DNA from: Bombella favorum
GTDB lineage: Bacteria; Pseudomonadota; Alphaproteobacteria; Acetobacterales; Acetobacteraceae
Direction: 5' to 3'
Length of the DNA: 64,000 nucleotides
Assembly: GCF_014048475.1 (NCBI RefSeq)
Contig: NZ_NWUS01000001.1
Location: 682,001 to 746,000 of the forward strand
Shown here: piece after piece, positions 1 to 64,000 of the stretch
How the letters are laid out: each line of letters opens with the position of its first letter
Position numbering within the stretch: position 1 is the stretch's first letter
Made by a program: the position numbers and the translations under genes
Notes under the pieces: model-generated
Seen by the model: the letters and a program-made list of their open reading frames with translations, nothing else
What the model was told of the DNA's origin: nothing
Databases searched by the model: none

Positions 1-956
1 TGTTCCTCACTCCCTAGGGCGGCGAGCTGGACCTCGTACCGGCCAGCTCCCCCTACTGCACCAGCATTTTTCCGATGTGCTTCCGCTGGAGCCGATGGCG
101 CAGAAGGAGTCTTCTTTGCAGGCACTGGTGGAGGCAGCACATCCCCTGAAAGATCATCATCAGCCACAGCCTCTTTACGGGCTGGTGTGGGCTTCTTTTT
201 CGCTACTGGCTTCTTAACGTCTTCCTGCTCAGTTTCTGCCTCTTCGGCTTCATCCTCATCATCCCCGGAAGAGGACGTAGTAGCCTTTGGCGCGGGTGTT
301 ACCCCAGCGGACGGGGTCTTCTCCGCCGTAGCTGTCTTGGCGGGTTTGTCCGCTACCGCCTCGGGCGGATGGGATGCACTCTGAGTCTGCTCATCATGTG
401 CCACATCACCACCGGCGGCCTCGGTTTCATCCCCCTGAGAGGCCGCAGCCTGCTCGCCTCCAGCAGGTGCAGCATTATTGGTCATTCCGTTGCCAGAAGA
501 GGCAGGAGGCGATGTCATGCGCCCTGCGAGGAGGCTGGCATCGGGCTGCTCTGGTGGAGGGGCCAGATGCACGGCTCCCCGGCCAGTTACATCACTTTTT
601 GTCGTATCATCCCCCATGACCATCATGCCACCAGGGTCTGCTGGACGATCCTTCACAGGGTAAGGCGGCGGCCCGATAACAGGCACACCAGACGGATGAT
701 GGCTTGCTACCCAGCTCCATACTCCACCAACGCCTAGCAACAGGGCAGCCCCTGCTGCACCAAGTACCATCAGCCCCCGTGTGCCGGACTGCCCTCCCAT
801 AAGTGAAGCCAGCAGGCTCGGTCTTGCCCCGGCCCTCTCCCCCCGGTGTGCCTCCGGGCGGTAGCTACGAGGCGGCGGCCTGTAACTTCCCCCACCCAGA
901 CGGTCATCCGCCTGCGGTGGGGCTATGTCATTATGGTAATCGTCCGGCATGGACAT
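1..956 (-). CDS. SPOR-domain membrane protein (C-terminus beyond window)
   Basis: A leftward reading frame runs from ATG at 956 through the left edge with no stop, so only about 318 residues are visible. It has a polar, Arg/Pro-rich cytoplasmic N-terminus, one hydrophobic helix around residues 60-78 (RGLMVLGAAGAALLLGVGGV), a long low-complexity Ala/Pro/Lys/Glu linker, and at the edge the start of a SPOR fold (RYEVQLAALGSEE). SPOR domains bind denuded septal peptidoglycan, so the protein probably acts at the division site, anchored in the inner membrane. The start lies 3 bases after the argS stop, so the gene is co-transcribed with dgt and argS; that order is common in alphaproteobacteria. A second ATG at 950 is an alternative start. 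Confidence 0.8.
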   Translation of the reverse strand, partial: MSMPDDYHNDIAPPQADDRLGGGSYRPPPRSYRPEAHRGERAGARPSLLASLMGGQSGTRGLMVLGAAGAALLLGVGGVWSWVASHHPSGVPVIGPPPYPVKDRPADPGGMMVMGDDTTKSDVTGRGAVHLAPPPEQPDASLLAGRMTSPPASSGNGMTNNAAPAGGEQAAASQGDETEAAGGDVAHDEQTQSASHPPEAVADKPAKTATAEKTPSAGVTPAPKATTSSSGDDEDEAEEAETEQEDVKKPVAKKKPTPARKEAVADDDLSGDVLPPPVPAKKTPSAPSAPAEAHRKNAGAVGGAGRYEVQLAALGSEE

Positions 957-959
957 GGC

Positions 960-2771
960 TTAGCGCAGCTCCTCTACGGCCTCGACACCGAGGATACCAA
1001 GGCCGATCCGCAAGGTTGAAGCAATGGCTGCCACAAGGGCAAGCCGTGCCTTGCTGGCCTCCGGTGCATCATCCTGAATGAAACGCAGGCTGGTTTCCTC
1101 CCGCCCACGGTTCCAAAGAGCATGGAAATCAGACGCCAGATCAATACAGTATGTGGCAATACGATGCGGCTCCCGTGCGAGGGCAGCAGCCTCGATCTGC
1201 CGGGGCAGATTGGCAATGCGGCGCAGCACAGCCAGCTCCTCATCTGCCGTCAAGATGGAAAGGTCCTGCCCAGCGAGGGCCTCTTCCGTTACCGCAGCGG
1301 CACCATAAGTTTCTTCCCCAAGCCGTAGAACGGAGCGACAGCGGGCGTGAGCGTAATTAACGTAGAAAACCGGGTTATCACGGGTCTGCGCCACAACGGC
1401 GTTCAGGTCGAACTCCATCTGAGCATCGGCCTTGCGGGTCAACATGGTGAAGCGCACGGCATCCCGCCCTACTTCATCGATCAGATCCCGCAGTGTGACG
1501 AAGGTTCCGGCCCGTTTGGACATACGCACCGGCTCGCCATCCTTCACCACACGGACGATTTGGCACATGACGACTTCAAAGTCCGTCTTACCCTCTGTCA
1601 AGGCGGCAACGGCGGCCCGCATACGGGAAACATACCCGCCATGATCGGCCCCTAGAACGTCGATCAACAGATCAGACCGGGACGCCTTACGGGCGTGGTA
1701 GCCAACATCATTTGCAAAGTAGGTGTTGGAACCATCGGACTTCCGCAGAGCACGGTCCTGATCATCCCCAAACTCCGTAGAACGGAACAGCGTCTGCGGG
1801 CGGGCTTCCCAATCTTCCAACTTCTTGCCCTTGGGGGGCTCCAGCACGCCTTCATAAAGCAGGCCACGTTTTTCAAGGCTAGCAATGGCGGCATCCACCT
1901 CGCCGCTTTTCAGCACCTCGGCTTCGCTGCTGAAAATTTCATGATGAATCCCCAATGCAGCGAGGTCATCACGGATCATGCCCATCATATGCTCAAGAGC
2001 TTCAGCACGGACAGTCTCGAACCATGTCTCTGCCGGGGCTACGCCACCATCAGCATTGGCAAGAGAGCGGCCATGCTTTTCGGCCAGAGCCTGCCCAACA
2101 GCGATGAGATACTCACCCTGATATTGCAGACCGCTCGGGGCCAGCTCTCCAAATTCTTCAGCTGGAATGTCCGTGCCGATGGCCTGAAGATAACGCCAGT
2201 ATGCTGCCCATGTCAGGGCGATAACCTGTGCGCCAGCGTCGTTGACGTAATATTCCCGTGTCACCTTAAAGCCAGCAGCATCCAGCAGGTTCGCCAGTGC
2301 ATCTCCCACAACGGCACCACGACAATGGCCGACATGCATCGGGCCTGTCGGGTTGGCAGACACATATTCCACATTGGCACGCCGCCCCGCCCCGAGGCTG
2401 GACCGCCCATAAGCAGCACCACGCTTCAGCACGGCTTTGGCAACCTCGTGAAACAGGTCTGGCTTCAGCGTCATATTCACAAAGCCCGGACCGGCCATTT
2501 CCACATGGGCGATTTCTGGCAGGGTGGCCAGTTCGGCAACCAGCTCTTTAGCAATTTCGAACGGCTTACGCTTTGCAGGCTTTGCGGCCAAAAGGGCGGC
2601 ATTGGTGGCCATATCCCCATGAGCCGCATCCCGAGGCGGCGTAACTTCCACACGAGCAGCAACATCATCAGGCAAGTCCGGCAGAACCGCCTTAAGGGCT
2701 GTTACGACCTTCTCCCGCATGACGGTGAAAAGACAATCCGGGGATGATGCTGTCGGGGCAATGCCTGCCAT
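960..2771 (-). CDS. argS: Arginyl-tRNA synthetase
   Basis: This class I aminoacyl-tRNA synthetase charges tRNA-Arg in the cytoplasm. The 603-residue protein has the N-terminal additional domain, the HIGH-type motif HVGH at about residues 146-149 within VSANPTGPMHVGH, the MSKR signature in VRMSKRAGTFVTL, and a C-terminal anticodon-binding domain (NYAHARCRSVLR onward). Length is normal for bacterial ArgS. The ATG at 2771 adds about 17 residues before a second Met (MREKVVTALKAV) that could also be the start. dgt lies upstream on the same strand and a SPOR gene follows at once, so the three probably form an operon. Confidence 0.95.
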   Translation of the reverse strand: MAGIAPTASSPDCLFTVMREKVVTALKAVLPDLPDDVAARVEVTPPRDAAHGDMATNAALLAAKPAKRKPFEIAKELVAELATLPEIAHVEMAGPGFVNMTLKPDLFHEVAKAVLKRGAAYGRSSLGAGRRANVEYVSANPTGPMHVGHCRGAVVGDALANLLDAAGFKVTREYYVNDAGAQVIALTWAAYWRYLQAIGTDIPAEEFGELAPSGLQYQGEYLIAVGQALAEKHGRSLANADGGVAPAETWFETVRAEALEHMMGMIRDDLAALGIHHEIFSSEAEVLKSGEVDAAIASLEKRGLLYEGVLEPPKGKKLEDWEARPQTLFRSTEFGDDQDRALRKSDGSNTYFANDVGYHARKASRSDLLIDVLGADHGGYVSRMRAAVAALTEGKTDFEVVMCQIVRVVKDGEPVRMSKRAGTFVTLRDLIDEVGRDAVRFTMLTRKADAQMEFDLNAVVAQTRDNPVFYVNYAHARCRSVLRLGEETYGAAAVTEEALAGQDLSILTADEELAVLRRIANLPRQIEAAALAREPHRIATYCIDLASDFHALWNRGREETSLRFIQDDAPEASKARLALVAAIASTLRIGLGILGVEAVEELR

Positions 2772-2793
2772 ATTCTATAACTTTCTCTTCAAA

Positions 2794-2838
2794 CCTGTCA
2801 GAAGCTCCATATGGAGCCATGATCAACTACATGACAGG
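2794..2838. promoter_or_regulatory. Nested inverted repeats upstream of argS
   Basis: A perfect 14-base palindrome (GCTCCATATGGAGC, 2804-2817) sits inside an outer 7-base inverted repeat, CCTGTCA at 2794-2800 and TGACAGG at 2832-2838. Another CCTGTCA follows at 2851. The elements lie between dgt and argS, about 25-70 bases upstream of the argS start. They could form a leader RNA structure or an operator; the role is unknown. Confidence 0.4.
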
Positions 2839-2927
2839 CCCGTTGCTCTGCCTGTCATTCCTGTGTTTGCCTACTATAAAAGCCACCGCTTCTTTTTGAA
2901 ACAGTCCAGAAGGCACTCCCTGCCCCC

Positions 2928-4103
2928 TTAACCCAGAACGGAAAGGTCCATCAGGCGACGATGTTCCTCCATGGCAAAGCGGTCTGTCATGCCAGCAATA
3001 TAATCGGCCACAATGCGGCGGGCAGCTTGTTCGTTTCCAGCTCGCCGCCGCTCCAGTGCCATTTCCTGCCACGGGGGCGGCAGCAATTCCGGTTCATTCC
3101 CCAGAATGGTGCATATCTCCGCCAGAGCGATGCGGGCCTTGCGGGTCATCCGCCGGACACGCCAATGACGATACATCCGAGCATGAAGGAATTTCCTGAT
3201 CTCCTTATTCCGCTCTGCCATCTCTGTAGAAAATTCTACCACGGCACGGCCTGCATGGCGGACATCATCAGCACTCTGCGGGGCCAGCTCCTCCAGATTG
3301 CGACGGCTCTGCGTGATCAAATCACTGACCAAACGGTTGATGACACGCCGTACAGTTTCGTGCCGGATGCGCTGAGCACTGTCGAAAGCACTGTGACCGG
3401 ACCAGTCCAGAGAGCGAGCCTCATCCAGGCAGGCCTTTAACAAAGGAACCTCTTCAATATCCTCAAAATGCAGCAGACCAGCACGGAGACCATCATCAAG
3501 ATCATGCCCGTGATAGGCGACATCATCGCAGATGGCAGCGATCTGCGCCTCCACAGAGGCATGGCTGGTCAGGTCCATCGGGTATCGGCCATCAAAGCTA
3601 GCCAGCCACGGCGCAGGACGCCGGACAGGCCCGTGATGTTTAGCCAGCCCTTCCAACGTTTCCCATGTCAGATTTAGGCCGTTGAACCCGTGATAGCGGG
3701 CCTCAATCTCGGTAACCTGCCGGAGGGACTGGATGTTATGGTCGAACCCGCCCCAATCCTCCATGGCGGCCTGCAACGCATCCTCACCGGCGTGGCCGAA
3801 AGGCGTATGCCCAAGATCATGCGCTAGTGCGATAACTTCCGTCAGGTCCTCATTAACCCCCAACGTGCGGGCTATGGAGCGGGAAATCTGGGCGACTTCC
3901 AATGAATGGGTCAGGCGTGTGCGGAAAAAATCCCCCTCATGATTGAGGAAGACCTGCGTCTTGTACTGAAGCTGCCGAAAACCCGAAGAATGTAGCACAC
4001 GGTCTCTATCCCGCTGCCACGGTGTACGGGTTTGGCTTTCAGTCTCCGCAAACTGCCGCCCACGGGCACCCTGACGCTGTACTGCATATCTGGCCATTTC
4101 CAT
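2928..4103 (-). CDS. dgt: dGTPase-like deoxynucleoside triphosphate triphosphohydrolase
   Basis: This HD-domain phosphohydrolase is expected to split dNTPs into deoxynucleoside and triphosphate, and the family tunes dNTP pools. The HD metal-binding set is visible as RLTHSLEVAQ, then LAHDLGHTPFGHAGE, with a later Asp in CDDVAYHGHDLDDG. About 391 residues from ATG at 4103 (MEMARYAVQ) matches the shorter type-2 Dgt proteins of alphaproteobacteria. A Met at 4097 is equally possible, and a longer frame from ATG 4133 lacks family support. It lies upstream of argS on the same strand and is divergent from erpA, the usual alphaproteobacterial arrangement. Confidence 0.9.
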   Translation of the reverse strand: MEMARYAVQRQGARGRQFAETESQTRTPWQRDRDRVLHSSGFRQLQYKTQVFLNHEGDFFRTRLTHSLEVAQISRSIARTLGVNEDLTEVIALAHDLGHTPFGHAGEDALQAAMEDWGGFDHNIQSLRQVTEIEARYHGFNGLNLTWETLEGLAKHHGPVRRPAPWLASFDGRYPMDLTSHASVEAQIAAICDDVAYHGHDLDDGLRAGLLHFEDIEEVPLLKACLDEARSLDWSGHSAFDSAQRIRHETVRRVINRLVSDLITQSRRNLEELAPQSADDVRHAGRAVVEFSTEMAERNKEIRKFLHARMYRHWRVRRMTRKARIALAEICTILGNEPELLPPPWQEMALERRRAGNEQAARRIVADYIAGMTDRFAMEEHRRLMDLSVLG

Positions 4104-4252
4104 CGTCCGTCCCCATATCCATGTGGGCCGCATGAAGCATACAGCCTTTCGGGTTTTGATTCTTGGCGGCCAGCTTTATAGTGTCAACAGCATCCTCACC
4201 ATTTCGGCCGCAATGGTGGGCGAATTCATGATGATTATGGAGAGAGTTTTCC

Positions 4253-4588
4253 ATGGCCGATTTCGACATTTCAGCGGCAGCAGCGACCCGCATTGCAGAG
4301 ATCATCAGCCAGCAGGATGAACCGGGCGGCATGGCCCTGCGCGTGTCCGTCCTCGCCGGAGGGTGCAATGGGTTCCAATACCAGTTCAAGCTGGTGCGGG
4401 AAAAGCAGGATGATGATCATCTCATTGAGAAAGACGGTGCCCGTGTGTTCATCGACCCGGTGAGCTTCGACCTTTTGGAAGGAGCTGAACTAGACTTCGT
4501 CGATAAGCTGATGGGAGCCCACTTTACCGTCAACAACCCCAATGCCGCCTCATCCTGCGGGTGTGGCAGCAGCTTTTCACTCGCCTGA
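4253..4588 (+). CDS. erpA: A-type iron-sulfur cluster insertion protein ErpA
   Basis: This A-type carrier delivers Fe-S clusters to apo-enzymes. The 111-residue protein has the three invariant cysteines, one in LAGGCNGFQY and two in the C-terminal SSCGCGSSF. The HesB/IscA core fills nearly the whole protein. A ribosome-binding site (GGAGAG) precedes ATG at 4253. It is divergent from dgt, and xth begins 31 bases after its stop, so the two are likely co-transcribed. IscA is the alternative name; the location opposite dgt and the sequence favour ErpA. Confidence 0.88.
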   Translation: MADFDISAAAATRIAEIISQQDEPGGMALRVSVLAGGCNGFQYQFKLVREKQDDDHLIEKDGARVFIDPVSFDLLEGAELDFVDKLMGAHFTVNNPNAASSCGCGSSFSLA

Positions 4589-4619
4589 CCTTCCCTTCCT
4601 CCCGGAGACCCTGCGCCCC

Positions 4620-5390
4620 ATGTCCCTGACCTTTGCCAGCTGGAACATCAACTCCATCCGTACCCGCGCCCATCTGGTAAAGGACTGGCTGGACCGTAAC
4701 CCGGACTGCACCCTGCTGTGCCTTCAGGAGATCAAATGCGAGGCGCATCAATTTCCCAAGCTCTTTGAGGAAGCTGGCTTTCACGTCGCCGTGGCGGGGC
4801 AGAAAGCTTATAACGGCGTGGCATTCATCAGTCGCACTCCGCTGAGCATCACGACCGATCATTTGCCGGGTTTTGAGAGTGACGAAGCGCGTTATATTGA
4901 GGCTGAGATTGAAGACATCACCATTGGCAACCTCTACCTGCCGAATGGTAATTCGGGCGGTGAAGCGGGATTTGCCAAGAAGATGAACTTCTTCGAAGCT
5001 CTTCATCAACGATCCCTGAATTTGCAAAAGGAAGAACGTTCCTTCGCTTTCATCGGGGATTACAATGTCTGCCCGACGGATGAGGATTACGCCCCCAAGG
5101 CCCTATCCTCAGGTGATGCCCTGCTCCACCCGGAAAGCCGTGCGGGATTCCGCCGCCTCCTCTGGTCCGGGCTGGCGGACGCCCTGCGCTGCCTGCACCC
5201 CACGGGGCGGCATTACACCTTCTGGGATTATCAGGCAGGGGCCTACCAGCGTAATTCTGGCCTGCGGATCGACCACGCCCTGCTCTCCCCCCGCCTTGCC
5301 GACCGCCTAACCAGCTTCATCATTGATAAAGATGAGCGAGGCCGGGAGAAGCCATCCGACCATGTGCCGGTGGTGGTGCGCCTTTCCTAA
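4620..5390 (+). CDS. xth: Exodeoxyribonuclease III
   Basis: This AP endonuclease and 3'-5' exonuclease of base-excision repair belongs to the EEP metallophosphoesterase fold. The 256-residue protein starts MSLTFASWNINSIRTR (the Asn for metal binding), has CLQEIKCE with the catalytic Glu, GDYNVCPTDEDY, LRIDHALLS and the final SDHVPVVV with the catalytic Asp-His pair. I chose ATG 4620 because the similarity starts there; the 26 codons upstream overlap erpA. Its last four bases overlap the convergent nucleotidyltransferase gene. Confidence 0.93.
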   Translation: MSLTFASWNINSIRTRAHLVKDWLDRNPDCTLLCLQEIKCEAHQFPKLFEEAGFHVAVAGQKAYNGVAFISRTPLSITTDHLPGFESDEARYIEAEIEDITIGNLYLPNGNSGGEAGFAKKMNFFEALHQRSLNLQKEERSFAFIGDYNVCPTDEDYAPKALSSGDALLHPESRAGFRRLLWSGLADALRCLHPTGRHYTFWDYQAGAYQRNSGLRIDHALLSPRLADRLTSFIIDKDERGREKPSDHVPVVVRLS

Positions 5391-6202
5391 CCCTGTGTTT
5401 TCACCAATTTTCGGAACAATGCTTCTGCCTGCTCATGCACGTCTGTGCCCGGCTTTGGTAGGGCCATGGCCTCGGCATGAGCAAATTCAGTTTCAATCAA
5501 CTCATTCACGGCCGGGATAGACTGGCCGCTCTGCCGCTCCCGGCTTCTGGATTTCAGATGCAGCAGCTCCCGGATAGGCTCCAGAACAGAAGCCGGAAGC
5601 GCACATCCCTGACAGAGGGCCTGAAAATTCATGGGTGGCTTGCCGTTTTCATGCAGGCGCATCCAACGCAAAGCCATAGCAGGGCGTAGCGCATAGAACA
5701 GCCGCTTGTACCGGGTGCTACCATCATCATTCATGGCCCGCTTCCAGCTGTTCCGCCCCAAATTCAAATAATGCTGCTGGCAGCTTAATCCAGCCTCAAC
5801 CTGACAGGCAAAAGCCGCCAGCTCGTCTGCTTCCGCCCGCCATAGATAACGCACCGGGCTGACCAGCCATTCCAACAGGGTTGGATTAGGTTTTGTCAGC
5901 AGGTTCAGCGCCTTGCGCAGGTCCCAACCATTTACGTCCAGATCATCAGAAATGGGCAGCTCGATCACATCCCGGCCGGGTTTCAAAGATAAATACCAAT
6001 CCAGCCGATGGCGATAGACAAAGCGTACATCATAATCGCTATCTGGTGATGGGAAGCCCCAAGCACGGCTACCACTCTCCACAGCGAACAGAATTTCGAT
6101 CCCATGCTCCTGCTCTATCTGACGCAGGCTAGCCATGACCTCCTCCCGCACAGACGGTGCAATTTCGGGCACGTAATCCGGCATGACCTCATCAAAATTC
6201 AT
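5387..6202 (-). CDS. RlaP-type nucleotidyltransferase (YcgL/COG3541-like)
   Basis: This 271-residue protein looks like a member of the polymerase-beta-fold family called RNA-repair-associated nucleotidyltransferase (RlaP). The minimal nucleotidyltransferase motif is plain: VESGSRAWGFPSPDSDYDVRFVY, with the G-S pair followed by the D-x-D metal ligands at about residues 53-58. It continues with KPNPTLLEWL, typical of the family. The helical C-terminal half carries ELIETEFAHAEA. An AAGGAG site precedes ATG 6202. No RNA ligase or other repair partner is adjacent. The gene converges on xth with a 4-base overlap. The substrate is unknown. Confidence 0.72.
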   Translation of the reverse strand: MNFDEVMPDYVPEIAPSVREEVMASLRQIEQEHGIEILFAVESGSRAWGFPSPDSDYDVRFVYRHRLDWYLSLKPGRDVIELPISDDLDVNGWDLRKALNLLTKPNPTLLEWLVSPVRYLWRAEADELAAFACQVEAGLSCQQHYLNLGRNSWKRAMNDDGSTRYKRLFYALRPAMALRWMRLHENGKPPMNFQALCQGCALPASVLEPIRELLHLKSRSRERQSGQSIPAVNELIETEFAHAEAMALPKPGTDVHEQAEALFRKLVKTQG

Positions 6203-6307
6203 TCGCCACAGGCTCCTTATTCATCCTTTTTCAAACCTTGCGCCAGAGCCGAGAGGAAGGGAACCGCTTGATTTTAAAAAATATTTTAATAATTGCCCTC
6301 ACAAAAC

Positions 6308-6346
6308 ACAAAAAAGGCCGAAGCGGATTACACCGCCTCGGCCTTC
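6308..6346 (-). terminator. Rho-independent terminator of aspS
   Basis: Read leftward, AAGGCCGAGGCGG pairs with CCGCTTCGGCCTT across a 6-base loop and is followed by a run of T. It lies 27 bases after the aspS stop. Confidence 0.9.
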
Positions 6347-6372
6347 TATCTGTATCAAATCAAAAACCTGAA

Positions 6373-8193
6373 TCAGTCCTTCTTCTCTGGGGCTTTGTTG
6401 CCACCAGCAGAAGGCTTCGGCTTAGGCAGGTCCAGCTTGAGGGAAAGCTCCTTCAGGCGGGCAGGCTCGACCGGGGCCGGCGCTTCCATCATCAGGTCCT
6501 CGCCGCTCTGGTTCAGCGGGAAGAGAATGACCTCACGGATATTCGGTTCATCGGCCAGCAGCATGACGATACGATCCACACCCGGTGCAGCACCACCATG
6601 CGGCGGAGCACCGTAACGGAACGCATTCAGCATCCCGCCAAAGCGGGCCTCCACCACATCCGGGCCATAACCAGCGATCTCGAAGGCCCGTAGCATCACA
6701 TCCGGCAGATGGTTACGCACGGCGCCGGAAGACAGTTCCACACCGTTACAGACGATGTCGTACTGATAAGCCTTAATGGTCAACGGGTCTTGTGTATTCA
6801 GAGCCTCAAGGCCGCCCTGCGGCATGGAGAACGGGTTATGAGAGAAGTCGATCTCACCCGTTTCCTCGTTCCGCTCATACATCGGGAAGTCCACAACCCA
6901 GCAGAAACGGAAGGCATTCTGCTCGATCAGCTCCAGATCGGTCGCAATCTTCGTGCGGACCACACCAGAGAACTTGACGACCTCATCGCCTTTACCAGCA
7001 GCAAAGAAGACCGCATCCCCAGCCTTCAGGCCGCAGATTTCACGGATCCTCTCGACACGGTCAGCCTCCAGATTCTTGGCGATCGGCCCCTTGCCGCCTT
7101 CCTCATCAAAGATGATGTAGCCAAGACCACCGGCCCCCTGATCCCGTGCCCAGTTATTGAGCTTGTCAAAGAAGGCACGAGGGCGGCTGCCAGCACCCGG
7201 AGCCGGGACAGCACGCACCCGGCCACCAGAGGCTGCAATGCGGGCGAACAGACCAAACCCGGAATCAGCGAACTGCTCCGTCACATCTTTGATAATCAGC
7301 GGGTTGCGCAGGTCTGGCTTGTCGGACCCATAATCCCGCATGGCATCAGCATAGGGGATGCGGGGGAAAGCCCCATCCGTGATCTTCCAACCTTCTGGCG
7401 TGAACTCATTGAAGACACCTGCCAGCACCGGCTCCAGCACGGCAAAGATATCTTCCTGCGTGGCGAAGGACATCTCAAAGTCGAGCTGATAGAACTCGCC
7501 GGGGCTACGGTCCGCACGGGAGGCTTCATCACGGAAGCACGGGGCGATCTGGAAATAACGGTCGAACCCAGCGACCATTGCCAGCTGCTTAAACTGCTGC
7601 GGAGCCTGCGGCAAAGCATAGAACTTACCCGGATGCAGACGAGCCGGGACGAGAAAGTCCCGTGCGCCTTCCGGGGAAGAGGCCGTCAGGATAGGAGTCT
7701 GGAACTCTGTGAATCCCTGCTCAACCATGCGGCGGCGCAAGCTCGTAATAACCTGGCTGCGGAGCAGGATATTGCGGTGCATCTTCTCCCGCCGCAGGTC
7801 GATATAACGGTATTTCAGGCGCAGCTCTTCAGGGTAATTCTCATGCCCAGCCACCTGAAACGGCAGCACCTCGGCACGAGACTGCACGTTAATCTCGCTG
7901 GCACGGACCTCTACATCGCCTGTCGGCAAGGATGGGTTACGCTGCCCCTCCTCACGCACCACGACCTCACCCGTCACGGTGATGACGCTCTCCACACGCA
8001 AACGCTCGGCCTGTTCCAGCAAGGCACCCTCAGAGGGGATGACGATCTGCGTCACGCCGTGGCTGTCCCGCAGGTCGATAAAAAGCAGACCACCATGATC
8101 TCGCTTGCTGTGAATCCAGCCAGACAGCCGTACGGTCTTGCCTGCATCATCAGCACGCAAGGCGTTACAGAAATGGGTACGGTACTGGTGCAT
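6373..8193 (-). CDS. aspS: Aspartyl-tRNA synthetase (probably non-discriminating)
   Basis: This class II synthetase charges tRNA-Asp. The 606-residue protein has the N-terminal OB-fold anticodon-binding domain ([23 protein letters not shown]), class II motif 2 ([25 protein letters not shown]), the bacterial insertion domain and motif 3 ([14 protein letters not shown]). The tail ends in a Pro/Lys-rich stretch ([17 protein letters not shown]). I chose ATG 8193 (MHQYRTHFC) because AspS proteins start there and a GAGG site precedes it; a frame from 8220 adds nine codons. Many alphaproteobacterial AspRS also charge tRNA-Asn, an inference not tested here. Confidence 0.95.
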
Positions 8194-8385
8194 GAATTCA
8201 AACCTCGTCAATTTCTTCATGGCCCGGTCCTGTGCAGGCTTTCCCTGCCCTTCCGGCTCACTGCATGGAATGGCGGCTACGCCCTGAACGCAGCTCTCCT
8301 TATAAGGCCGTTTCCTACCCTAATCGCCGTGGAAAGCCAATCTTAATTGGCAGGCATCTACCTCTCTCTGCTCCCCGCAACTGCC

Positions 8386-9336
8386 TCAGGACAGATCGTA
8401 ACTCCGGTATTTCCGCAAGACACGACGCCGGACCATATGAATGACATAACGCTTTATGGTGTAGAGGAAGGTCTCAAAACGGACCTCCGGCCTGATGACG
8501 GGCTTCTGCCCAAAACTTGCCAGCATCTTAGCCGTACGGACGGACCCGAAACCATCAAAATCGAAAATCAGACCCCGCTTCTTGGCCTGTTCAATCGCTT
8601 TCCATATCAAAAGCATGTTCAAACCCGGCACTTTTGAGTTACGGACCCGAACAGCCTGCCAATAATACAATACGTTATCATCCCAGATGAGCAACGCTGC
8701 CGAAACGGGCACCTCACCATCGTAAGCATACAATGCCATGGCCTGCCCCCGGCTATGAGCCTCTGTAAACAAAGCCCTCAACAAGGGGTAATCATGATGG
8801 TTCTGTGGCAGCTCCCGCTTGACCAAAGTGATGAACAGCTCAACATCCGCAGATTCCTGAACCGAAAGTTTTTTATCCGCCGTACGGATGAGGTTCCTCG
8901 TCTTTTGGTCGCAATCCTGCCACGCTGTTTCCAACGATTTTTCAGGCATGATACGGAATGTAAAACCCTGATATACTTTAAATCCGGTGAGCCGGAACGC
9001 AAATGCAGAATCGTTTTCTGGGTCTAGATAGAAATGAACACCATGATATTTAGGCAGGCTAGCGATAGTTTTGTCCACAACATGCCGGATATTTTGCTCG
9101 TAACGGAATGTCTTAGAAGACGGTAACGAGAAGTGTGGGCCTAATGTCCGAGTATATTTTGGCATCCTTATTACATAGGAGCCAAACCGCTTCTTCCTGA
9201 CAAAAGGAAAACGGGAGACAATTTTTCCGCCCATTTCTACATCAATAGAGGAAAATGTCTGACGGCTGGCCGTGGCAAGCCACCATTCCTGATGAAAAAT
9301 GGGAATGGATAGCCGAGACGAGACATTGTTACTCAT
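8386..9336 (-). CDS. GNAT/FemAB-like acetyltransferase-fold protein
   Basis: The 316-residue protein resembles the Acetyltransf_6 (BioF2-like, FemAB-related) group, which transfers acyl or aminoacyl groups to amines. Visible features are an N-terminal half resembling a first GNAT-like domain (FVRKKRFGSYVIRMPKYTRTLGPHF), KTRNLIRTADKK, and in the C-terminal half MALYAYDGEVPVSAALLIWDDNVLYYWQAV followed by LNMLLIWKAIEQAKKRGLIFDFDGFGS, the usual strand-helix core. ATG 9336 was chosen because similarity to the family begins soon after; no good ribosome-binding site precedes it. The upstream 200 bases are extremely AT-rich, unlike all neighbours, which suggests acquired DNA. The substrate is unknown; a surface-polysaccharide or peptidoglycan role is possible. 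Confidence 0.6.
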   Translation of the reverse strand: MSNNVSSRLSIPIFHQEWWLATASRQTFSSIDVEMGGKIVSRFPFVRKKRFGSYVIRMPKYTRTLGPHFSLPSSKTFRYEQNIRHVVDKTIASLPKYHGVHFYLDPENDSAFAFRLTGFKVYQGFTFRIMPEKSLETAWQDCDQKTRNLIRTADKKLSVQESADVELFITLVKRELPQNHHDYPLLRALFTEAHSRGQAMALYAYDGEVPVSAALLIWDDNVLYYWQAVRVRNSKVPGLNMLLIWKAIEQAKKRGLIFDFDGFGSVRTAKMLASFGQKPVIRPEVRFETFLYTIKRYVIHMVRRRVLRKYRSYDLS

Positions 9337-9390
9337 GATAACCATAAATAATGAGAATGAATGAAGACGCCTTCTATCATCAACATCCAC

Positions 9391-9600
9391 AATATTGGAT
9401 TAATATTTTTTTTAATAAAGACAAAAAAACAAATTGTAGATATTCCGCTATATGAAAATAATTAAAATAATATAAAAATTAAACTCATTATTTATAAATT
9501 AGAACATAAAATTATGGGGTTATTAATTTACATATCCTAAATGCCATTTAAAAATCAGAAATTATACTACCTTCCGAACTTCCTAACGTTCTGCCCGTGC
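9391..9600. other. AT-rich intergenic patch
   Basis: About 200 bases between the acetyltransferase-like gene and the reductase gene, dominated by A and T (9400-9545 especially). No convincing gene is visible. It could hold the promoter of the leftward acetyltransferase gene and may mark horizontally acquired sequence. Confidence 0.5.
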
Positions 9601-9623
9601 CGAAAGACTTGACGACGATCATC

Positions 9624-11240
9624 TCACACAACCGTCGTTCGCACCTCTTTCGCCACGAAATCATCAAAATCGACAGCAGCCCTCGCCATAGCTGACGAAC
9701 GCCCAGCCGAAACCAACGCCACCACTTTTGGCCCCCGCATATAGGCCGCCATGAAATCAAAACCGTTTAGGTCTCCCTCGATCAAGACCCGATCAAATGG
9801 GCCACCCCAGCCTATATATTCCAGTTTTTTTCCAAATTGCTGCGTCCAGTACCATGGAACAGGCATAGGCTGACGGGGTAGCCCCAGAATAGTCCTAGCA
9901 GCAGCCCGCCCTTCGATCTGCGCCTGCCGCCAATGCTCAACCCGGCAAAACGTCCCCTCATGCTGAAATATCGCAACATCCCCGGCAGCATAGATACCCG
10001 GCATCACCCGCATATCCTTATCCACCACAATACCTGTCATCCCATTCTTTGAATCCTTGCCAATATTATCTGGCAAGAAATCACGGCACGGCTCATTACC
10101 GATAGCAACGAGAACATGGGTGCAGGGAAGTTTCATGCCGTCATCCAGCTCAATCCCTTCCACCTGTTCCGTCCCACAGATACGCACCACTTTGCTATCG
10201 GTAACAAAAGCAACGCCATTATCGGCATGTAGGCGTTGCAGAATACGCCCCACCTCACGCCCCCATTGGGCTTCCATCGAGATAACCCGCTCCGGGGCAA
10301 TGATCGTGACACCGGCACCCTTCTGCCGAAGAGCAGAAGCAAGCTCCAACGTAGTCAAGCCACCACCGATCAGAATAACCGCCTGCTCACCTGTGATACA
10401 TTCTGCAATCTGGCGGGCATCACGCACGCCATGCAAAGTCATGACGCCATCCAGCTCGATACCGGGTAAAACAGGCTTCACCGGCTGGCCACCTGTCGCA
10501 ATCAGCACATGGTCGGCGCTATAATCCCGCCCATCAGCAAGCTCAACCCGCCGCTTTTTGCAGTCCAGCGAGACGATCTTACCCTGTACACGGGTAATCT
10601 CATGATGCGCAAAAAAGGCCTCATTCAACAGTAGGGGCGGCTGCACCTTATCTGGCCCACCAAGGAAAATACCCTTACTCAACGAGGGGCGATCATAAGG
10701 GGGGAGGCTCTCCTCACCTATCAGCACAATGCTGCCCCCAAAGCCTTCCTCCCGCAGGGTATAGATGGCACTCGCCGCCGCTGCACCACCACCCAGAACC
10801 AGCACGGAACTTTCTTCCATGCATTTCTTAGCCTCACCAGCACCGATGGGGCTCACACCCACTAGGACCCGTCCCTCCACAAGCCGAACGGGATAAACGG
10901 GCAGGCTGGAAAAAGCGACAGGCTCTTTTACCTTACCATCCCGCACGCCAAACACCGCTTTATGCCACGGGCAAACAACCACATCTCCATGCACTTTACT
11001 GTGGCAATGAAGACGCCCACGCAATGGTGCTCCTTTATGCGGGCAGCGGCCTCCCACGGCATGGACCTCCCCCCCAACACGGACCAGCGCAATAGACTGC
11101 TCCTTGATGAGAACAGAAAGGACTTCCCCCTCTTTAACATCTTCTACCGCAGCCACATCATACAGGGTACGGTCCGGCTGCTGATCGGGTGTCGCCGCAC
11201 TAACATCAGGTCCAAGAACGGGTCGGGGTGCTTCTTCCAT
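9624..11240 (-). CDS. Rieske [2Fe-2S]-FAD/NAD(P)H oxidoreductase fusion
   Basis: The 538-residue protein joins an N-terminal Rieske domain (about residues 25-130) to a ferredoxin-reductase-like flavoprotein. The Rieske ligands are visible as RCPHKGAPL and CPWHKAVF. The FAD fold starts at VLVLGGGAAAASAIYTLREEG, the NAD(P)H-binding motif is AVILIGGGLTTLELASALRQKG, and the second FAD motif is GIYAAGDVAIFQ. The architecture matches AIFM3-like and nitrite-reductase-like ferredoxin reductases; it could feed electrons to an oxygenase or act in redox defence. No partner oxygenase or ferredoxin is adjacent. ATG 11240 (MEEAPRPVLG) follows an AGGACA site; a longer frame starts at 11309. Confidence 0.82.
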   Translation of the reverse strand: MEEAPRPVLGPDVSAATPDQQPDRTLYDVAAVEDVKEGEVLSVLIKEQSIALVRVGGEVHAVGGRCPHKGAPLRGRLHCHSKVHGDVVVCPWHKAVFGVRDGKVKEPVAFSSLPVYPVRLVEGRVLVGVSPIGAGEAKKCMEESSVLVLGGGAAAASAIYTLREEGFGGSIVLIGEESLPPYDRPSLSKGIFLGGPDKVQPPLLLNEAFFAHHEITRVQGKIVSLDCKKRRVELADGRDYSADHVLIATGGQPVKPVLPGIELDGVMTLHGVRDARQIAECITGEQAVILIGGGLTTLELASALRQKGAGVTIIAPERVISMEAQWGREVGRILQRLHADNGVAFVTDSKVVRICGTEQVEGIELDDGMKLPCTHVLVAIGNEPCRDFLPDNIGKDSKNGMTGIVVDKDMRVMPGIYAAGDVAIFQHEGTFCRVEHWRQAQIEGRAAARTILGLPRQPMPVPWYWTQQFGKKLEYIGWGGPFDRVLIEGDLNGFDFMAAYMRGPKVVALVSAGRSSAMARAAVDFDDFVAKEVRTTVV

Positions 11241-11380
11241 AAATCTTGTCCTGTTGTTCTCCGTCAGGCCCCTGCGGGCACACCCTCGCCCAAACATGGG
11301 GCCGACCATGCTCGGAAGGTTTCACAAAATGGGCAAGGCCCGCCAAAGACCTTACCCGCCGCATCATCTGTCAGGCTGTA

Positions 11381-12175
11381 TCAGAAAAAATCATCCCGGC
11401 CCATGTCATCACCATCATCAACCGGTGCGTCCTGCGGGCCAAAATCCTGCGGAGAGAACCCAGCTGCATCTGTCCCACTCCCTGCAAATGGATCCTGATA
11501 ATTATCACCGTAGTTATTAATGATGGTCGTCTCGCTGCCAAAACCATCACCGGCACCATCGCCCATGCCTTCATGAGTATGCTCACCGCCATGTTCACCG
11601 GAGAACAGACCCTCCAATGCATGGGCAGCCATCATACCACCAGCAACACCCGCAGCGGTCGACAAAGCAGACCCCAGAAAGCCCGAACCAGACCGCCCAA
11701 ACATACCCGGCTGATAACCAGGCGGTGGAGCGTAAGCCCGGCCCATTTCGGGCGCAGCTGCACCGGAGGCAGGCCCCCAGCCCGGCGGCAGGGACGCACC
11801 ACGAGGTGGCGGCGGAGCGGACGGCCCCCGACCAAACAGACCAGAGAAGAACCCACCAGACTGCCCACTGCTCTGCTGCCCCGGCTGGCTGGCCTGCTGC
11901 TGAAGCTGCGCAATCTGCCCCCGTGCCTGCTGAAGCTGGAACTCCAGATCACGGATGCGGGCCTGCGCCTGCGAGAGTGCGGCCTCCTGCACGACAGCCA
12001 GCTGCGTGATACGATAGCGGGCTTCCGGGAAACGCTGGAAATTTTCGGCGATGAAACGGTCTGCCTCCGGGTCGATCGGCGGCAGGGAAGCCGGACTCTG
12101 GCCATTCGGCAACCCCACGCCCCCGCCAACACGGGCCACAAAGCGACTTATGAGATCACGTTCTTCCGAATTCAT
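11381..12175 (-). CDS. DUF2076 protein
   Basis: The 264-residue protein begins with MNSEERDLISRFVARVGG, the signature start of DUF2076. It has a predicted coiled coil around residues 60-100 (LSQAQARIRDLEFQLQQARGQIAQLQQQ), then a Gly/Pro/Ser-rich region and a Gly/Ala helix (SGFLGSALSTAAGVAGGMMAAHALEGLFSG) that could insert in a membrane. It ends in a very acidic tail (DDGDDMGRDDFF). The function of the family is not established; a periplasmic ligand-sensor role has been suggested for some members. ATG 12175 is preceded by AGGACAG. Confidence 0.8.
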   Translation of the reverse strand: MNSEERDLISRFVARVGGGVGLPNGQSPASLPPIDPEADRFIAENFQRFPEARYRITQLAVVQEAALSQAQARIRDLEFQLQQARGQIAQLQQQASQPGQQSSGQSGGFFSGLFGRGPSAPPPPRGASLPPGWGPASGAAAPEMGRAYAPPPGYQPGMFGRSGSGFLGSALSTAAGVAGGMMAAHALEGLFSGEHGGEHTHEGMGDGAGDGFGSETTIINNYGDNYQDPFAGSGTDAAGFSPQDFGPQDAPVDDGDDMGRDDFF

Positions 12176-12455
12176 GGGCGTGCTGTCCTTCACAACTACT
12201 CGCAGCCCCCACCCGCCCGACCGGACGCAATGCGGGAGATGCTGCCTCTTTGATCCCACATGATATGATACAGCTCTGCATCCCCTGCAAGGCCCCGTCC
12301 TCTTCCCTCCAACAGAACCCGCAGAATTACGCCCATTATGTAAGCCATCTTAAATAAAGACCGCCATGCTAGAGTAGCAACTTCTTTACCCCCTCTGCCC
12401 CTGCCCGCTAGCGATCTGGGCGGTCATCCTGTAATGTGCAGCCATCTTTACGTTA

Positions 12456-13352
12456 ATGGAGCCTAGTGAATTGCCCACATCCCGGCCCCCCTGCTTTCAG
12501 GATCTGATCCTGCGCCTTCATCAGTTCTGGTCACAGAAGGGCTGTGCCATTCTCCAGCCTTACGATACCGAACTGGGTGCAGGTACGCTTTCCCCTCATA
12601 CAACCCTGCGTGCGCTAGGGCGCAAGCCGTGGGCAGCTGCCTATGTGCAGCCCTGCCGCCGCCCCTCTGATGGCCGCTACGGGGAAAACCCGAACCGCCT
12701 CCAGCATTATTACCAGTATCAGGTGCTGCTCAAGCCCACACCGCAGGAAAGCCAAAACCTGCTACTGGAAAGCTACCGTGCCATTGGGATTGACCCCGAA
12801 AAACACGATATCCGCTTCGTAGAAGATGACTGGGAGAACCCGACAATCGGGGCTTGGGGGCTTGGTTGGGAAGTCTGGTGTGATGGTATGGAAGTCACGC
12901 AGTTTACCTACTTCCAGCAGGTTGGCGGCATCCCAACTGTTGTCCCCTCTACTGAGCTGACCTACGGGCTGGAACGTCTGGCCATGTATGTGCAGGGTGT
13001 CGAGAATGTCTATGACCTCGACTTCAATGGTCGAGGCCTGACCTACGGGGATGTATTCCTCCGGGCTGAACGGGACTATTCACGTCATAACTTCGAGCTG
13101 GCCGATACGGACATGCTGCTTGCCCAGTTCAAGGCAGCTGAAGCCGAATCCATCCGCCTCTCCGAGGCCGGTGTGGCCCAGCCCGCCTACGACCAGTGCC
13201 TGAAGGCCTCTCATCTGTTCAATCTGCTGGATGCACGGGGTGTCATTTCCGTTTCGGAACGTGCCTCCTATATCGGGCGTGTGCGCACGCTGGCCAAAGC
13301 CGCCTGCGAGGCATGGCTTGCTGGAGACGAGGAGGAAACCTCTCATGGCTGA
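12456..13352 (+). CDS. glyQ: Glycyl-tRNA synthetase alpha subunit
   Basis: This is the catalytic alpha subunit of the alpha2-beta2 glycyl-tRNA synthetase. The 298-residue protein has the conserved block [31 protein letters not shown], then [34 protein letters not shown] and FTYFQQVGG, all typical of GlyQ. ATG 12456 gives a normal length. The gene overlaps glyS by 8 bases, so translation of the two is probably coupled. Confidence 0.96.
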
Positions 13353-15450
13353 ACTGCTTCTTGACCTGTTCTGCGAAGAAATCCCCTCCGGGATGCAGGC
13401 CCGTGCCGCCGAGGACCTCACCCGCCTGCTGGAACAAGCCCTCGCCGACCTAAAGCCCCGCAACATCCGCAGCTTCTACGGTGCCCGTCACATCGCTGCC
13501 AGCCTTGAGGTAGATGAAAGCATCCCGACCCGCACCATTTCCGAGCGTGGCCCACGGGAGAATGCTCCAGAAAAGGCCCTAGCCGGTTTCTCCCGCAAGC
13601 ATGGTGTTAGCCCTGATGAGCTGACGAAGGAAAACGGCTTCTGGGTTCTCAACCGCACCCTGCCGCCCGTCAAAGCGGCAGAACTGATTGCCGAGCAGCT
13701 GCCGGATTTGCTCTGGAAGTTCCCATGGCCCAAAGCCATGCGCTGGGGTAACGGCTCCCTCTTCACATGGGTACGCCCGCTCCATCACATTGCCTGCCTG
13801 CTGGATGGACAGACCGTTCCCTTCACCCTAGCTCGTCAGGATGATGACGCCCATGGGCTAAAGAGCGGCAACGCGACCGAAGGCCACCGCATCCTCTCCC
13901 CCGGCACGTTCACCGTCACCACCACCGAACAATGGCTGAAAGAGCTGGAAGCCCGCCACGTCGTCATCAACGAAGGCAAACGGGCTGATCTCATCCGGCA
14001 GGGTGTCCATAAGCTAGCCAAAGACAAAGGCCTGACGTTGGTCGAGGATGAAGGGCTGGTTCAGGAAGTCAGCGGGCTGGTAGAATATCCTGTGCCCCTG
14101 TTGGGCCGCATTGACGATGCCTTCATGGACCTCCCGCCGGAAGTCATGCAGGTTTCCATGCGGGTCAATCAACGGTATTTCGCCCTACGCACAAAGGACG
14201 GCAAGGCAGCCCCTTACTTTGCCTTCGTGGCTAACCAGACCTTCAGCGATGGGGGCACGCTCTGCATTGCCGGGAATGAGCGGGTGCTGCGTGCCCGCTT
14301 CGCCGATGCCCGCCATTTCTGGGACCTAGACCGCAAGACAAAACTGGCCGACCGTGTTGAAGCTCTAAAACTCGTGACCTTCCATGCCAAGCTGGGCACG
14401 CAGGAAGAACGGACACAGCGCATCAGCACACTAGCAGGCATTATCGCCAAGGCCATGGGGCTGGATGACGCACAGGCGAAACACGCCGAACGGGCCGGTC
14501 TGCTCGCCAAAGCTGACCTAACAACCGGCATGGTGGGTGAGTTCCCCGAACTTCAGGGCGTGATGGGCGGTTACTACGCCGCCCATGATGGCGAAGCCCC
14601 GGAAGTAGCACAGGCCGTTGCCGAGCATTATATGCCCCGTGGCCTACAGGATGGCACAGCCAGTGCCCCCATCTCCGTTGCCGTCGCTCTGGCAGACCGG
14701 CTGGACATGCTGGCCGGATTCTTCGCCATCGGGGAAACCCCCACCGGCTCTGGCGACCCGTATGGCCTGCGCCGTGCCGCTCTTGGCGTCATCCGCACCA
14801 TCCGGGATAATGGCCTACGCATCGACCTCGGCAGCCTGCTTTCCAAAGCAGCGGAAGCCTACGCCGGGAAAGACGGTAAGGACTCCGCTCTAGACGGGCT
14901 AGAGCCCTTCTTTACGGATAGGCTCCGGGTCCAGCTCCGCAATGAAGGCCGCCGTCATGACGTGCTGGATGCTACCTTGGCCGTCACGCAAGTGCGGGAG
15001 GATAAAAGCCTCTTCACCGATCATCTGGATGGCGACCTTGTCCGCCTGCTCAGCCGTGTAGAAGCACTCTCTGACATGATGGGCACGGAAGATGGCCAGA
15101 ATCTTCTAGCAGCCTATCGGCGTGCTACGAACATCCTACGCATTGAAGAGAAAAAGGACGGGCCACACCATCAGGCACCTGAAGTGGCCCTCTATGTGCA
15201 GGATGAAGAGCGTGAGCTAGATGCAGCCCTGAACGACGCTGGGCCGAAGATCGCAGCCAGCCTGGCCGATGATGACTTCACCAGTGCCATGCAGCATCTT
15301 GCAGTCCTGCGCCCGGTCATGGACCGCTTCTTCGAGGCTGTGACTGTCAACGCTGATGATGCAGGCCAGCGGCTCAACCGCCTACGTCTGCTTTCAGCCT
15401 TCAGCCGCAGTGGCCAGCTAATCGCTGATTTTGGCCGCATCGAAGGCTGA
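13345..15450 (+). CDS. glyS: Glycyl-tRNA synthetase beta subunit
   Basis: This is the tRNA-binding beta subunit, 701 residues, of normal length. The start [21 protein letters not shown] matches the family, and GAGGAGG lies just upstream of ATG 13345, inside glyQ. Internal family blocks include [53 protein letters not shown], an HD-like region ([33 protein letters not shown]) and [14 protein letters not shown]. The C-terminal DALR-like anticodon domain ends the protein. It forms the glyQS operon and is followed by a strong terminator. Confidence 0.96.
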
Positions 15451-15476
15451 TCATCACCGTCATAACAGACTATAGG

Positions 15477-15511
15477 AAAGGCCGGTGGGATATTCTCTCA
15501 CCGGCCTTTTC
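15477..15511 (+). terminator. Rho-independent terminator of glyQS
   Basis: AAAGGCCGGTG pairs with CACCGGCCTTT across a short loop and ends in TTTT. It lies about 27 bases after the glyS stop and, being symmetric, may also serve the convergent LysE gene. Confidence 0.88.
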
Positions 15512-15522
15512 CATATCCTTCC

Positions 15523-16179
15523 TCATGGGGAAGGGCTATCTGTCAGAAAAATTTTGGCCCCGAAGGCAATAAACACCAATCCTGTTAGACGATCCAGCCG
15601 GCGCACCACGACAGGACGGTTAAAGAACTGTGCCAGCGGGACCGTCAGAGCCACCAGCAGCCCCAGCCATATGAAGGTCAACACGACCTGAATCACCACC
15701 TGCACCAACGTAAATGCCACTACATCCGTGGCAGGCGGAATAAACTGAGGAAAAAAAGTGATAACAAAAATGCCCGCCTTGGGGTTGAGGAGATCCGTCA
15801 GCATCCCACGGCGGAACCCCGGCCAGAAGGCGTTGCGATGCTCCACCCGCCGGGCTTGTTCCGGCCCAGCCTCTGTTGTCAATGCCATGCGGGGCCGCAG
15901 AAGCTGGCTAGCACCGATCCAGACCAGATAAACCGCACCAACACATTTCACGATAAAGAACGCTGTGGAAGACGCCGCCAGAAGGGCCGTCAGCCCGAAC
16001 GCCGCCGCCAGCCCCCAGAGGCTCAGCCCCACGGCGATACCAAAAATAGCCCCAACCCCGGCACGCCGCCCATCGGAGGCAGCCGTCCGCAGGACCATGA
16101 CGGAATCCAACCCCGGCGTAACAGTAAAGATCGCCGCTGCGGTGGTGAAGGCCAGCAGGGGAAGAAACCACTGATGCAT
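15523..16179 (-). CDS. LysE/RhtB-family amino-acid exporter
   Basis: This 218-residue inner-membrane protein has about six hydrophobic helices and the family's N-terminal signature TPGLDSVMVLRTAASDGRRAGVGAIFGIAVGL. NPKAGIFVITFFPQFIPP is the second conserved block. LysE/RhtB proteins export amino acids or small metabolites by proton exchange; the substrate cannot be told. ATG 16179 (MHQWFLPLL) follows an AGGTG site; a GTG at 16209 would add 10 residues. Confidence 0.88.
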   Translation of the reverse strand: MHQWFLPLLAFTTAAAIFTVTPGLDSVMVLRTAASDGRRAGVGAIFGIAVGLSLWGLAAAFGLTALLAASSTAFFIVKCVGAVYLVWIGASQLLRPRMALTTEAGPEQARRVEHRNAFWPGFRRGMLTDLLNPKAGIFVITFFPQFIPPATDVVAFTLVQVVIQVVLTFIWLGLLVALTVPLAQFFNRPVVVRRLDRLTGLVFIAFGAKIFLTDSPSP

Positions 16180-16266
16180 AAAAACAGACACCTGAAAAAA
16201 ACCGGCCACGACACTCCGTAGCCCGATGTCTCCCAGATGGGGTCTCGACCCTACGGTTCCAATAGA

Positions 16267-17421
16267 TCAGTCAGGGTCATCCCGATGCACCCAGCTGGAG
16301 AGTAGCAGACCAAAGCCGAACATCATGGTCAACATGGCTGATCCCCCGTAGGAGATCAATGGCAAGGGCACCCCACCAACCGGGATAACCCCCATAACCA
16401 TGGAGAGATTGACCACGCAGTAGAGGAAAAAATCCATCGCAATGCCCAGCCCAACCAACCGGCCAAAACGGTTCCGGCAGCGCAAGGCAATCAACATGCT
16501 ACTGAGTGTGATCAAAAAGAGAAGCCCAATGACGACTGCTCCGCCTACATACCCCCATTCCTCCCCAATCATGGTGAAGATGAAGTCGGTCTGCTTCTCC
16601 GGCAGGAAGCTCAGCTGCCCCTGTGTACCATGAAGATAGCCCTGCCCCCATCGGCCCCCAGCCCCCAACGCAATACGGGATTGGAGAATATTGTAGCCTG
16701 CCCCTAGTGGGTCCCGCTCCGGATGGAGGAAGGTATCAATTCTAGCCTTCTGATAATCGTGGAGGTGATTATAAATGAACGGCCCAAGAAACGGCAGCGG
16801 CGACACCAGAATGATGATCTGCCACCAGCGCATCCCAGCGGCAAAGAACAATGAGGCCCCAATCACGCCGACAATGGTTGCCGTCCCCAGATTAGGTTCC
16901 TTCAGCACCAGAACCACCGGCAGAAGCGTCAGAAGGGCCGGGATAATGAGCCGTAGCGGATTGCCCATACGCTCCCGCCCTATGCGGTAGAACCATGTCG
17001 AAAGCATGAGAACCAGCGCAATCTTGGCAAACTCGGAAGGCTGAAACTGGAAGCCACCCAGATTGATCCAGCGTTCTGCCCCCTTGCCCACGTGCCCCAT
17101 CTTCAACACCAGTGCCAAAAGCAGGATGGACAGACCATAAATAGGCACGGAGAGCATCCGCAACACCCGTGGGCTCGCCAGAGCCACACCCAGCATCATG
17201 AGCAGCCCGAAGCAGAAACGGATAAGCTGGGGCTGAGCGAAAGCTTCTGCTCGCCCCCCACCAGCGGAATAAAGAGCGATGTAACCAACACCCGCCAGAC
17301 AACAAACCAGCAGCACAAAAAACCAGTTGATCTGCCAAAGCCGGGAGAACATGCGCAGATTTGGTTCCGCCCGCAACAGACGGCGAGCAGTACGGGGAAC
17401 TGTAAAGTCCTTCAGCGACAT
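16267..17421 (-). CDS. rodA: Peptidoglycan glycosyltransferase RodA
   Basis: This SEDS-family glycosyltransferase polymerises glycan strands with PBP2 during cell elongation. The 384-residue, multi-helix protein shows the family blocks GAERWINLGGFQFQPSEFAKIALVL, KEPNLGTATI, ILQSRIALGAGGRWGQGYLHGTQGQLSFLPEKQTDFIFTMIGEEWG and PVGGVPLPLISYGGSAMLT. It starts 15 bases after the mrdA stop and is the last gene of the leftward mreBCD-mrdA-rodA cluster. Confidence 0.96.
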   Translation of the reverse strand: MSLKDFTVPRTARRLLRAEPNLRMFSRLWQINWFFVLLVCCLAGVGYIALYSAGGGRAEAFAQPQLIRFCFGLLMMLGVALASPRVLRMLSVPIYGLSILLLALVLKMGHVGKGAERWINLGGFQFQPSEFAKIALVLMLSTWFYRIGRERMGNPLRLIIPALLTLLPVVLVLKEPNLGTATIVGVIGASLFFAAGMRWWQIIILVSPLPFLGPFIYNHLHDYQKARIDTFLHPERDPLGAGYNILQSRIALGAGGRWGQGYLHGTQGQLSFLPEKQTDFIFTMIGEEWGYVGGAVVIGLLFLITLSSMLIALRCRNRFGRLVGLGIAMDFFLYCVVNLSMVMGVIPVGGVPLPLISYGGSAMLTMMFGFGLLLSSWVHRDDPD

Positions 17422-17436
17422 GCCATCCCTTTTGCC

Positions 17437-19371
17437 TCAGTCATCCAAACCGTCAGCCCGTGCAACAACCCCTCTGGAAAGAGAGGTCCGGCTGGCTGGG
17501 TCCCTGATGAGAGTATCCGTCATGATCTGCGCTGCAAGCGGTGCCGCTTCCGTTGCGCCAGCATTACCATGTTCCACCACAACAGACACAGCATAACGAG
17601 GATTATCGTATGGGGCGAAGCAGATAAACAAAGCATGAGGGCGATACTGCCACGGTAGGTTCATGGAATTAAAATGCCCGCTCTCACGCAAAGCCCGCGG
17701 GACATTCCGCACCTGTGCCGAGCCAGTCTTACCCGCCATCTGCACACCCGGCAAATTCAGCCGTGCCGCTGGCGCCGTACCCTGTGGCTCATTCACCACG
17801 GCAAACATCCCCGCCCGGGCCGCAGCCAAGGCCTCCCGTGCGAAAGGCAGAGGCTCAGGAGCCGGAACGACCTCCCGCCCGCTTACAGACCGTAAAAGAT
17901 GCGGCTGAACAATACGCCCTGTCGCCAGACGGGACACATAAGTGGCCAGTGCTAGCGGTGTCGTCTGCACTAACCCCTGCCCAATACCAGCATTGACCGT
18001 ATCCCCACCATTCCAGTGATGCCCATGACGGCGGCGCATCTCTGGCGTCGGGACAGACCCTGACCGCACATGGGGCAGCTCTATCGGCAGTGCCCCATCC
18101 AGCCCCAAAATGGCCGCTGCCTCATGTATGGACTCCATGCCACAACGGCGGGCCACCTGATAGAAATAGACATCGCAAGAATATTTCAATGCCTGATGGA
18201 GGTTAATCGACCCATGTCCATAGCGGCTCCAACAATGGAACCGCACGCCACCCATATCGTAATAACCGGGACAGGAGAAACGGTCTGACGGGGTAATCGC
18301 ATGAGCTCTCAACGCCGCCAGTGCCACGGCAGGCTTGAAGGTGGATCCCGGCGGATACAAGCCAGAGACGGCCTTATCCACCAACGGCGTGCGCTGATCG
18401 GTAAGTAGGTTGTTCCACTGTGTCCGGCTAATGCCACCATCAAACAGGGTCGGATCAAAAGAGGGGGTGCTGACTAGCCCCATCACCTCGCCATTGCGGC
18501 AATCCATCACCACAGCACTAGCTACACGCTCGCCTATGCGATCCTTAATGCGTGTCTGAAGGACTGTATCCAGTGTCAGTTCCAACCGGGAACCGGGTTG
18601 ACCTTCTACACGCTCCAGCTCTCCCATAACACGGCCATGAGCATTCACCTCCATCTCCACCGTGCCGGGCTGGCCACGGAGATAGCTTTCCTGCGTCTGC
18701 TCCAGCCCAGCACGCCCTACCTTCATGCCCGGCAGGGCCATAATACCATCCCGCTGAACATCCGCCTCATTGGGTGGGGCCACATAACCAATGATATGGG
18801 AGAGCAGCTCCTTGAACGGATACTCCCGCGTCGTCCCCACATCAATCAGAACACCGGGTAATGTTGGCGCATTCAACCCCAGACGGGCCACATCATCCCA
18901 AGACAGGAACTCCTTGAGGGTCAGCGGAACATAACGGCGAATATGTTTACGGTCGTGTTCAATACGGGCCCGGTCACGCTCATCAAGCGGAACAATCGTA
19001 GCGAAACGGTCCACCACGGCCTGAAGGTCCGTCGTTTCTTCCGTCATGACCAGTGCCCGCCAGTTGGGGCGATTCCCGGCCAAAAGAACACCACATCGAT
19101 CGTAAATCTCACCACGGGCAGGAGCGATCTGACGGCGGCTTGTTCGGTTACGGCGGGCCTGTTCCTTCAGTTCATCCCCGTGGACAACCTGCATCTCATA
19201 AAGGTGATGGGCCAGCGTCCCCATGACACCTGTCTGCGCCGCCAGAAGCAGCAGGGCACGACGTGTGAACATACCCCCACCGACCGCCTGCTCCTCTGAG
19301 AAAGACAGGTCAGCGGCTGGACCACTTCGTTTCCGAAATGGCGGACGGGTTTCATCACGCCGGAAGAACAT
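17437..19371 (-). CDS. mrdA: Penicillin-binding protein 2
   Basis: This class B transpeptidase of the elongasome has 644 residues. It has an N-terminal membrane anchor (RRALLLLAAQTGVMGTLAHHLYEM, about 38-60), a dimerisation/pedestal domain, and the transpeptidase motifs: PPGSTFKP (SxxK), SCDVYF (SxD, usual for PBP2) and KTGSAQ (KTG). It follows mreD and precedes rodA, its glycosyltransferase partner. The N-terminus is rich in Arg and the start at ATG 19371 is well placed. Confidence 0.96.
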   Translation of the reverse strand: MFFRRDETRPPFRKRSGPAADLSFSEEQAVGGGMFTRRALLLLAAQTGVMGTLAHHLYEMQVVHGDELKEQARRNRTSRRQIAPARGEIYDRCGVLLAGNRPNWRALVMTEETTDLQAVVDRFATIVPLDERDRARIEHDRKHIRRYVPLTLKEFLSWDDVARLGLNAPTLPGVLIDVGTTREYPFKELLSHIIGYVAPPNEADVQRDGIMALPGMKVGRAGLEQTQESYLRGQPGTVEMEVNAHGRVMGELERVEGQPGSRLELTLDTVLQTRIKDRIGERVASAVVMDCRNGEVMGLVSTPSFDPTLFDGGISRTQWNNLLTDQRTPLVDKAVSGLYPPGSTFKPAVALAALRAHAITPSDRFSCPGYYDMGGVRFHCWSRYGHGSINLHQALKYSCDVYFYQVARRCGMESIHEAAAILGLDGALPIELPHVRSGSVPTPEMRRRHGHHWNGGDTVNAGIGQGLVQTTPLALATYVSRLATGRIVQPHLLRSVSGREVVPAPEPLPFAREALAAARAGMFAVVNEPQGTAPAARLNLPGVQMAGKTGSAQVRNVPRALRESGHFNSMNLPWQYRPHALFICFAPYDNPRYAVSVVVEHGNAGATEAAPLAAQIMTDTLIRDPASRTSLSRGVVARADGLDD

Positions 19372-19446
19372 TGCTCAATATACACTTAAAGAAAGATTAA
19401 AAAAAGGAAAACTCAAGGCTTCCATGTTTCAGATAGCCATAGTCTA

Positions 19447-20013
19447 TTATAATCTGTCGTGTTTTTCCATAACAGAAAGCCCCCACAAATACAGAACATG
19501 CAGGAAAGGATAGCTCCCCACAGCAAGAGATTCCTGAAAAACAATAGGATAAACTGACAAAGCTCCCCGCACCCGGATGACCATCAGCACCCAGTCCGTC
19601 ATAGCCTCTCCCAGAACGATCAACCCGTACAAAATCCATGACAACAGGAATCCACGACGGGAAAGGCCGACACGGCAACCATGAGCCACGCCATAGGCCA
19701 CCAACATCCAGAAAAGAAGCACACCCGGGGGATTGGCACTGAACAGCTCGATCACCAACCCGCTACAGAATAAACCAAACAGCGGCATGAAAGCAGGACG
19801 ATATAACGCCCAGAACCAGACCGTACCTAGTGTTAGCGCTGTCTGAAGTTCAGTTTGCCCCAGAATGCCGAACGGGGCAGACAACACAAAAGCTAGAAAC
19901 ACCATGATGATACAGGGCGACAACTTGCGCCGTACCCGAACCATCAGCTTGCGCTGCCGTACGCCTTCTAGCGCCTCATGGTCCAGCCGCCCCTGTTCCA
20001 ACCGTAATGCCAT
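19447..20013 (-). CDS. mreD: Rod-shape-determining protein MreD
   Basis: This small inner-membrane protein of the elongasome is recognised by position between mreC and mrdA and by its helices: about five hydrophobic segments in 188 residues, starting at CIIMVFLAFVLSAPFGILG, and an Arg/Lys-rich N-terminus (VRQRKLMVRVRRKL). MreD sequences diverge strongly, so context carries much of the call. Start choice is uncertain: ATG 20013 (MALRLEQG) is used, while ATG 20076 (MGKHIIPEG) would give a longer cytoplasmic N-terminus and shorten the unusually long gap from mreC. Confidence 0.82.
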   Translation of the reverse strand: MALRLEQGRLDHEALEGVRQRKLMVRVRRKLSPCIIMVFLAFVLSAPFGILGQTELQTALTLGTVWFWALYRPAFMPLFGLFCSGLVIELFSANPPGVLLFWMLVAYGVAHGCRVGLSRRGFLLSWILYGLIVLGEAMTDWVLMVIRVRGALSVYPIVFQESLAVGSYPFLHVLYLWGLSVMEKHDRL

Positions 20014-20243
20014 AATCTCGCACCCGTTGCTATCTTCCCGGCCCCATGCCCCCTCGGGAATAATGTGCTTACCCATAGAAAGCAAACATTCCAAGAAGCA
20101 GAACACATCTTTAGGGCTATTTCCGGTCCAAGGTCAGAACCATGTCCGAAATATACCATCGAAATGACTGTATAGACCATCAATGACAACAGACGGTTTA
20201 ACCGCCAGCGTATAATGATGTGCCTTGCACAAAAAAAGGAACG
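20014..20243 (-). other. Long mreC-mreD spacer with hairpin
   Basis: About 230 bases separate the mreC stop from the chosen mreD start. At the mreC stop AGGAA (read leftward, 20255-20251) pairs with TTCCT (20241-20237), followed by a run of T down to 20231; the stem is only 5 bp. It could be a weak terminator that lowers expression of the downstream mreD-mrdA-rodA genes. No separate gene is convincing here. Confidence 0.35.
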
Positions 20244-21176
20244 TCAGCCATTCCTGAGAGAAGCGAAAGGCAGGAAGCGACGCAGATTCTGCCAGTTTGA
20301 AGGGGCTTCACCATCTCGATGATCTGGCAAAAGCGGCGGTTTTTCCCGTACTCGCCCCGCACTGGGTGGGGCCTCCAGCATAAAATCACCATCGAAAACA
20401 CGTATCAGCTCCAGCTTTCCAAGAGCTGCATCGGGTATGACGACCGGCTGCCCCGGTGTCAGATAATGCACCCGCCCGACAGCCACACCCCCTGTAAGAC
20501 CTGTCTGCCCCCGTGTGACGATATGCTCACCCTCCTCCGGAGGAAGGCTCTGATTATAATACATAAGACGGGGATACGGCGTGTTATCACCGATCATCAT
20601 GGCATCCCCGCCACTACTCTGTAATGTGACGGGAATACGGCTAGCAGCATCTTCAATCAGCAGGACACGCACAACATGCGGCCCTACCTCGCTGACACGC
20701 CCAACAAGCCCGACAGCATCCACCGCTAGACTGCCCTGCTGCACCTTGTGGTCGCCCACTTCCAACAGGACCGCCCGCAGATAAGGGCCGCTCTCATCCC
20801 GAACAACCCACCCGCTTACATAGTCTCTGGAATCTTCTGTCCCCCAATGCAGGGCCGCCTTCAGGCGGGCATTCTCCTGCCGGAGGGTCTGAGCCTCGCC
20901 ATACCAATAAGCAAGCTGGCGGTTCTCCTGCCTTAGGCGGGCATTAGACGCCAGAAGATCACCCACGCCCTGTAGCGTTAGCTGCCATTTACGAAACTGC
21001 CGTTGTGGAAAGAGGAGAGCTTGATAGGTAGGCCCAACACTTCGTACCGCCGCCATACGCAGCTGTATGGCCTTGCCCGGCCATATCTGCCCGGCCAGCA
21101 CAATCCCCACCGCCAGAAAGACCATAACCGGCAGAACCAGCCCGGCCAGAAGCTGGCGTGTGTGAATGGAGACCAT
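20244..21176 (-). CDS. mreC: Rod-shape-determining protein MreC
   Basis: This periplasmic scaffold of the elongasome has 310 residues. An N-terminal membrane anchor (GLVLPVMVFLAVGIVLAGQI, about 11-30) is followed by a coiled coil (GVGDLLASNARLRQENRQLAYWYGEAQTLRQENARLKAAL) and the beta-domain beginning VSGWVVRDESGPYLRAVLLEVG with GLVGRVSEVGPHVVRVLLI. The C-terminal 35 residues are Arg/Pro-rich and polar. ATG 21176 is preceded by GGGGAGAGG. It lies directly after mreB. Confidence 0.94.
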   Translation of the reverse strand: MVSIHTRQLLAGLVLPVMVFLAVGIVLAGQIWPGKAIQLRMAAVRSVGPTYQALLFPQRQFRKWQLTLQGVGDLLASNARLRQENRQLAYWYGEAQTLRQENARLKAALHWGTEDSRDYVSGWVVRDESGPYLRAVLLEVGDHKVQQGSLAVDAVGLVGRVSEVGPHVVRVLLIEDAASRIPVTLQSSGGDAMMIGDNTPYPRLMYYNQSLPPEEGEHIVTRGQTGLTGGVAVGRVHYLTPGQPVVIPDAALGKLELIRVFDGDFMLEAPPSAGRVREKPPLLPDHRDGEAPSNWQNLRRFLPFASLRNG

Positions 21177-21234
21177 AAGCCTACCTCTCCCCTCCGTTCA
21201 GCCCTGAGACCAGAACCTTGTTGGCAGAAAAGGA

Positions 21235-22281
<1,047 letters not shown>

Positions 22282-22360
22282 TCAAAACTCCTGGCCGGAT
22301 AGCCCCGTGCTCACGGGGAGTGGAAATAATCAAGAACACCATCCACAGCATTCGCCGCAA

Positions 22361-22388
22361 ATTATAAAGCCCCACAACAGTTCAGCAA
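22361..22388 (-). promoter_or_regulatory. Sigma70-type promoter of mreB
   Basis: Read leftward, TTGCTG (22388-22383) and a perfect TATAAT (22366-22361) are 16 bases apart. This would start transcription about 70 bases upstream of mreB. Confidence 0.6.
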
Positions 22389-22536
22389 GGCCATATTCCC
22401 ACCCTAGGCAATATTTTTTCGCAGAAAACTCCGCTTTAATTACCGTACAGTAACATTCGGCCTCTTACTGTATCAAAGTCTGAACCGGTGACTGACACAG
22501 GTACGCCCACCAAGCCACCGGCCATCTTTTTATTCT

Positions 22537-24108
22537 TCAGACAGACAGTTCTTCTGGCTCACCACGTGTACGCTTTACCAGCAACTTGTTCAGCGCATGA
22601 ATATAGGCCCGGGCAGCTGACACAACCGTATCTGCATCACTTCCCTGCCCATCCACTAGGCGACCACCCTCCTGAAGACGGACCGTCGTGCGGGCCTGAG
22701 CATCGGTCCCTTCTGTAACATTGGCTACAGAGAACAATGCCAATGTTGCCTCATGCGGGAATGCTTCCCCAATAGCCCGAAAGACAGCATCCACAGGGCC
22801 ATTACCTGTAGAAGACACATGGCGGGCTTCACCATCTACTTCGACATCCAGCACTACCTGTGCAGCATGCTGCGTGCCGCCCTGCAACTCCAAAGAGGTC
22901 AGACGAACACGCTCATGGTCACGGCTTTCATCATCAACCAGTGCCCGCACATCATCATCGAAGACGATCTTCTTATGATCTGCCAGTGTTTTGAAACGCT
23001 GGAAGGCAGCATGGATGGTCTCTTCCGTCAGGTCTTCATACCCCAGAGCCTTCAGCTTATCCCTGAAGGCAGCACGACCGGAATGCTTACCCAGTACCAG
23101 AGACGTGCTTGTCCACCCCACGCTTTCCGGCGTCATGATCTCATAGGTGCCAGCGTGCTTCAGGATGCCATCCTGATGAATACCACTTTCATGAGCAAAC
23201 GCATTCCGTCCCACGATGGCTTTGTTCGGCTGAACGTCAAAGCCCGTGATCGTAGCCAGCAGACGGGACATGCCCAGCAGGCGGGGTGTCTCGATGCCTG
23301 TTTCCATGCCGTAGCGGTCATGACGGGTCCGCAGAGCCATCACAACCTCTTCCAGAGCCGCATTACCGGCACGCTCACCAATACCGTTAATCGTACATTC
23401 GATCTGCCGGGCACCGCCTTCAACCGCTGCCAGCGTATTACCTACAGCCAGCCCCAGATCGTTATGATTGTGTGTGGAGAAAATGACCTGATCCGCACCC
23501 GGTACACGCTCCTTCAGCATAGTGAAGATGCGTTCCATCTCATCTGGCGTCGCAAAACCAACCGTATCGGGGATGTTGATGGTCGTTGCCCCATTGGCAA
23601 TGGCTGTTTCCACACAGCGGCACAGGAAGTCCGGCTCCGTGCGGGAACCATCTTCAGCCGACCATTCCACGTCATCTGTATAACGACGGGATTCCTTATT
23701 ACCAAAAGCGATCAGCTCCAGCACCCGCTCCGGCTCCATCCGCAGCTTGTACTTCATATGCAGCGGAGACGTGGAGATGAAGTTATGGATACGCCCACGC
23801 CGTGCGCCCTTAATGGCCTTGCCAGCGGCTTCAATATCCTTCGGGGCACTACGGGCCAGACCACAGATGACAGGGCCATCCACGTTATCGGCAATCTGTT
23901 TCACGCTCTCGAAGTCACCTTCCGAGGCTGCCGGGAAGCCCGCCTCGATGACATCCACACCCAGAGCGGCCAGGGCATGGGCCATGCGCAGCTTCTCACC
24001 CAGATTCATGGAGAAACCAGGGGACTGCTCACCATCACGCAGGGTCGTATCGAAAATAATGATACGATTATCGGCAATATGACCAAAAGAAGGATGCTGA
24101 AAAGACAT
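22537..24108 (-). CDS. leuA: 2-isopropylmalate synthase
   Basis: This enzyme commits carbon to leucine synthesis: acetyl-CoA plus 2-oxoisovalerate gives 2-isopropylmalate. The 523-residue protein has [22 protein letters not shown] (metal-binding Asp), [45 protein letters not shown] (the HxH metal motif) and [15 protein letters not shown]. The C-terminal LeuA dimer domain with allosteric leucine site follows ([42 protein letters not shown]). Length is standard. A structured leader lies just upstream. Confidence 0.96.
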
Positions 24109-24144
24109 GAATACGCCCTACTCTAAAAATCTACGAAAGGTCCA

Positions 24145-24210
24145 AAAAGGGAGGTTTTACCCCTGAACGCAGCAAAGCACCTGCTCGCCCGTATGGCGTT
24201 CAGGGGTTCA
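24145..24210 (-). promoter_or_regulatory. Stem-loop leader upstream of leuA
   Basis: Read leftward, CCCCTGAACGC (24206-24196) pairs perfectly with GCGTTCAGGGG (24170-24160), an 11-bp stem with a 25-base loop, followed at 24149-24145 by a short T run. It lies after the amidase terminator and about 50 bases before the leuA start. An attenuator or RNA-binding site is possible; no obvious leucine-rich leader peptide is seen. Confidence 0.45.
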
Positions 24211-24232
24211 TAAGTCGTAGAAGGAGGGCGCT

Positions 24233-24271
24233 AAAAAATGTCATTGCCCGGGCAAGGTAGCGGGCAATGAC
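24233..24271 (-). terminator. Rho-independent terminator of the amidase gene
   Basis: Read leftward, TCATTGCCCG pairs with CGGGCAATGA across a 10-base loop, then CATTTTTT. It lies about 30 bases after the amidase stop. Confidence 0.85.
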
Positions 24272-24299
24272 GCATGATGCAAGCGACTACCAGACTTTT

Positions 24300-25169
24300 T
24301 TACAGCATACCCCTCCGCTGCCGCAGGAAATAGCCATCAATGGCCTGCTTCATAGCCTGGGTGATCTGCGTTCTATGAGCAGCCCGCCGCAGGGCCTGCT
24401 CATCCAGGTGATTGGACATGAAGCCCATTTCCACCAGGACAGAGGGAATATCACCAGACTTCAACACCCTGAAGGCGGCATGGCGGGAGGGATGATGCAA
24501 AAGCTGGATACGGTTCTGGAATGAGCGGATCACACTGGCCGCCATATGGGCCGACCCCCGGCGTGTTTCCTCATGCACGAGGCTGTTGAGGATTGCCTCC
24601 ACATCCGGCGGCACGCCAGCCACACCCGGCCCGGCAAAACGATCTGCACTATTCTCCGTCTCTGCCAGCATGGCCGTCTGCCTGTCCGATGCATTGCCGG
24701 AAAGCGTATAAACGCTGGCCCCACGAATATCAGACTGATGCAGCGCATCCGCATGCATGGAAATGAACAAATCTGCCTTATGGCGATGGGCTAGCTCCAC
24801 CCGACCCGCCAACGGAATGAAACGGTCATCTTTCCGGCTCAGCACTACATCATACTTACCAGAAGCCATGAGAAGATTGTGCAGCTCTGTCGCAGCCGCC
24901 ACGGCAATATGTTTCTCATACGTTCCGGAAACACCAATAGCCCCGGGGTCTTTTCCACCATGGCCGGGGTCGAGCATGATAACAGGTTTAGGTGGTGGAA
25001 CCCTACGAAGCACGGCAGGAGCCTGCCCGGCATGCAGTCCTGCCCTCTTTAAATGGGAGGAAGCTCCATGAGCCACACCGTGGCGTGCGGCCAAAGCACC
25101 CCCTCCACCAGCCAACAACACCCCACTGGCCGCCCCGCCCAACAGATGGCGGCGTGTCAGCTTTGCCAT
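24300..25169 (-). CDS. N-acetylmuramoyl-L-alanine amidase (Tat-exported, Amidase_3)
   Basis: This zinc amidase cleaves peptide stems from peptidoglycan, usually to separate daughter cells. The 289-residue protein starts with a twin-arginine signal (LTRRHLLGGAASGVLLAGGGGALAA). The Amidase_3 domain runs from IMLDPGHGGKDPGAIGVSGTYEKH (zinc His and Glu) through DLFISMHADAL to VLVEMGFMSNHLDEQAL with the catalytic Glu. A strong GGAGG site precedes ATG 25169; a longer frame from 25196 is less likely. It is AmiC-like but lacks an AMIN domain. It is divergent from rne. Confidence 0.93.
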   Translation of the reverse strand: MAKLTRRHLLGGAASGVLLAGGGGALAARHGVAHGASSHLKRAGLHAGQAPAVLRRVPPPKPVIMLDPGHGGKDPGAIGVSGTYEKHIAVAAATELHNLLMASGKYDVVLSRKDDRFIPLAGRVELAHRHKADLFISMHADALHQSDIRGASVYTLSGNASDRQTAMLAETENSADRFAGPGVAGVPPDVEAILNSLVHEETRRGSAHMAASVIRSFQNRIQLLHHPSRHAAFRVLKSGDIPSVLVEMGFMSNHLDEQALRRAAHRTQITQAMKQAIDGYFLRQRRGML

Positions 25170-25319
25170 GGTGATCCTCCTCTGCGTTCGGTCCACGACA
25201 CTACCTTATCTTCAAACACGGCTCCCCAGCCTCTTCCATTCCATTAAGCGATCCCTCCTAATACGGGAACCGCCTTCCCATTTTCTTTGGTTAACACCTC
25301 GCTACAGAACCTCACATAA

Positions 25320-25807
25320 ACAGGGAAAAATGGCTTTATTCCGCCCGTTCCACTGCCCATCAACTACCCACTTGCCATCCGCCCTGATTTAGGCCATTGT
25401 CACCGAGCAGAAGCCCGGAGCTCCAATGCACTCCCGCCCTGGAAAACAGGCTGGCAGGACCGCATCAGGCAGGGCCCGCAATGCAGTACCTTCTCCGCGC
25501 CGTTTGGTGCAGATAGCCCGGGACGATTGTTCCCGGTGTGCTCACACCCTGGCAGGAAGGCTGCATCCGAACCACCGGCATCCCACCTGGATGGCATCGC
25601 CATCCCCTAGGCGGGCTGCATCAATTCCCGATGGCAGGACCTGCCATCAGCGTGTTTACCAGAGGCTGCAATGCTGTTCTGTGTTATCCCATATGGCGCC
25701 CCTAATAGGATGTGCGCCCGCAAGAGACCGGATCACCTGCCCTCTGCCGACCAAGACAATCGGCGCATACAGGGCCATGACCCATGCGCCACGGAGTCCA
25801 GTCCTTC
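25320..25807 (+). promoter_or_regulatory. Long structured leader of rne
   Basis: Between the divergent amidase and rne lie about 640 bases with no convincing gene. The GC-rich right part contains three clean hairpins: CCGGGA/TCCCGG at 25518-25536, GGATGGC/GCCATCC with a 3-base loop at 25589-25605, and the near-palindrome GATGGCAGG-A-CCTGCCATC at 25630-25648. RNase E is known to autoregulate through its own leader in gammaproteobacteria; a similar role here is inference. TTAACA (25291) and CATAAA 18 bases later are a weak promoter candidate. Confidence 0.5.
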
Positions 25808-28654
25808 ATGACAAAGCAGATGCTCATAGACGCCACACACGCCGAAGAAACCCGCGTTGTGGTCATGAACGGCAAGCGCATTGAAGATTATGATGTTGAA
25901 ACATCAGCGCGCCGTCAGCTTAAAGGCAATATTTACCTCGCCAAGGTCATCCGTGTAGAACCGAGCCTTCAGGCTGCCTTCGTAGATTACGGCGGCAATC
26001 GCCACGGTTTTCTGGCCTTCAGCGAAATCCACCCCGATTATTTCCAAATCCCCGTCGCCGACCGGGAAAAACTTCTTGCCCTTCAGGAAGAAGAATATGC
26101 TGCCGAGCAGCGCAACCGGGACAATGATACCGATGATGAGGAGCTGGATGAAGACGCCCTCTCCGACACGGACGAACCCGGCCCGGAAATTGTCAGCGGT
26201 GAGCATGATACCGGTGACGAACAAAGTGCCAGCCGCCGCATGGCGCGGTTCCTGCGTAATTATCGCATTCAGGAAGTCATCCGCCGCCGTCAGGTAATCC
26301 TTGTGCAAGTCGTCAAGGAGGAGCGTGGCAACAAAGGTGCTGCTCTAACAACCTACCTCTCCCTCGCTGGTCGCTATGGTGTGCTGATGCCCAACGCTCT
26401 GCGTGGTGGTGGGGTATCCCGCAAGATCACCTCCGAGACTGACCGCCGCCGCCTGCGGGACATCGTCAGCAAGCTAGACCTGCCCCGGACAATGGCCATG
26501 ATCATCCGCACAGCGGGTGCCGGCCGCCCGGAAGCGGAGATCACCAAGGATTGCGACTATCTCCTCCAGCTCTGGGACAATATCCGTACCCATGCGCTTT
26601 CCTCCATCGCTCCAGCGTTGATCTATGAGGAAGCAAGCCTGATCAAGCGGGCCATCCGGGACCTCTTCACACGGGACATCGAGACTGTTCTAGTTGATGG
26701 AGAAGAGGCATGGAAGAATACGAAAGAATTCGCCCGCTTGTTAATGCCTCACAATGCCAGCCGCATCCGCATGTGGCAGAATAGAGGGCAGAATCTTTTC
26801 TCCCACTATCAGGTAGAGAGCCATCTGGAAGCCATGTTCTCCCCAACGGTCAAGCTGGAGTCCGGTGGCTATATCGTCATCAACCAGACCGAAGCTCTCG
26901 TTGCGATTGACGTTAACTCCGGCAAATCTACCTCTCAGCGCAATATTGAGGAAACGGCCCTCCGTACCAATCTGGAGGCTGCCGAGGAGGTTGCTCGCCA
27001 GCTGCGCCTGCGTGACTTGGCTGGGTTGATCGTGATCGACTTCATCGACATGGAGAGCCGCCGCCATAACAGTCAGGTAGAAAAACGCCTCAAAGAGGCT
27101 CTCCGGATGGACCGCGCCCGCATCCAGCTGGGTCGCATTTCCCATTTCGGGCTGCTCGAAATGTCCCGCCAGCGTTTGCGCCCCTCCATTGCCGAGAGCA
27201 TGCTCAGCCCCTGCCCGCACTGTCAGGGAACAGGGTTCATCCGTGGTGTGGAAAGCATGGCCCTGCAGGTTCTCCGCAGCGTAGAGGATGAAGCTAGCCG
27301 CCGCCATTCGTCCGATATCATCGTACATGTCAGCCCCAGCATCGTCCTTTACATGCTCAACAGCAAACGGGCTGCCATCAGCCAGCTTGAGCAGCGGCAT
27401 AACATGACCATCCGCTTTGAAAATGACGAAAGCCTGCCAGAAGGTGAGCTGCGTATCGAACGGCTGGCCTCACGGCAGAAGCCCTCTCGTGAGGAAAGCC
27501 CTGTTACCACGGTTCGCACAATCGACATCACAGAAGGAGCCACTCCTGCCGCTACGCCGGAAGCCAACCCGAAAGCCGGTGCCGAACATATTCAGGAAGA
27601 ACGGGATAGCGGCAACGAAGGTGAACCACGCCGCCGCCGCCGCCGCCGCCGTGGTAGCCGTCGTAACGAGCAGGATAGTCAGGACATTCAGGCTGAAACC
27701 GCTACCCAAAAAGATGCGGCTCCGGCAAAGGCTGAAACTGGCAATGCTGGCAGCGTCAGTTCTGAAGATGATGGACAGGCTCTCATGCCCGGTCGTCGTC
27801 GTACCAGAACACGGCGTGTTACAACCTCCTCCCAGTCTACCCATCAGCCTGCACCGGCAGCACATCGGGAAGAGGAAGAGCAAAAAGGCCGCCGCCGTGA
27901 GCGTCCAGCCCGACGTCGCCCAGCTCGCCATCAGGAAGAGCGGGATACCGTGCAGGGGTCTGCTACCTATCAGGGGCCAACACCGGCCAACCCGTTCCAG
28001 GGAGCAAGCATTGATATTTTCGACATGATGGAACAACAGGAAAGCCTCAGAGCTGCCCAGTCCCATGATGAAGAAATCACCGTTGCGGATGAGCCAACAC
28101 CTCCCCACCATCGCCAGAAGCCGGCTCGTCCGGCAGCAGGGACGGTAAGTGCGGAAAGCCACGGGGATACCGAAGACGAGAAACCCGCTCGCCGCTCACG
28201 CACCCGTCGTCGCCCAGCAACACGCAGCCGCATTGTTGTTGACCAGGCTCAGGACGAAGACGAAAATCAGGTCGTCAAAATCCCGTCCCGTCCGGTTGAT
28301 CCTGCTGATGTTGAGGAGGAAACGGCCCGTCGTCAGGCTCGCCGCCCCCGTCCTCGCCGTCGCCCAACACGGAACGAGACAGTAGAGCCCGACACTGACA
28401 CGCAGGCCGTGGAGGCAGCACCTTCCCCGGTTGCGGCCGTAGAGGGTGAGGCACTGCCAGAAGCAACGGCAGAGGAAAAACCCGCCCGTCGTCGGCGTCC
28501 TGCACGACGCAAGAAGGCTGCGCCTGCGGAAGAAGCCCCCTCTGCCCCCAAGGTAGAAGAGACGGCCCCGGCTGAAAATGCCGTAGCACCGCAGCCAGTC
28601 AACATTGATGAGACAAAACCCAAAAAACGGCGTGTGGGCTGGTGGCGGCGTTAA
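25808..28654 (+). CDS. rne: Ribonuclease E
   Basis: This endoribonuclease leads mRNA decay and rRNA/tRNA processing and scaffolds the degradosome. The 948-residue protein starts MTKQMLIDATHAEETRVVV. It has the S1 domain (GNIYLAKVIRVEPSLQAAFVDYGGNRHGFLAFSEI) interrupted by an acidic insert (about residues 100-145), the DNase-I-like catalytic region (VAIDVNSGKSTSQRNIEETALRTNLEAAEEVARQLRLRDLAGLIVIDFIDM) and the Zn-link CPHCQGTG. After about residue 560 comes a disordered C-terminus with Arg-rich blocks, including a run of eight Arg encoded by a GCC/CGC microsatellite near 27630-27650, ending GWWRR. ATG 25808 is the family start. Confidence 0.96.
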   Translation: MTKQMLIDATHAEETRVVVMNGKRIEDYDVETSARRQLKGNIYLAKVIRVEPSLQAAFVDYGGNRHGFLAFSEIHPDYFQIPVADREKLLALQEEEYAAEQRNRDNDTDDEELDEDALSDTDEPGPEIVSGEHDTGDEQSASRRMARFLRNYRIQEVIRRRQVILVQVVKEERGNKGAALTTYLSLAGRYGVLMPNALRGGGVSRKITSETDRRRLRDIVSKLDLPRTMAMIIRTAGAGRPEAEITKDCDYLLQLWDNIRTHALSSIAPALIYEEASLIKRAIRDLFTRDIETVLVDGEEAWKNTKEFARLLMPHNASRIRMWQNRGQNLFSHYQVESHLEAMFSPTVKLESGGYIVINQTEALVAIDVNSGKSTSQRNIEETALRTNLEAAEEVARQLRLRDLAGLIVIDFIDMESRRHNSQVEKRLKEALRMDRARIQLGRISHFGLLEMSRQRLRPSIAESMLSPCPHCQGTGFIRGVESMALQVLRSVEDEASRRHSSDIIVHVSPSIVLYMLNSKRAAISQLEQRHNMTIRFENDESLPEGELRIERLASRQKPSREESPVTTVRTIDITEGATPAATPEANPKAGAEHIQEERDSGNEGEPRRRRRRRRGSRRNEQDSQDIQAETATQKDAAPAKAETGNAGSVSSEDDGQALMPGRRRTRTRRVTTSSQSTHQPAPAAHREEEEQKGRRRERPARRRPARHQEERDTVQGSATYQGPTPANPFQGASIDIFDMMEQQESLRAAQSHDEEITVADEPTPPHHRQKPARPAAGTVSAESHGDTEDEKPARRSRTRRRPATRSRIVVDQAQDEDENQVVKIPSRPVDPADVEEETARRQARRPRPRRRPTRNETVEPDTDTQAVEAAPSPVAAVEGEALPEATAEEKPARRRRPARRKKAAPAEEAPSAPKVEETAPAENAVAPQPVNIDETKPKKRRVGWWRR

Positions 28655-28683
28655 AAGCCACCACCATCGTAACATGCTCTAAA

Positions 28684-28719
28684 AAAAGGGCGGCCAGATT
28701 AAACTCTGGTCGCCCTTTT
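28684..28719 (+). terminator. Rho-independent terminator of rne
   Basis: AAAAGGGCGGCCAGA pairs with TCTGGTCGCCCTTTT (one G-T pair). It is flanked by A and T runs and may also terminate the convergent lipoprotein gene. Confidence 0.88.
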
Positions 28720-28744
28720 CTTTATCTGGTCCTAACTAAAGACC

Positions 28745-29122
28745 TTAACGGCAAACGCTGTTATTGCCATCCTGTGCGATGAATGTGCCTGTCAGAGGCT
28801 GGAAACAAGCATTACGGGCACAGCTATTTCCGACTGCCAAGCTGCGGCTATACACACCTGCGCCCGTTCTGGCCTGTTCATGTAAGGCCGTACCACAAAG
28901 CGGTGTATTCACCGGGGCAGACGGAAGGTTCGTTTTCGCCCGGTTAGAAGGAGAAACGTCTCCTCCTCCACCAGAAGGAGCTCCCGCAAAACTCTGAATA
29001 GCTGGATGCTGTGCCGCTGCAACCTGCCGTGTAGGTGGCGTACTAGCACAGCCTGCCAGTATACCCCCCATCACAAACATCAGGGTATACCCCCGCATCA
29101 CTATGACGACCTTATGCATCAT
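28745..29122 (-). CDS. Small lipoprotein of unknown function
   Basis: I do not recognise the family. The 125-residue protein has a lipoprotein signal (VMRGYTLMFVMGGILAGCAS, lipobox LAGC), so it is probably tethered to a membrane. The mature part is Gly/Ser/Pro-rich, then LCGTALHEQARTGAGVYSRSLAVGNSCARNACFQPLTGTFIAQDGNNSVCR, with four cysteines that could form two disulfides. GGAGGGGG precedes ATG 29122. It lies just downstream of xseA on the same strand, with a 59-base gap. Confidence 0.7.
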   Translation of the reverse strand: MMHKVVIVMRGYTLMFVMGGILAGCASTPPTRQVAAAQHPAIQSFAGAPSGGGGDVSPSNRAKTNLPSAPVNTPLCGTALHEQARTGAGVYSRSLAVGNSCARNACFQPLTGTFIAQDGNNSVCR

Positions 29123-29181
29123 ATCCCCCTCCATCACCCGGAACTTATCACTGCCCTTCACACAAATAAGCACAGCAACAT

Positions 29182-30660
29182 TTATAAGCTAAACTCGCCC
29201 TGCTGAGCCTGCTGACCAGCCCCCTCGGGGTCCAACTGAGCCTCTCGGACACCATCTGCAAAAGAAAGCCGGACCCGGCTCCTCTCCGGCACAGCCTTGG
29301 AAGAGGTGACTGCATGGCCCGCTTCATCCTGCACCAAAACATAGCCACGCTCCAGAATGGCCCGGGGGGATACCGCCTTCAGATGGCGGGCAACCCCTTC
29401 CAGCCGTGTTCTTTGAAGATTCATCTGGGACTGCACAGTCTCTACCCGCAACGGAGAGCGCAAAAGATGCATATGGCACCCCTGTATGTATCTCTCCCAC
29501 CCAGACTTCAGCCGTCCTGCCTGCGTTTCCACAAGGCTGCGCCGCTGGCCCAATACAGTTTCCACAGCTGGCAGATGATAGGCAGACTGCCCCAACAGGG
29601 CACGAGCCCGCATCACAAAGCCCGGCAAGGCTAGCTCCAGCCTCTGGGCACGGTCATCCAGCCGCATCCGGGCTGTATCCAGCAAGCCCGGCAGGTCTGG
29701 CATCCGGGCCGCAACAGCCTGCAACCGCAGACCCTGACGTTGCAATATCCCCGCCATCCCCCCGGAAAGGCGGGCTGTTCGATGTGTAAGGTCTGCTAAC
29801 AATTCCGATCGAAGGGGTACAGCCATTTCAGCTGCGGCCGTGGGTGTCGGTGCCCGCCGATCGGCGGCATAATCAACAAGGGTCGTATCCGTCTCATGCC
29901 CCACAGCGGAAATGACTGGCAGCGGGCAGGCAGCAACGGCCCGCACCACAGCTTCATCATTAAAAGCCATGAGGTCTTCCAACGAACCCCCACCACGAGC
30001 CACAATCAGCACATCCGGCGGGTTAGGCAAAGCGCTCATAGCCTGCACAGCATGAACAATTTGGCGTGCAGCCCCTTCCCCCTGCACAGCCACGGGCCAG
30101 AGCACAATATCCCGTGGGAAGCGGCGAGAAATGGTCGTGCAAATATCATGTAGCACAGCCCCAGACCGGGATGTCACCACCCCCACGCAACGGGGTAGGA
30201 AAGGAATGGGCTTCTTACGGTCGGACTGGAAGAGCCCTTCATCCCGCAACCGGATACGCAGAGCCTCGATCCGGGCTAGAAGAGCCCCCTCGCCAGCAAA
30301 CTCCATCCTGTCGATGATGAGCTGGTAGTTCGAGCGTTCACCGTAAGAGGAAATCTTCCCTGTAGCGATAACCTCCGTACCATTCTCCGGCACCATGCCC
30401 AACCGGGAAACATTCCCCCGCCAGATGACAGCAGAAATTTTCCCGCCTTCATCCTTGAGGGAGAGATAAACATGGCCAGAGGCGTAACGCTTCATCTCCG
30501 TGATCTCACCACGGACACGCACCCGCCCGAACGTCCCCTCCAGCACACGTTTGATCGCCGAGGAAATCGACCCGACAGAATATTCCGGTATGTTGCTGCT
30601 CCCCGAACCCGTGCCGCTCTGCTGCCCGGTGGGAGAAAGAAGGCTCTCTCGTTCCATCAT
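29182..30660 (-). CDS. xseA: Exodeoxyribonuclease VII large subunit
   Basis: This is the catalytic subunit of exonuclease VII, a single-strand DNA nuclease. The 492-residue protein has an N-terminal OB domain (FGRVRVRGEITEMKRYASGHVYLSLKDEGGKISAVIW) and the catalytic block (PRCVGVVTSRSGAVLHDICTTISRRFP, VLIVARGGGSLEDLMAFNDEAVVRAVAACPLPVISAVGHETDTTLVDYAADRRAPTPTAAAE). A long coiled-coil region follows, then the C-terminal SPRAILERGYVLVQDEAG. Start is ATG 30660 or 30657. xseB is not in the window. Confidence 0.95.
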   Translation of the reverse strand: MMERESLLSPTGQQSGTGSGSSNIPEYSVGSISSAIKRVLEGTFGRVRVRGEITEMKRYASGHVYLSLKDEGGKISAVIWRGNVSRLGMVPENGTEVIATGKISSYGERSNYQLIIDRMEFAGEGALLARIEALRIRLRDEGLFQSDRKKPIPFLPRCVGVVTSRSGAVLHDICTTISRRFPRDIVLWPVAVQGEGAARQIVHAVQAMSALPNPPDVLIVARGGGSLEDLMAFNDEAVVRAVAACPLPVISAVGHETDTTLVDYAADRRAPTPTAAAEMAVPLRSELLADLTHRTARLSGGMAGILQRQGLRLQAVAARMPDLPGLLDTARMRLDDRAQRLELALPGFVMRARALLGQSAYHLPAVETVLGQRRSLVETQAGRLKSGWERYIQGCHMHLLRSPLRVETVQSQMNLQRTRLEGVARHLKAVSPRAILERGYVLVQDEAGHAVTSSKAVPERSRVRLSFADGVREAQLDPEGAGQQAQQGEFSL

Positions 30661-30736
30661 GTAGCCATTCTATGCTAAATGAGGGACAACGTGAAAGCGG
30701 CTATCTTCACCGCACGACATAATAAAAGGAAACAGA

Positions 30737-31975
30737 ATGCGCGTACTTCTGGTCGGTTCAGGTGGACGGGAACATGCCCTCGCCACAGCCATTGCCCGGT
30801 CCCCTCTACTGGACACACTCTTTGCCGCTCCCGGCAATCCCGGCATGGCGGACTGCGCTCGCTGCGTTTCCATCGCTGCTGATGACATCCCCGGCCTGGT
30901 CGAATTTGCCAAAAAAGAAAAGATCGACCTTGTGGTGCCAGGGCCGGAAGTCTCCCTTGTAGCGGGCCTGACCGACGCCTGCCAGCAGGCGGGTATCGCC
31001 TGTGCAGGCCCTTCCAAAGCAGCCGCTGCGCTGGAGGGTAGTAAAGCCTTCACCAAAGAAGTCGCCGATGCGGCTGGTATCCCTACCGCCCGCTGGCAGC
31101 GTTTCGATGCCAATAGCAACACAGACGCCGCTAAGGCCTATGTGCGTGAACAGGGCGCCCCTATCGTCATCAAAGCGGATGGTCTAGCTGCCGGTAAAGG
31201 CGTTGTCGTTGCCCAGAGCGTGGATGAAGCGCTGGATGCCATCGACCGCCTTGGCCTGCCGTTGGTTATTGAGGAATGTCTCGTCGGGCGGGAAGTTTCC
31301 CTCTTCGCCTTCTGTGCTGATGACAAAGCTAGCCTGATTGGGGCTGCACGAGACCATAAGCGGGTCGGCGATGGTGATACTGGGCCGAACACGGGCGGCA
31401 TGGGGGCTATCTGCCCGCCACCGGATTTTGACCGTACAGCACAGGAAGCCGCACTGGACCTCACCGTCCGCCCGATGCTGGCAGAAATGGTACGCCGTGG
31501 CACACCGTTCCGTGGCGTGATCTTCGCTGGCCTGATGCTGACGAAGGAAGGCCCGAAGCTTATCGAATACAACGTGCGCTTTGGTGACCCAGAGGCGCAG
31601 GCCCTACTCATCCGTCTGGAAAGCGACCTTCTTCCAGCCCTTAAGGCTCTGGCAGAAGGCACACTGTCTGAAGACAGTATCCGCTTTTCGGATAAACCAT
31701 CCATTTCTCTGGTGCTGGCCGCCAAGGGCTATCCGGATGCACCCATCAAGGGGGGTGTCATTTCCGGACTGGACCGGACGGAACAGCTTCCCGGCGTGTC
31801 CGTCTTCCATGCAGGGACAAAACTGGATGGCGACAAGCTGCTGGCCAATGGTGGGCGTGTTCTGACCATCTGCGCCACAGGCCCCACAGCAGCCAAGGCC
31901 CGCTCCCGTGCTTATGAGGCAGCAGCAACCATCCAATGGGATGACAAGATGCTCCGTAGCGACATCGGGCTGTAA
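30737..31975 (+). CDS. purD: Phosphoribosylamine-glycine ligase
   Basis: This ATP-grasp enzyme joins glycine to phosphoribosylamine, the second step of purine synthesis. The 412-residue protein begins MRVLLVGSGGREHALATAIARSP and contains the ATP-grasp region (APIVIKADGLAAGKGVVVAQ, VIEECLVGREVSLFAFCAD) and the signature RVGDGDTGPNTGGMGA and YNVRFGDPEAQALL. Length is normal. AAAGGAAAC precedes ATG 30737. It is divergent from xseA with a 76-base gap and has its own terminator. Confidence 0.96.
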   Translation: MRVLLVGSGGREHALATAIARSPLLDTLFAAPGNPGMADCARCVSIAADDIPGLVEFAKKEKIDLVVPGPEVSLVAGLTDACQQAGIACAGPSKAAAALEGSKAFTKEVADAAGIPTARWQRFDANSNTDAAKAYVREQGAPIVIKADGLAAGKGVVVAQSVDEALDAIDRLGLPLVIEECLVGREVSLFAFCADDKASLIGAARDHKRVGDGDTGPNTGGMGAICPPPDFDRTAQEAALDLTVRPMLAEMVRRGTPFRGVIFAGLMLTKEGPKLIEYNVRFGDPEAQALLIRLESDLLPALKALAEGTLSEDSIRFSDKPSISLVLAAKGYPDAPIKGGVISGLDRTEQLPGVSVFHAGTKLDGDKLLANGGRVLTICATGPTAAKARSRAYEAAATIQWDDKMLRSDIGL

Positions 31976-31994
31976 GACTGTCCCACGTGCTACA

Positions 31995-32034
31995 AAAACA
32001 GGGCCGGCCCATGAAAATGAGCCGGCCCTGTTTT
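31995..32034 (+). terminator. Rho-independent terminator of purD
   Basis: AAAACAGGGCCGGC pairs with GCCGGCCCTGTTTT across a 12-base loop. It is symmetric and may also end the convergent HAD-phosphatase operon. Confidence 0.9.
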
Positions 32035-32054
32035 ACGTTGATGATATAGCCTGT

Positions 32055-32732
32055 TCAGCTCTCTGTATCGGATAGCAGGGCCGGTAGCTCCCATAGGCTA
32101 TCCAGCTGATAATTTGGCTTCAAAGCCTTACAGACCTCTGCCACACCGTGCCCGTAGCTAGCCCAGCAGACATCCATGCCGAGGTTCTGAGCAAAATTGA
32201 TATCCGCTGTTGTGTCGCCCACCATGAGGAACTGTTCCGCTTTCCAACCCGGTAAAAGATGGGCCAGACGCTGGGTGAACACTTCTTTCTCCGGCTTGCG
32301 GGGGAGCCCTTCTTCGGCACCAATGGCAGCCTCGAAGAAGTCTTCCAACTGGAACCGGGCAAGGCTGTGCCGCAGAGTAGGTCCGTGCTTATTGCTCACA
32401 GCGACCAGTCTGTACCCTCGCCCCTGTAAAATCTGCAGCACCTCATGAACGCCATCATACAGGTAGGTTTCTTCCTCATCAGCCTGGGTGTAACGCTTAC
32501 GATAAGCTGCAACGTAACGCTGCGCCTCCTCCATCGAGGCACCTTCATCTACGATGCTCTGGTAAAAACCCTGTAGCGCATCTCCCTTACCCAAACGCTC
32601 CTGCAAATAGGAACGAGGCGGAGGCGTACGGTCAATATCCTCGAAAGCCTCCTCCAAACTCCGCAGGATGGCAGGGCGTGTCTCAGCCAGCGTACCATCA
32701 TAATCCAGCAGAAGAATGGGATAGCGTAACAT
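32055..32732 (-). CDS. HAD-family phosphatase (phosphoglycolate-phosphatase-like)
   Basis: This 225-residue haloacid-dehalogenase hydrolase has all four motifs: LLLDYDGTLAET (nucleophile Asp), LVAVSNKHGPTLRHSL, the Lys in RKPEKEVF, and FLMVGDTTADINFAQNLGM. The cap between motifs I and II is the helical C1 type, as in phosphoglycolate phosphatase and pyrophosphatase PpaX. The substrate is not certain. It starts 10 bases after the SCO-like gene and ends the polA operon; AAGGAAC precedes ATG 32732. Confidence 0.85.
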   Translation of the reverse strand: MLRYPILLLDYDGTLAETRPAILRSLEEAFEDIDRTPPPRSYLQERLGKGDALQGFYQSIVDEGASMEEAQRYVAAYRKRYTQADEEETYLYDGVHEVLQILQGRGYRLVAVSNKHGPTLRHSLARFQLEDFFEAAIGAEEGLPRKPEKEVFTQRLAHLLPGWKAEQFLMVGDTTADINFAQNLGMDVCWASYGHGVAEVCKALKPNYQLDSLWELPALLSDTES

Positions 32733-32742
32733 GGGCTGTTCC

Positions 32743-33405
32743 TTACTCTCTGTTCTGGCCAGACCGGGCCATGAGCTGCTCCAGCCCTGCTGTCAGGACT
32801 GTGGTGTCATCCGTCACTGGAATCATGCCAGCATAATGACCTTCCGGTGACATGACCACGAAAGATGGGGCAGGCTGATAATATGTCTGCCCCGGCTCCA
32901 GCGCATAGGGGGCATGGAAGAGGCGTGTCATGGCCTGTGTCATGTTCGGGGTCGCAAAAACCGGGAAGATGTGCGGGGCTACACCCATCACATAATCTTT
33001 CAGCGTATCGGGGTCTTCCGCTCTGGCATCCAGCGAAACGACCAATGGCAGAGTGTTCCGGCCTTTTTGCTTCATCGTTACGAGTGTCTGGTCCAAAGCC
33101 TTGAGCGGCGGCTGGCAGCGTTCAGGCGGGCAGCGTGGGTCTACAAACCAAACAACTGTCCATGCCCCCTGAAAATCACCCTCTGTCACCATTCCCCCGC
33201 CGAGGGAAAAGACACGGAAAGACCCGCCCACCGCATTGCCCTGCGTATGGACCCGTGCCCCTTCATTCGTACCGGTCGAGAGATAATACCCCCCATAACC
33301 CAGCAGCCCCGCCAGCAGGATCAGACCAAGAACAACCCACCCTGCACGGCGAACCTTCTTCTTGGGGTCCAGCCCGTTCTTGTCCCCAGCCTGCTGAACA
33401 GTCAT
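32743..33405 (-). CDS. SCO1/SenC-like thioredoxin-fold protein (divergent)
   Basis: This 220-residue membrane-anchored protein has one N-terminal helix (GWVVLGLILLAGLLGYGGYYL, about 23-43) and an extracytoplasmic domain with VWFVDPRCPPERCQPPLKAL, resembling the SCO copper chaperones of cytochrome oxidase. The Cys pair is spaced by four residues rather than the three of SCO1, and the conserved copper-binding His near the C-terminus (Hxx in 'DHS' of SCO) is not seen; that region reads QPAPSFVVMSPEGHYAG. Copper handling is therefore doubtful. A thiol-redox role is possible. It lies between polA and the HAD gene in one operon. Confidence 0.65.
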   Translation of the reverse strand: MTVQQAGDKNGLDPKKKVRRAGWVVLGLILLAGLLGYGGYYLSTGTNEGARVHTQGNAVGGSFRVFSLGGGMVTEGDFQGAWTVVWFVDPRCPPERCQPPLKALDQTLVTMKQKGRNTLPLVVSLDARAEDPDTLKDYVMGVAPHIFPVFATPNMTQAMTRLFHAPYALEPGQTYYQPAPSFVVMSPEGHYAGMIPVTDDTTVLTAGLEQLMARSGQNRE

Positions 33406-33437
33406 GCCGTTATCTCCCTTTTTCTTTTCCGCTGGCC

Positions 33438-36218
33438 TCAGTGAGCCTCGCCCCAGTTCTGGCCAAGCCCTGTCTCCACAGACAAAGCGACATCCACTGT
33501 GGCCACGGATTCCATGACCTCTTTTACAAGAGCTGCCGTCTTTTCAGCTTCGTCATCCGGGACTTCAAAAAGAAGTTCATCATGCACCTGGAGCAGCATC
33601 CGAGCCTTCAATCTCGCCTCGGCCAGCCGCTCTGGCAGACGGACCATCGCTTTTTTGATGATATCCGCAGCACCGCCCTGTAGAGGGGCATTAATGGCCT
33701 GACGCTCGGCATAGGAACGCTGCGCTGCCTGACGGGCCTTGATACCCGGCACATAACAACGACGGCCGAAGGGGGTAAGCACATAGCCTTTTTCCCGAGC
33801 TTCTTCCTTCATCGTCTCCATATAATCCCGGATGCCGGGGTAACGTTCAAAATAGGCATCAATATAACGTTTGGCTTCGCCCTGCGGCACCTGAAGCTGC
33901 CGGGCCAGACCAAAGGCCGAAATACCGTAAATAATACCGAAATTGATGGCCTTAGCCCGCCGCCTTGTCAGTGGGTCCATCTCTTCCAGAGGGATGCCGA
34001 ACACTTCGGAGGCTGTGCGTGCGTGAATGTCCTGCCCATTACGGAAAGCATCCAGCAAGGGCTCAATCTGCGCCACATGGGCCAAAAGGCGTAGCTCAAT
34101 CTGGCTATAGTCGGCAGATAAAAGCTTATACCCCGGTGCTGCCACGAAGGCCTGACGAATACGGGCACCTTCCTCCGTGCGGATAGGAATGTTCTGGAGG
34201 TTCGGCTCGTTGGAGGAAAGACGCCCTGTGGTCGTAGTCGTCATCTGAAAAGTCGTATGCACACGCTGGGTCTTCGGGTCCATCAGCTTAAGCAGTGCAT
34301 CCGCATAAGTAGATTTCAGCTTGGCCAGACGCCGCCAGTTCAGAATGGCCGTGGGAAGGTCATGCCCCTGCTCGGCAAGTTCCTCCAGAACACGGGAATC
34401 CGTGCCCCATGCGCCCGTCTTGGTGCGTTTGCCACCGGGGAGCCCCATCTCATCGAACAGAATTTCCCCCAGCTGCTTAGGCGAACCAATATTGAAGGAC
34501 CGCCCAGCCCGATCGTAAATCCCCTGCTCCATCTCCGTCATGCGGGTGGCGAAATCCTCCGACAGGCGACGTAGCTCATCAGCATCGACCCGCACACCCT
34601 CTTCTTCCATGCGCTCCAGAACAGTGATAAGCGGGCGTTCCATTTCTTCATACAGAGCTGTGGCCTTCTGGCGAGGAAGGGTTACACGCAGCACCTCCCA
34701 GAGGCGAAGCGTCACATCGGCATCTTCCGCCGCATAGGCGGTAGCCTTATCCAGCGGCACCTGTGTGAATGAGATGCGATTACGGCCTGTTCCCGTTACC
34801 TCATCATAAGAGATGGGCGTATGATCCAGATGCAAACGGGAGAGTTCATCCATGCCCTGACCATGCGCTCCAGCAGACTGGGCGTAGGAAAGCAGCATCG
34901 TGTCATCCAACGGGGCGATGACCTCCAAACCTGCCTGCCGCAGGATGGTGAGGTCATATTTCGCATTTTGGAAAATCTTCAGCACCGTATTATCGGCCAT
35001 CAGCGGGGCAAGCTGCTCCAGCGTGGCTTTTGCCGCCAGCTGTTCGCCGACAGGGGCTTCCAGCGTGCCTTCATGACGGAACGGCACATAACACGCCTTA
35101 CCCGGAGCTACGGCCAGAGACAAACCAACAATCTCGGCCGTGCGGGCATTTAGGCCGGTCGTTTCCGTATCCACAGCTACACGTCCTGCGGCACGGGCGG
35201 CGTCGATCCACTGAGCCAGCGTATCCTTATCGGTCACGGTCTCATAAGGGCCGAAGGATGCCTCGCTACGGGGAGCATCCCCAACATCCTGCCCCTCTTC
35301 CGTGGCTGAAGCCGGGCTTGCGGCGGGCTTGCGCTGCGCTGGATGACGGGCTTTGCCACCAAAGCCCATACGCTGGAGAATGGAGGAGAAGCCCATACTC
35401 TCCAGCCAGCTCCGCAGCGTTTCGGCATCGGGTTCCCGAGGGCGTAGCTCCTCCACGGGGGTGGGCACAGCCACATCGTCTGCTAGGAGAACCAGCTGGC
35501 GGGAAATACGGGCTCCCTCAGCATGGTCGATGAGATTTTGCCGCCTCTTGGAAGGCTTCATGCTAGGAGCCGCCTCCAGGACAGCATCCAGCGACCCATA
35601 TTCATTGATAAGCTGTGCTGCCCCTTTGGGACCGATCCCCGGCACGCCCGGTACATTATCGGTGGAATCTCCCATGAGGGCCTGCACATCCACCACCTTA
35701 TCCGGCGTCACACCAAATTTAGCCTCGACCTCGGCCAGACCGATGGGCTTTTGCTTCATCGGGTCCTTTAAGGACACACCGGGGCGGATAAGCTGCATCA
35801 GGTCTTTATCTGACGAAATGATGGTGCAGCTACCACCCTGCTCTACGACCAGACGAGCGTAAGTTGCCAACAGATCATCTGCCTCCCAGCCCGGCAGTTC
35901 AATGGCGGGAATCCCAAACTGGTCCGTTGCCTGACGGATGAGGTCGAACTGGGGCCGCAGGTCTTCCGGCGGTTCGGGGCGATGGGCTTTATAATCGGGG
36001 TAAATATCGTTACGGAACGTCTTACGGCCTGCATCAAAGATCACGGCCATCGGCTGGCCTTCATGCTCTCTCATGAGCTGCAAGAGCATGTTGGTGAAGC
36101 CGTAAACAGCGTTGACGGGTACACCCTCCGGATTACTCATGTGGCGAATGGCAAAGAAGGCACGGAAAATGAACCCCGAACCATCCACCAAAACCAGATG
36201 TGTGTTTTTTGACGTCAC
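33438..36218 (-). CDS. polA: DNA polymerase I
   Basis: This polymerase fills gaps and removes RNA primers. The 926-residue protein has a 5' nuclease domain (LVDGSGFIFRAFFAIRHMSNPEGVPVNAVYGF; GWEADDLLATYA; SSDKDLMQLI; GDSTDNVPGVPGIGPKGAAQL), a 3'-5' exonuclease domain with intact VDTETTGL and NAKYDLTIL, and a family A polymerase domain (SADYSQIELRLLAHVAQIEPL; RRRAKAINFGIIYGISAFGL; QVHDELLFEV). I chose GTG 36218: GGGGAGAAAG precedes it and the homology begins right after. A longer frame to 36446 runs into the divergent gene. It heads an operon with the SCO-like and HAD genes. Confidence 0.95.
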   Translation of the reverse strand: MTSKNTHLVLVDGSGFIFRAFFAIRHMSNPEGVPVNAVYGFTNMLLQLMREHEGQPMAVIFDAGRKTFRNDIYPDYKAHRPEPPEDLRPQFDLIRQATDQFGIPAIELPGWEADDLLATYARLVVEQGGSCTIISSDKDLMQLIRPGVSLKDPMKQKPIGLAEVEAKFGVTPDKVVDVQALMGDSTDNVPGVPGIGPKGAAQLINEYGSLDAVLEAAPSMKPSKRRQNLIDHAEGARISRQLVLLADDVAVPTPVEELRPREPDAETLRSWLESMGFSSILQRMGFGGKARHPAQRKPAASPASATEEGQDVGDAPRSEASFGPYETVTDKDTLAQWIDAARAAGRVAVDTETTGLNARTAEIVGLSLAVAPGKACYVPFRHEGTLEAPVGEQLAAKATLEQLAPLMADNTVLKIFQNAKYDLTILRQAGLEVIAPLDDTMLLSYAQSAGAHGQGMDELSRLHLDHTPISYDEVTGTGRNRISFTQVPLDKATAYAAEDADVTLRLWEVLRVTLPRQKATALYEEMERPLITVLERMEEEGVRVDADELRRLSEDFATRMTEMEQGIYDRAGRSFNIGSPKQLGEILFDEMGLPGGKRTKTGAWGTDSRVLEELAEQGHDLPTAILNWRRLAKLKSTYADALLKLMDPKTQRVHTTFQMTTTTTGRLSSNEPNLQNIPIRTEEGARIRQAFVAAPGYKLLSADYSQIELRLLAHVAQIEPLLDAFRNGQDIHARTASEVFGIPLEEMDPLTRRRAKAINFGIIYGISAFGLARQLQVPQGEAKRYIDAYFERYPGIRDYMETMKEEAREKGYVLTPFGRRCYVPGIKARQAAQRSYAERQAINAPLQGGAADIIKKAMVRLPERLAEARLKARMLLQVHDELLFEVPDDEAEKTAALVKEVMESVATVDVALSVETGLGQNWGEAH

Positions 36219-36261
36219 GCCGTCTTTCTCCCCTGCCCATGCTGGCAGATCAGTCTTGCAG

Positions 36262-37305
36262 ATGCTTTCTTCTCTAGCCGATTTCCGACGTTTTAAAAAC
36301 GGTCCCCTATCTGTCATAGCCGTATTTCTGCTCGTGGCTTTGCTTGAGGGGTGCCAGACACTGCCTGCCCCCCAGACTTTGCCCCACCGCACTGCCGAGG
36401 CTGCCTTCATCCCTGCCAGTACGCAGATTGCTCTCTCCGATGGCAAGCAGGCTCCAGTACGGCTTTATATACCAAATATACCAACGCCCCCTCTTCGGGG
36501 CGTTATTCTGGCCTTTCATGGCTTCGGGGACAGCCGGGATGCATGGGAAGTCATGGCTCCTGCCCTGAACAAGGCGGGGTTTCTGATTGTCGCACCGGAT
36601 GTGCGTAGCTTTGGTGAGTTCCCGGTTAAAGGGAACTGGAGCACGACAGACCGGATGATTGCCGATGCCGTGGAAGAAGTACGCTGGTGCCAACATCGCT
36701 GGCCCGGCCAGCCCCTCTATCTGATGGGGGAAAGCATGGGCGGTGCCCTTGCCCTCCTCACCAGTGCGAACTTGCCTGTACCCCGCCCTAATGGGCTGAT
36801 CCTACTAGCCCCGGCCATCCTGTCGATTGGCGAGCCGTGGCAGACCCTTCTAGAAGGCTGGAACCTCATAACACCGCAGGCACGGCTAACGGGTGCGCAT
36901 GTACCGGGACATCATGTCGCCACGGGCAATCTCACGGCCATGCGCCGCATGTTCTTCGACCCCCTAACCCGCCACGAGACAAACGTTCACGCCCTGCGAG
37001 GGCTGACGCATCTAATGGCCCGTGCATTGGAGGCCGTGCCCTCTGTACAGGCACCAACCCTGCTTATCTGGGGGGACCGAGACCAATTTGTCCCGGCCTC
37101 GGCCACAGGTCACCTTATCCAGCGGGCCCCTCAACACCTCTTCCGGTTAGATGAGCTGCCCCGTGGTTATCACCTCATCACCCGTGAACCACATGACCGC
37201 CCGGCCAAAGACATCATCTCGTGGTTGGAGCAGCCGGGCCATTTTCTGCCCTCCGGCGGGGACAGTGCCGCCACTATGTGGCTCTGGCTGGAGCAGACAC
37301 GCTAA
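36262..37305 (+). CDS. Alpha/beta hydrolase lipoprotein (S33/monoacylglycerol-lipase-like)
   Basis: This 347-residue hydrolase has a lipoprotein signal (LSVIAVFLLVALLEGCQT), so it is probably membrane-tethered in the envelope. The fold shows the oxyanion region VILAFHGFGDSRDAWEVMAPAL, nucleophile elbow LMGESMGGALALL, acid WGDRDQFVP and His in RGYHLITRE. This resembles lysophospholipase and monoacylglycerol lipase; the substrate is unknown. ATG 36262 (MLSSLADFRRF) is the first that fits the signal; the codons upstream overlap polA, whose GTG start is 44 bases away on the other strand. Confidence 0.85.
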   Translation: MLSSLADFRRFKNGPLSVIAVFLLVALLEGCQTLPAPQTLPHRTAEAAFIPASTQIALSDGKQAPVRLYIPNIPTPPLRGVILAFHGFGDSRDAWEVMAPALNKAGFLIVAPDVRSFGEFPVKGNWSTTDRMIADAVEEVRWCQHRWPGQPLYLMGESMGGALALLTSANLPVPRPNGLILLAPAILSIGEPWQTLLEGWNLITPQARLTGAHVPGHHVATGNLTAMRRMFFDPLTRHETNVHALRGLTHLMARALEAVPSVQAPTLLIWGDRDQFVPASATGHLIQRAPQHLFRLDELPRGYHLITREPHDRPAKDIISWLEQPGHFLPSGGDSAATMWLWLEQTR

Positions 37306-37376
37306 ATAGAATGGAAAAAAGAACAGATTAAGGGCTAGGCAAACAGGCTCCTTCCCGTTAAAAGTACCGCCAACGG

Positions 37377-37453
37377 GGACCCGTAGCTCAGCTGGATAGA
37401 GCGTTGCCCTCCGAAGGCAAAGGTCGCGCGTTCGAATCGCGCCGGGTCCACCA
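37377..37453 (+). tRNA. tRNA-Arg(CCG)
   Basis: The cloverleaf is complete: acceptor GGACCCG with CGGGTCC, D-arm around GCTCAGCTGGATAGAGC, anticodon stem TTGCC/GGCAA with loop CTCCGAA (anticodon CCG, reads CGG), T-arm GCGCG-TTCGAAT-CGCGC, and encoded 3' CCA. The gene is 77 nt. Confidence 0.97.
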
Positions 37454-37664
37454 TCAAAAATCCTAAAATCGATCACAATGGGGCATATTTCAGCCCCTTG
37501 CCGTTGTCTTTCCTTCACAACTTCCATCGTGGCAACGTACCCGGCACCTGCCTCGTCTCCAGTGTGAAATTAAGCCTCTGACATCTCGTAACCGGATGAA
37601 AGAGAGCCGAGCACTACCTGCCCTACACCCTATAACGGTGCCCAACGGACGAAGAGCTTTCACC

Positions 37665-38861
37665 TCACCCCAGCAGCTCCTCCCCCACATAATGACCCTC
37701 CATACGCCCCGGACAGGCGAAAAGGCCGCTGCCGATGTGGGTTGTGTATTGGTTCATCATGTCGAACTTAGACATACGCTCAAATATCTTCGTAAAGGCT
37801 GTGCGGGGGTCCTGCTGATAAGCAAGAAACATCAGCCCCGCATCGAACTCATTGCCCTGCCGCCACGGGGGCCAGCGTTCGGCAATGTAACTTAGGCCAT
37901 TATCGTAGGAATAAGACCGCCTCAGCAACTCTGCTCCACCATTCTCCTGCGGCGCAGCAAGGCGGGCATGGGCATTTTCAGGCGTAATAGGGTTGCCGTC
38001 TTTATCCGTCTGCTTCAGCGTTAATGGTTCATATTCATGATGTCCCCCAATAGGGGCACCGCTCTGCTTCTGACGCCCCATTGTCTGTTCCTGAAAACCC
38101 GTGTTCGTCCTGTCCCAATGTTCCAGAGCGATGCGAATAATGCGGGCTACAAGGTAGGTCCCACCCTGCATCCACGGTTTATCCGTAGGGGCTGCCCACA
38201 ACACACGATCCGCCACAGCAGGGTTAGTAATATCAGGCTGTATGGTCCCATCCTTAAAGCCCATGAGGTTACGACCCGTCTGGTGCTTCGCAAAATCCGG
38301 GGAAAAGCCCGTCTGTGCCCAGCGCGGTGTTGCGATATTATCGGCCAAACGGGCTAGGATGCGTATGGCATGAAAGGCCGTCTGCGGGTCTGTTGCACAG
38401 CTTTGCACGCATAGATCCCCCCCTGTATGGGCAGGAACAAGCTGATCCCCTGTAAAACGAGGCAGATCCTCCAACGGGGCTGGGCGGCAGGCCGCCAGAC
38501 CATACCGATCTTTCCCATCCTTCATGAACAACCCCGGACCAAAACCAAAAGTAAGGGTCAGAGTGCCGGGCTCCAGCCCTTCCACATCTCCGGAATCAAC
38601 AAGATGAGGGGCTGATTCATGCTTCATCAAGGCATCGGCAGCCTCTGTCCATTTCCGCATGAGGGCCGCTATGTCGGATTTCTTGTCTGTCGTAAGATCA
38701 AACGTGATGAAATACAGAAACGGTAACTGCGGTAGTGTAATGCCGGGCTGATGCTGTATCCGGGCAGGCAGCGCAAAGCTGACTGTCGGTTTCATCAACT
38801 CCAGCCCTGCCAGCCCCAACGCCCCACCCAGAAGACGACGACGGGAAAGAAAAAATGTCAT
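37665..38861 (-). CDS. efeB: EfeB-type Dyp peroxidase/deferrochelatase (Tat-exported)
   Basis: This 398-residue haem peroxidase is exported by the Tat pathway (LSRRRLLGGALGLAGLELMKP). The family signature is present: GFKDGT (GxxDG), the haem-ligand His in ENAHARLA, and the distal Arg in LLRRSYSYDNG. EfeB proteins bind haem in the periplasm and have been linked to iron uptake and peroxide use. The usual partners EfeU and EfeO are not here; the neighbours are a propeller protein (10 bases upstream) and an OprB-like porin in one operon. GAGAGTAGAG precedes ATG 38861. A longer frame from 38888 is less likely. Confidence 0.9.
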   Translation of the reverse strand: MTFFLSRRRLLGGALGLAGLELMKPTVSFALPARIQHQPGITLPQLPFLYFITFDLTTDKKSDIAALMRKWTEAADALMKHESAPHLVDSGDVEGLEPGTLTLTFGFGPGLFMKDGKDRYGLAACRPAPLEDLPRFTGDQLVPAHTGGDLCVQSCATDPQTAFHAIRILARLADNIATPRWAQTGFSPDFAKHQTGRNLMGFKDGTIQPDITNPAVADRVLWAAPTDKPWMQGGTYLVARIIRIALEHWDRTNTGFQEQTMGRQKQSGAPIGGHHEYEPLTLKQTDKDGNPITPENAHARLAAPQENGGAELLRRSYSYDNGLSYIAERWPPWRQGNEFDAGLMFLAYQQDPRTAFTKIFERMSKFDMMNQYTTHIGSGLFACPGRMEGHYVGEELLG

Positions 38862-38871
38862 GGCTCTACTC

Positions 38872-40038
38872 TCACGGGAGGGCAACATTGAGGGTATTCA
38901 TATCGTCTTCGACATAATAGAAACCCTTATTATCCGGCGTCATGGCTAGACCGAACAGGTCCCCGTTACCGGGAGGCTGCTGTGCCTGATCATTATCAAC
39001 CCACTGCGCGTAGAGCTGCTTCTTCGCTACCGGGTCAATCTCAACAACCTGCCCGTTGCGCCCGTTTGCTACTAGAAGGTGATGCCCCGGCACCCAGATC
39101 ATCGCCAATGGCCAGTTAAGAAGCTGCCCTTTGGTAATGACACGCCCTACCGCATCATTTTTCCGTGTGACAGGCGTTGTCCGGTTTACTGCATCATCAA
39201 TGGCGGTCACTTCTTCATCGTAACCATCCGTAACGTACAATGTGCCATCACTATCCAAAGCGAGCCCCGTCGGCCCGAAGAGGAAGTTATCACGGTCGGC
39301 ACGGCCAGCAAAACCACTTGCAATGATCGTCTGCTTATCCAGAACTGGGGGCTGCCCCTGGGGAATATGCAGATTGAAACGCAGAACAGTCGCATTATGC
39401 AAGATAGGCGGGTAGTGCGTTACGGGGTCCAAAACATAAGGGCTTGGCAGCCCTGCCGCCGCCATGGAAATAAAGAGCGTTGCCGTATCCCCGTTATCAA
39501 TACTCGCAATATTTCCCCACGGCCCTGTTATATCCGGCCCCTTCCATGCAGTAGCGAATTTTCCATTGGCATCGAAGACAAGCAGGCATCCGTCCCCCTT
39601 CGTGCCTGTTGTGCCATCCTTGCTTGGTGTACTACCTACAATAACCCAGCCGGACTTCAGAACCGTCAGTGCTGTCGTAAAGCCAATCCCTCCCGGACAG
39701 GCTGGTAGATTGGCCGGCGCACTGGCAAAGAGTCGTATATTCTTAGTAACGGGAGAGTAAGCGACAATCGTTGTCCCTGTCCCCTGTAGATTATTTACAT
39801 TATTGAAGTTGGTAATAAGAACCTCATCCTTCTTCAGGCCGCCCACATCCTGCGGCACGAGATAAATGGCGTAAGGATTGAGGTCTCCATTCCCCGGACT
39901 GGTGGAGGCCAGCATGGCATGACGATGGATAGTCTCCAGAAAGCCCCTTGGTGCGGCCTCTCCTGCCTGCTGGCCACACATTAGGGCCACCGTCAGACAG
40001 ACCAGCCCCGGTAACATTCGGTAAAACACACACTTCAT
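38872..40038 (-). CDS. Secreted beta-propeller (NHL/SMP-30-like) protein
   Basis: The 388-residue protein has a signal peptide (LPGLVCLTVALMCGQQAGEAA, cut near residue 30) and repeats typical of a six-bladed propeller: NFNNVNNLQGTGTTIVAYSP, GLALDSDGTLYVTDGYDEEVTAID, WVPGHHLLVANGRNGQVVEIDP and GLAMTPDNKGFYYVEDDMNTLNVALP. It lacks a clear metal-dependent lactonase site, so binding or scaffolding is as likely as catalysis. AGGAGG precedes ATG 40038. It sits 10 bases from both operon partners (porin upstream, EfeB downstream), which points to a shared role in the periplasm. Confidence 0.72.
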   Translation of the reverse strand: MKCVFYRMLPGLVCLTVALMCGQQAGEAAPRGFLETIHRHAMLASTSPGNGDLNPYAIYLVPQDVGGLKKDEVLITNFNNVNNLQGTGTTIVAYSPVTKNIRLFASAPANLPACPGGIGFTTALTVLKSGWVIVGSTPSKDGTTGTKGDGCLLVFDANGKFATAWKGPDITGPWGNIASIDNGDTATLFISMAAAGLPSPYVLDPVTHYPPILHNATVLRFNLHIPQGQPPVLDKQTIIASGFAGRADRDNFLFGPTGLALDSDGTLYVTDGYDEEVTAIDDAVNRTTPVTRKNDAVGRVITKGQLLNWPLAMIWVPGHHLLVANGRNGQVVEIDPVAKKQLYAQWVDNDQAQQPPGNGDLFGLAMTPDNKGFYYVEDDMNTLNVALP

Positions 40039-40048
40039 GAGAGGCCTC

Positions 40049-41539
40049 CTACAGGGCAATGTTTGCGCGTAGACCAAGGACCGCAATGTCCTTCACACGC
40101 CTGTCAGGATGGAGGGTGTTCGGAACACCACCTGACGGATTGAAAATATACTGGAAGTCGGGCTGTAGCTGGAGCCAACCTGTCATCTGGCACTGATACA
40201 TCAGCTCCATGTAGGTTTCCCCACTCTGGGCAGGCGTGTAGGCCCCACTATAAAACCGGGTCGCCTTGTCGAACTTGGCTAGTGCTTTACTGAAATGCGT
40301 ATAGCCCATGGCAAGGCCTAACGTATCATCCTGACGGTACGGCAGCGGGTCTTTTAACGTAAACCCAAAGTTCAGGCTGAAGTCATTCGGAACACGGCTG
40401 GACTGCGGCGTCCCCATTGCCCGCCCAAAAACATTGAATGTCCGATTAGGGTCATAATGGCTATGCCACAGCATCTGATCCACAACCGCATATAAGCTGA
40501 AAGCACCACGATGTTGACGGGGCACCCCGCTACTCGCCGGGGAAGCAAGTGGAATATGGGTATTGTCCCAATACTGATCATAAAAAGGCTCGGAATCGTA
40601 CCATGCACCGAGACGATATACCCGAGAAAGCGCATCGGCCTGATCTGGTGAGACCATCGCCCCGAGAGCAGGATAAACATACTGGAACTCGACAAGAGCC
40701 AGAACACCACGGTTTAGAACAAAGCTGGTCCCGGACCGGTTGCTCTTCTGCGCATCCACACTAACATTATGGGCAGGACTGCCACTGAATACACCAGCCT
40801 GCACATATAATGGTGTGGCCATCCAGTATTTTGCCCGTACCCCCAGCGAGGATAACGGATAGGCCGGGCCGCCTCCGGGCAGGTCAGCAGAGGGCACCAT
40901 CGGCCAGCCAAACATCGTATTAGCAAAGACAAGCGCATTGCTGCTGACCATCCATTCCTGATCCAAACTCTGCTGGCCTATTTTGATGTCCAAAGCCTGT
41001 TGGTCGAGGAATTTCTGGTCAAACCACATTTCCCATAAGCGTGTGGAACGATCGGCCTCGATACCGCTGATTGTCTGAACGACCTGCAAGTTATCGTCAC
41101 TCAGATTACGCCCGTGTATCTGCTCCATACTGACCTGAAAGGTACCCCCATACCAGCCAAAGGCACGCTGTGTGTTGAGCTGCAATACGGCTACGGTCAG
41201 CCCATCATAAGCGGCTCCCTTACGTGTTCCCCCCGTCACATTGCCGAAGATCTCTGACGTCTCCTGCAACGCGAACACCAGCCCCGCCTTCCCCATGGCT
41301 GTCCGCAACCCCCACATGCTGCCAAGCAGATTGGAATCACGTTTCCAGTTCGAAAGAAAACCAAAAGGGCCATCCGCATTCTCATCACCAGCTGCCGCCG
41401 CATTCCCCAGATTGACCATCGGCGCACGGGCATAAGCCGCAGTAGCCATAACGAAAGACAGAGCACCAATCGCTACAGCCTGTGTAACGCCGTGCAACAA
41501 ACGGGATTGCAGCTTTCTAGAGAGAATGGACGGGATCAT
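40049..41539 (-). CDS. OprB-family carbohydrate porin
   Basis: This 496-residue outer-membrane protein has a signal peptide (AVAIGALSFVMATAAYA, cut near residue 36). OprB-type sequence follows: GFLSNWKRDSNLLGSMWGLRTAMGKAGLVFALQETSEIFGNVTGG, WGYGGTFQ-like strands (FGWYGGTFQVSMEQIHG), RLWEMWFDQKF, KIGQQSLDQEW and a terminal strand AVLGLRANIAL. Family members admit sugars. Here the gene leads an operon with a propeller protein and EfeB behind two Fur-box-like sites, so an iron-linked substrate is possible. ATG 41539 is the first codon. Confidence 0.88.
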   Translation of the reverse strand: MIPSILSRKLQSRLLHGVTQAVAIGALSFVMATAAYARAPMVNLGNAAAAGDENADGPFGFLSNWKRDSNLLGSMWGLRTAMGKAGLVFALQETSEIFGNVTGGTRKGAAYDGLTVAVLQLNTQRAFGWYGGTFQVSMEQIHGRNLSDDNLQVVQTISGIEADRSTRLWEMWFDQKFLDQQALDIKIGQQSLDQEWMVSSNALVFANTMFGWPMVPSADLPGGGPAYPLSSLGVRAKYWMATPLYVQAGVFSGSPAHNVSVDAQKSNRSGTSFVLNRGVLALVEFQYVYPALGAMVSPDQADALSRVYRLGAWYDSEPFYDQYWDNTHIPLASPASSGVPRQHRGAFSLYAVVDQMLWHSHYDPNRTFNVFGRAMGTPQSSRVPNDFSLNFGFTLKDPLPYRQDDTLGLAMGYTHFSKALAKFDKATRFYSGAYTPAQSGETYMELMYQCQMTGWLQLQPDFQYIFNPSGGVPNTLHPDRRVKDIAVLGLRANIAL

Positions 41540-41555
41540 GATGGCCCTGCTAGTT

Positions 41556-41576
41556 GTAAATGATTCTTATTACTAA
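41556..41576 (-). promoter_or_regulatory. Fur-box-like site, downstream copy
   Basis: Read leftward, AGTAATAAGAATCATTTACA resembles the Fur consensus GATAATGATAATCATTATC, with AAGAATCATT intact. It overlaps the putative -10 element TAGTAA (41576-41571) of the porin promoter. Confidence 0.55.
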
Positions 41577-41600
41577 GATAGATGAAACCTCTTGTGCAAT
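41571..41600 (-). promoter_or_regulatory. Promoter of the porin-propeller-EfeB operon
   Basis: Read leftward, TTGCAC (41600-41595) and TAGTAA (41576-41571) are 18 bases apart. The two Fur-box-like sites bracket and overlap it. Confidence 0.45.
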
Positions 41601-41602
41601 TG

Positions 41603-41624
41603 AAAATTGATTCTCATTCGCATT
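41603..41624 (-). promoter_or_regulatory. Fur-box-like site, upstream copy
   Basis: Read leftward, GCGAATGAGAATCAATTTTC has the AATGAGAATCA core of Fur boxes. It abuts the putative -35 element, so bound Fur would block the promoter. Confidence 0.6.
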
Positions 41625-41829
41625 TTATGCACACTCTCAACGCCCAAAATTCCGCCACATATATGGCAAAAACCACACGGAGAGAACGGAAGCATCTGGC
41701 AGGTAAAAACTATCGTGCAGCAAGATCAGCCCATAACTCTCGCCTATAACTGGGCTGGAAGTACCCCCCTTGGTCTTCTACTCATTAGACGAACTTCCAT
41801 TATCGAGACACCAGAGAGGCCACATCATC

Positions 41830-42258
41830 ATGCTTTCTTCCTCATGGATTTTCTGGGCATTGCTTTCGGCTGGTTTTGCGGCACTGACAGCCCTTTGCGC
41901 TAAGATAGGCGTCAGCACTCTTGATTCCGACCTTGCCACTTTTATCCGTACACTGGTCATTCTTGGCGTACTGGGCACGATCCTGATGGTAACAGGCAAG
42001 TTCCATAACACCGAAGGCTTCAACCCACGGGCCTGCCTGTTCCTGCTGTTCTCTGGGCTAGCAACGGGAGCCTCATGGCTATGTTATTTCCGTGCGCTCA
42101 AAATGGGGGATGCCGCCCGTGTCGCCCCACTCGACAAGCTAAGTGTCGTCTTTGTTGCCATCCTTGGCGTCACAGTGCTGGGAGAGCAGCTCTCCGTTAA
42201 AGGCTGGCTAGGTATCGCATTTATCGGGTTGGGGGCCATACTGGTTTCCCTAGGCTGA
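41830..42258 (+). CDS. Half-size EamA/DMT-family membrane protein
   Basis: The 142-residue protein has about five hydrophobic helices (WIFWALLSAGFAALTALCA, FIRTLVILGVLGTILMV, ACLFLLFSGLATGASWLCYF, LSVVFVAILGVTVLGE, GWLGIAFIGLGAILVSLG) and the EamA signature RALKMGDAARVAPLDKLSVVFVAILGVTVLGEQLSVKGWLG. Most DMT transporters have two EamA repeats (about 300 residues); single-repeat proteins are known and work as dimers. It is a complete frame, not a truncation. Substrate unknown. ATG 41830 has a weak GAGAGG site upstream. Confidence 0.8.
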   Translation: MLSSSWIFWALLSAGFAALTALCAKIGVSTLDSDLATFIRTLVILGVLGTILMVTGKFHNTEGFNPRACLFLLFSGLATGASWLCYFRALKMGDAARVAPLDKLSVVFVAILGVTVLGEQLSVKGWLGIAFIGLGAILVSLG

Positions 42259-42287
42259 ACAGCTCCCTCCTTCCTGTTCAAACATAA

Positions 42288-42323
42288 AAAAAGAACGGAC
42301 CTGACGAGCAGATCCGTTCTTCC
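42288..42323 (-). terminator. Rho-independent terminator of the amino-acid permease
   Basis: AAGAACGGA and TCCGTTCTT pair across 13 bases; read leftward, seven T follow. It lies between the convergent EamA and permease genes and may serve both. Confidence 0.8.
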
Positions 42324-42369
42324 CGAAGATAAACCTTTCTGGGAGAGGGCTTACCCTCCCCCATCAAAA

Positions 42370-43788
42370 TTATTCGCCTTCTTTTTCAGCCTGTTCCTCT
42401 GTGGAGGCAGGCTCTTCCGTTGTCGCTACAGGGGCCAGACGGCTAGCGAAGTTACAAGCCATCAGGTAGCAGACCACCGCCGTGCCGAGGGAGGCAAAGG
42501 CTGTTTCACGCTCGGCTGGATTGATCAGCATGGCCACAAACACCAGAACAATGGCAACCAGACACAGGATGCTGAAATACGGGTAAAGCGGCAGCGCAAA
42601 ATGCTTGCTGGTCCCGGCTCTCTTACTACGACCACGCAGCACGATGTATGTGGTGGAGATCAGAGCATACGTCAGCAGGATAAGACCACCACTACAGTTC
42701 AGCAGGAAGCCAAAAATCTCACTCGGTGCAAAGATCGAGGAGAATGCCACCAACAAACCAGCACCAGAGCTGATCGTAATGGCCATACGAGGGGCCTTGT
42801 CCGGTGATGTACGCACCAAGAAAGCAGGAGCATCACCCTGAATAGCCAGCTCTGTCAGAATACGAGACGTAATGTACATGCTGGAGTTCAGGCAGGACAG
42901 AACGGCACTGAGAATAGCAATCTGCATAATCAGCGCAGCACCCGGCACACCCATGATCTTGAGCACGGCCACGAACGGGGACTTACCCGGATACAGTGTC
43001 CACCACGGAACGATCATCGTGATCAAGCAGATGGAGGAGACGTAGAACATCATGATACGCAGGCCGAGCGTCCGTGTCACACGGGAGACATTCTCACCCG
43101 GGTCAGACGTCTCGGAGGCTGCCACGGTGGAGATCTCGGATCCCATCATGGTGAACAGCACGGTCGGCACCAGTGCTAGCAACGGCACGACACCATTCGG
43201 GAACAGACCACGCTGGCCGAACAGGTTATGATGAACAGGAACACCTGGCCCAAACACGTGCAGAACGAACAGCAGCGACAGCAGGATAAAGGCCACAATG
43301 GTGAAGACCTTGACGCTGGAGAGCCAGAACTCACACTCACCAAAGATCTTAGGCGCAAAGAAGTTGACGAGCTTCATGCAGAGAATGAGCACGACAGCCA
43401 GCAGCCAGACCGGCAGATGAATCCAGTCCCGCAGCATCATGGCACCAGCGATAGCTTCCGAGCCAATCACAACTACCCAGAAGAACCAGTACAGCCAGCC
43501 AGAGGCAAAGCCGATCCGATCCCCATGGGCGAGGCGGATATACTCCACAAAAGAGCCACGGCCAGGGTCACTGACAACGATCTCGCCAAGCATCCGCATG
43601 ATCGCCATAATCAGGAATCCAACGGCCACGAAAACAAGTGCGATGCCCGGCCCCGCTTTGGCGATGGCGGCACTGCTCCCGACAAACAGCCCGGCGCCAA
43701 TCACGCCGCCAAGGGCGATCATCGCAATATGACGACTCGAAAGTCCTTTATCTTCGGACAGAGTCTGGTCAGTGGTGGGTTCCTTCAT
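42370..43788 (-). CDS. APC-family amino-acid permease (GabP/AAT type)
   Basis: This 472-residue inner-membrane carrier has about 12 helices and the signatures RHIAMIALGGVIGAGLFVGSSAAIAKAGPG and the AAT-type block LTYALISTTYIVLRGRSKRAG near the end. It moves amino acids with protons; GabP-like GABA, proline or aromatic substrates are all possible. The C-terminus is Glu-rich. AAGGACC precedes ATG 43788. It lies downstream of two outer-membrane barrels on the same strand, but the 130-base gap suggests a separate transcript. Confidence 0.88.
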   Translation of the reverse strand: MKEPTTDQTLSEDKGLSSRHIAMIALGGVIGAGLFVGSSAAIAKAGPGIALVFVAVGFLIMAIMRMLGEIVVSDPGRGSFVEYIRLAHGDRIGFASGWLYWFFWVVVIGSEAIAGAMMLRDWIHLPVWLLAVVLILCMKLVNFFAPKIFGECEFWLSSVKVFTIVAFILLSLLFVLHVFGPGVPVHHNLFGQRGLFPNGVVPLLALVPTVLFTMMGSEISTVAASETSDPGENVSRVTRTLGLRIMMFYVSSICLITMIVPWWTLYPGKSPFVAVLKIMGVPGAALIMQIAILSAVLSCLNSSMYITSRILTELAIQGDAPAFLVRTSPDKAPRMAITISSGAGLLVAFSSIFAPSEIFGFLLNCSGGLILLTYALISTTYIVLRGRSKRAGTSKHFALPLYPYFSILCLVAIVLVFVAMLINPAERETAFASLGTAVVCYLMACNFASRLAPVATTEEPASTEEQAEKEGE

Positions 43789-43921
43789 GAAAAGGTCCTT
43801 ATGAATAGTTGGCTGTGCAAGTTGCCCATCCCATGGATGGTAGGCTCCCCGCTAAGTCATTCCCATTTTGTAACATCCCCTCTCAAAAGGGAAGCCGGAA
43901 CAGCATAAAACCCTGCCCCTA

Positions 43922-45451
43922 CTAGAAATGACGATAAAAATACAGCTCCAGCACACCGGACGTTCCGTGGATAGGAGGGATTTCCATGCCACTCGGCACA
44001 CCCGACTTTGCCAGTGCTTTCCCCGCTGGCCCCGCAAAAGCGACGCCACCGGTAATCGCTCCCGATGTATTACCATCAAACGTATATTCTGCGGAGAAAT
44101 CAAGCTCATCTGACATATGGCTCCCGACATTACTCGGCAACCCAGAGCCCGTGGGGTAGAGAAAAGACAGGTCATAAAAATGCAGACCTAGCTTCAGCTC
44201 GTCCTCCTTCCGCAGCAGATGAACAGGCGGGACACCCGTCAAATCCACCTGATGCACCTCCATATTGGAGAGTGGAGAGAGATACATACCCGTAATCTCT
44301 CCCGGCCAAAACCCACCATATGTATAGCGGCGACCATCGTACAAAAAGTACGTATCGTAATTATGCTTTGTCCGGCTCTGTGGGTTCTTTCCCCCACTAA
44401 AGCGGGTATAGCGATAGAAGATATGAGGCTTCCACGGCAGGGTCGTGAATGTGTAGCCCGGCTCTATGTAGGTTGCATAGGCACTGACCCCTTTATACCC
44501 ATTTCCGGCATGGCTGTTTTGCTCAGAAACGAACGTGCCGTAGAGGGTGAAATTCTTCGAAATTCCTAACGCCTTGATCGGCACAAACGTACCGCCCCAA
44601 CCCAACTGGGTTACATTCATGCCCTGACGGTCTCCACGATTGGCGTAGTCATAGGCAGCACCGATATTTGCCTTACGCACATGAAAGTAAGCCAGCGTCA
44701 GATAAGCTGCTCTATCCTCATAGGAAGAGCCACCATCCCCGCCCGGCTTGCTTCGGAACCATGTAATGTCAAACCCTTCGAACTTTGTCTCTGGGCGGTC
44801 ATAATTCCGGTTCTGCTTATTATTGGTATTATTCTCCAACATGAAGACATCCGCACGGAGCTTCTTACCCTGATACTTGATGACACCCGGCCCAGAAAAA
44901 GCAAACCGGGGCGCATACCACCACGCACCACGATCGCCAGAGCTATAAGCCCCTTTCCCCATCAAAAAGCCATCATCAATCTGGAACTTCTGCCGCCCCC
45001 CTTCGATAATCAGCTTTCTCTCACTATTGAAGGGCAAATCTATTCCCAGATTGGCTTCCTCCAACGTAACGGCACGAGGGGTTCGTGTGGTCTGGGACAC
45101 GCTCTCAGCATCCCCGTCCCCCAATGTCGTAGACCCAATGGCTGAAGCCTGCCCGAATACACTGAAACCCCACGGGGTTTTCCATTGCCCAGCAATTATG
45201 GGCTTGCCATACAGCTCGGCATAGGTTGTGTCCTTGATCAAGGCATAACCACCTGTCCGCCGCTCACGGTAAGAGCCTGTACCGTAATTAGTATTTGGCA
45301 GAAAGAATGCATCCCCCCCAATATCCAGAGAAGCCTTGATCGAGATATTCTTTGTAGAAACAAGTGTTTGGTCAGCATAAGCGTCAGAAATCGCATAGAC
45401 GTTGCCCAAAGCGGCCAACGAAACGAAGAGCTTCCGCATTTTTGATGACAT
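43922..45451 (-). CDS. Outer-membrane beta-barrel, alginate-export-like, paralogue 1
   Basis: This 509-residue protein has a signal peptide cut near residue 27 (SDAYA) and ends in an aromatic strand (VLELYFYRHF), as outer-membrane barrels do. The blocks LEEANLGIDLPF, IEGGRQKFQIDDGFLMGKGAYSSGDRGAWWYAPRFAF and LRADVFMLENN resemble AlgE-type porins. It aligns throughout with the next gene upstream (45691-47217), differing mainly by point changes, so the pair is a tandem duplication. A hairpin precedes its ribosome-binding site. Substrate unknown; acidic polysaccharides or sugars are candidates. Confidence 0.72.
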   Translation of the reverse strand: MSSKMRKLFVSLAALGNVYAISDAYADQTLVSTKNISIKASLDIGGDAFFLPNTNYGTGSYRERRTGGYALIKDTTYAELYGKPIIAGQWKTPWGFSVFGQASAIGSTTLGDGDAESVSQTTRTPRAVTLEEANLGIDLPFNSERKLIIEGGRQKFQIDDGFLMGKGAYSSGDRGAWWYAPRFAFSGPGVIKYQGKKLRADVFMLENNTNNKQNRNYDRPETKFEGFDITWFRSKPGGDGGSSYEDRAAYLTLAYFHVRKANIGAAYDYANRGDRQGMNVTQLGWGGTFVPIKALGISKNFTLYGTFVSEQNSHAGNGYKGVSAYATYIEPGYTFTTLPWKPHIFYRYTRFSGGKNPQSRTKHNYDTYFLYDGRRYTYGGFWPGEITGMYLSPLSNMEVHQVDLTGVPPVHLLRKEDELKLGLHFYDLSFLYPTGSGLPSNVGSHMSDELDFSAEYTFDGNTSGAITGGVAFAGPAGKALAKSGVPSGMEIPPIHGTSGVLELYFYRHF

Positions 45452-45466
45452 ATGAAAAACCTTTTA

Positions 45467-45504
45467 GGAATATTCTTCTTCATTTCATTGCAGAATAATT
45501 CCTA
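45467..45504 (-). promoter_or_regulatory. Leader hairpin before barrel paralogue 1
   Basis: Read leftward, AGGAATTATTCT (45503-45492) pairs with AGAATATTCCT (45477-45467) with one bulged base. The putative ribosome-binding site AAAGG follows directly, so the stem could affect translation. Confidence 0.35.
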
Positions 45505-45690
45505 AATGTCTATCGCTTGACCGGTCTATATATCAAAACAATCTATAATTTACTTATGATATATAGTTTTTTCTTTGTCATGTCCTCCAGAAATTACACT
45601 CTAAAATGACGCTCTGGTAGGCAATTTATTAACCTTTCTGCTCCGCTGCACTCTTTCTGGTCGGCAGAGTGGCATTCACCAGAAAAAAAA

Positions 45691-47217
45691 TCAGAAATGT
45701 TTATAAAAATACACTTCCAGCACGCCAGAAACACCATGAATCCTCGGTATGCCCTGCCCAGCTGGCACGCCATCCTTGGCCAAAGCCCGCCCACCCGGAC
45801 CAGAAAAAGCCGCCCCAGCAGCAATCGCACCAGATGTGTTCGCATCAAGGGCATATTCGGCTGAAACATTAACCTCATCTGACATATGCCGCTTCGTTCC
45901 CGCTGGGAGGCCCGCCCCGGTAGGGTAGAGATAAGCGAGATCATAAAAATGCAGGCCGAGTTTCAGCTCATCATCCTTCTTCAGCAGATGGACAGGCGGC
46001 ACCCCAGTAATATCAAACTGCTGAACCTCCATATTGGAGAGCGGGGACATGTTGTTCCCTACGATTTCACCCGGCCAATAGCCGCCATAAGTGTATCGGG
46101 CACCATCATAAAGAAAGAACGTATCGTAATTATGCTTCGTCCGGCTATGCGGGTTCTTCCCACCGCTGAAGCGGGTATAGCGGTAGAAAACATGCGGCCG
46201 CCATGGCAGGTTAGCGAATGTATAGCCGGGTTCCACATACACGGCATATGCGCTGACGCCCTTATAGCCATTGCCTGCGTGGCTGTTCTGCTCGGAAACA
46301 AAATTGCCATAGAATGTGACATTCTTTGTAAAAGGATGTCTCTTCATAGCGAACGGTGTGCCGCCCCAACTGAGAGCTGTCACGCTCATGCCCTGCCTGT
46401 CCGCCCTGTTGGAGTAGTCGTAAGCTGCTCCCTTATCGGCATGACGGACATAGAAATAAGTCAGCGTGACATAAGCCGCTCTGTCCCCGTAGGTACTTCC
46501 ACCATCTCCGCCCGGTTTGCTACGGAAGAGGGTAACATCAAACCCGACGAACTTTGTTTCCGGCTTGTCATTCCCGTAAGTTTGGCGGTTATTACTGTTA
46601 TTCTCCAGCATGAAGACATCCGACCGGATAGACTGCCCCTCATATTTCAGGACACCGGGCCCGGAAAAGGCAAAACGAGGGGCATACCACCACGCCCCAC
46701 GCTCGCCTGAGCTGTAGGCCCCCTTCCCCATGAGGAAGCCATCATCAATCTGGAACCTCTGCCGCCCCCCTTCTATGATCAGCCGCCTCTTTCCGTTGAG
46801 AGGAATCTTCACACCCAGATTAGCATCTTCAAGATTCACCTGCCGGGGCGTGCCCGAGGTCTGGCTCACGCTTTCAGCATCACCATCCCCTAGGGTTGTG
46901 GACCCAATGGCAGATACCAGTCCGAACACTGAGAAACCCCACGGGGTTTGCCATGTGCCCGAAAGCATGGGCTGGCCATAAAGCTCGGCCAGGGTGACAT
47001 TTTTTGTGCGTGAATAACCCGACTTATGCGGCGCATAAGAGCCAGTACCAAAATTGGCATTGGGAAAATAAAACGCATCGCCCCCGATATCGAGGGCGGC
47101 GTTGATGGTAATATCCTTGCGGGAGAACAAAGAAATATCAGCATAGGCTTTAGGCGCAGCAAAAACACCAGCTGACATTGCTGCCGCATAAAGCAGTTTC
47201 TGCACCCTCACCGCCAT
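45691..47217 (-). CDS. Outer-membrane beta-barrel, alginate-export-like, paralogue 2
   Basis: This 508-residue paralogue of the downstream barrel has a signal peptide (AAAMSAGVFAAPKAYA), the shared blocks GSTTLGDGDAESVSQT, IIEGGRQRFQIDDGFLMGKGAYSSGERGAWWYAPRF, SEQNSHAGNGYKGVSAYA and the C-terminal aromatic strand VLEVYFYKHF. AAGGA precedes ATG 47217. It is the first of the tandem pair and has a good -10 element with an inverted repeat upstream. The 240-base AT-rich spacer to paralogue 1 allows separate control. The alginate-export family assignment is by resemblance only. Confidence 0.72.
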   Translation of the reverse strand: MAVRVQKLLYAAAMSAGVFAAPKAYADISLFSRKDITINAALDIGGDAFYFPNANFGTGSYAPHKSGYSRTKNVTLAELYGQPMLSGTWQTPWGFSVFGLVSAIGSTTLGDGDAESVSQTSGTPRQVNLEDANLGVKIPLNGKRRLIIEGGRQRFQIDDGFLMGKGAYSSGERGAWWYAPRFAFSGPGVLKYEGQSIRSDVFMLENNSNNRQTYGNDKPETKFVGFDVTLFRSKPGGDGGSTYGDRAAYVTLTYFYVRHADKGAAYDYSNRADRQGMSVTALSWGGTPFAMKRHPFTKNVTFYGNFVSEQNSHAGNGYKGVSAYAVYVEPGYTFANLPWRPHVFYRYTRFSGGKNPHSRTKHNYDTFFLYDGARYTYGGYWPGEIVGNNMSPLSNMEVQQFDITGVPPVHLLKKDDELKLGLHFYDLAYLYPTGAGLPAGTKRHMSDEVNVSAEYALDANTSGAIAAGAAFSGPGGRALAKDGVPAGQGIPRIHGVSGVLEVYFYKHF

Positions 47218-47310
47218 GTCCGTCCTTTTTCTAGGCTGTTCTGGCGGCTTATTATCTCATGTCGGACCAATAATCCAGAAAATGTTACGACCACGGAAAT
47301 ACATCAGCTG

Positions 47311-47337
47311 ATTATAATGCCATTCTGCAACAATGGC
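47311..47337 (-). promoter_or_regulatory. -10 element with inverted repeat upstream of barrel pair
   Basis: Read leftward, a perfect TATAAT occupies 47316-47311. Directly upstream GCCATT and AATGGC form a 6-bp inverted repeat (47337-47319) across the -10/-35 spacer. No good -35 is present, which suggests a regulated promoter. Confidence 0.45.
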
Positions 47338-47357
47338 GACAGATCACCCTCTACCCT

Positions 47358-47700
47358 ATCGGCCCAAGCCACCATTCCCGCTTACGATCCATTTACACGG
47401 CCGTGATACCCGCCCATAGACCAGATAAATACCGCCATCGATCACCAGCCAGATCATCACCGTGCCCATGTGATACCATCCATGGACATCATCACAGCAC
47501 CGCAGGACAACGCCCCCGCCAGTGGAATGAACAACGCCCCACCCGGCACCGTAAAGCAACACTCCATCTCCGGCGCACGAAACCGCAAGATCATGACAGC
47601 AATACAAACGATCACAAAAGCCAGCAACGTCCCAATAAACGTCATGACCCCAGCACGCCAATCAACATATGTCCAACGTCATCGTAGGGGCAAGAAAACG
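47358..47700 (-). pseudogene. Decayed C-terminus of a cationic amino-acid permease
   Basis: Leftward frames in this stretch, broken by stops and frameshifts, read MTFIGTLLAFVIVCIAVMILRFRAPEMECCFTVPGGALFIPLAGALSCGAVMMSMDGITWAR and, after a frame change, MIWLVIDGGIYLVYGRV. This is the C-terminal end of YfnA/CAT-type APC permeases (helices 11-12 plus the PFRTPG-like loop). The upstream three quarters of the gene are gone. It lies between proA and the barrel pair and is best read as a gene remnant. Confidence 0.75.
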
Positions 47701-47850
47701 AGGGGCCAGAACGATCCCATAGACTATACTCCCCATATCCGATCATCTTATTTCGATATAAAAACATTTAGGCACAGAATATTGCTTTTGGGAAATGATT
47801 TCATATCTATTAATTTCACGATGGGAGACCGCCCTGCCATAGCGGGCATA

Positions 47851-49119
47851 TTACGGACGCAACTGTCCTTGCCCATGCACCTCATAACGATATGTCATCA
47901 GCTGTGCTGGGCCAACTGGGCCACGGGGTAGCATACGGCCTGACATAATGCCAATTTCCCCACCCAAGCCAAATTCACCACCATCACTGAACTGCGTTGA
48001 GGTGTTCCACATCACGATGGCACTGGGAACACGCTGCATGAAATACTGCGCTACAGCCTCATCTTCCGTCAGGATCGCCTCCGTATGACGGGACGAGAAA
48101 CGGGCAATATGTGCCAGAGCGGCATCTACCCCTTCCACGACGGCAATGTTCAAAATCCTATCCAGCCATTCTGTGGCGAAGTCATCTTCAGTAGCGGCTG
48201 GCAGATCTGGCAGGATCGCACGGGCCGCCTCATCCGCCCGAAAAGTGCAGCCCTCCGCTGCTAGATCAGCCACAATGTTCGGCAAAAAGGTTGGAGCAAT
48301 CGCTGCATCAATCAAAAGCGTTTCCGTAGCCCCGCAAATACCGGGACGGCGGAGCTTGGCGTTACGCACGACCTTTCTGGCTAGCACCGGGTCTGCTGCC
48401 TGATGAACATAACTGTGGCACATCCCCGCAGCATGGGCCAGAACCGGCACACGGGCCTCGGCCTGCACATGCTCCACAAGTGCACGCCCGCCACGAACCA
48501 CAATCACATCAATTAACCCTACCGCACGGAGCATGGCCTCCACATGCTCCGGTCCGGCATCTGGCACCATAAGCACGGCGTCCTCTGGCAAGCCAGCACG
48601 GGCCAGCCCCTGCTGAATCACACTATGTAGGGCCCGTGTGCTATGAAAACTCTCCGGCCCGCCCCGCAACAATAGAACATTGCCGGACCGGATGGCCAAA
48701 GTTGCCGCATCCACCCCAACGGTGGGCCGCCCCTCATGGATCATACCCAGCACACCAAGCGGCGTAGCCACACGGCGCAACTTCAGGCCATTGGGCTGCT
48801 GCCATGCAGCAAGAACCTGCCCCACCGGGTCTTCCATACCCGCTAGAGCATCCACGCTACTAGCAACGCTCTCAAGCCGTTCCGTTGTCAGGGTCAGCCG
48901 CTCCCGGAAGAACGGGCTGAGATTAGCCTGCTCAAGGTCCCAGCGATTAGCAGCCAGCAAGGCCTCCGTTTCATTCCGCAACCCTGTAGCCACATGGCGT
49001 AGGGCCGCTGTACGCTGCTCTACCGGACATACGGACAAAATTCCGGACGCCACACGGGCACGCCGTGCCAGCCCATGCATGGGGGGACACTGTCCCTCAT
49101 TCTGCTTGTTTATGGGCAT
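47851..49119 (-). CDS. proA: Gamma-glutamyl phosphate reductase
   Basis: This NADPH enzyme reduces gamma-glutamyl phosphate to the semialdehyde in proline synthesis. The 422-residue protein has the aldehyde-dehydrogenase-like fold: VATPLGVLGMIHEGRPTVGVDAATLAIRSGNVLLLRGG, HAAGMCHSYVHQAAD, and the catalytic Cys in RRPGICGATETLLID (usual motif RPGxCNAxE). EFGLGGEIGIMSGRMLPRGPVG closes it. GAGAGGAGAG precedes ATG 49119; a longer frame to 49293 overlaps the divergent promoter. proB is not in the window. Confidence 0.94.
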   Translation of the reverse strand: MPINKQNEGQCPPMHGLARRARVASGILSVCPVEQRTAALRHVATGLRNETEALLAANRWDLEQANLSPFFRERLTLTTERLESVASSVDALAGMEDPVGQVLAAWQQPNGLKLRRVATPLGVLGMIHEGRPTVGVDAATLAIRSGNVLLLRGGPESFHSTRALHSVIQQGLARAGLPEDAVLMVPDAGPEHVEAMLRAVGLIDVIVVRGGRALVEHVQAEARVPVLAHAAGMCHSYVHQAADPVLARKVVRNAKLRRPGICGATETLLIDAAIAPTFLPNIVADLAAEGCTFRADEAARAILPDLPAATEDDFATEWLDRILNIAVVEGVDAALAHIARFSSRHTEAILTEDEAVAQYFMQRVPSAIVMWNTSTQFSDGGEFGLGGEIGIMSGRMLPRGPVGPAQLMTYRYEVHGQGQLRP

Positions 49120-49305
49120 GGCCTTCTCTCCTCTCTTTCCACCGGCTCGGCATACCGCTACCGGATGAGCTGCACCATCCATCATCAAAGAATCATCGTG
49201 CCAATTTATGCCGTCATTGCAAGATCGTGCTGCGATACGATCATATCCAGCTCCAAATCGGAGCATCGCTTGACAGAAAGACGCCGGCCCCACATCTCTT
49301 GAAAC

Positions 49306-50511
49306 ATGTCTTCTGCCCCCATATCGCCATCAGCTGCCCATCCGCTTCGCCTACTGGGGATTCTCAGTATTCTGATGGGTTTTGCGGCCATCTCTACCGA
49401 TTTTTACCTGCCCGCTATGCCCACTATGTCGCAGGCCCTACAGGCACCTGGCGGAGAAATGGCATGGACGATCTCGGGGTATCTGGTCGGGTTCAGTTCC
49501 AGCCAGCTCATCTGGGGGCCAGTCAGTGATCATTATGGCAGGCGGCTGCCCATCGCCCTGGGGCTAGTTCTCTTCACGCTCGGCTCGGCAGGCTGTGCCC
49601 TTGCGGATTCCATCACAACACTCATTGCGTTCCGCATCCTTCAAGCCATTGGGGCCTGTGCCAATGTCGTCATTGCCCGGGCTATGGTGCGAGACCTCTA
49701 TCATGGTCACCGTGCTGCGCAAATGCTCTCCACATTAATGACCGTCACGGCCATAACACCCCTGCTTGCACCGCTCATTGGCGGGCAAATTCTGGCCTTT
49801 TGGGGCTGGCGGGCTATTTTCGTCAGCTTGGTCTGTGTAGGTATCATCATGCTAGGCAGCATGGTCTTCCTACCGGAGACCCTGCCAAAACAGAAGGAAC
49901 GGCCTCATTCTGTCCTTCATGCCTTTTCCCATTATGCCCAGCTCATCCGCCGCCCCCGCCTGATCGGCTATGCCGGGGCAGGTGGCTGCTATTATGCTGG
50001 AACATTCGCCTATATTTCCGGTTCACCCTTTGCCTACATCAGCTATCATCATGCCTCTTCCCTGCTCTATGCGTTGCTCTTCGGCATGGGGATTGTTGGC
50101 ATCATGGCCGCCAATATGATCAACGCCCGGCTGGTTCGTGCATGGGGGAGTGACAAGCTCCTGATCATGGGGGTTGCCATCAGTGTTGTGGTCTCCCTCT
50201 GGCTGATGATCGATGTCTGGACCGATTTTGGCGGGATATGGGGAATGTTCATCCCCCTATTCCTCTTCGTTGCCATGGCGGGATTCATTGTAGCCAACTC
50301 CCTTTCCGGTGCCTTGCATGATGACCCCGGCCATGCAGGTACAGTCTCGGCCATGACGGGTGCTGTCCATTACGGCAGCGGCATCATCGGCTCTGGCATG
50401 GTGGGACTGATGGCTGATGGCACGCCCCGCCCCATGGCTACGACTATCGGCTTAGCCTCGCTACTCAGCCTCGCCTTCCTGCTACTCATCCGCCGTGACA
50501 GGAAAGGCTGA
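49306..50511 (+). CDS. MFS drug-resistance exporter, Bcr/CflA type
   Basis: This 401-residue, 12-helix major facilitator has the Bcr/CflA features STDFYLPAMPTMSQAL (helix 1), SDHYGRRLPIALGLVLF (loop 2-3 motif A) and RILQAIGACANVVIARAMVRDL (helix 4). Family members export drugs such as bicyclomycin or small metabolites; the substrate is unknown. It is divergent from proA and ends 15 bases before the convergent IalB-family gene. Confidence 0.9.
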   Translation: MSSAPISPSAAHPLRLLGILSILMGFAAISTDFYLPAMPTMSQALQAPGGEMAWTISGYLVGFSSSQLIWGPVSDHYGRRLPIALGLVLFTLGSAGCALADSITTLIAFRILQAIGACANVVIARAMVRDLYHGHRAAQMLSTLMTVTAITPLLAPLIGGQILAFWGWRAIFVSLVCVGIIMLGSMVFLPETLPKQKERPHSVLHAFSHYAQLIRRPRLIGYAGAGGCYYAGTFAYISGSPFAYISYHHASSLLYALLFGMGIVGIMAANMINARLVRAWGSDKLLIMGVAISVVVSLWLMIDVWTDFGGIWGMFIPLFLFVAMAGFIVANSLSGALHDDPGHAGTVSAMTGAVHYGSGIIGSGMVGLMADGTPRPMATTIGLASLLSLAFLLLIRRDRKG

Positions 50512-50526
50512 AGGCTAACCAATACC

Positions 50527-51189
50527 TCACGGATTCAGTTCGCCACGCTCCAGCCAGCCCGCAAGCTGCTGCATCCCCATCTGAATATCCGAAAGCTGGA
50601 ACACATAAGCCCACGGCGCGCCTGTCTTCGTTTTTGCCGTCAGCTGGGCCGTCTTACCAGAAGCAAGAGCGAGCACAATCGGAGCAGGAAGCTCCTTCTG
50701 GGCCATGCAGCCCGTTTCATCACAAGACTGCAACGCCAGAGGCACGGCATGCCCGTTATCCACGCTCAACTGCAGACCAGCCTTCATATCGAAAGGCAGG
50801 CGTGTCGGCAGATTCAGGCTGATCTGCCACGGCTGCTGGGCCAGTGGCTTTTTGATGAGGTCTGGCGTGGCATGGGCCAGCAGAAAGAATCCGCTATCCA
50901 TTGTGGTGCCTGCCATATGCTCCAGCTGGATGGTACAGAACTGCGTGCCCTGACGGCTACCCTTGGCTGGATAAGCACAACCATACCGCCAAGGCCCTGC
51001 AAAAGCAGACCGTGCGGCAACCCCCGGATGTTCGGCCGCCATGATCTCTGGCAGGCCGCCCCCTTTTTCCGTTACAGCCTCCACAGCCGCAGCCCGATTA
51101 TCCTTCGACCCGGCAGCAAAAGCAGGCAGGACAGACAGCATCCCAGCTACTGCCATTCCTGCCATGACGGCGTGAGAGCGTCTGAACAT
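50527..51189 (-). CDS. IalB-family periplasmic protein
   Basis: The 220-residue protein has a signal peptide (VMAGMAVAGMLSVLPAFA, cut near residue 25). It has the IalB-like core WRYGCAYPAKGSRQGTQFCTIQLEHM, then SLNLPTRLPFDMKAGLQLSVDNGHAVPLALQSCDETGCMAQKEL and a C-terminal helix. Four Cys could form two disulfides. IalB was named for red-cell invasion in Bartonella, but free-living alphaproteobacteria carry many homologues of unknown role. AGGAG precedes ATG 51189. It lies downstream of acnA on the opposite side of a short gap. Confidence 0.82.
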   Translation of the reverse strand: MFRRSHAVMAGMAVAGMLSVLPAFAAGSKDNRAAAVEAVTEKGGGLPEIMAAEHPGVAARSAFAGPWRYGCAYPAKGSRQGTQFCTIQLEHMAGTTMDSGFFLLAHATPDLIKKPLAQQPWQISLNLPTRLPFDMKAGLQLSVDNGHAVPLALQSCDETGCMAQKELPAPIVLALASGKTAQLTAKTKTGAPWAYVFQLSDIQMGMQQLAGWLERGELNP

Positions 51190-51266
51190 CTTTTTTTCTC
51201 CTTACTACGGGTCAGCTCCGTTACCGTAACACCAACAGGCCCTCACATCATCAGGAAAACTCAGGG

Positions 51267-53957
51267 CTACACACTAGCTCCAGCAGCCACAGCAATGCGC
51301 CGCAACACATAAGGAAGAATGCCACCTTGGGCGATATAGGCCAGCTCAACCTCTGTCTCCAGCTGGAGAGTGGCCTGAATGACCTGCTCCGCTCCATCAG
51401 GAGCCGTAAAACACACACGGACAGGCTGGCGGGGTTCCAATGCGGCAGGAAGATCAATGCTCACCTGCTCCTGCCCTGTCAGGCCGAGCGACTGGCGTGT
51501 CACACCCTTGGGGAAAATGATGGGTAGAATCCCCATCCCGGCCAGATTGGCCCTGTGAATCCGCTCAAAATCTTCCGCAATAACGGCCTTCACACCTAGA
51601 AGACGAGGCCCTTTCGCTGCCCAGTCTCGTGATGACCCCATGCCATAATTCCGCCCAGCAATCACGACTAGCGGTACCTGCTCCTGCTGATACCGGGTAG
51701 CAACATCGAAGATGGCCCCTTCCTCACCGTCGGGCCAATGGCGGGTTATGCCGCCTTCACTGCCGGGGATCATCTCATTCCGAATACGAATATTGGCAAA
51801 CGTCCCCCGTGCCATAACAAGGTCATTTCCCCGGCGGCTACCATAGGAATTAAACTGCGCAGGAGCCACACCATGCTCCTCCAGATAGCGGGCTGCAGGC
51901 GAACTAGCGGCAATCGTCCCTGCTGGGGAGATATGATCTGTCGTAATGTTATCCCCAAAAAGAGCCAAAATCCGAGCATTACAGATCGGCCCCGCTACGC
52001 CAACATCACCCTCCAACCACGGCGGGGAGTGAATGTAGGTGGAGGTTTCATCCCACGCAAAGGTTGCGCTGGCCTTACCATCCCCTAAGGTCTGCCACTG
52101 GGCTGGTCCCTGCTCCACAGTGGCATAGCCACGGGCGAATGCCTCCGCCACGACAGACTTCGCCATGAGCTGGGCTAATTCTGTTTCATCAGGCCAGATA
52201 TCGGCCAACATGACAGGTTGCCCCGCCTCATCATGCCCGAGCGGTTCAGTTGTCAGGTCCCGTGTCACAGTCCCGGCGAGGGCATAGGCCATCACAAGTG
52301 GCGGGCTGGTGATATAATTCAACTTCGTATAGGGGGACACACGCCCCTCGAAGTTACGATTGCCCGACAGCACTGCAGCCACTGTCAGATCATGCTCCGT
52401 GATCGTCCGAGCAATGTCAGCCTGCAACGGCCCACTATTGCCGATGCAGGTCGTGCAACCATAACCGACAATCTCAAAGCCCAGCGCATTGAAATCTTCC
52501 AGCAGACCTGCCCGTTCTAGATAATGGGTCACGGCCTGACTGCCCGGAGCCAGAGAGGTCTTGATGCGTCTTGCGACTTTCAGCCCCCGCTGGCGGGCCT
52601 TTCGTGCCAGAAGACCAGCTGTCAGCATGGCTGCAGGGTTGGATGTATTGGTGCATGAGGTAATCGCTGCTAGCACAACATCCCCGGCCCCCAAAGTTTC
52701 CTCCGCAAGGGCTGCATCTTCCGTAAGGATGGGCAGACGGGCATCATCCTGCTTATCGGCAGCCAGTGCAACACGGCTGGCCCCTGCCACGGCAGATAGA
52801 TCATGCCGCTGGGATGGCGTTTTCGGCCCGGCGACAGAGGGCTTTACAGAGGCAAGGTCCAGACGCAGAACGGTGGTAAAGAGCGGCTCCTCCTCACCTT
52901 TACGGAACAGACCTTGCGTGCGTAGATAGGCTTCCACAAGGTGAATATGCTCTGCTGAGCGGCCTGTTAGGGCCAGATACTCCATTGTCAGCGCATCGGG
53001 GGGGAAGTAGCCGCAGGTCGCTCCATATTCTGGGGCCATATTGGCAATGGTGGCCCGGTCCGCCACGGGCATATGGTCCAGTGCGGGCCCAAAAAACTCC
53101 ACAAACTTGCCGACAACACCCTCCGCCCGCAGCTGTTCTGTCAAGGTCAGCACGATATCTGTGGCCGTCACACCGGGGGCGGGCCGTCCTTCCAGATACA
53201 CGCCCACGACATCAGGCAAGCGCATGGCGATAGCTTCACCCAAGGCAGCGGCTTCCGCCTCAATCCCACCAACGCCCCAACCCAGAACACCAAGGCCGTT
53301 GATCATGGTCGTGTGGCTATCCGTTCCGAAAACCGTATCCGGGAACAGGGTCGTTACGCCGTTTTCTTCTTGCTGCATGACCAGCGGGGCCAGATATTCC
53401 AGATTCACCTGATGGCAGATACCTGCCTCTGGTGGAATGACCCGGAAATTATCAAACGCCTGCTGTCCCCAGCGCAGGAAGCTATAACGCTCCCGGTTGC
53501 GGCTGAACTCATGGGCCACATTCTGCTCTAGAGCATCCTTTTGCCCGGCCACATCCACCGTCACGGAATGATCAATCACGAGGTCTACGGGGATGAAAGG
53601 ATTGACCTTTTCCGGCTCTCCTCCCAGTGCCTTCATGCCATCCCGCATGGCGGCGAGGTCCACCACTGCGGGCACGCCTGTAAAATCCTGCATCAGGATA
53701 CGGGCGGGGCAAAAGGGAATCTCGCCTTCAGAGTGGCAACTCTTAACCCAGCCCGTTACCAAGGCAGCCGCATCATGCCGCCCCTGCCGCAGAACATTCT
53801 CCAGCACGATTTTCAACGCATAAGGCAGACGCCGTGCCTTTTCTCCCGCTTCGGCCAACACCGGCGGAAGGGGCACATAACGATAGCTCTGCCCTTCATG
53901 CTCCAGTATCTGCCACGCAATAGGTTGCTGCCCGCCGGCCCCGTTCATCTCACTCAT
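51267..53957 (-). CDS. acnA: Aconitate hydratase A
   Basis: This 4Fe-4S enzyme converts citrate to isocitrate in the TCA cycle. The 896-residue protein matches the AcnA/IRP1 type: RILMQDFTGVPAVVDLAAMRDGM, DSHTTMINGLGVLGWGVGGIEAEAA, the cluster Cys in AAITSCTNTSNP and GYGCTTCIGNSG, and the swivelling C-terminal domain with FGDNITTDHISPAG and GRNYGMGSSRDWAAKGPRLLGVKAVIAEDFERIHRANL. The start is ATG 53957 or 53948. It begins 30 bases after the gltA stop, so gltA-acnA is an operon. Confidence 0.96.
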   Translation of the reverse strand: MSEMNGAGGQQPIAWQILEHEGQSYRYVPLPPVLAEAGEKARRLPYALKIVLENVLRQGRHDAAALVTGWVKSCHSEGEIPFCPARILMQDFTGVPAVVDLAAMRDGMKALGGEPEKVNPFIPVDLVIDHSVTVDVAGQKDALEQNVAHEFSRNRERYSFLRWGQQAFDNFRVIPPEAGICHQVNLEYLAPLVMQQEENGVTTLFPDTVFGTDSHTTMINGLGVLGWGVGGIEAEAAALGEAIAMRLPDVVGVYLEGRPAPGVTATDIVLTLTEQLRAEGVVGKFVEFFGPALDHMPVADRATIANMAPEYGATCGYFPPDALTMEYLALTGRSAEHIHLVEAYLRTQGLFRKGEEEPLFTTVLRLDLASVKPSVAGPKTPSQRHDLSAVAGASRVALAADKQDDARLPILTEDAALAEETLGAGDVVLAAITSCTNTSNPAAMLTAGLLARKARQRGLKVARRIKTSLAPGSQAVTHYLERAGLLEDFNALGFEIVGYGCTTCIGNSGPLQADIARTITEHDLTVAAVLSGNRNFEGRVSPYTKLNYITSPPLVMAYALAGTVTRDLTTEPLGHDEAGQPVMLADIWPDETELAQLMAKSVVAEAFARGYATVEQGPAQWQTLGDGKASATFAWDETSTYIHSPPWLEGDVGVAGPICNARILALFGDNITTDHISPAGTIAASSPAARYLEEHGVAPAQFNSYGSRRGNDLVMARGTFANIRIRNEMIPGSEGGITRHWPDGEEGAIFDVATRYQQEQVPLVVIAGRNYGMGSSRDWAAKGPRLLGVKAVIAEDFERIHRANLAGMGILPIIFPKGVTRQSLGLTGQEQVSIDLPAALEPRQPVRVCFTAPDGAEQVIQATLQLETEVELAYIAQGGILPYVLRRIAVAAGASV

Positions 53958-53987
53958 GATATCCCCCGCTCTCCTGCATCTGCCCGC

Positions 53988-55331
53988 TCAGTCCTCTGCG
54001 CCGTAAGAAGACGGAACATCCCGCCTCGTTTGCCCTACATACAGGGCTCGGGGACGGCTGATGCCGGGGCGGCTCTCCAGCATCTCCTTCCACTGGGCGA
54101 CCCAACCTGCTGTGCGGGCCACCGCAAAAAAGACCGTGAACATGGAAGATGGAATCCCCATCGCCCGCAGAATAATGCCGGAATAGAAATCCACATTCGG
54201 ATAAAGCCGCCGGGAGATGAAATATTCATCATTAAGGGCCGTTTCTTCCAGCTTTAGGGCCAGTTCAAGGCGGGGATCGTGGTCCATGCCCAGCTCAGCC
54301 AGAACCTCATGGCAGATGCGCCGCATCAGCCCGGCCCGCGGGTCTAGCTTCTTATAGACACGATGCCCGAAGCCCATCAGCCGCGTTCCATCCTTCTGAT
54401 TCCGCACTCGGTTCATGAAGTCCGGTATGCCGTCTACGGTGCCGATCTCATCCAGCATGTCCAGAACAGCCTCATTCGCACCGCCATGGGCAGGCCCCCA
54501 AAGGGCCGCCACACCAGCGGCAATGCAGGCAAATGGATTCACCCCCGTGGAACCGACCGTCCGCACGGTGGAGGTGGAAACATTCTGCCCGTGATCAGCA
54601 TGAAGGATCAAAATCCTATCAAAGGCACGGGCCAAAACGGGGTTCACCGCCCATGGGGCTTCCGGCATGGAGAACAGCATATGCAGGCAATTTTCCGCAT
54701 AGCTCAGCCCGGGGCGGGGATAGATGAGTGGCAAACCACGGCTATAGCGGTAAACCCATGCCGCAAGGGTTGGCATTTTGGCCACCAGACGAAGCGTGGA
54801 CATCTCCCGCTCCTCTGGCGTGATGCGATGCCGCTGGTCAGCCCCCTGATTGCCATAGAAGCTGGAAAGCCCAGCCAATGTCCCACAGAGCATAGCCATA
54901 GGGTGAGAATCACGCCGAAACCCGTTGAAGAAATTGCGTATCTGCTCATGCAGGTGGGCTTCGGCCATGAGGCCTTGTTCAAAACGAACTTTCTGCTGGG
55001 CATCGGGCAATTCACCATGCGAGAGCAACCAAGCTACATCCGTAAAACTCGCCTTTTCGCAAAGCTGCTCGATCGGATAGCCACGATGGAGCAATACGCC
55101 TTCCTCACCATCGATATAGGTGATGGCACTCTGGCAAGCAGCCGTATTGGCAAAGCCGGGGTCGTAAGAAAACACACCCGCCTGTTTGTAAAGGCCCCGC
55201 ATATCCACTACATCCGGCCCTATCTGGCCTTCCATGCTGCTTAGATGAATAGGCTGCGCAGAATCATCCGCCTTGCAAAGCACCCACTGGCCAGCACCTT
55301 TGTGCCCTATCGCTGTTTCCCCAATGCCCAT
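53988..55331 (-). CDS. gltA: Citrate synthase
   Basis: This enzyme condenses acetyl-CoA with oxaloacetate. The 447-residue protein has the family blocks ITYIDGEEGVLLHRGYPIEQL, HADHGQNVSTSTVRTVGSTGVNPFACIAAGVAALWGPAHGGANEAVL (catalytic His residues) and MGFGHRVYKKLDPRAG, with the catalytic Asp in YPNVDFYSGIILRAMGIP. It is a type II (hexameric, Gram-negative) enzyme. GGGAGG precedes ATG 55331. Citrate synthase is the aarA product of acetate-resistant Acetobacter; whether it has that role here is not shown. Confidence 0.95.
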   Translation of the reverse strand: MGIGETAIGHKGAGQWVLCKADDSAQPIHLSSMEGQIGPDVVDMRGLYKQAGVFSYDPGFANTAACQSAITYIDGEEGVLLHRGYPIEQLCEKASFTDVAWLLSHGELPDAQQKVRFEQGLMAEAHLHEQIRNFFNGFRRDSHPMAMLCGTLAGLSSFYGNQGADQRHRITPEEREMSTLRLVAKMPTLAAWVYRYSRGLPLIYPRPGLSYAENCLHMLFSMPEAPWAVNPVLARAFDRILILHADHGQNVSTSTVRTVGSTGVNPFACIAAGVAALWGPAHGGANEAVLDMLDEIGTVDGIPDFMNRVRNQKDGTRLMGFGHRVYKKLDPRAGLMRRICHEVLAELGMDHDPRLELALKLEETALNDEYFISRRLYPNVDFYSGIILRAMGIPSSMFTVFFAVARTAGWVAQWKEMLESRPGISRPRALYVGQTRRDVPSSYGAED

Positions 55332-55571
55332 GATACGGCCTCCCTGCGAAAAGCAACCGGAGCAGTCCAGTTTATTCCGTGATCGTTATATTTGAGTAAC
55401 ACACACATCCCCACTACCCGCAAGAAGCTAACCTCATGAAAAGAACTTTACCGCCTCAACCCTTGCCTCATCGTTATGAAGCATGATGAAGTTATTCTTC
55501 TGGCCGGGCAGATAGTTTTGTCCTCTATGGTCACAGAAGGGCACCCGGCCCCATCTCCAGGGAGAGTTCTT

Positions 55572-56630
55572 ATGTCGGCTCATGCATCCCCCACAACGGG
55601 CAAGCCTATCCCCGTTACCCTGATTCCCGGCGATGGAATCGGCCCTGAAATCACACAGGCCACTAAACGAACTCTGGCGGCCCTTGGTGCCCCCTTCCTC
55701 TGGGACGAGCAAAAAGCCGGCGTTGCCGCTTTGGAAGAAGACGGCACCCCTCTGCCAGATACCACTCTCCGGAGTCTGGAACGTACCCGCCTTGCCCTCA
55801 AGGCACCATTAGCAACACCTAGCGGTACGGGGTTTCGGTCCGTCAATGTGACGTTACGGCAGAAATTCGACCTCTACGCCAATATTCGCCCCGCCCGGAC
55901 ACTTATCCCCCGAGACGATCTACGCCGTTATGATGGGCTGGATATTGTGCTGATCCGGGAAAATATCGAAGGCTACTACGCTGCCCGTGACTACTACCTC
56001 CCACAGGGGGATGACCCCCAAGGGATGGCCCTTTCTGCCGGCTACACAACACGGGCAGAATGTGAGCGCATCGTGACCCACGCCTTTGAGTACGCTCTTG
56101 CGCATGGCCGTAAAAAAGTAACGCTCGTCCACAAAGCTAACATCCTCAAGCTAATGAGTGGCCTGTTTCTGGAAACAGGCCGGAAAGTCGCCGCCCGTTA
56201 TGAGGGCCGCATTGCTTTTGATGAACGCATCGTTGATGCCTGCGCTATGCAGCTCTGCCTGAACCCATCTCAATTTGACGTGATTGTCACCACGAACCTT
56301 TTTGGTGACATTCTCTCCGACCAGATATCCGGCCTGACAGGGGGGCTAGGGCTGGCACCGGGGGCCAATATCGGGGAAAACATGGCCATCTTCGAGGCTG
56401 TACACGGTTCGGCCCCTGATATTGCTGGACAGAACAAAGCAAATCCAACGGCTCTGCTCCTCGCCAGTGCGCTCATGCTGGACCATACAGGCTATAACGC
56501 TCTGGCCACTCGCCTGCGTAATGCCATCACCCGTACTCTCCAGAAGGGCCCACGTACGGGAGACCTCGGCGGCACAGCGACGACAGATCAATTTACCGCT
56601 GCACTCATCAAAGAACTGGGAACTCCCTGA
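55572..56630 (+). CDS. icd: Isocitrate dehydrogenase, NAD type
   Basis: This enzyme oxidises isocitrate to 2-oxoglutarate. The 352-residue protein has the LeuB/IDH fold: LIPGDGIGPEI, SVNVTLRQKFDLYANIRPARTL, LIRENIEGYYA, the catalytic Tyr/Lys region (THAFEYALAHGRKKVTLVHKANILK) and TTNLFGDILSDQISGLTGGLGLAPGANIG. HGSAPDIAGQNKANPTALLLA is the mitochondrial IDH3-like NAD pattern rather than the NADP form. GGGAGAG precedes ATG 55572; the frame upstream to 55476 is likely leader. It is divergent from gltA-acnA, so three sequential TCA steps are grouped. Confidence 0.92.
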   Translation: MSAHASPTTGKPIPVTLIPGDGIGPEITQATKRTLAALGAPFLWDEQKAGVAALEEDGTPLPDTTLRSLERTRLALKAPLATPSGTGFRSVNVTLRQKFDLYANIRPARTLIPRDDLRRYDGLDIVLIRENIEGYYAARDYYLPQGDDPQGMALSAGYTTRAECERIVTHAFEYALAHGRKKVTLVHKANILKLMSGLFLETGRKVAARYEGRIAFDERIVDACAMQLCLNPSQFDVIVTTNLFGDILSDQISGLTGGLGLAPGANIGENMAIFEAVHGSAPDIAGQNKANPTALLLASALMLDHTGYNALATRLRNAITRTLQKGPRTGDLGGTATTDQFTAALIKELGTP

Positions 56631-56636
56631 TCCCCT

Positions 56637-56667
56637 ACAAAAAACCCGGCCATAAGAGGCCGGGTCT
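56637..56667 (-). terminator. Rho-independent terminator of the HdeD-like gene
   Basis: ACCCGGCC and GGCCGGGT pair across 6 bases; read leftward, six T follow. It also sits just after icd and may end that transcript. Confidence 0.82.
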
Positions 56668-56695
56668 CCACACTGTTTTACCAAGAAAACAAGCC

Positions 56696-57235
56696 TTAGC
56701 TCAGGTGCTTGACGAGGACGCTGCGGTGAATCACCGAAAAGCCCCAGAACATCAGGCTGATCGCCACATAATACCCCAAAGCTGCCTGCGCCACGATCGG
56801 ATTCATGCAAAACAGGGTTACACCGAGAACAATATTAACGATGGCATCCAACGCCATGAAGCTACGCCCATAAGGGGAAGCCCCCATTCCGGCCAGTTCC
56901 ATCACACCACGCACGATGAACCATGCGGCTACCCAGATCGTCAGCCCGAAAGCAGAGCCAACGGGATTGAAGAAAATCAGAAACGACAAAATAATGCAGA
57001 TAATCCCCAAAAGGCCATCAAGCATCCGACGCTCCATACCGGCACGGCGGAACACATCCACCAGCGTAAAAACGCCTGTCACCAGCAGCCCGACAGCCAG
57101 TAATGCCGTCAAAGAAACGACGGTCAACACGGGAGCCATTGCCATAAGAATACCGGTAAGGACAATCAGAATCCCCATGACGATTCCGCAATTACCTTCT
57201 TGTTTTAAAAGATTATTCTGCTGATGGTCAGTCAT
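56696..57235 (-). CDS. HdeD/DUF308-family membrane protein
   Basis: The 179-residue protein has six hydrophobic helices in pairs (IVMGILIVLTGILMAMAPVLTVVSLTALLAVGLLVTGVFTLVDVF; LDGLLGIICIILSFLIFFNPVGSAFGLTIWVAAWFIVRGVMEL; ALDAIVNIVLGVTLFCMNP), the three-fold DUF308 pattern. HdeD of E. coli lies in the acid-fitness island and helps acid resistance at high cell density; that suits an acid-producing bacterium, but the role here is inferred. GAGAGGG precedes ATG 57235. Confidence 0.88.
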   Translation of the reverse strand: MTDHQQNNLLKQEGNCGIVMGILIVLTGILMAMAPVLTVVSLTALLAVGLLVTGVFTLVDVFRRAGMERRMLDGLLGIICIILSFLIFFNPVGSAFGLTIWVAAWFIVRGVMELAGMGASPYGRSFMALDAIVNIVLGVTLFCMNPIVAQAALGYYVAISLMFWGFSVIHRSVLVKHLS

Positions 57236-57411
57236 AAGACCCTCTCCTGCATGATCACTCTTAAAAGGGATGACGTATATTCAGTGTCCTGACAAGTATC
57301 ATAAGCTATGCGCCATCATGATACCTATCATCTTTCCTACTCTGATATATCCTGACATTTTGATACGATCAGACTGACATAAATATGCTGTACGGAACGG
57401 GGGAAGACATC

Positions 57412-58116
57412 ATGGCGCAGGCAAAACTGGTATTGATGCGCCACGGGCAAAGTCTGGGGAATGAAGCCAACCTCTTTACAGGCTGGTATGATTTGGACCT
57501 TTCCCCCACGGGGCATGAAGAAGCCCGCAAAGCAGGCCGCCTGATGCGGGAGCGTGGCCTCCAATTTGATGCCGCCCATTGCTCCATGCTCCAGCGGACC
57601 ATTCACACCCTTCATCACTGTTTGGATGAGCTAGATCAGGTCTGGCTTCCAGAATATCACAGCTGGCGCCTGAATGAGCGTCACTACGGTGCCTTACAAG
57701 GGCTGAACAAAGAAGACACCATCGCCCTCTACGGGCGGGAACAGGTGCAGCAATGGCGGCGAGGCTTTGACGTCACTCCGCCAGACGTAGCCTTGGGCAG
57801 CCCTCACTATCCCGGCCATGACCCCCGCTATGCCACTCTCCCCAAGGCCGACATCCCCCGTGGGGAGAGTCTGGCCACGACTACAAAGCGTGTTCTCCCT
57901 TACTGGCAGAACACGCTACTCCCCAGCTTACAGCAGGGCCAGTCCCTGCTTGTCATTACGCATGGAACAGTCATGCGGGCCCTCATCGGCCATCTAAACG
58001 GCCTTGACCCAGACGATGCCCGGACTCTGGAAATCCCAACCGGGACGCCACTTGTTTACGAGGTTAATAGCGTTGGGATCATGCGCCGCCTCGGCTATCT
58101 GAACCCACCTAGCTGA
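57412..58116 (+). CDS. gpmA: 2,3-bisphosphoglycerate-dependent phosphoglycerate mutase
   Basis: This glycolytic enzyme interconverts 3- and 2-phosphoglycerate. The 234-residue protein has the histidine-phosphatase motif LVLMRHGQSLGNEANLFTGWYDLDLSPTGHEEARKAG, the second block SWRLNERHYGALQGLNKEDT, and the second His in LLVITHGTVMRALIGHLNG. GPxTGTP-like IPTGTPLVYE ends it. ATG 57412 follows GGGGGAAG; a few upstream in-frame codons from 57385 are probably untranslated. Confidence 0.94.
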   Translation: MAQAKLVLMRHGQSLGNEANLFTGWYDLDLSPTGHEEARKAGRLMRERGLQFDAAHCSMLQRTIHTLHHCLDELDQVWLPEYHSWRLNERHYGALQGLNKEDTIALYGREQVQQWRRGFDVTPPDVALGSPHYPGHDPRYATLPKADIPRGESLATTTKRVLPYWQNTLLPSLQQGQSLLVITHGTVMRALIGHLNGLDPDDARTLEIPTGTPLVYEVNSVGIMRRLGYLNPPS

Positions 58117-58156
58117 TCTCTCTCGAATCAGAAGCTGGGCCGGTTAGCTTCTCGCT

Positions 58157-59047
58157 CTACCCTATCTCCCGAACACATTGTGACAGCGTCCGCCCCTCTT
58201 TATTCTTCCATTCTGTCCAGCCATTGGCGGAACGCCCTAACAGAAAACTGGCTGCCGGTGATGGATTTTTAAAAACGACATCTCGTGTCAGGACCAGTCG
58301 TCCCTCATCCCACGTCAACACGCCTTCCTCAATGGCAGCCTGCCGCCTTGCAGCACAGCTCGGCGAGGACTTATCAAAGGCTGGACTAGCCTTACGGCCG
58401 TATGACCCTTTGAGAACCACCATACCTTCCTCGGTATAGTAGCCACGTCCATCAACCCCTTCTGCTTGGCAGAAAAACACCTCTGCCGCCGCCGTATCAG
58501 TCTCATCCATCACTGATGAGCCATCCGGAGAAGATTTTTTAACCATAGCCTCAAAAAGAGGATACCCAAGAGTGGTCAGCAGAACATGAATTGTTTCAAA
58601 CAGTTCACGACATTCTGCCTCCATAGCAGGGAGCGTATGAGGCAATGTACCTGTTGTTTTATTCTCCAACACATAACGACCCACTACGCTGGCCTTTTCC
58701 AAGGCTTCCGCCTCCAGGTAATAGGCTTGAGTCAACGTAATATTACCAGTCAGCGATACCGCCACGACCGCCCTATTCCAGAAGTCCTTTTTTTCGTTAT
58801 GCTCTTTCAGTCTCGTGCCCAATTTACCTGTCTGGCCGACATAAGCCTTGGGCTGCGCCGTCTGATCATCCTCTCCAAACAAAAAATAAATACCAACCTG
58901 ATTAGCTTCTGGCCGTTTCAGAAAGAGGTCCAGCTGCGCCCTTGGAATCTCGATCATACTGACAACACGAGTTGTCACCATAGCAATACGCAGGCTCTGC
59001 GGATCGCCGGAAGGTAGAAAAATCTGAATGGTCTGCGGATGTTTCAT
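58157..59047 (-). CDS. GIY-YIG nuclease-domain protein with C-terminal DUF4357
   Basis: The 296-residue protein has a GIY-YIG nuclease fold at about residues 50-120 (VGIYFLFGEDDQTAQPKAYVGQTGKLGTRLKEHNEKKDFWNRAVVA, then EAEAL for the metal Glu). The C-terminal part ends in a DUF4357-like domain (GVLTWDEGRLVLTRDVVFKNPSPAASFLLGRSANGWTEWKNKEG). This architecture is widespread in accessory genomes and of unknown function, perhaps nucleic-acid processing or defence. It stands alone here. The start is ATG 59047 or GTG 59050; the ribosome-binding site is weak. Confidence 0.82.
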   Translation of the reverse strand: MKHPQTIQIFLPSGDPQSLRIAMVTTRVVSMIEIPRAQLDLFLKRPEANQVGIYFLFGEDDQTAQPKAYVGQTGKLGTRLKEHNEKKDFWNRAVVAVSLTGNITLTQAYYLEAEALEKASVVGRYVLENKTTGTLPHTLPAMEAECRELFETIHVLLTTLGYPLFEAMVKKSSPDGSSVMDETDTAAAEVFFCQAEGVDGRGYYTEEGMVVLKGSYGRKASPAFDKSSPSCAARRQAAIEEGVLTWDEGRLVLTRDVVFKNPSPAASFLLGRSANGWTEWKNKEGRTLSQCVREIG

Positions 59048-59180
59048 CACCAGTCTGTCCTATCTCTTCAAAAAACCCTGCGAACAGGCCGCTGTTTTCC
59101 ATACCCGCTATTCACACGCTCATCCCCAGATCATCCACCATTCCATCCGCCAGAACTGTGGGTAACCCATTCACAATCCG

Positions 59181-60413
59181 TCAGCTATGACCTGCACCCT
59201 GCGTTGCTGTGATCAGACTGAACAAAGCCGTGCCACAGCACATATAGAGAATATTGCGCTTCGGCCCACCAAACGTGAGGTTCGAGCAACCAACAGGAAG
59301 GCGGATGCGACCAATCATCTGGCCATGCGGGTTATAGATAAATACACCGCACAGCCCTAGCGGTCCCCACGCCCCGCACCAAAGGTTACCCTCCACATCG
59401 GCGCGCAGTCCATCAGGGCGCATGGCCCGCCCGGCCAGTGTGAAATCCGTAAAAAGCCGCCCGTTGGTCGGGCGTCCCTGCTTCATATCAAACACATGGA
59501 TCGCATGATCAGGCAATGGCGGCTGCGAACCGGCAGCAACGCCAGAAGACGCCACATAAAGCCGAGTACCATCAGGCGAGAAGCACAGGCCATTCGGCCC
59601 CGCTACATCTTTCTGCCCCAATACAGCCTCGACCTTTCCAGTCTTTGGATCAACCCGGAAGGTATGATCCTCCTGCCGCCGTAGCCCGCCATATTGGGCC
59701 ATTAGCTCTGCGTCCAGATATGGATTAAGGTGACGCTGCGGGTTGGCTGGGCCATCCACATCGGCATGGCCTTCCACCACGCCATCCCCATAGGCGGGGT
59801 CGGTGAACCAGATACTGCCATCAGGGGCCACGACAACATCATTAGGGGAATTCAGCGTTTTCCCCCGATAACGGTCCGCCAGTACGTTCACACTGCCATC
59901 ATGCTCCCAGCGGATAACCCGGCGCATCCCATGCTCGCAGGTAATGAGCCGCCCTTCAGCATCGAATGTATTACCATTGGCATTAAAGCTCTGCCGGCGG
60001 TACAGGCTCATATGCCCCTGTGGGCCATCTTCAGGATCATACCGATACTGACAGCTTGTGATCGTATCGCTCAACAGGAGGAAACGCCCGACCGTGCACC
60101 AAGCTGGGCCTTCCAGCCAGCCGCTCCCTTGCCAGAGCTTCCGCAAGGGGGAATTGCCGTAATTTACCAGCCCGAAAGACGGGTCCAGCGGCAAAACATC
60201 CGGGTCCGGCAGATTAGCTGGTGTATCACCCACCCCCCATGTGCGGGGTGGCGATGAAATCACGCTTGGACTGGAAACGATGGATCCAAGGGCGTGCCCT
60301 ACTGCGGGAGAGGCCGCTAATCCGGCCAGCCCTCCCAACAGACCACGCCGTGTAAGGCGGGCAACAGAGGACATCCGGGACTGCGCCTCTCCGTTCTGCA
60401 CTGCTTCATCCAT
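59181..60413 (-). CDS. Gluconolactonase, SMP-30 family, Tat-exported
   Basis: This 410-residue periplasmic lactonase has a twin-arginine signal (RLTRRGLLGGLAGLAASPAVGHA). It has the SMP-30 metal-site pattern: WLEGPAWCTVGRFLLLSD, LNSPNDVVVAPDGSIWFTDPAYG, GPNGLCFSPDGTRLYVAS and MRPDGLRADVEGNLWCGAW. Periplasmic lactonases hydrolyse glucono-1,5-lactone made by membrane glucose dehydrogenase, a trait of acetic acid bacteria. AGGGAGG precedes ATG 60413. No sugar dehydrogenase is adjacent, so the substrate could be another sugar lactone. Confidence 0.88.
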   Translation of the reverse strand: MDEAVQNGEAQSRMSSVARLTRRGLLGGLAGLAASPAVGHALGSIVSSPSVISSPPRTWGVGDTPANLPDPDVLPLDPSFGLVNYGNSPLRKLWQGSGWLEGPAWCTVGRFLLLSDTITSCQYRYDPEDGPQGHMSLYRRQSFNANGNTFDAEGRLITCEHGMRRVIRWEHDGSVNVLADRYRGKTLNSPNDVVVAPDGSIWFTDPAYGDGVVEGHADVDGPANPQRHLNPYLDAELMAQYGGLRRQEDHTFRVDPKTGKVEAVLGQKDVAGPNGLCFSPDGTRLYVASSGVAAGSQPPLPDHAIHVFDMKQGRPTNGRLFTDFTLAGRAMRPDGLRADVEGNLWCGAWGPLGLCGVFIYNPHGQMIGRIRLPVGCSNLTFGGPKRNILYMCCGTALFSLITATQGAGHS

Positions 60414-60489
60414 GCCTGTACCCTCCCTAAACCTTGCTCACGCCGATCTGCCGACGGTTTACATCAAGGTAAGAGACGTAACGAGGCAA

Positions 60490-61626
60490 TCAATACCCAA
60501 AAGCAAAAACATGCTGCACGGCTACAGCATCCTTCACGCCACCGGCCAGAAGAAGCTGGAGCAACAGACGAGCCTTCTGCGGGTTCAGATCATAAGAGGC
60601 GACAAAATGATGGGCATCGTCATCCACTTCTACATCACGGTTTACAAAACCATCTCCAACACGGCTGGACCGCACAACCACCAGCCCGGCGGCAACAGCC
60701 CTATCCAACGCCTGTAAAGCCGGAGCAGATACATTGCCATCACCCATCCCAGCAATGACAATCCCTTTCACACCGGCACGAATAGCATCATCAATCTGAC
60801 GACCATCCATATCCGCATGAGCATAAATCACATCCACCGGGGGAAGGTCCGTACCAGACGGCAGCGGGAGGGACAAACGAGCCCGGGCAGGACCATAAAA
60901 TCGGACAGCAGCCGGGTCCACAATCCCTACCGGCCCCGCATTGCGGGAAACAAATGTCTGCAAGGCCGTGCTGTCAGCCTTGCTGACCCAATGTGCTGCG
61001 TGGATAGTGTCGTTCAACACCACCAACACGCCACGCCCTCTTGCCTGCGGATGTGCTGCCACCTTAACGGCCTCATAAATATTGGCGGGGCCATCCGCAC
61101 TAATGGCCGAACCGGGCCGCATGGCCCCCGTCATCACCACAGGCTGCTCATGATGCAGAACAGTATCCAAGAAAAACGCCGTTTCTTCCATCGTATCCGT
61201 ACCGTGGGTGATGACCACGGCATCGGCCTCATGCTGGGCAAAGGCTTTATTGATGCGCTCGACAAGTCGGAACCAGACCTTATGGTTCATATCCTGTGAG
61301 GGAATATTAGCAATCTGCTCTACCTGAAGGTGAGCGAGCCGCTCCACCCCCGGCACAGCGTCCACAAGCTGCTGCCCCGTTGTAGAACCAGCATCATAAC
61401 CAATGGCCGAACGAGGATCGGCTTTACCGGCAATGGTTCCACCCGTTGCCAGAACAAGCACACGAGGAAGGCGGGCCACATCCTGCCCCACATCTGCCGA
61501 AGCCGGTGCAGCAGCCATCAGCCCAGCCCCCAGCGGCAGCATCCTAACGGCAGAGCAAGCTGTTTTGACATAATGCCGGGCCCCCGTGCGGGCTTTGAGG
61601 ATGGTCAGCATACGGCGAATGGTCAT
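60490..61626 (-). CDS. L-asparaginase, exported (type II-like)
   Basis: This enzyme hydrolyses asparagine to aspartate and ammonia. The 378-residue protein has an N-terminal signal-like region (MLPLGAGLMAAAPASA) and the catalytic blocks VLATGGTIAG (Thr) and VVITHGTDTMEETAFFLD (Thr, Asp). VMTGAMRPGSAISADGPANIYEAVKVAA and IVIAGMGDGNVSAPALQAL follow. The start is ATG 61626; its long N-terminus before the signal has several Arg. It lies 16 bases after the AspT-like gene, so the two are one operon that would turn external asparagine into aspartate. Confidence 0.92.
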   Translation of the reverse strand: MTIRRMLTILKARTGARHYVKTACSAVRMLPLGAGLMAAAPASADVGQDVARLPRVLVLATGGTIAGKADPRSAIGYDAGSTTGQQLVDAVPGVERLAHLQVEQIANIPSQDMNHKVWFRLVERINKAFAQHEADAVVITHGTDTMEETAFFLDTVLHHEQPVVMTGAMRPGSAISADGPANIYEAVKVAAHPQARGRGVLVVLNDTIHAAHWVSKADSTALQTFVSRNAGPVGIVDPAAVRFYGPARARLSLPLPSGTDLPPVDVIYAHADMDGRQIDDAIRAGVKGIVIAGMGDGNVSAPALQALDRAVAAGLVVVRSSRVGDGFVNRDVEVDDDAHHFVASYDLNPQKARLLLQLLLAGGVKDAVAVQHVFAFGY

Positions 61627-61642
61627 GGGTGATGAGGCCTTT

Positions 61643-62866
61643 TTACACAAAAGCAACAATAAGTGGGCCCAGCAATGTTAGCAGCACATTGGCCAAAGCA
61701 TAGGTAATGGCAAAGGGAATGGTGGGGCTGCTATGGCCAGCCTTGGCCAGAACCTCGCCAAAAGCCGGGTTGGAACTGCGTGTCCCCGCCAGAGCTCCAG
61801 CAAAGAGAGCAACATTCCGATAGCCCAACAGAAAGCGCCCGGCAAGAGCTGTCACCACGAGCGGCACGATGGTGACGATCATGCCCAGCAGAAGAATCAT
61901 CACCCCTTGATGGGTAATAATCTCCACAACCTGCCCACCTGTCTGCAACCCTGTCACAGCGACAAACCCTGCTAGACCAAAACTGCCCCAAAGCAGGCAG
62001 ACAGAGGATGGCATTTCCCCATATGCAGGATGCCGCCCATGCCACCAGCCAAACAGCAGGCCAGACAGCAAAGCCCCGCCACCACTGCCCAGCGTGATAG
62101 AGACACCCCCTAATCGGACAACCACCAGCCCGAGCATCAACCCCAGTGCCATGCCCAGCATGTTATAAACAAGGTCCGTAGCGACAGGTAGCGCAGCTTG
62201 CCGGGATGCTTCTTCATCCTGAATAGCCGGAAGAGCATTTTCCTCTACTTCCTCCTCCGGCAATGAGCCCGCCTTCAGCGCATCATCCCGCATGTTGCGA
62301 CGCATAACGAGCGGCAGGATATTCACACAAAAAATGATAGTCCCGATAGACCCAAAAATATACGTCACAGCGTAGCCTACAGCGACATGAGCCTGCATCT
62401 GCTGCACCTGCGCCAGTGGCAAGCTCAACTTCTCCAAAGCGGAACTAGCCGTGCCGATAATGGCAGACTGTGTCAGCCCACCAGCCGCCAAACCGGCTGC
62501 CATGCCCTTATCCAGATGAAACAGCCGCCCCACTCCGACCACCGTCACAAATGCGCTGATCGCCATAATGGCAGCCAAAGCAACCTCCCTGAGAGATTGC
62601 CGCCCTAATGACCGAAAGAACCCCGGCCCGCTCCGGTAGCCTACCGCATAGATGAACAGAACAAACAGTACGGTTTTGAGGCTGGAACCAATATGCACGC
62701 CACATTGGCTAATCAGCACGGCCATCAGCAATGACCCAGCCACACCTCCGAGCTGGAACACCCCGACCTTGATACGCCCAACCCAGCAACCGAGACCAAC
62801 TGATAGGAAAAAAGCCAGCTCCGGATTTTCTGCAAAAAGATGCGACAGCCCATGATACAGAAACAT
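61643..62866 (-). CDS. AspT-like aspartate:alanine exchanger lacking RCK_C domains
   Basis: The 407-residue inner-membrane protein has two blocks of helices matching the AspT/YidE family: FFLSVGLGCWVGRIKVGVFQLGGVAGSLLMAVLI with YRSGPGFFRSL and GLTQSAIIGTASSALEKL in the first half, then GLLFGWWHGRHP, GLAGFVAVTGLQTG and GALAGTRSSNPAFGEVLAKAGHSSPTIPFAITYALANVLLTLLGPLIVAF in the second. Family members have about 550 residues with two RCK_C (TrkA-C) domains between the halves; here only a short acidic loop (about residues 195-235) remains. It precedes the asparaginase in one operon; aspartate uptake is the likely role. Confidence 0.82.
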   Translation of the reverse strand: MFLYHGLSHLFAENPELAFFLSVGLGCWVGRIKVGVFQLGGVAGSLLMAVLISQCGVHIGSSLKTVLFVLFIYAVGYRSGPGFFRSLGRQSLREVALAAIMAISAFVTVVGVGRLFHLDKGMAAGLAAGGLTQSAIIGTASSALEKLSLPLAQVQQMQAHVAVGYAVTYIFGSIGTIIFCVNILPLVMRRNMRDDALKAGSLPEEEVEENALPAIQDEEASRQAALPVATDLVYNMLGMALGLMLGLVVVRLGGVSITLGSGGGALLSGLLFGWWHGRHPAYGEMPSSVCLLWGSFGLAGFVAVTGLQTGGQVVEIITHQGVMILLLGMIVTIVPLVVTALAGRFLLGYRNVALFAGALAGTRSSNPAFGEVLAKAGHSSPTIPFAITYALANVLLTLLGPLIVAFV

Positions 62867-62896
62867 CCCGTGACCTTCTCTCCAAACAGCTTTTAA

Positions 62897-62929
62897 GAAA
62901 GCCGGACTGTTTTTCTAGTCGGGCTTTCT
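62897..62929 (-). promoter_or_regulatory. Hairpin in the leader of the AspT-like gene
   Basis: Read leftward, AGAAAGCC-C-GACT pairs with AGTC-C-GGCTTTCT with one mismatch, an 8-base loop between. It lies about 30 bases upstream of ATG 62866 and lacks a strong T run, so a leader structure is as likely as a terminator. Confidence 0.35.
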
Positions 62930-63046
62930 CCTCCATGTGCGCTACTTAATAGTTACAGAACATTTCTGCCAGAGAGTTAGAACCGTCAAGCTTACTCGGG
63001 CACACAATAAAAGAACTAGAATAGCACCAGGAAAACGCAGTCATAA

Positions 63047-63086
63047 AAAAAGCCACCACGCTCATAGAGCGATGGCGGCTTTTCTA
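63047..63086 (-). terminator. Rho-independent terminator of the 171-residue gene
   Basis: Read leftward, AAAAGCCGCCATCGCTC pairs with GAGCGTGGTGGCTTTT (one bulge), followed by T. It lies 10 bases after the stop. Confidence 0.82.
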
Positions 63087-63096
63087 CAGCCCCGCT

Positions 63097-63612
63097 TTAC
63101 TGAGCAGCTTTGAAGATTTCTTCAAGATGCTCAAGGGACACAGCTTCCCGGGTATCGGGGATGGGCTTACCTGCCTGGTCCAGCTTCTCGATCTCGTAGA
63201 CGATGAAGCCCTCATCATCATAATGAACATCAATGACGACAAAACGGTCAGAGGCTTCACCCTCGCCACGATGTTCTTCCGTCTTCACCAGCTGCTGATC
63301 CTTCGCAAAGGGAAGGTCTGCCAGCTTTTCTTCATCAATCTGGCGGACAGCATGGTTCCATTTTTCATAGGTCTCCCGAATAGCCGCATAGATCGCTGTA
63401 ATATCGGGAAACTCTTCCACATCTTCCGTGGTGGTGACATCGACCGTGGCGATGTCTGAGCCAAAATTAGCCTGCACCTGATAGGACTCAGGCGCAATAG
63501 ACTGCACAGCCTCCAGAATGCGCTCGAGGAACTCAGGCCCATACATGGATGAGTTGAAATTCAGCATCTTGGAACGATCAAGAGTAACACTGATTTTGGC
63601 AGTTGTGGCCAT
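63097..63612 (-). CDS. Conserved-looking protein of unknown function
   Basis: I do not recognise the family. The 171-residue protein is acidic and soluble-looking, with no signal or membrane helix. It has MATTAKISVTLDRSKMLNFNSSMYGPEFLERILEAVQSIAPE, a region of Asp/Glu/Thr (SDIATVDVTTTEDVEEFPDITAIYAAIRETYEKW) and DRFVVIDVHYDDEGFIVYEIEKLD near the end. The latter two look like alternating strands and helices. A strong GGAGGGGG site precedes ATG 63612, and a good terminator follows, so it is a real, separately transcribed gene. Frames further upstream to 63702 are not needed. Confidence 0.75.
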   Translation of the reverse strand: MATTAKISVTLDRSKMLNFNSSMYGPEFLERILEAVQSIAPESYQVQANFGSDIATVDVTTTEDVEEFPDITAIYAAIRETYEKWNHAVRQIDEEKLADLPFAKDQQLVKTEEHRGEGEASDRFVVIDVHYDDEGFIVYEIEKLDQAGKPIPDTREAVSLEHLEEIFKAAQ

Positions 63613-63783
63613 GGCCCCCTCCTGGATAAAAAAATTGCCAGAGCACACTCTACCAAAATAGGCCGTTTCACACAGCCCCCTTAAAGGCCAGCCCCTTTGC
63701 ACGCATCACCCCTCCCATACGAGAAAGGCCTTTTTCCCTGATGAATACTGGCAATTCCTGCCATGATTACCGAAAGTTAGCGC

Positions 63784-63805
63784 CATGTTACAAAAACGTA
63801 ACATG
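63784..63805. promoter_or_regulatory. Operator-like inverted repeat
   Basis: CATGTTAC and GTAACATG form a perfect 8-bp inverted repeat around 6 bases (AAAAAC). It lies in the divergent region between the 171-residue gene and the gene starting at 63978, which suggests a dimeric repressor site. Confidence 0.4.
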
Positions 63806-63977
63806 ACATAAATGTGCTTCCCAACAGCAAAAACACCCCTCTTATTCGCACGCCCCTTCACAACAGCCTCATAACGACCGTTCTCTCATAGTAAGTCGAT
63901 GCAAGTGAATTTTACTGTTCCGGTTTCGTTATGAATGCCCTAGTCTACCCTTCTGGAAGACAAGGAGACACTCCCTC

Positions 63978-64000
63978 ATGAGTACAGGCCAGCAAACAAC
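63978..64000 (+). CDS. First codons of a gene running off the window
   Basis: ATG 63978 is preceded by AGGAG at 63963-63967. The visible codons read M-S-T-G-Q-Q-T, which is too short to identify. The call rests on the ribosome-binding site and on the lack of other genes in the 365 bases upstream. Confidence 0.5.

Follow-up and report, generated by a model that had tools for sequence, protein, structure and literature searches.

A conserved AspT-type transporter without RCK_C domains in a reduced transporter-asparaginase operon of Bombella

Genomes of Bombella encode a lineage-specific, conserved variant of the transporter AspT that lacks the two RCK_C (TrkA_C) domains of its relatives and belongs to a reduced operon; it is not a new kind of system. 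We propose that the transporter gene and the asparaginase gene that follows it probably constitute an operon for scavenging aspartate, which would be what is left of a three-gene operon that converts asparagine to alanine in acetic acid bacteria. The locus was analyzed in a window of 64,000 nucleotides from Bombella favorum (contig NZ_NWUS01000001.1), and the coordinates below are those of this window. The features of the locus, with their basis in parentheses, were as follows:

60490..61626, minus strand: type II asparaginase, 378 aa, with a probable signal peptide at residues 1-44 (TIGR00520, alignment, hydropathy)
61627..61642, minus strand: gap of 16 bases between the transporter stop and the asparaginase start (ORF positions)
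61643..62866, minus strand: aspT-like gene for an RCK_C-less Asp-Al_Ex transporter, 407 aa (ORF, profile matches, predicted structure)
61694..62152, minus strand: C-terminal membrane half, TIGR01625, residues 239-391 (TIGR match)
62183..62269, minus strand: 29-residue linker at the site of the relatives' two TrkA_C/RCK_C domains, which comprise 184-188 residues (alignment)
62321..62815, minus strand: N-terminal membrane half, PF06826, residues 18-182 (Pfam match)
62895..62930, minus strand: hairpin immediately ahead of the ribosome-binding site of aspT (folding)

Profile searches of the 407-aa protein recovered both membrane halves, in agreement with a preliminary description that had called them intact. 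PF06826 matched two stretches at 199.4 bits (cut-off 27) and TIGR01625 matched two at 138.8 (cut-off 71.95). The protein thus carries two copies of the membrane domain above the curated cut-off, which is what characterizes the Asp-Al_Ex (AAEx) family. The same description had held that the TrkA-C pair is missing from this AspT-like exchanger. Indeed, the search of the protein returned no match to TrkA_C (PF02080), and the 562-position model TIGR03802 aligned in two pieces, 3-197 and 382-562, such that some 185 central positions, equivalent to the two TrkA_C/RCK_C domains, are missing. The score against TIGR03802, 480.8 bits, did not reach the cut-off for an aspartate-alanine antiporter equivalog, 546.95, so this model does not certify the identity of the substrate. 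The YidE-type model PRK03818 scored 102 bits, far below the AspT models.

Alignment with relatives was clean up to an RDDA-like motif before the gap and again from a TD motif after it. Among the 126 columns that are invariant in 14 full-length comparators, 103 were unchanged in all 11 Bombella copies. The site corresponding to R76 of Tetragenococcus halophilus AspT is occupied by R, E or S in Bombella and by Q in close relatives; as the position is variable, it provides no proof of substrate. A separate group of differences lies at residues 285-297 (window 61976-62014), where Bombella has C290 and W293 and the 14 full-length comparators have S and L. At residue 295, Bombella has S, N or M, and most of the full-length relatives shown have D or E. 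These changes may reflect a surface that was altered along with the loss of the RCK_C domains.

The linker that replaces the domain pair was 21-29 residues long in all 11 Bombella copies, as compared to 184-188 residues in 28 of 28 longer comparators. In the window copy, it contains 8 acidic residues and 1 basic residue, so that the short acidic loop reported earlier holds for this protein. However, the net charge ranged from -7 to -1 over the 11 copies. Acidity is therefore not a conserved property of the linker: it describes this species and not the group. In an AlphaFold2 model of the transporter based on 19 alignment rows (pLDDT 77, pTM 0.78), the linker was disordered, with pLDDT <50 at residues 201-227. 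The best structural match to this model was T. halophilus AspT (8y1x; Z 37.8, rmsd 4.2 over 397 residues), and the predicted model accordingly has the AspT fold of the Asp-Al_Ex family.

Of the 11 same-genus genomes, 10 had a short aspT gene, with the two halves joined in a single frame of 410-432 residues; G350, the remaining one, had no TIGR03802 match. The window transporter shared 98% identity with that of B. intestini and 74-92% with those of eight other Bombella-type records. TIGR03802 matched in 91 of 397 Acetobacteraceae genomes. In the other genomes listed, the frames were about 530 residues or longer wherever both halves were present; the exceptions were broken or contig-edge copies in G024, G107, G320, G336 and G386. 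A match in G237:C56 was weak and partial (412-residue frame, E 5.5e-4). Wider scans detected matches in 22 of 385 genomes of the class and 69 of 398 genomes of the phylum, two sets that overlap in their genomes; among the matches listed in these scans, the window frame was the only one shorter than 539 residues to hold both halves. Similarly, the 40 plasmid records listed, out of 107, all had at least two pieces spanning about 1.66-1.69 kb, which fits a central insert. Thus, among the matches listed in the Acetobacteraceae, class, phylum and plasmid searches, no intact relative outside Bombella has the short form. It had been suggested at the outset that full-length copies in sister species would mark the shortening as a recent deletion. 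Full-length copies were found in other genera only, and every same-genus copy seen was short. The deletion therefore goes back a long way, and Bombella has retained the gene in its shortened form. Because separate assemblies of 10 of the 11 same-genus genomes share the short form, we rejected a recent deletion or an assembly error as an explanation.

The Bombella aspT copies formed one clade in both of two trees, with support of 100/100. Loop columns were excluded from these trees, and the second tree was built without L007, L011, G066 and the distant paralogues. L007 and L011 were also omitted from the asparaginase tree, and twelve comparator rows were chosen by BLAST before trees and counts were made. 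Between the window and 8 other records, dN/dS was 0.04-0.11 for aspT and 0.025-0.075 for the asparaginase gene, with L011 left out of the calculation. The low dN/dS and the single clade indicate that the shortened gene has been maintained under purifying selection. B. apis MRM1 has two tandem RCK_C-less aspT copies, both open (L005:4614-7212; also L052). Their identities to the window copy are 73% and 86%, and dN/dS between them is 0.16.

We considered whether the RCK_C domain might be provided by a separate protein. The entire genome from which the window derives contained no TrkA_C match at E 0.001 (7 candidates scored), and such matches were present in 13 of 14 control genomes. In this genome, the domain is therefore not supplied in trans.

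The preliminary description had also placed an exported asparaginase in an operon with the transporter. Based on TIGR00520, which matched at 364.8 bits (cut-off 314.3), the gene that starts 16 bases after the transporter stop encodes a type II asparaginase. Alignment with solved L-asparaginases revealed that the motifs around the catalytic residues, which we take to be the Thr/Tyr/Thr/Asp/Lys set of type II enzymes, are kept. The N-terminus, evaluated using hydropathy only, looks like a Sec signal: residues 22-42 are hydrophobic, and ASA comes next. Gene order was identical in 9 of 9 named Bombella loci, and a single asparaginase match, adjoining aspT by position, was found in 10 of the 11 same-genus genomes. 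Together with the low dN/dS, the constant gene order sets this pattern well apart from a chance arrangement. Judging from the 16-base gap, the two genes are likely transcribed as one unit. In Bombella, the asparaginase gene is followed by a gluconolactonase-like gene. G350 lacked matches to the asparaginase and to the gluconolactonase-like neighbour, and also to the upstream gene, for which the search had no positive control. This fits either loss of the whole block or absence of this stretch from the assembly.

Upstream of aspT, all 9 of the named Bombella loci share a 171-aa protein (63097-63612, minus strand) that has no Pfam match. Besides the window, each of the nine other leaders folded (from eight records, L003-L010) had the hairpin ahead of aspT, including that of the second aspT copy in B. 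apis. Its sequence has diverged, and shuffle z-scores ranged from -0.4 to -4.1. It may be the terminator of the preceding gene or a leader element. Rfam gave no match in window positions 58000-64000. A promoter scan found 3 candidates where 2.5 were expected, which is no excess, and none on the minus strand.

The asparaginase had been described as standing in the place of an aspartate decarboxylase. The decarboxylase is indeed absent: TIGR03801 scored above its cut-off in none of the 11 same-genus genomes, as compared to 21 of the 37 chosen genomes overall. The history is different, however, because related acetic acid bacteria have an operon in which the asparaginase comes third, after aspT and the decarboxylase. 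Comparison of the loci indicates that the pairing of aspT with the asparaginase was inherited and that what Bombella lost is the middle, decarboxylase gene. In six related loci (L055, L059, L060, L061, L065 and L068), aspT is followed by a gene of about 530 aa and then by the orthologous asparaginase. The middle genes of L061 and L055 were scanned, together with genes from L057 and L062, and matched aspartate 4-decarboxylase at 757-774 bits; for the remaining four of the six, the position agrees with genome-level decarboxylase matches. The plasmid NZ_CP149626 of Acetobacter sp. AC2005 is annotated with the trio of aspT, decarboxylase and asparaginase. In Kozakia baliensis, decarboxylase and asparaginase are annotated after an aspT frame that is broken by an in-frame TAG. 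Five further annotated proteobacterial plasmids have aspT and the decarboxylase without the asparaginase, which therefore looks like an addition made in acetic acid bacteria. A Melissococcus plutonius record has neither gene annotated beside aspT. With the decarboxylase lost, the Bombella operon cannot run an energy cycle of import, decarboxylation and export of alanine.

Several of these loci have features of their own. The trio on an Acetobacter plasmid (L073:4059-11575) has an IS5 transposase gene on either side, both with one and the same protein accession, and may thus be mobile. The plasmid trio is followed by a gene for a protein of about 330 aa; weak matches to PF13557 were obtained for two genes in the corresponding position of other loci. 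Broken aspT copies comprise that of the K. baliensis plasmid (L059/L074), a split frame in L057 (G320), a copy with several stops in L058 (G336) and a split upstream paralogue in L016 (Caballeronia).

A rule that loss of the decarboxylase goes with loss of the RCK_C pair is not supported. In G061 and G066, a full-length transporter is directly followed by the asparaginase, the decarboxylase is absent and the inserts of 184 residues are kept, so loss of the decarboxylase does not require loss of the pair. The TrkA_C score in G066 was 23.1, below the cut-off of 27. G061 joined Bombella in the aspT trees (support 94/89 in one, 87/13 in another). In the asparaginase tree, it joined G136, in which the decarboxylase is present (98/97). 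G061 and G066 both form long branches. The frame of the G061 asparaginase (L054:5625-6620) begins with an N-terminus unlike a signal, and the region matched has a stop codon in its upstream part; the enzyme may now be cytosolic, or damaged. The data also do not support an aspartase in place of the decarboxylase. The top match to the aspA model was below the cut-off and scored higher as a class II fumarase (634, just missing the cut-off of 665); its gene adjoins one for malic enzyme.

In the operon as we propose it, an exported asparaginase would split asparagine in the periplasm into aspartate and ammonia, and the Asp-Al_Ex exchanger with the AspT fold would take up the aspartate by exchange. 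In the Bombella ancestor, the gene for aspartate 4-decarboxylase and the RCK_C pair in the cytosol were both lost, such that the decarboxylation-driven energy cycle no longer runs from this operon and the exchanger would work without a cytosolic sensor. Imported aspartate would supply nitrogen as well as oxaloacetate and fumarate to a cell with a broken TCA cycle. Candidates for the counter-substrate are alanine formed through transamination and C4 acids, for instance succinate or fumarate. The analyses above demonstrate the architecture, its conservation, the gene order, the losses, purifying selection and the predicted fold; we infer the substrate, the direction of transport, the export of the asparaginase and the absence of regulation. 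In the available parts of its genome description, B. intestini has no aspartate 4-decarboxylase and no alanine pathway; its TCA cycle lacks three steps, the conversion of succinate to fumarate being absent, and its aspartate aminotransferase and L-aspartate oxidase could feed the cycle (PMC5112900). The same 2016 source proposed that asparagine-derived aspartate feeds oxaloacetate and fumarate. Its further proposal, that asparagine is taken up by an L-asparagine permease, speaks against the exchanger route. The Bombella operon is plausibly a second route beside this permease, with hydrolysis outside followed by import of aspartate. Partial PEP carboxylase-like matches of about 47-53 bits were found in 14 of 14 genomes searched; oxaloacetate is thus perhaps made without imported aspartate, which makes import less likely to be essential.

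What leaves the cell in exchange may be read in more than one way. Classic exchange of external aspartate for alanine could persist, with alanine formed by transamination of pyruvate; the net effect would be to convert external aspartate and internal pyruvate into internal oxaloacetate and external alanine. That the closest solved relative is an aspartate:alanine antiporter argues for this reading, as do the comparator-invariant columns unchanged in Bombella. By contrast, the lack of an alanine pathway in B. intestini and the absence of the decarboxylase from all 11 same-genus genomes argue against it. If Bombella cannot make alanine, such exchange would be costly, and we consider it possible but somewhat doubtful. 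Alternatively, aspartate could be swapped for succinate or fumarate as a C4 dicarboxylate, which would drain the end products of a TCA cycle without succinate dehydrogenase; Dcu-type exchangers in E. coli work in this way. Consistent with this swap, the succinate exporter SucE1 is assigned to the same family in the available text of PMC9527358, B. intestini lacks the succinate-to-fumarate step and has an L-aspartate oxidase that can yield succinate (PMC5112900, available parts), and the Bombella group has changes of its own, from S to C at residue 290 and from L to W at residue 293. As AspT models nevertheless score far better than the YidE-type model, we regard the swap as rather unlikely. 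In its boldest form, AspT would now be a sensor-free exchanger with a new partner, bringing aspartate in and letting out succinate or fumarate, the dead ends of the broken TCA cycle. The cell would also have dispensed with every RCK_C sensor domain, and no other naturally RCK_C-free member of the family came up in these searches. We judge this form to be distinctly unlikely.

Two other readings concern the role of the operon as a whole. Acetic acid bacteria acidify their surroundings and type II asparaginases release ammonia, so the main role might be acid resistance, with the transporter merely removing the product of the asparaginase. Neutralization of acid by ammonia, as envisaged in the preliminary description, is possible and would apply equally to the ancestor. 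Loss of the proton-consuming decarboxylase points the opposite way, and none of the findings here ties the operon to acid; acid resistance as the main role is improbable. Finally, the shortened gene could be a decaying leftover without function, in line with the broken copies of related genomes (the split frame of G320, the stops of G336 and the TAG of K. baliensis). The open frame in all 11 aligned copies, the low dN/dS relative to the window, the conserved motifs and the tandem duplicate maintained in B. apis make decay very improbable.

As a conserved natural AspT without RCK_C domains in culturable bee symbionts, the transporter is a ready test case for RCK_C function against the full-length relatives in acetic acid bacteria. 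What the two RCK_C domains do in AspT/YidE/YbjL transporters was not described in the available text of the literature searched, and neither this operon nor an AspT free of RCK_C appeared in the portions of the open-licence papers searched. The aspartate-scavenging operon that we favour would exemplify a decarboxylation energy cycle dismantled with its import half kept, and is relevant to the nitrogen and C4-acid supply of bee symbionts.

Among known systems, AspT-AspD of T. halophilus (TC 2.A.81) shares the two Asp-Al_Ex membrane halves and their fold. In the available text of the sources, T. halophilus AspT is a dimeric protein of 543 residues that takes aspartate in and alanine out (PMC9527358), and the exchange is electrogenic (PMC9508256). 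It has the central part, whereas Bombella lacks both this part and the decarboxylase. The putative YidE/YbjL transporters of enterobacteria have the duplication domain TIGR01625 in common with the Bombella protein, but their model matches it much more weakly and their frames are at least 539 residues among the class and phylum matches listed. The sodium-citrate symporter CitS has the next-best fold (Z about 22); it is from a different family, with 11-12% identity. CitS works without an RCK_C pair. The alf-2 cluster of Lactobacillus casei similarly yields aspartate from an asparagine derivative and may feed a decarboxylase. It differs in its glycosyl-asparaginase class, its MFS permease and the presence of the decarboxylase, and no Asp-Al_Ex transporter is named for it in the available part of its description (PMC6960285). 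A further close system is the operon of aspT, decarboxylase and asparaginase in Acetobacter and Kozakia (NZ_CP149626, NZ_CP014677). Bombella differs from it in lacking the middle gene and the RCK_C domains, and in having the gluconolactonase-like gene next where that operon has the gene of about 330 aa; the orthologous transporter and asparaginase occur in the same order and on the same strand in both.
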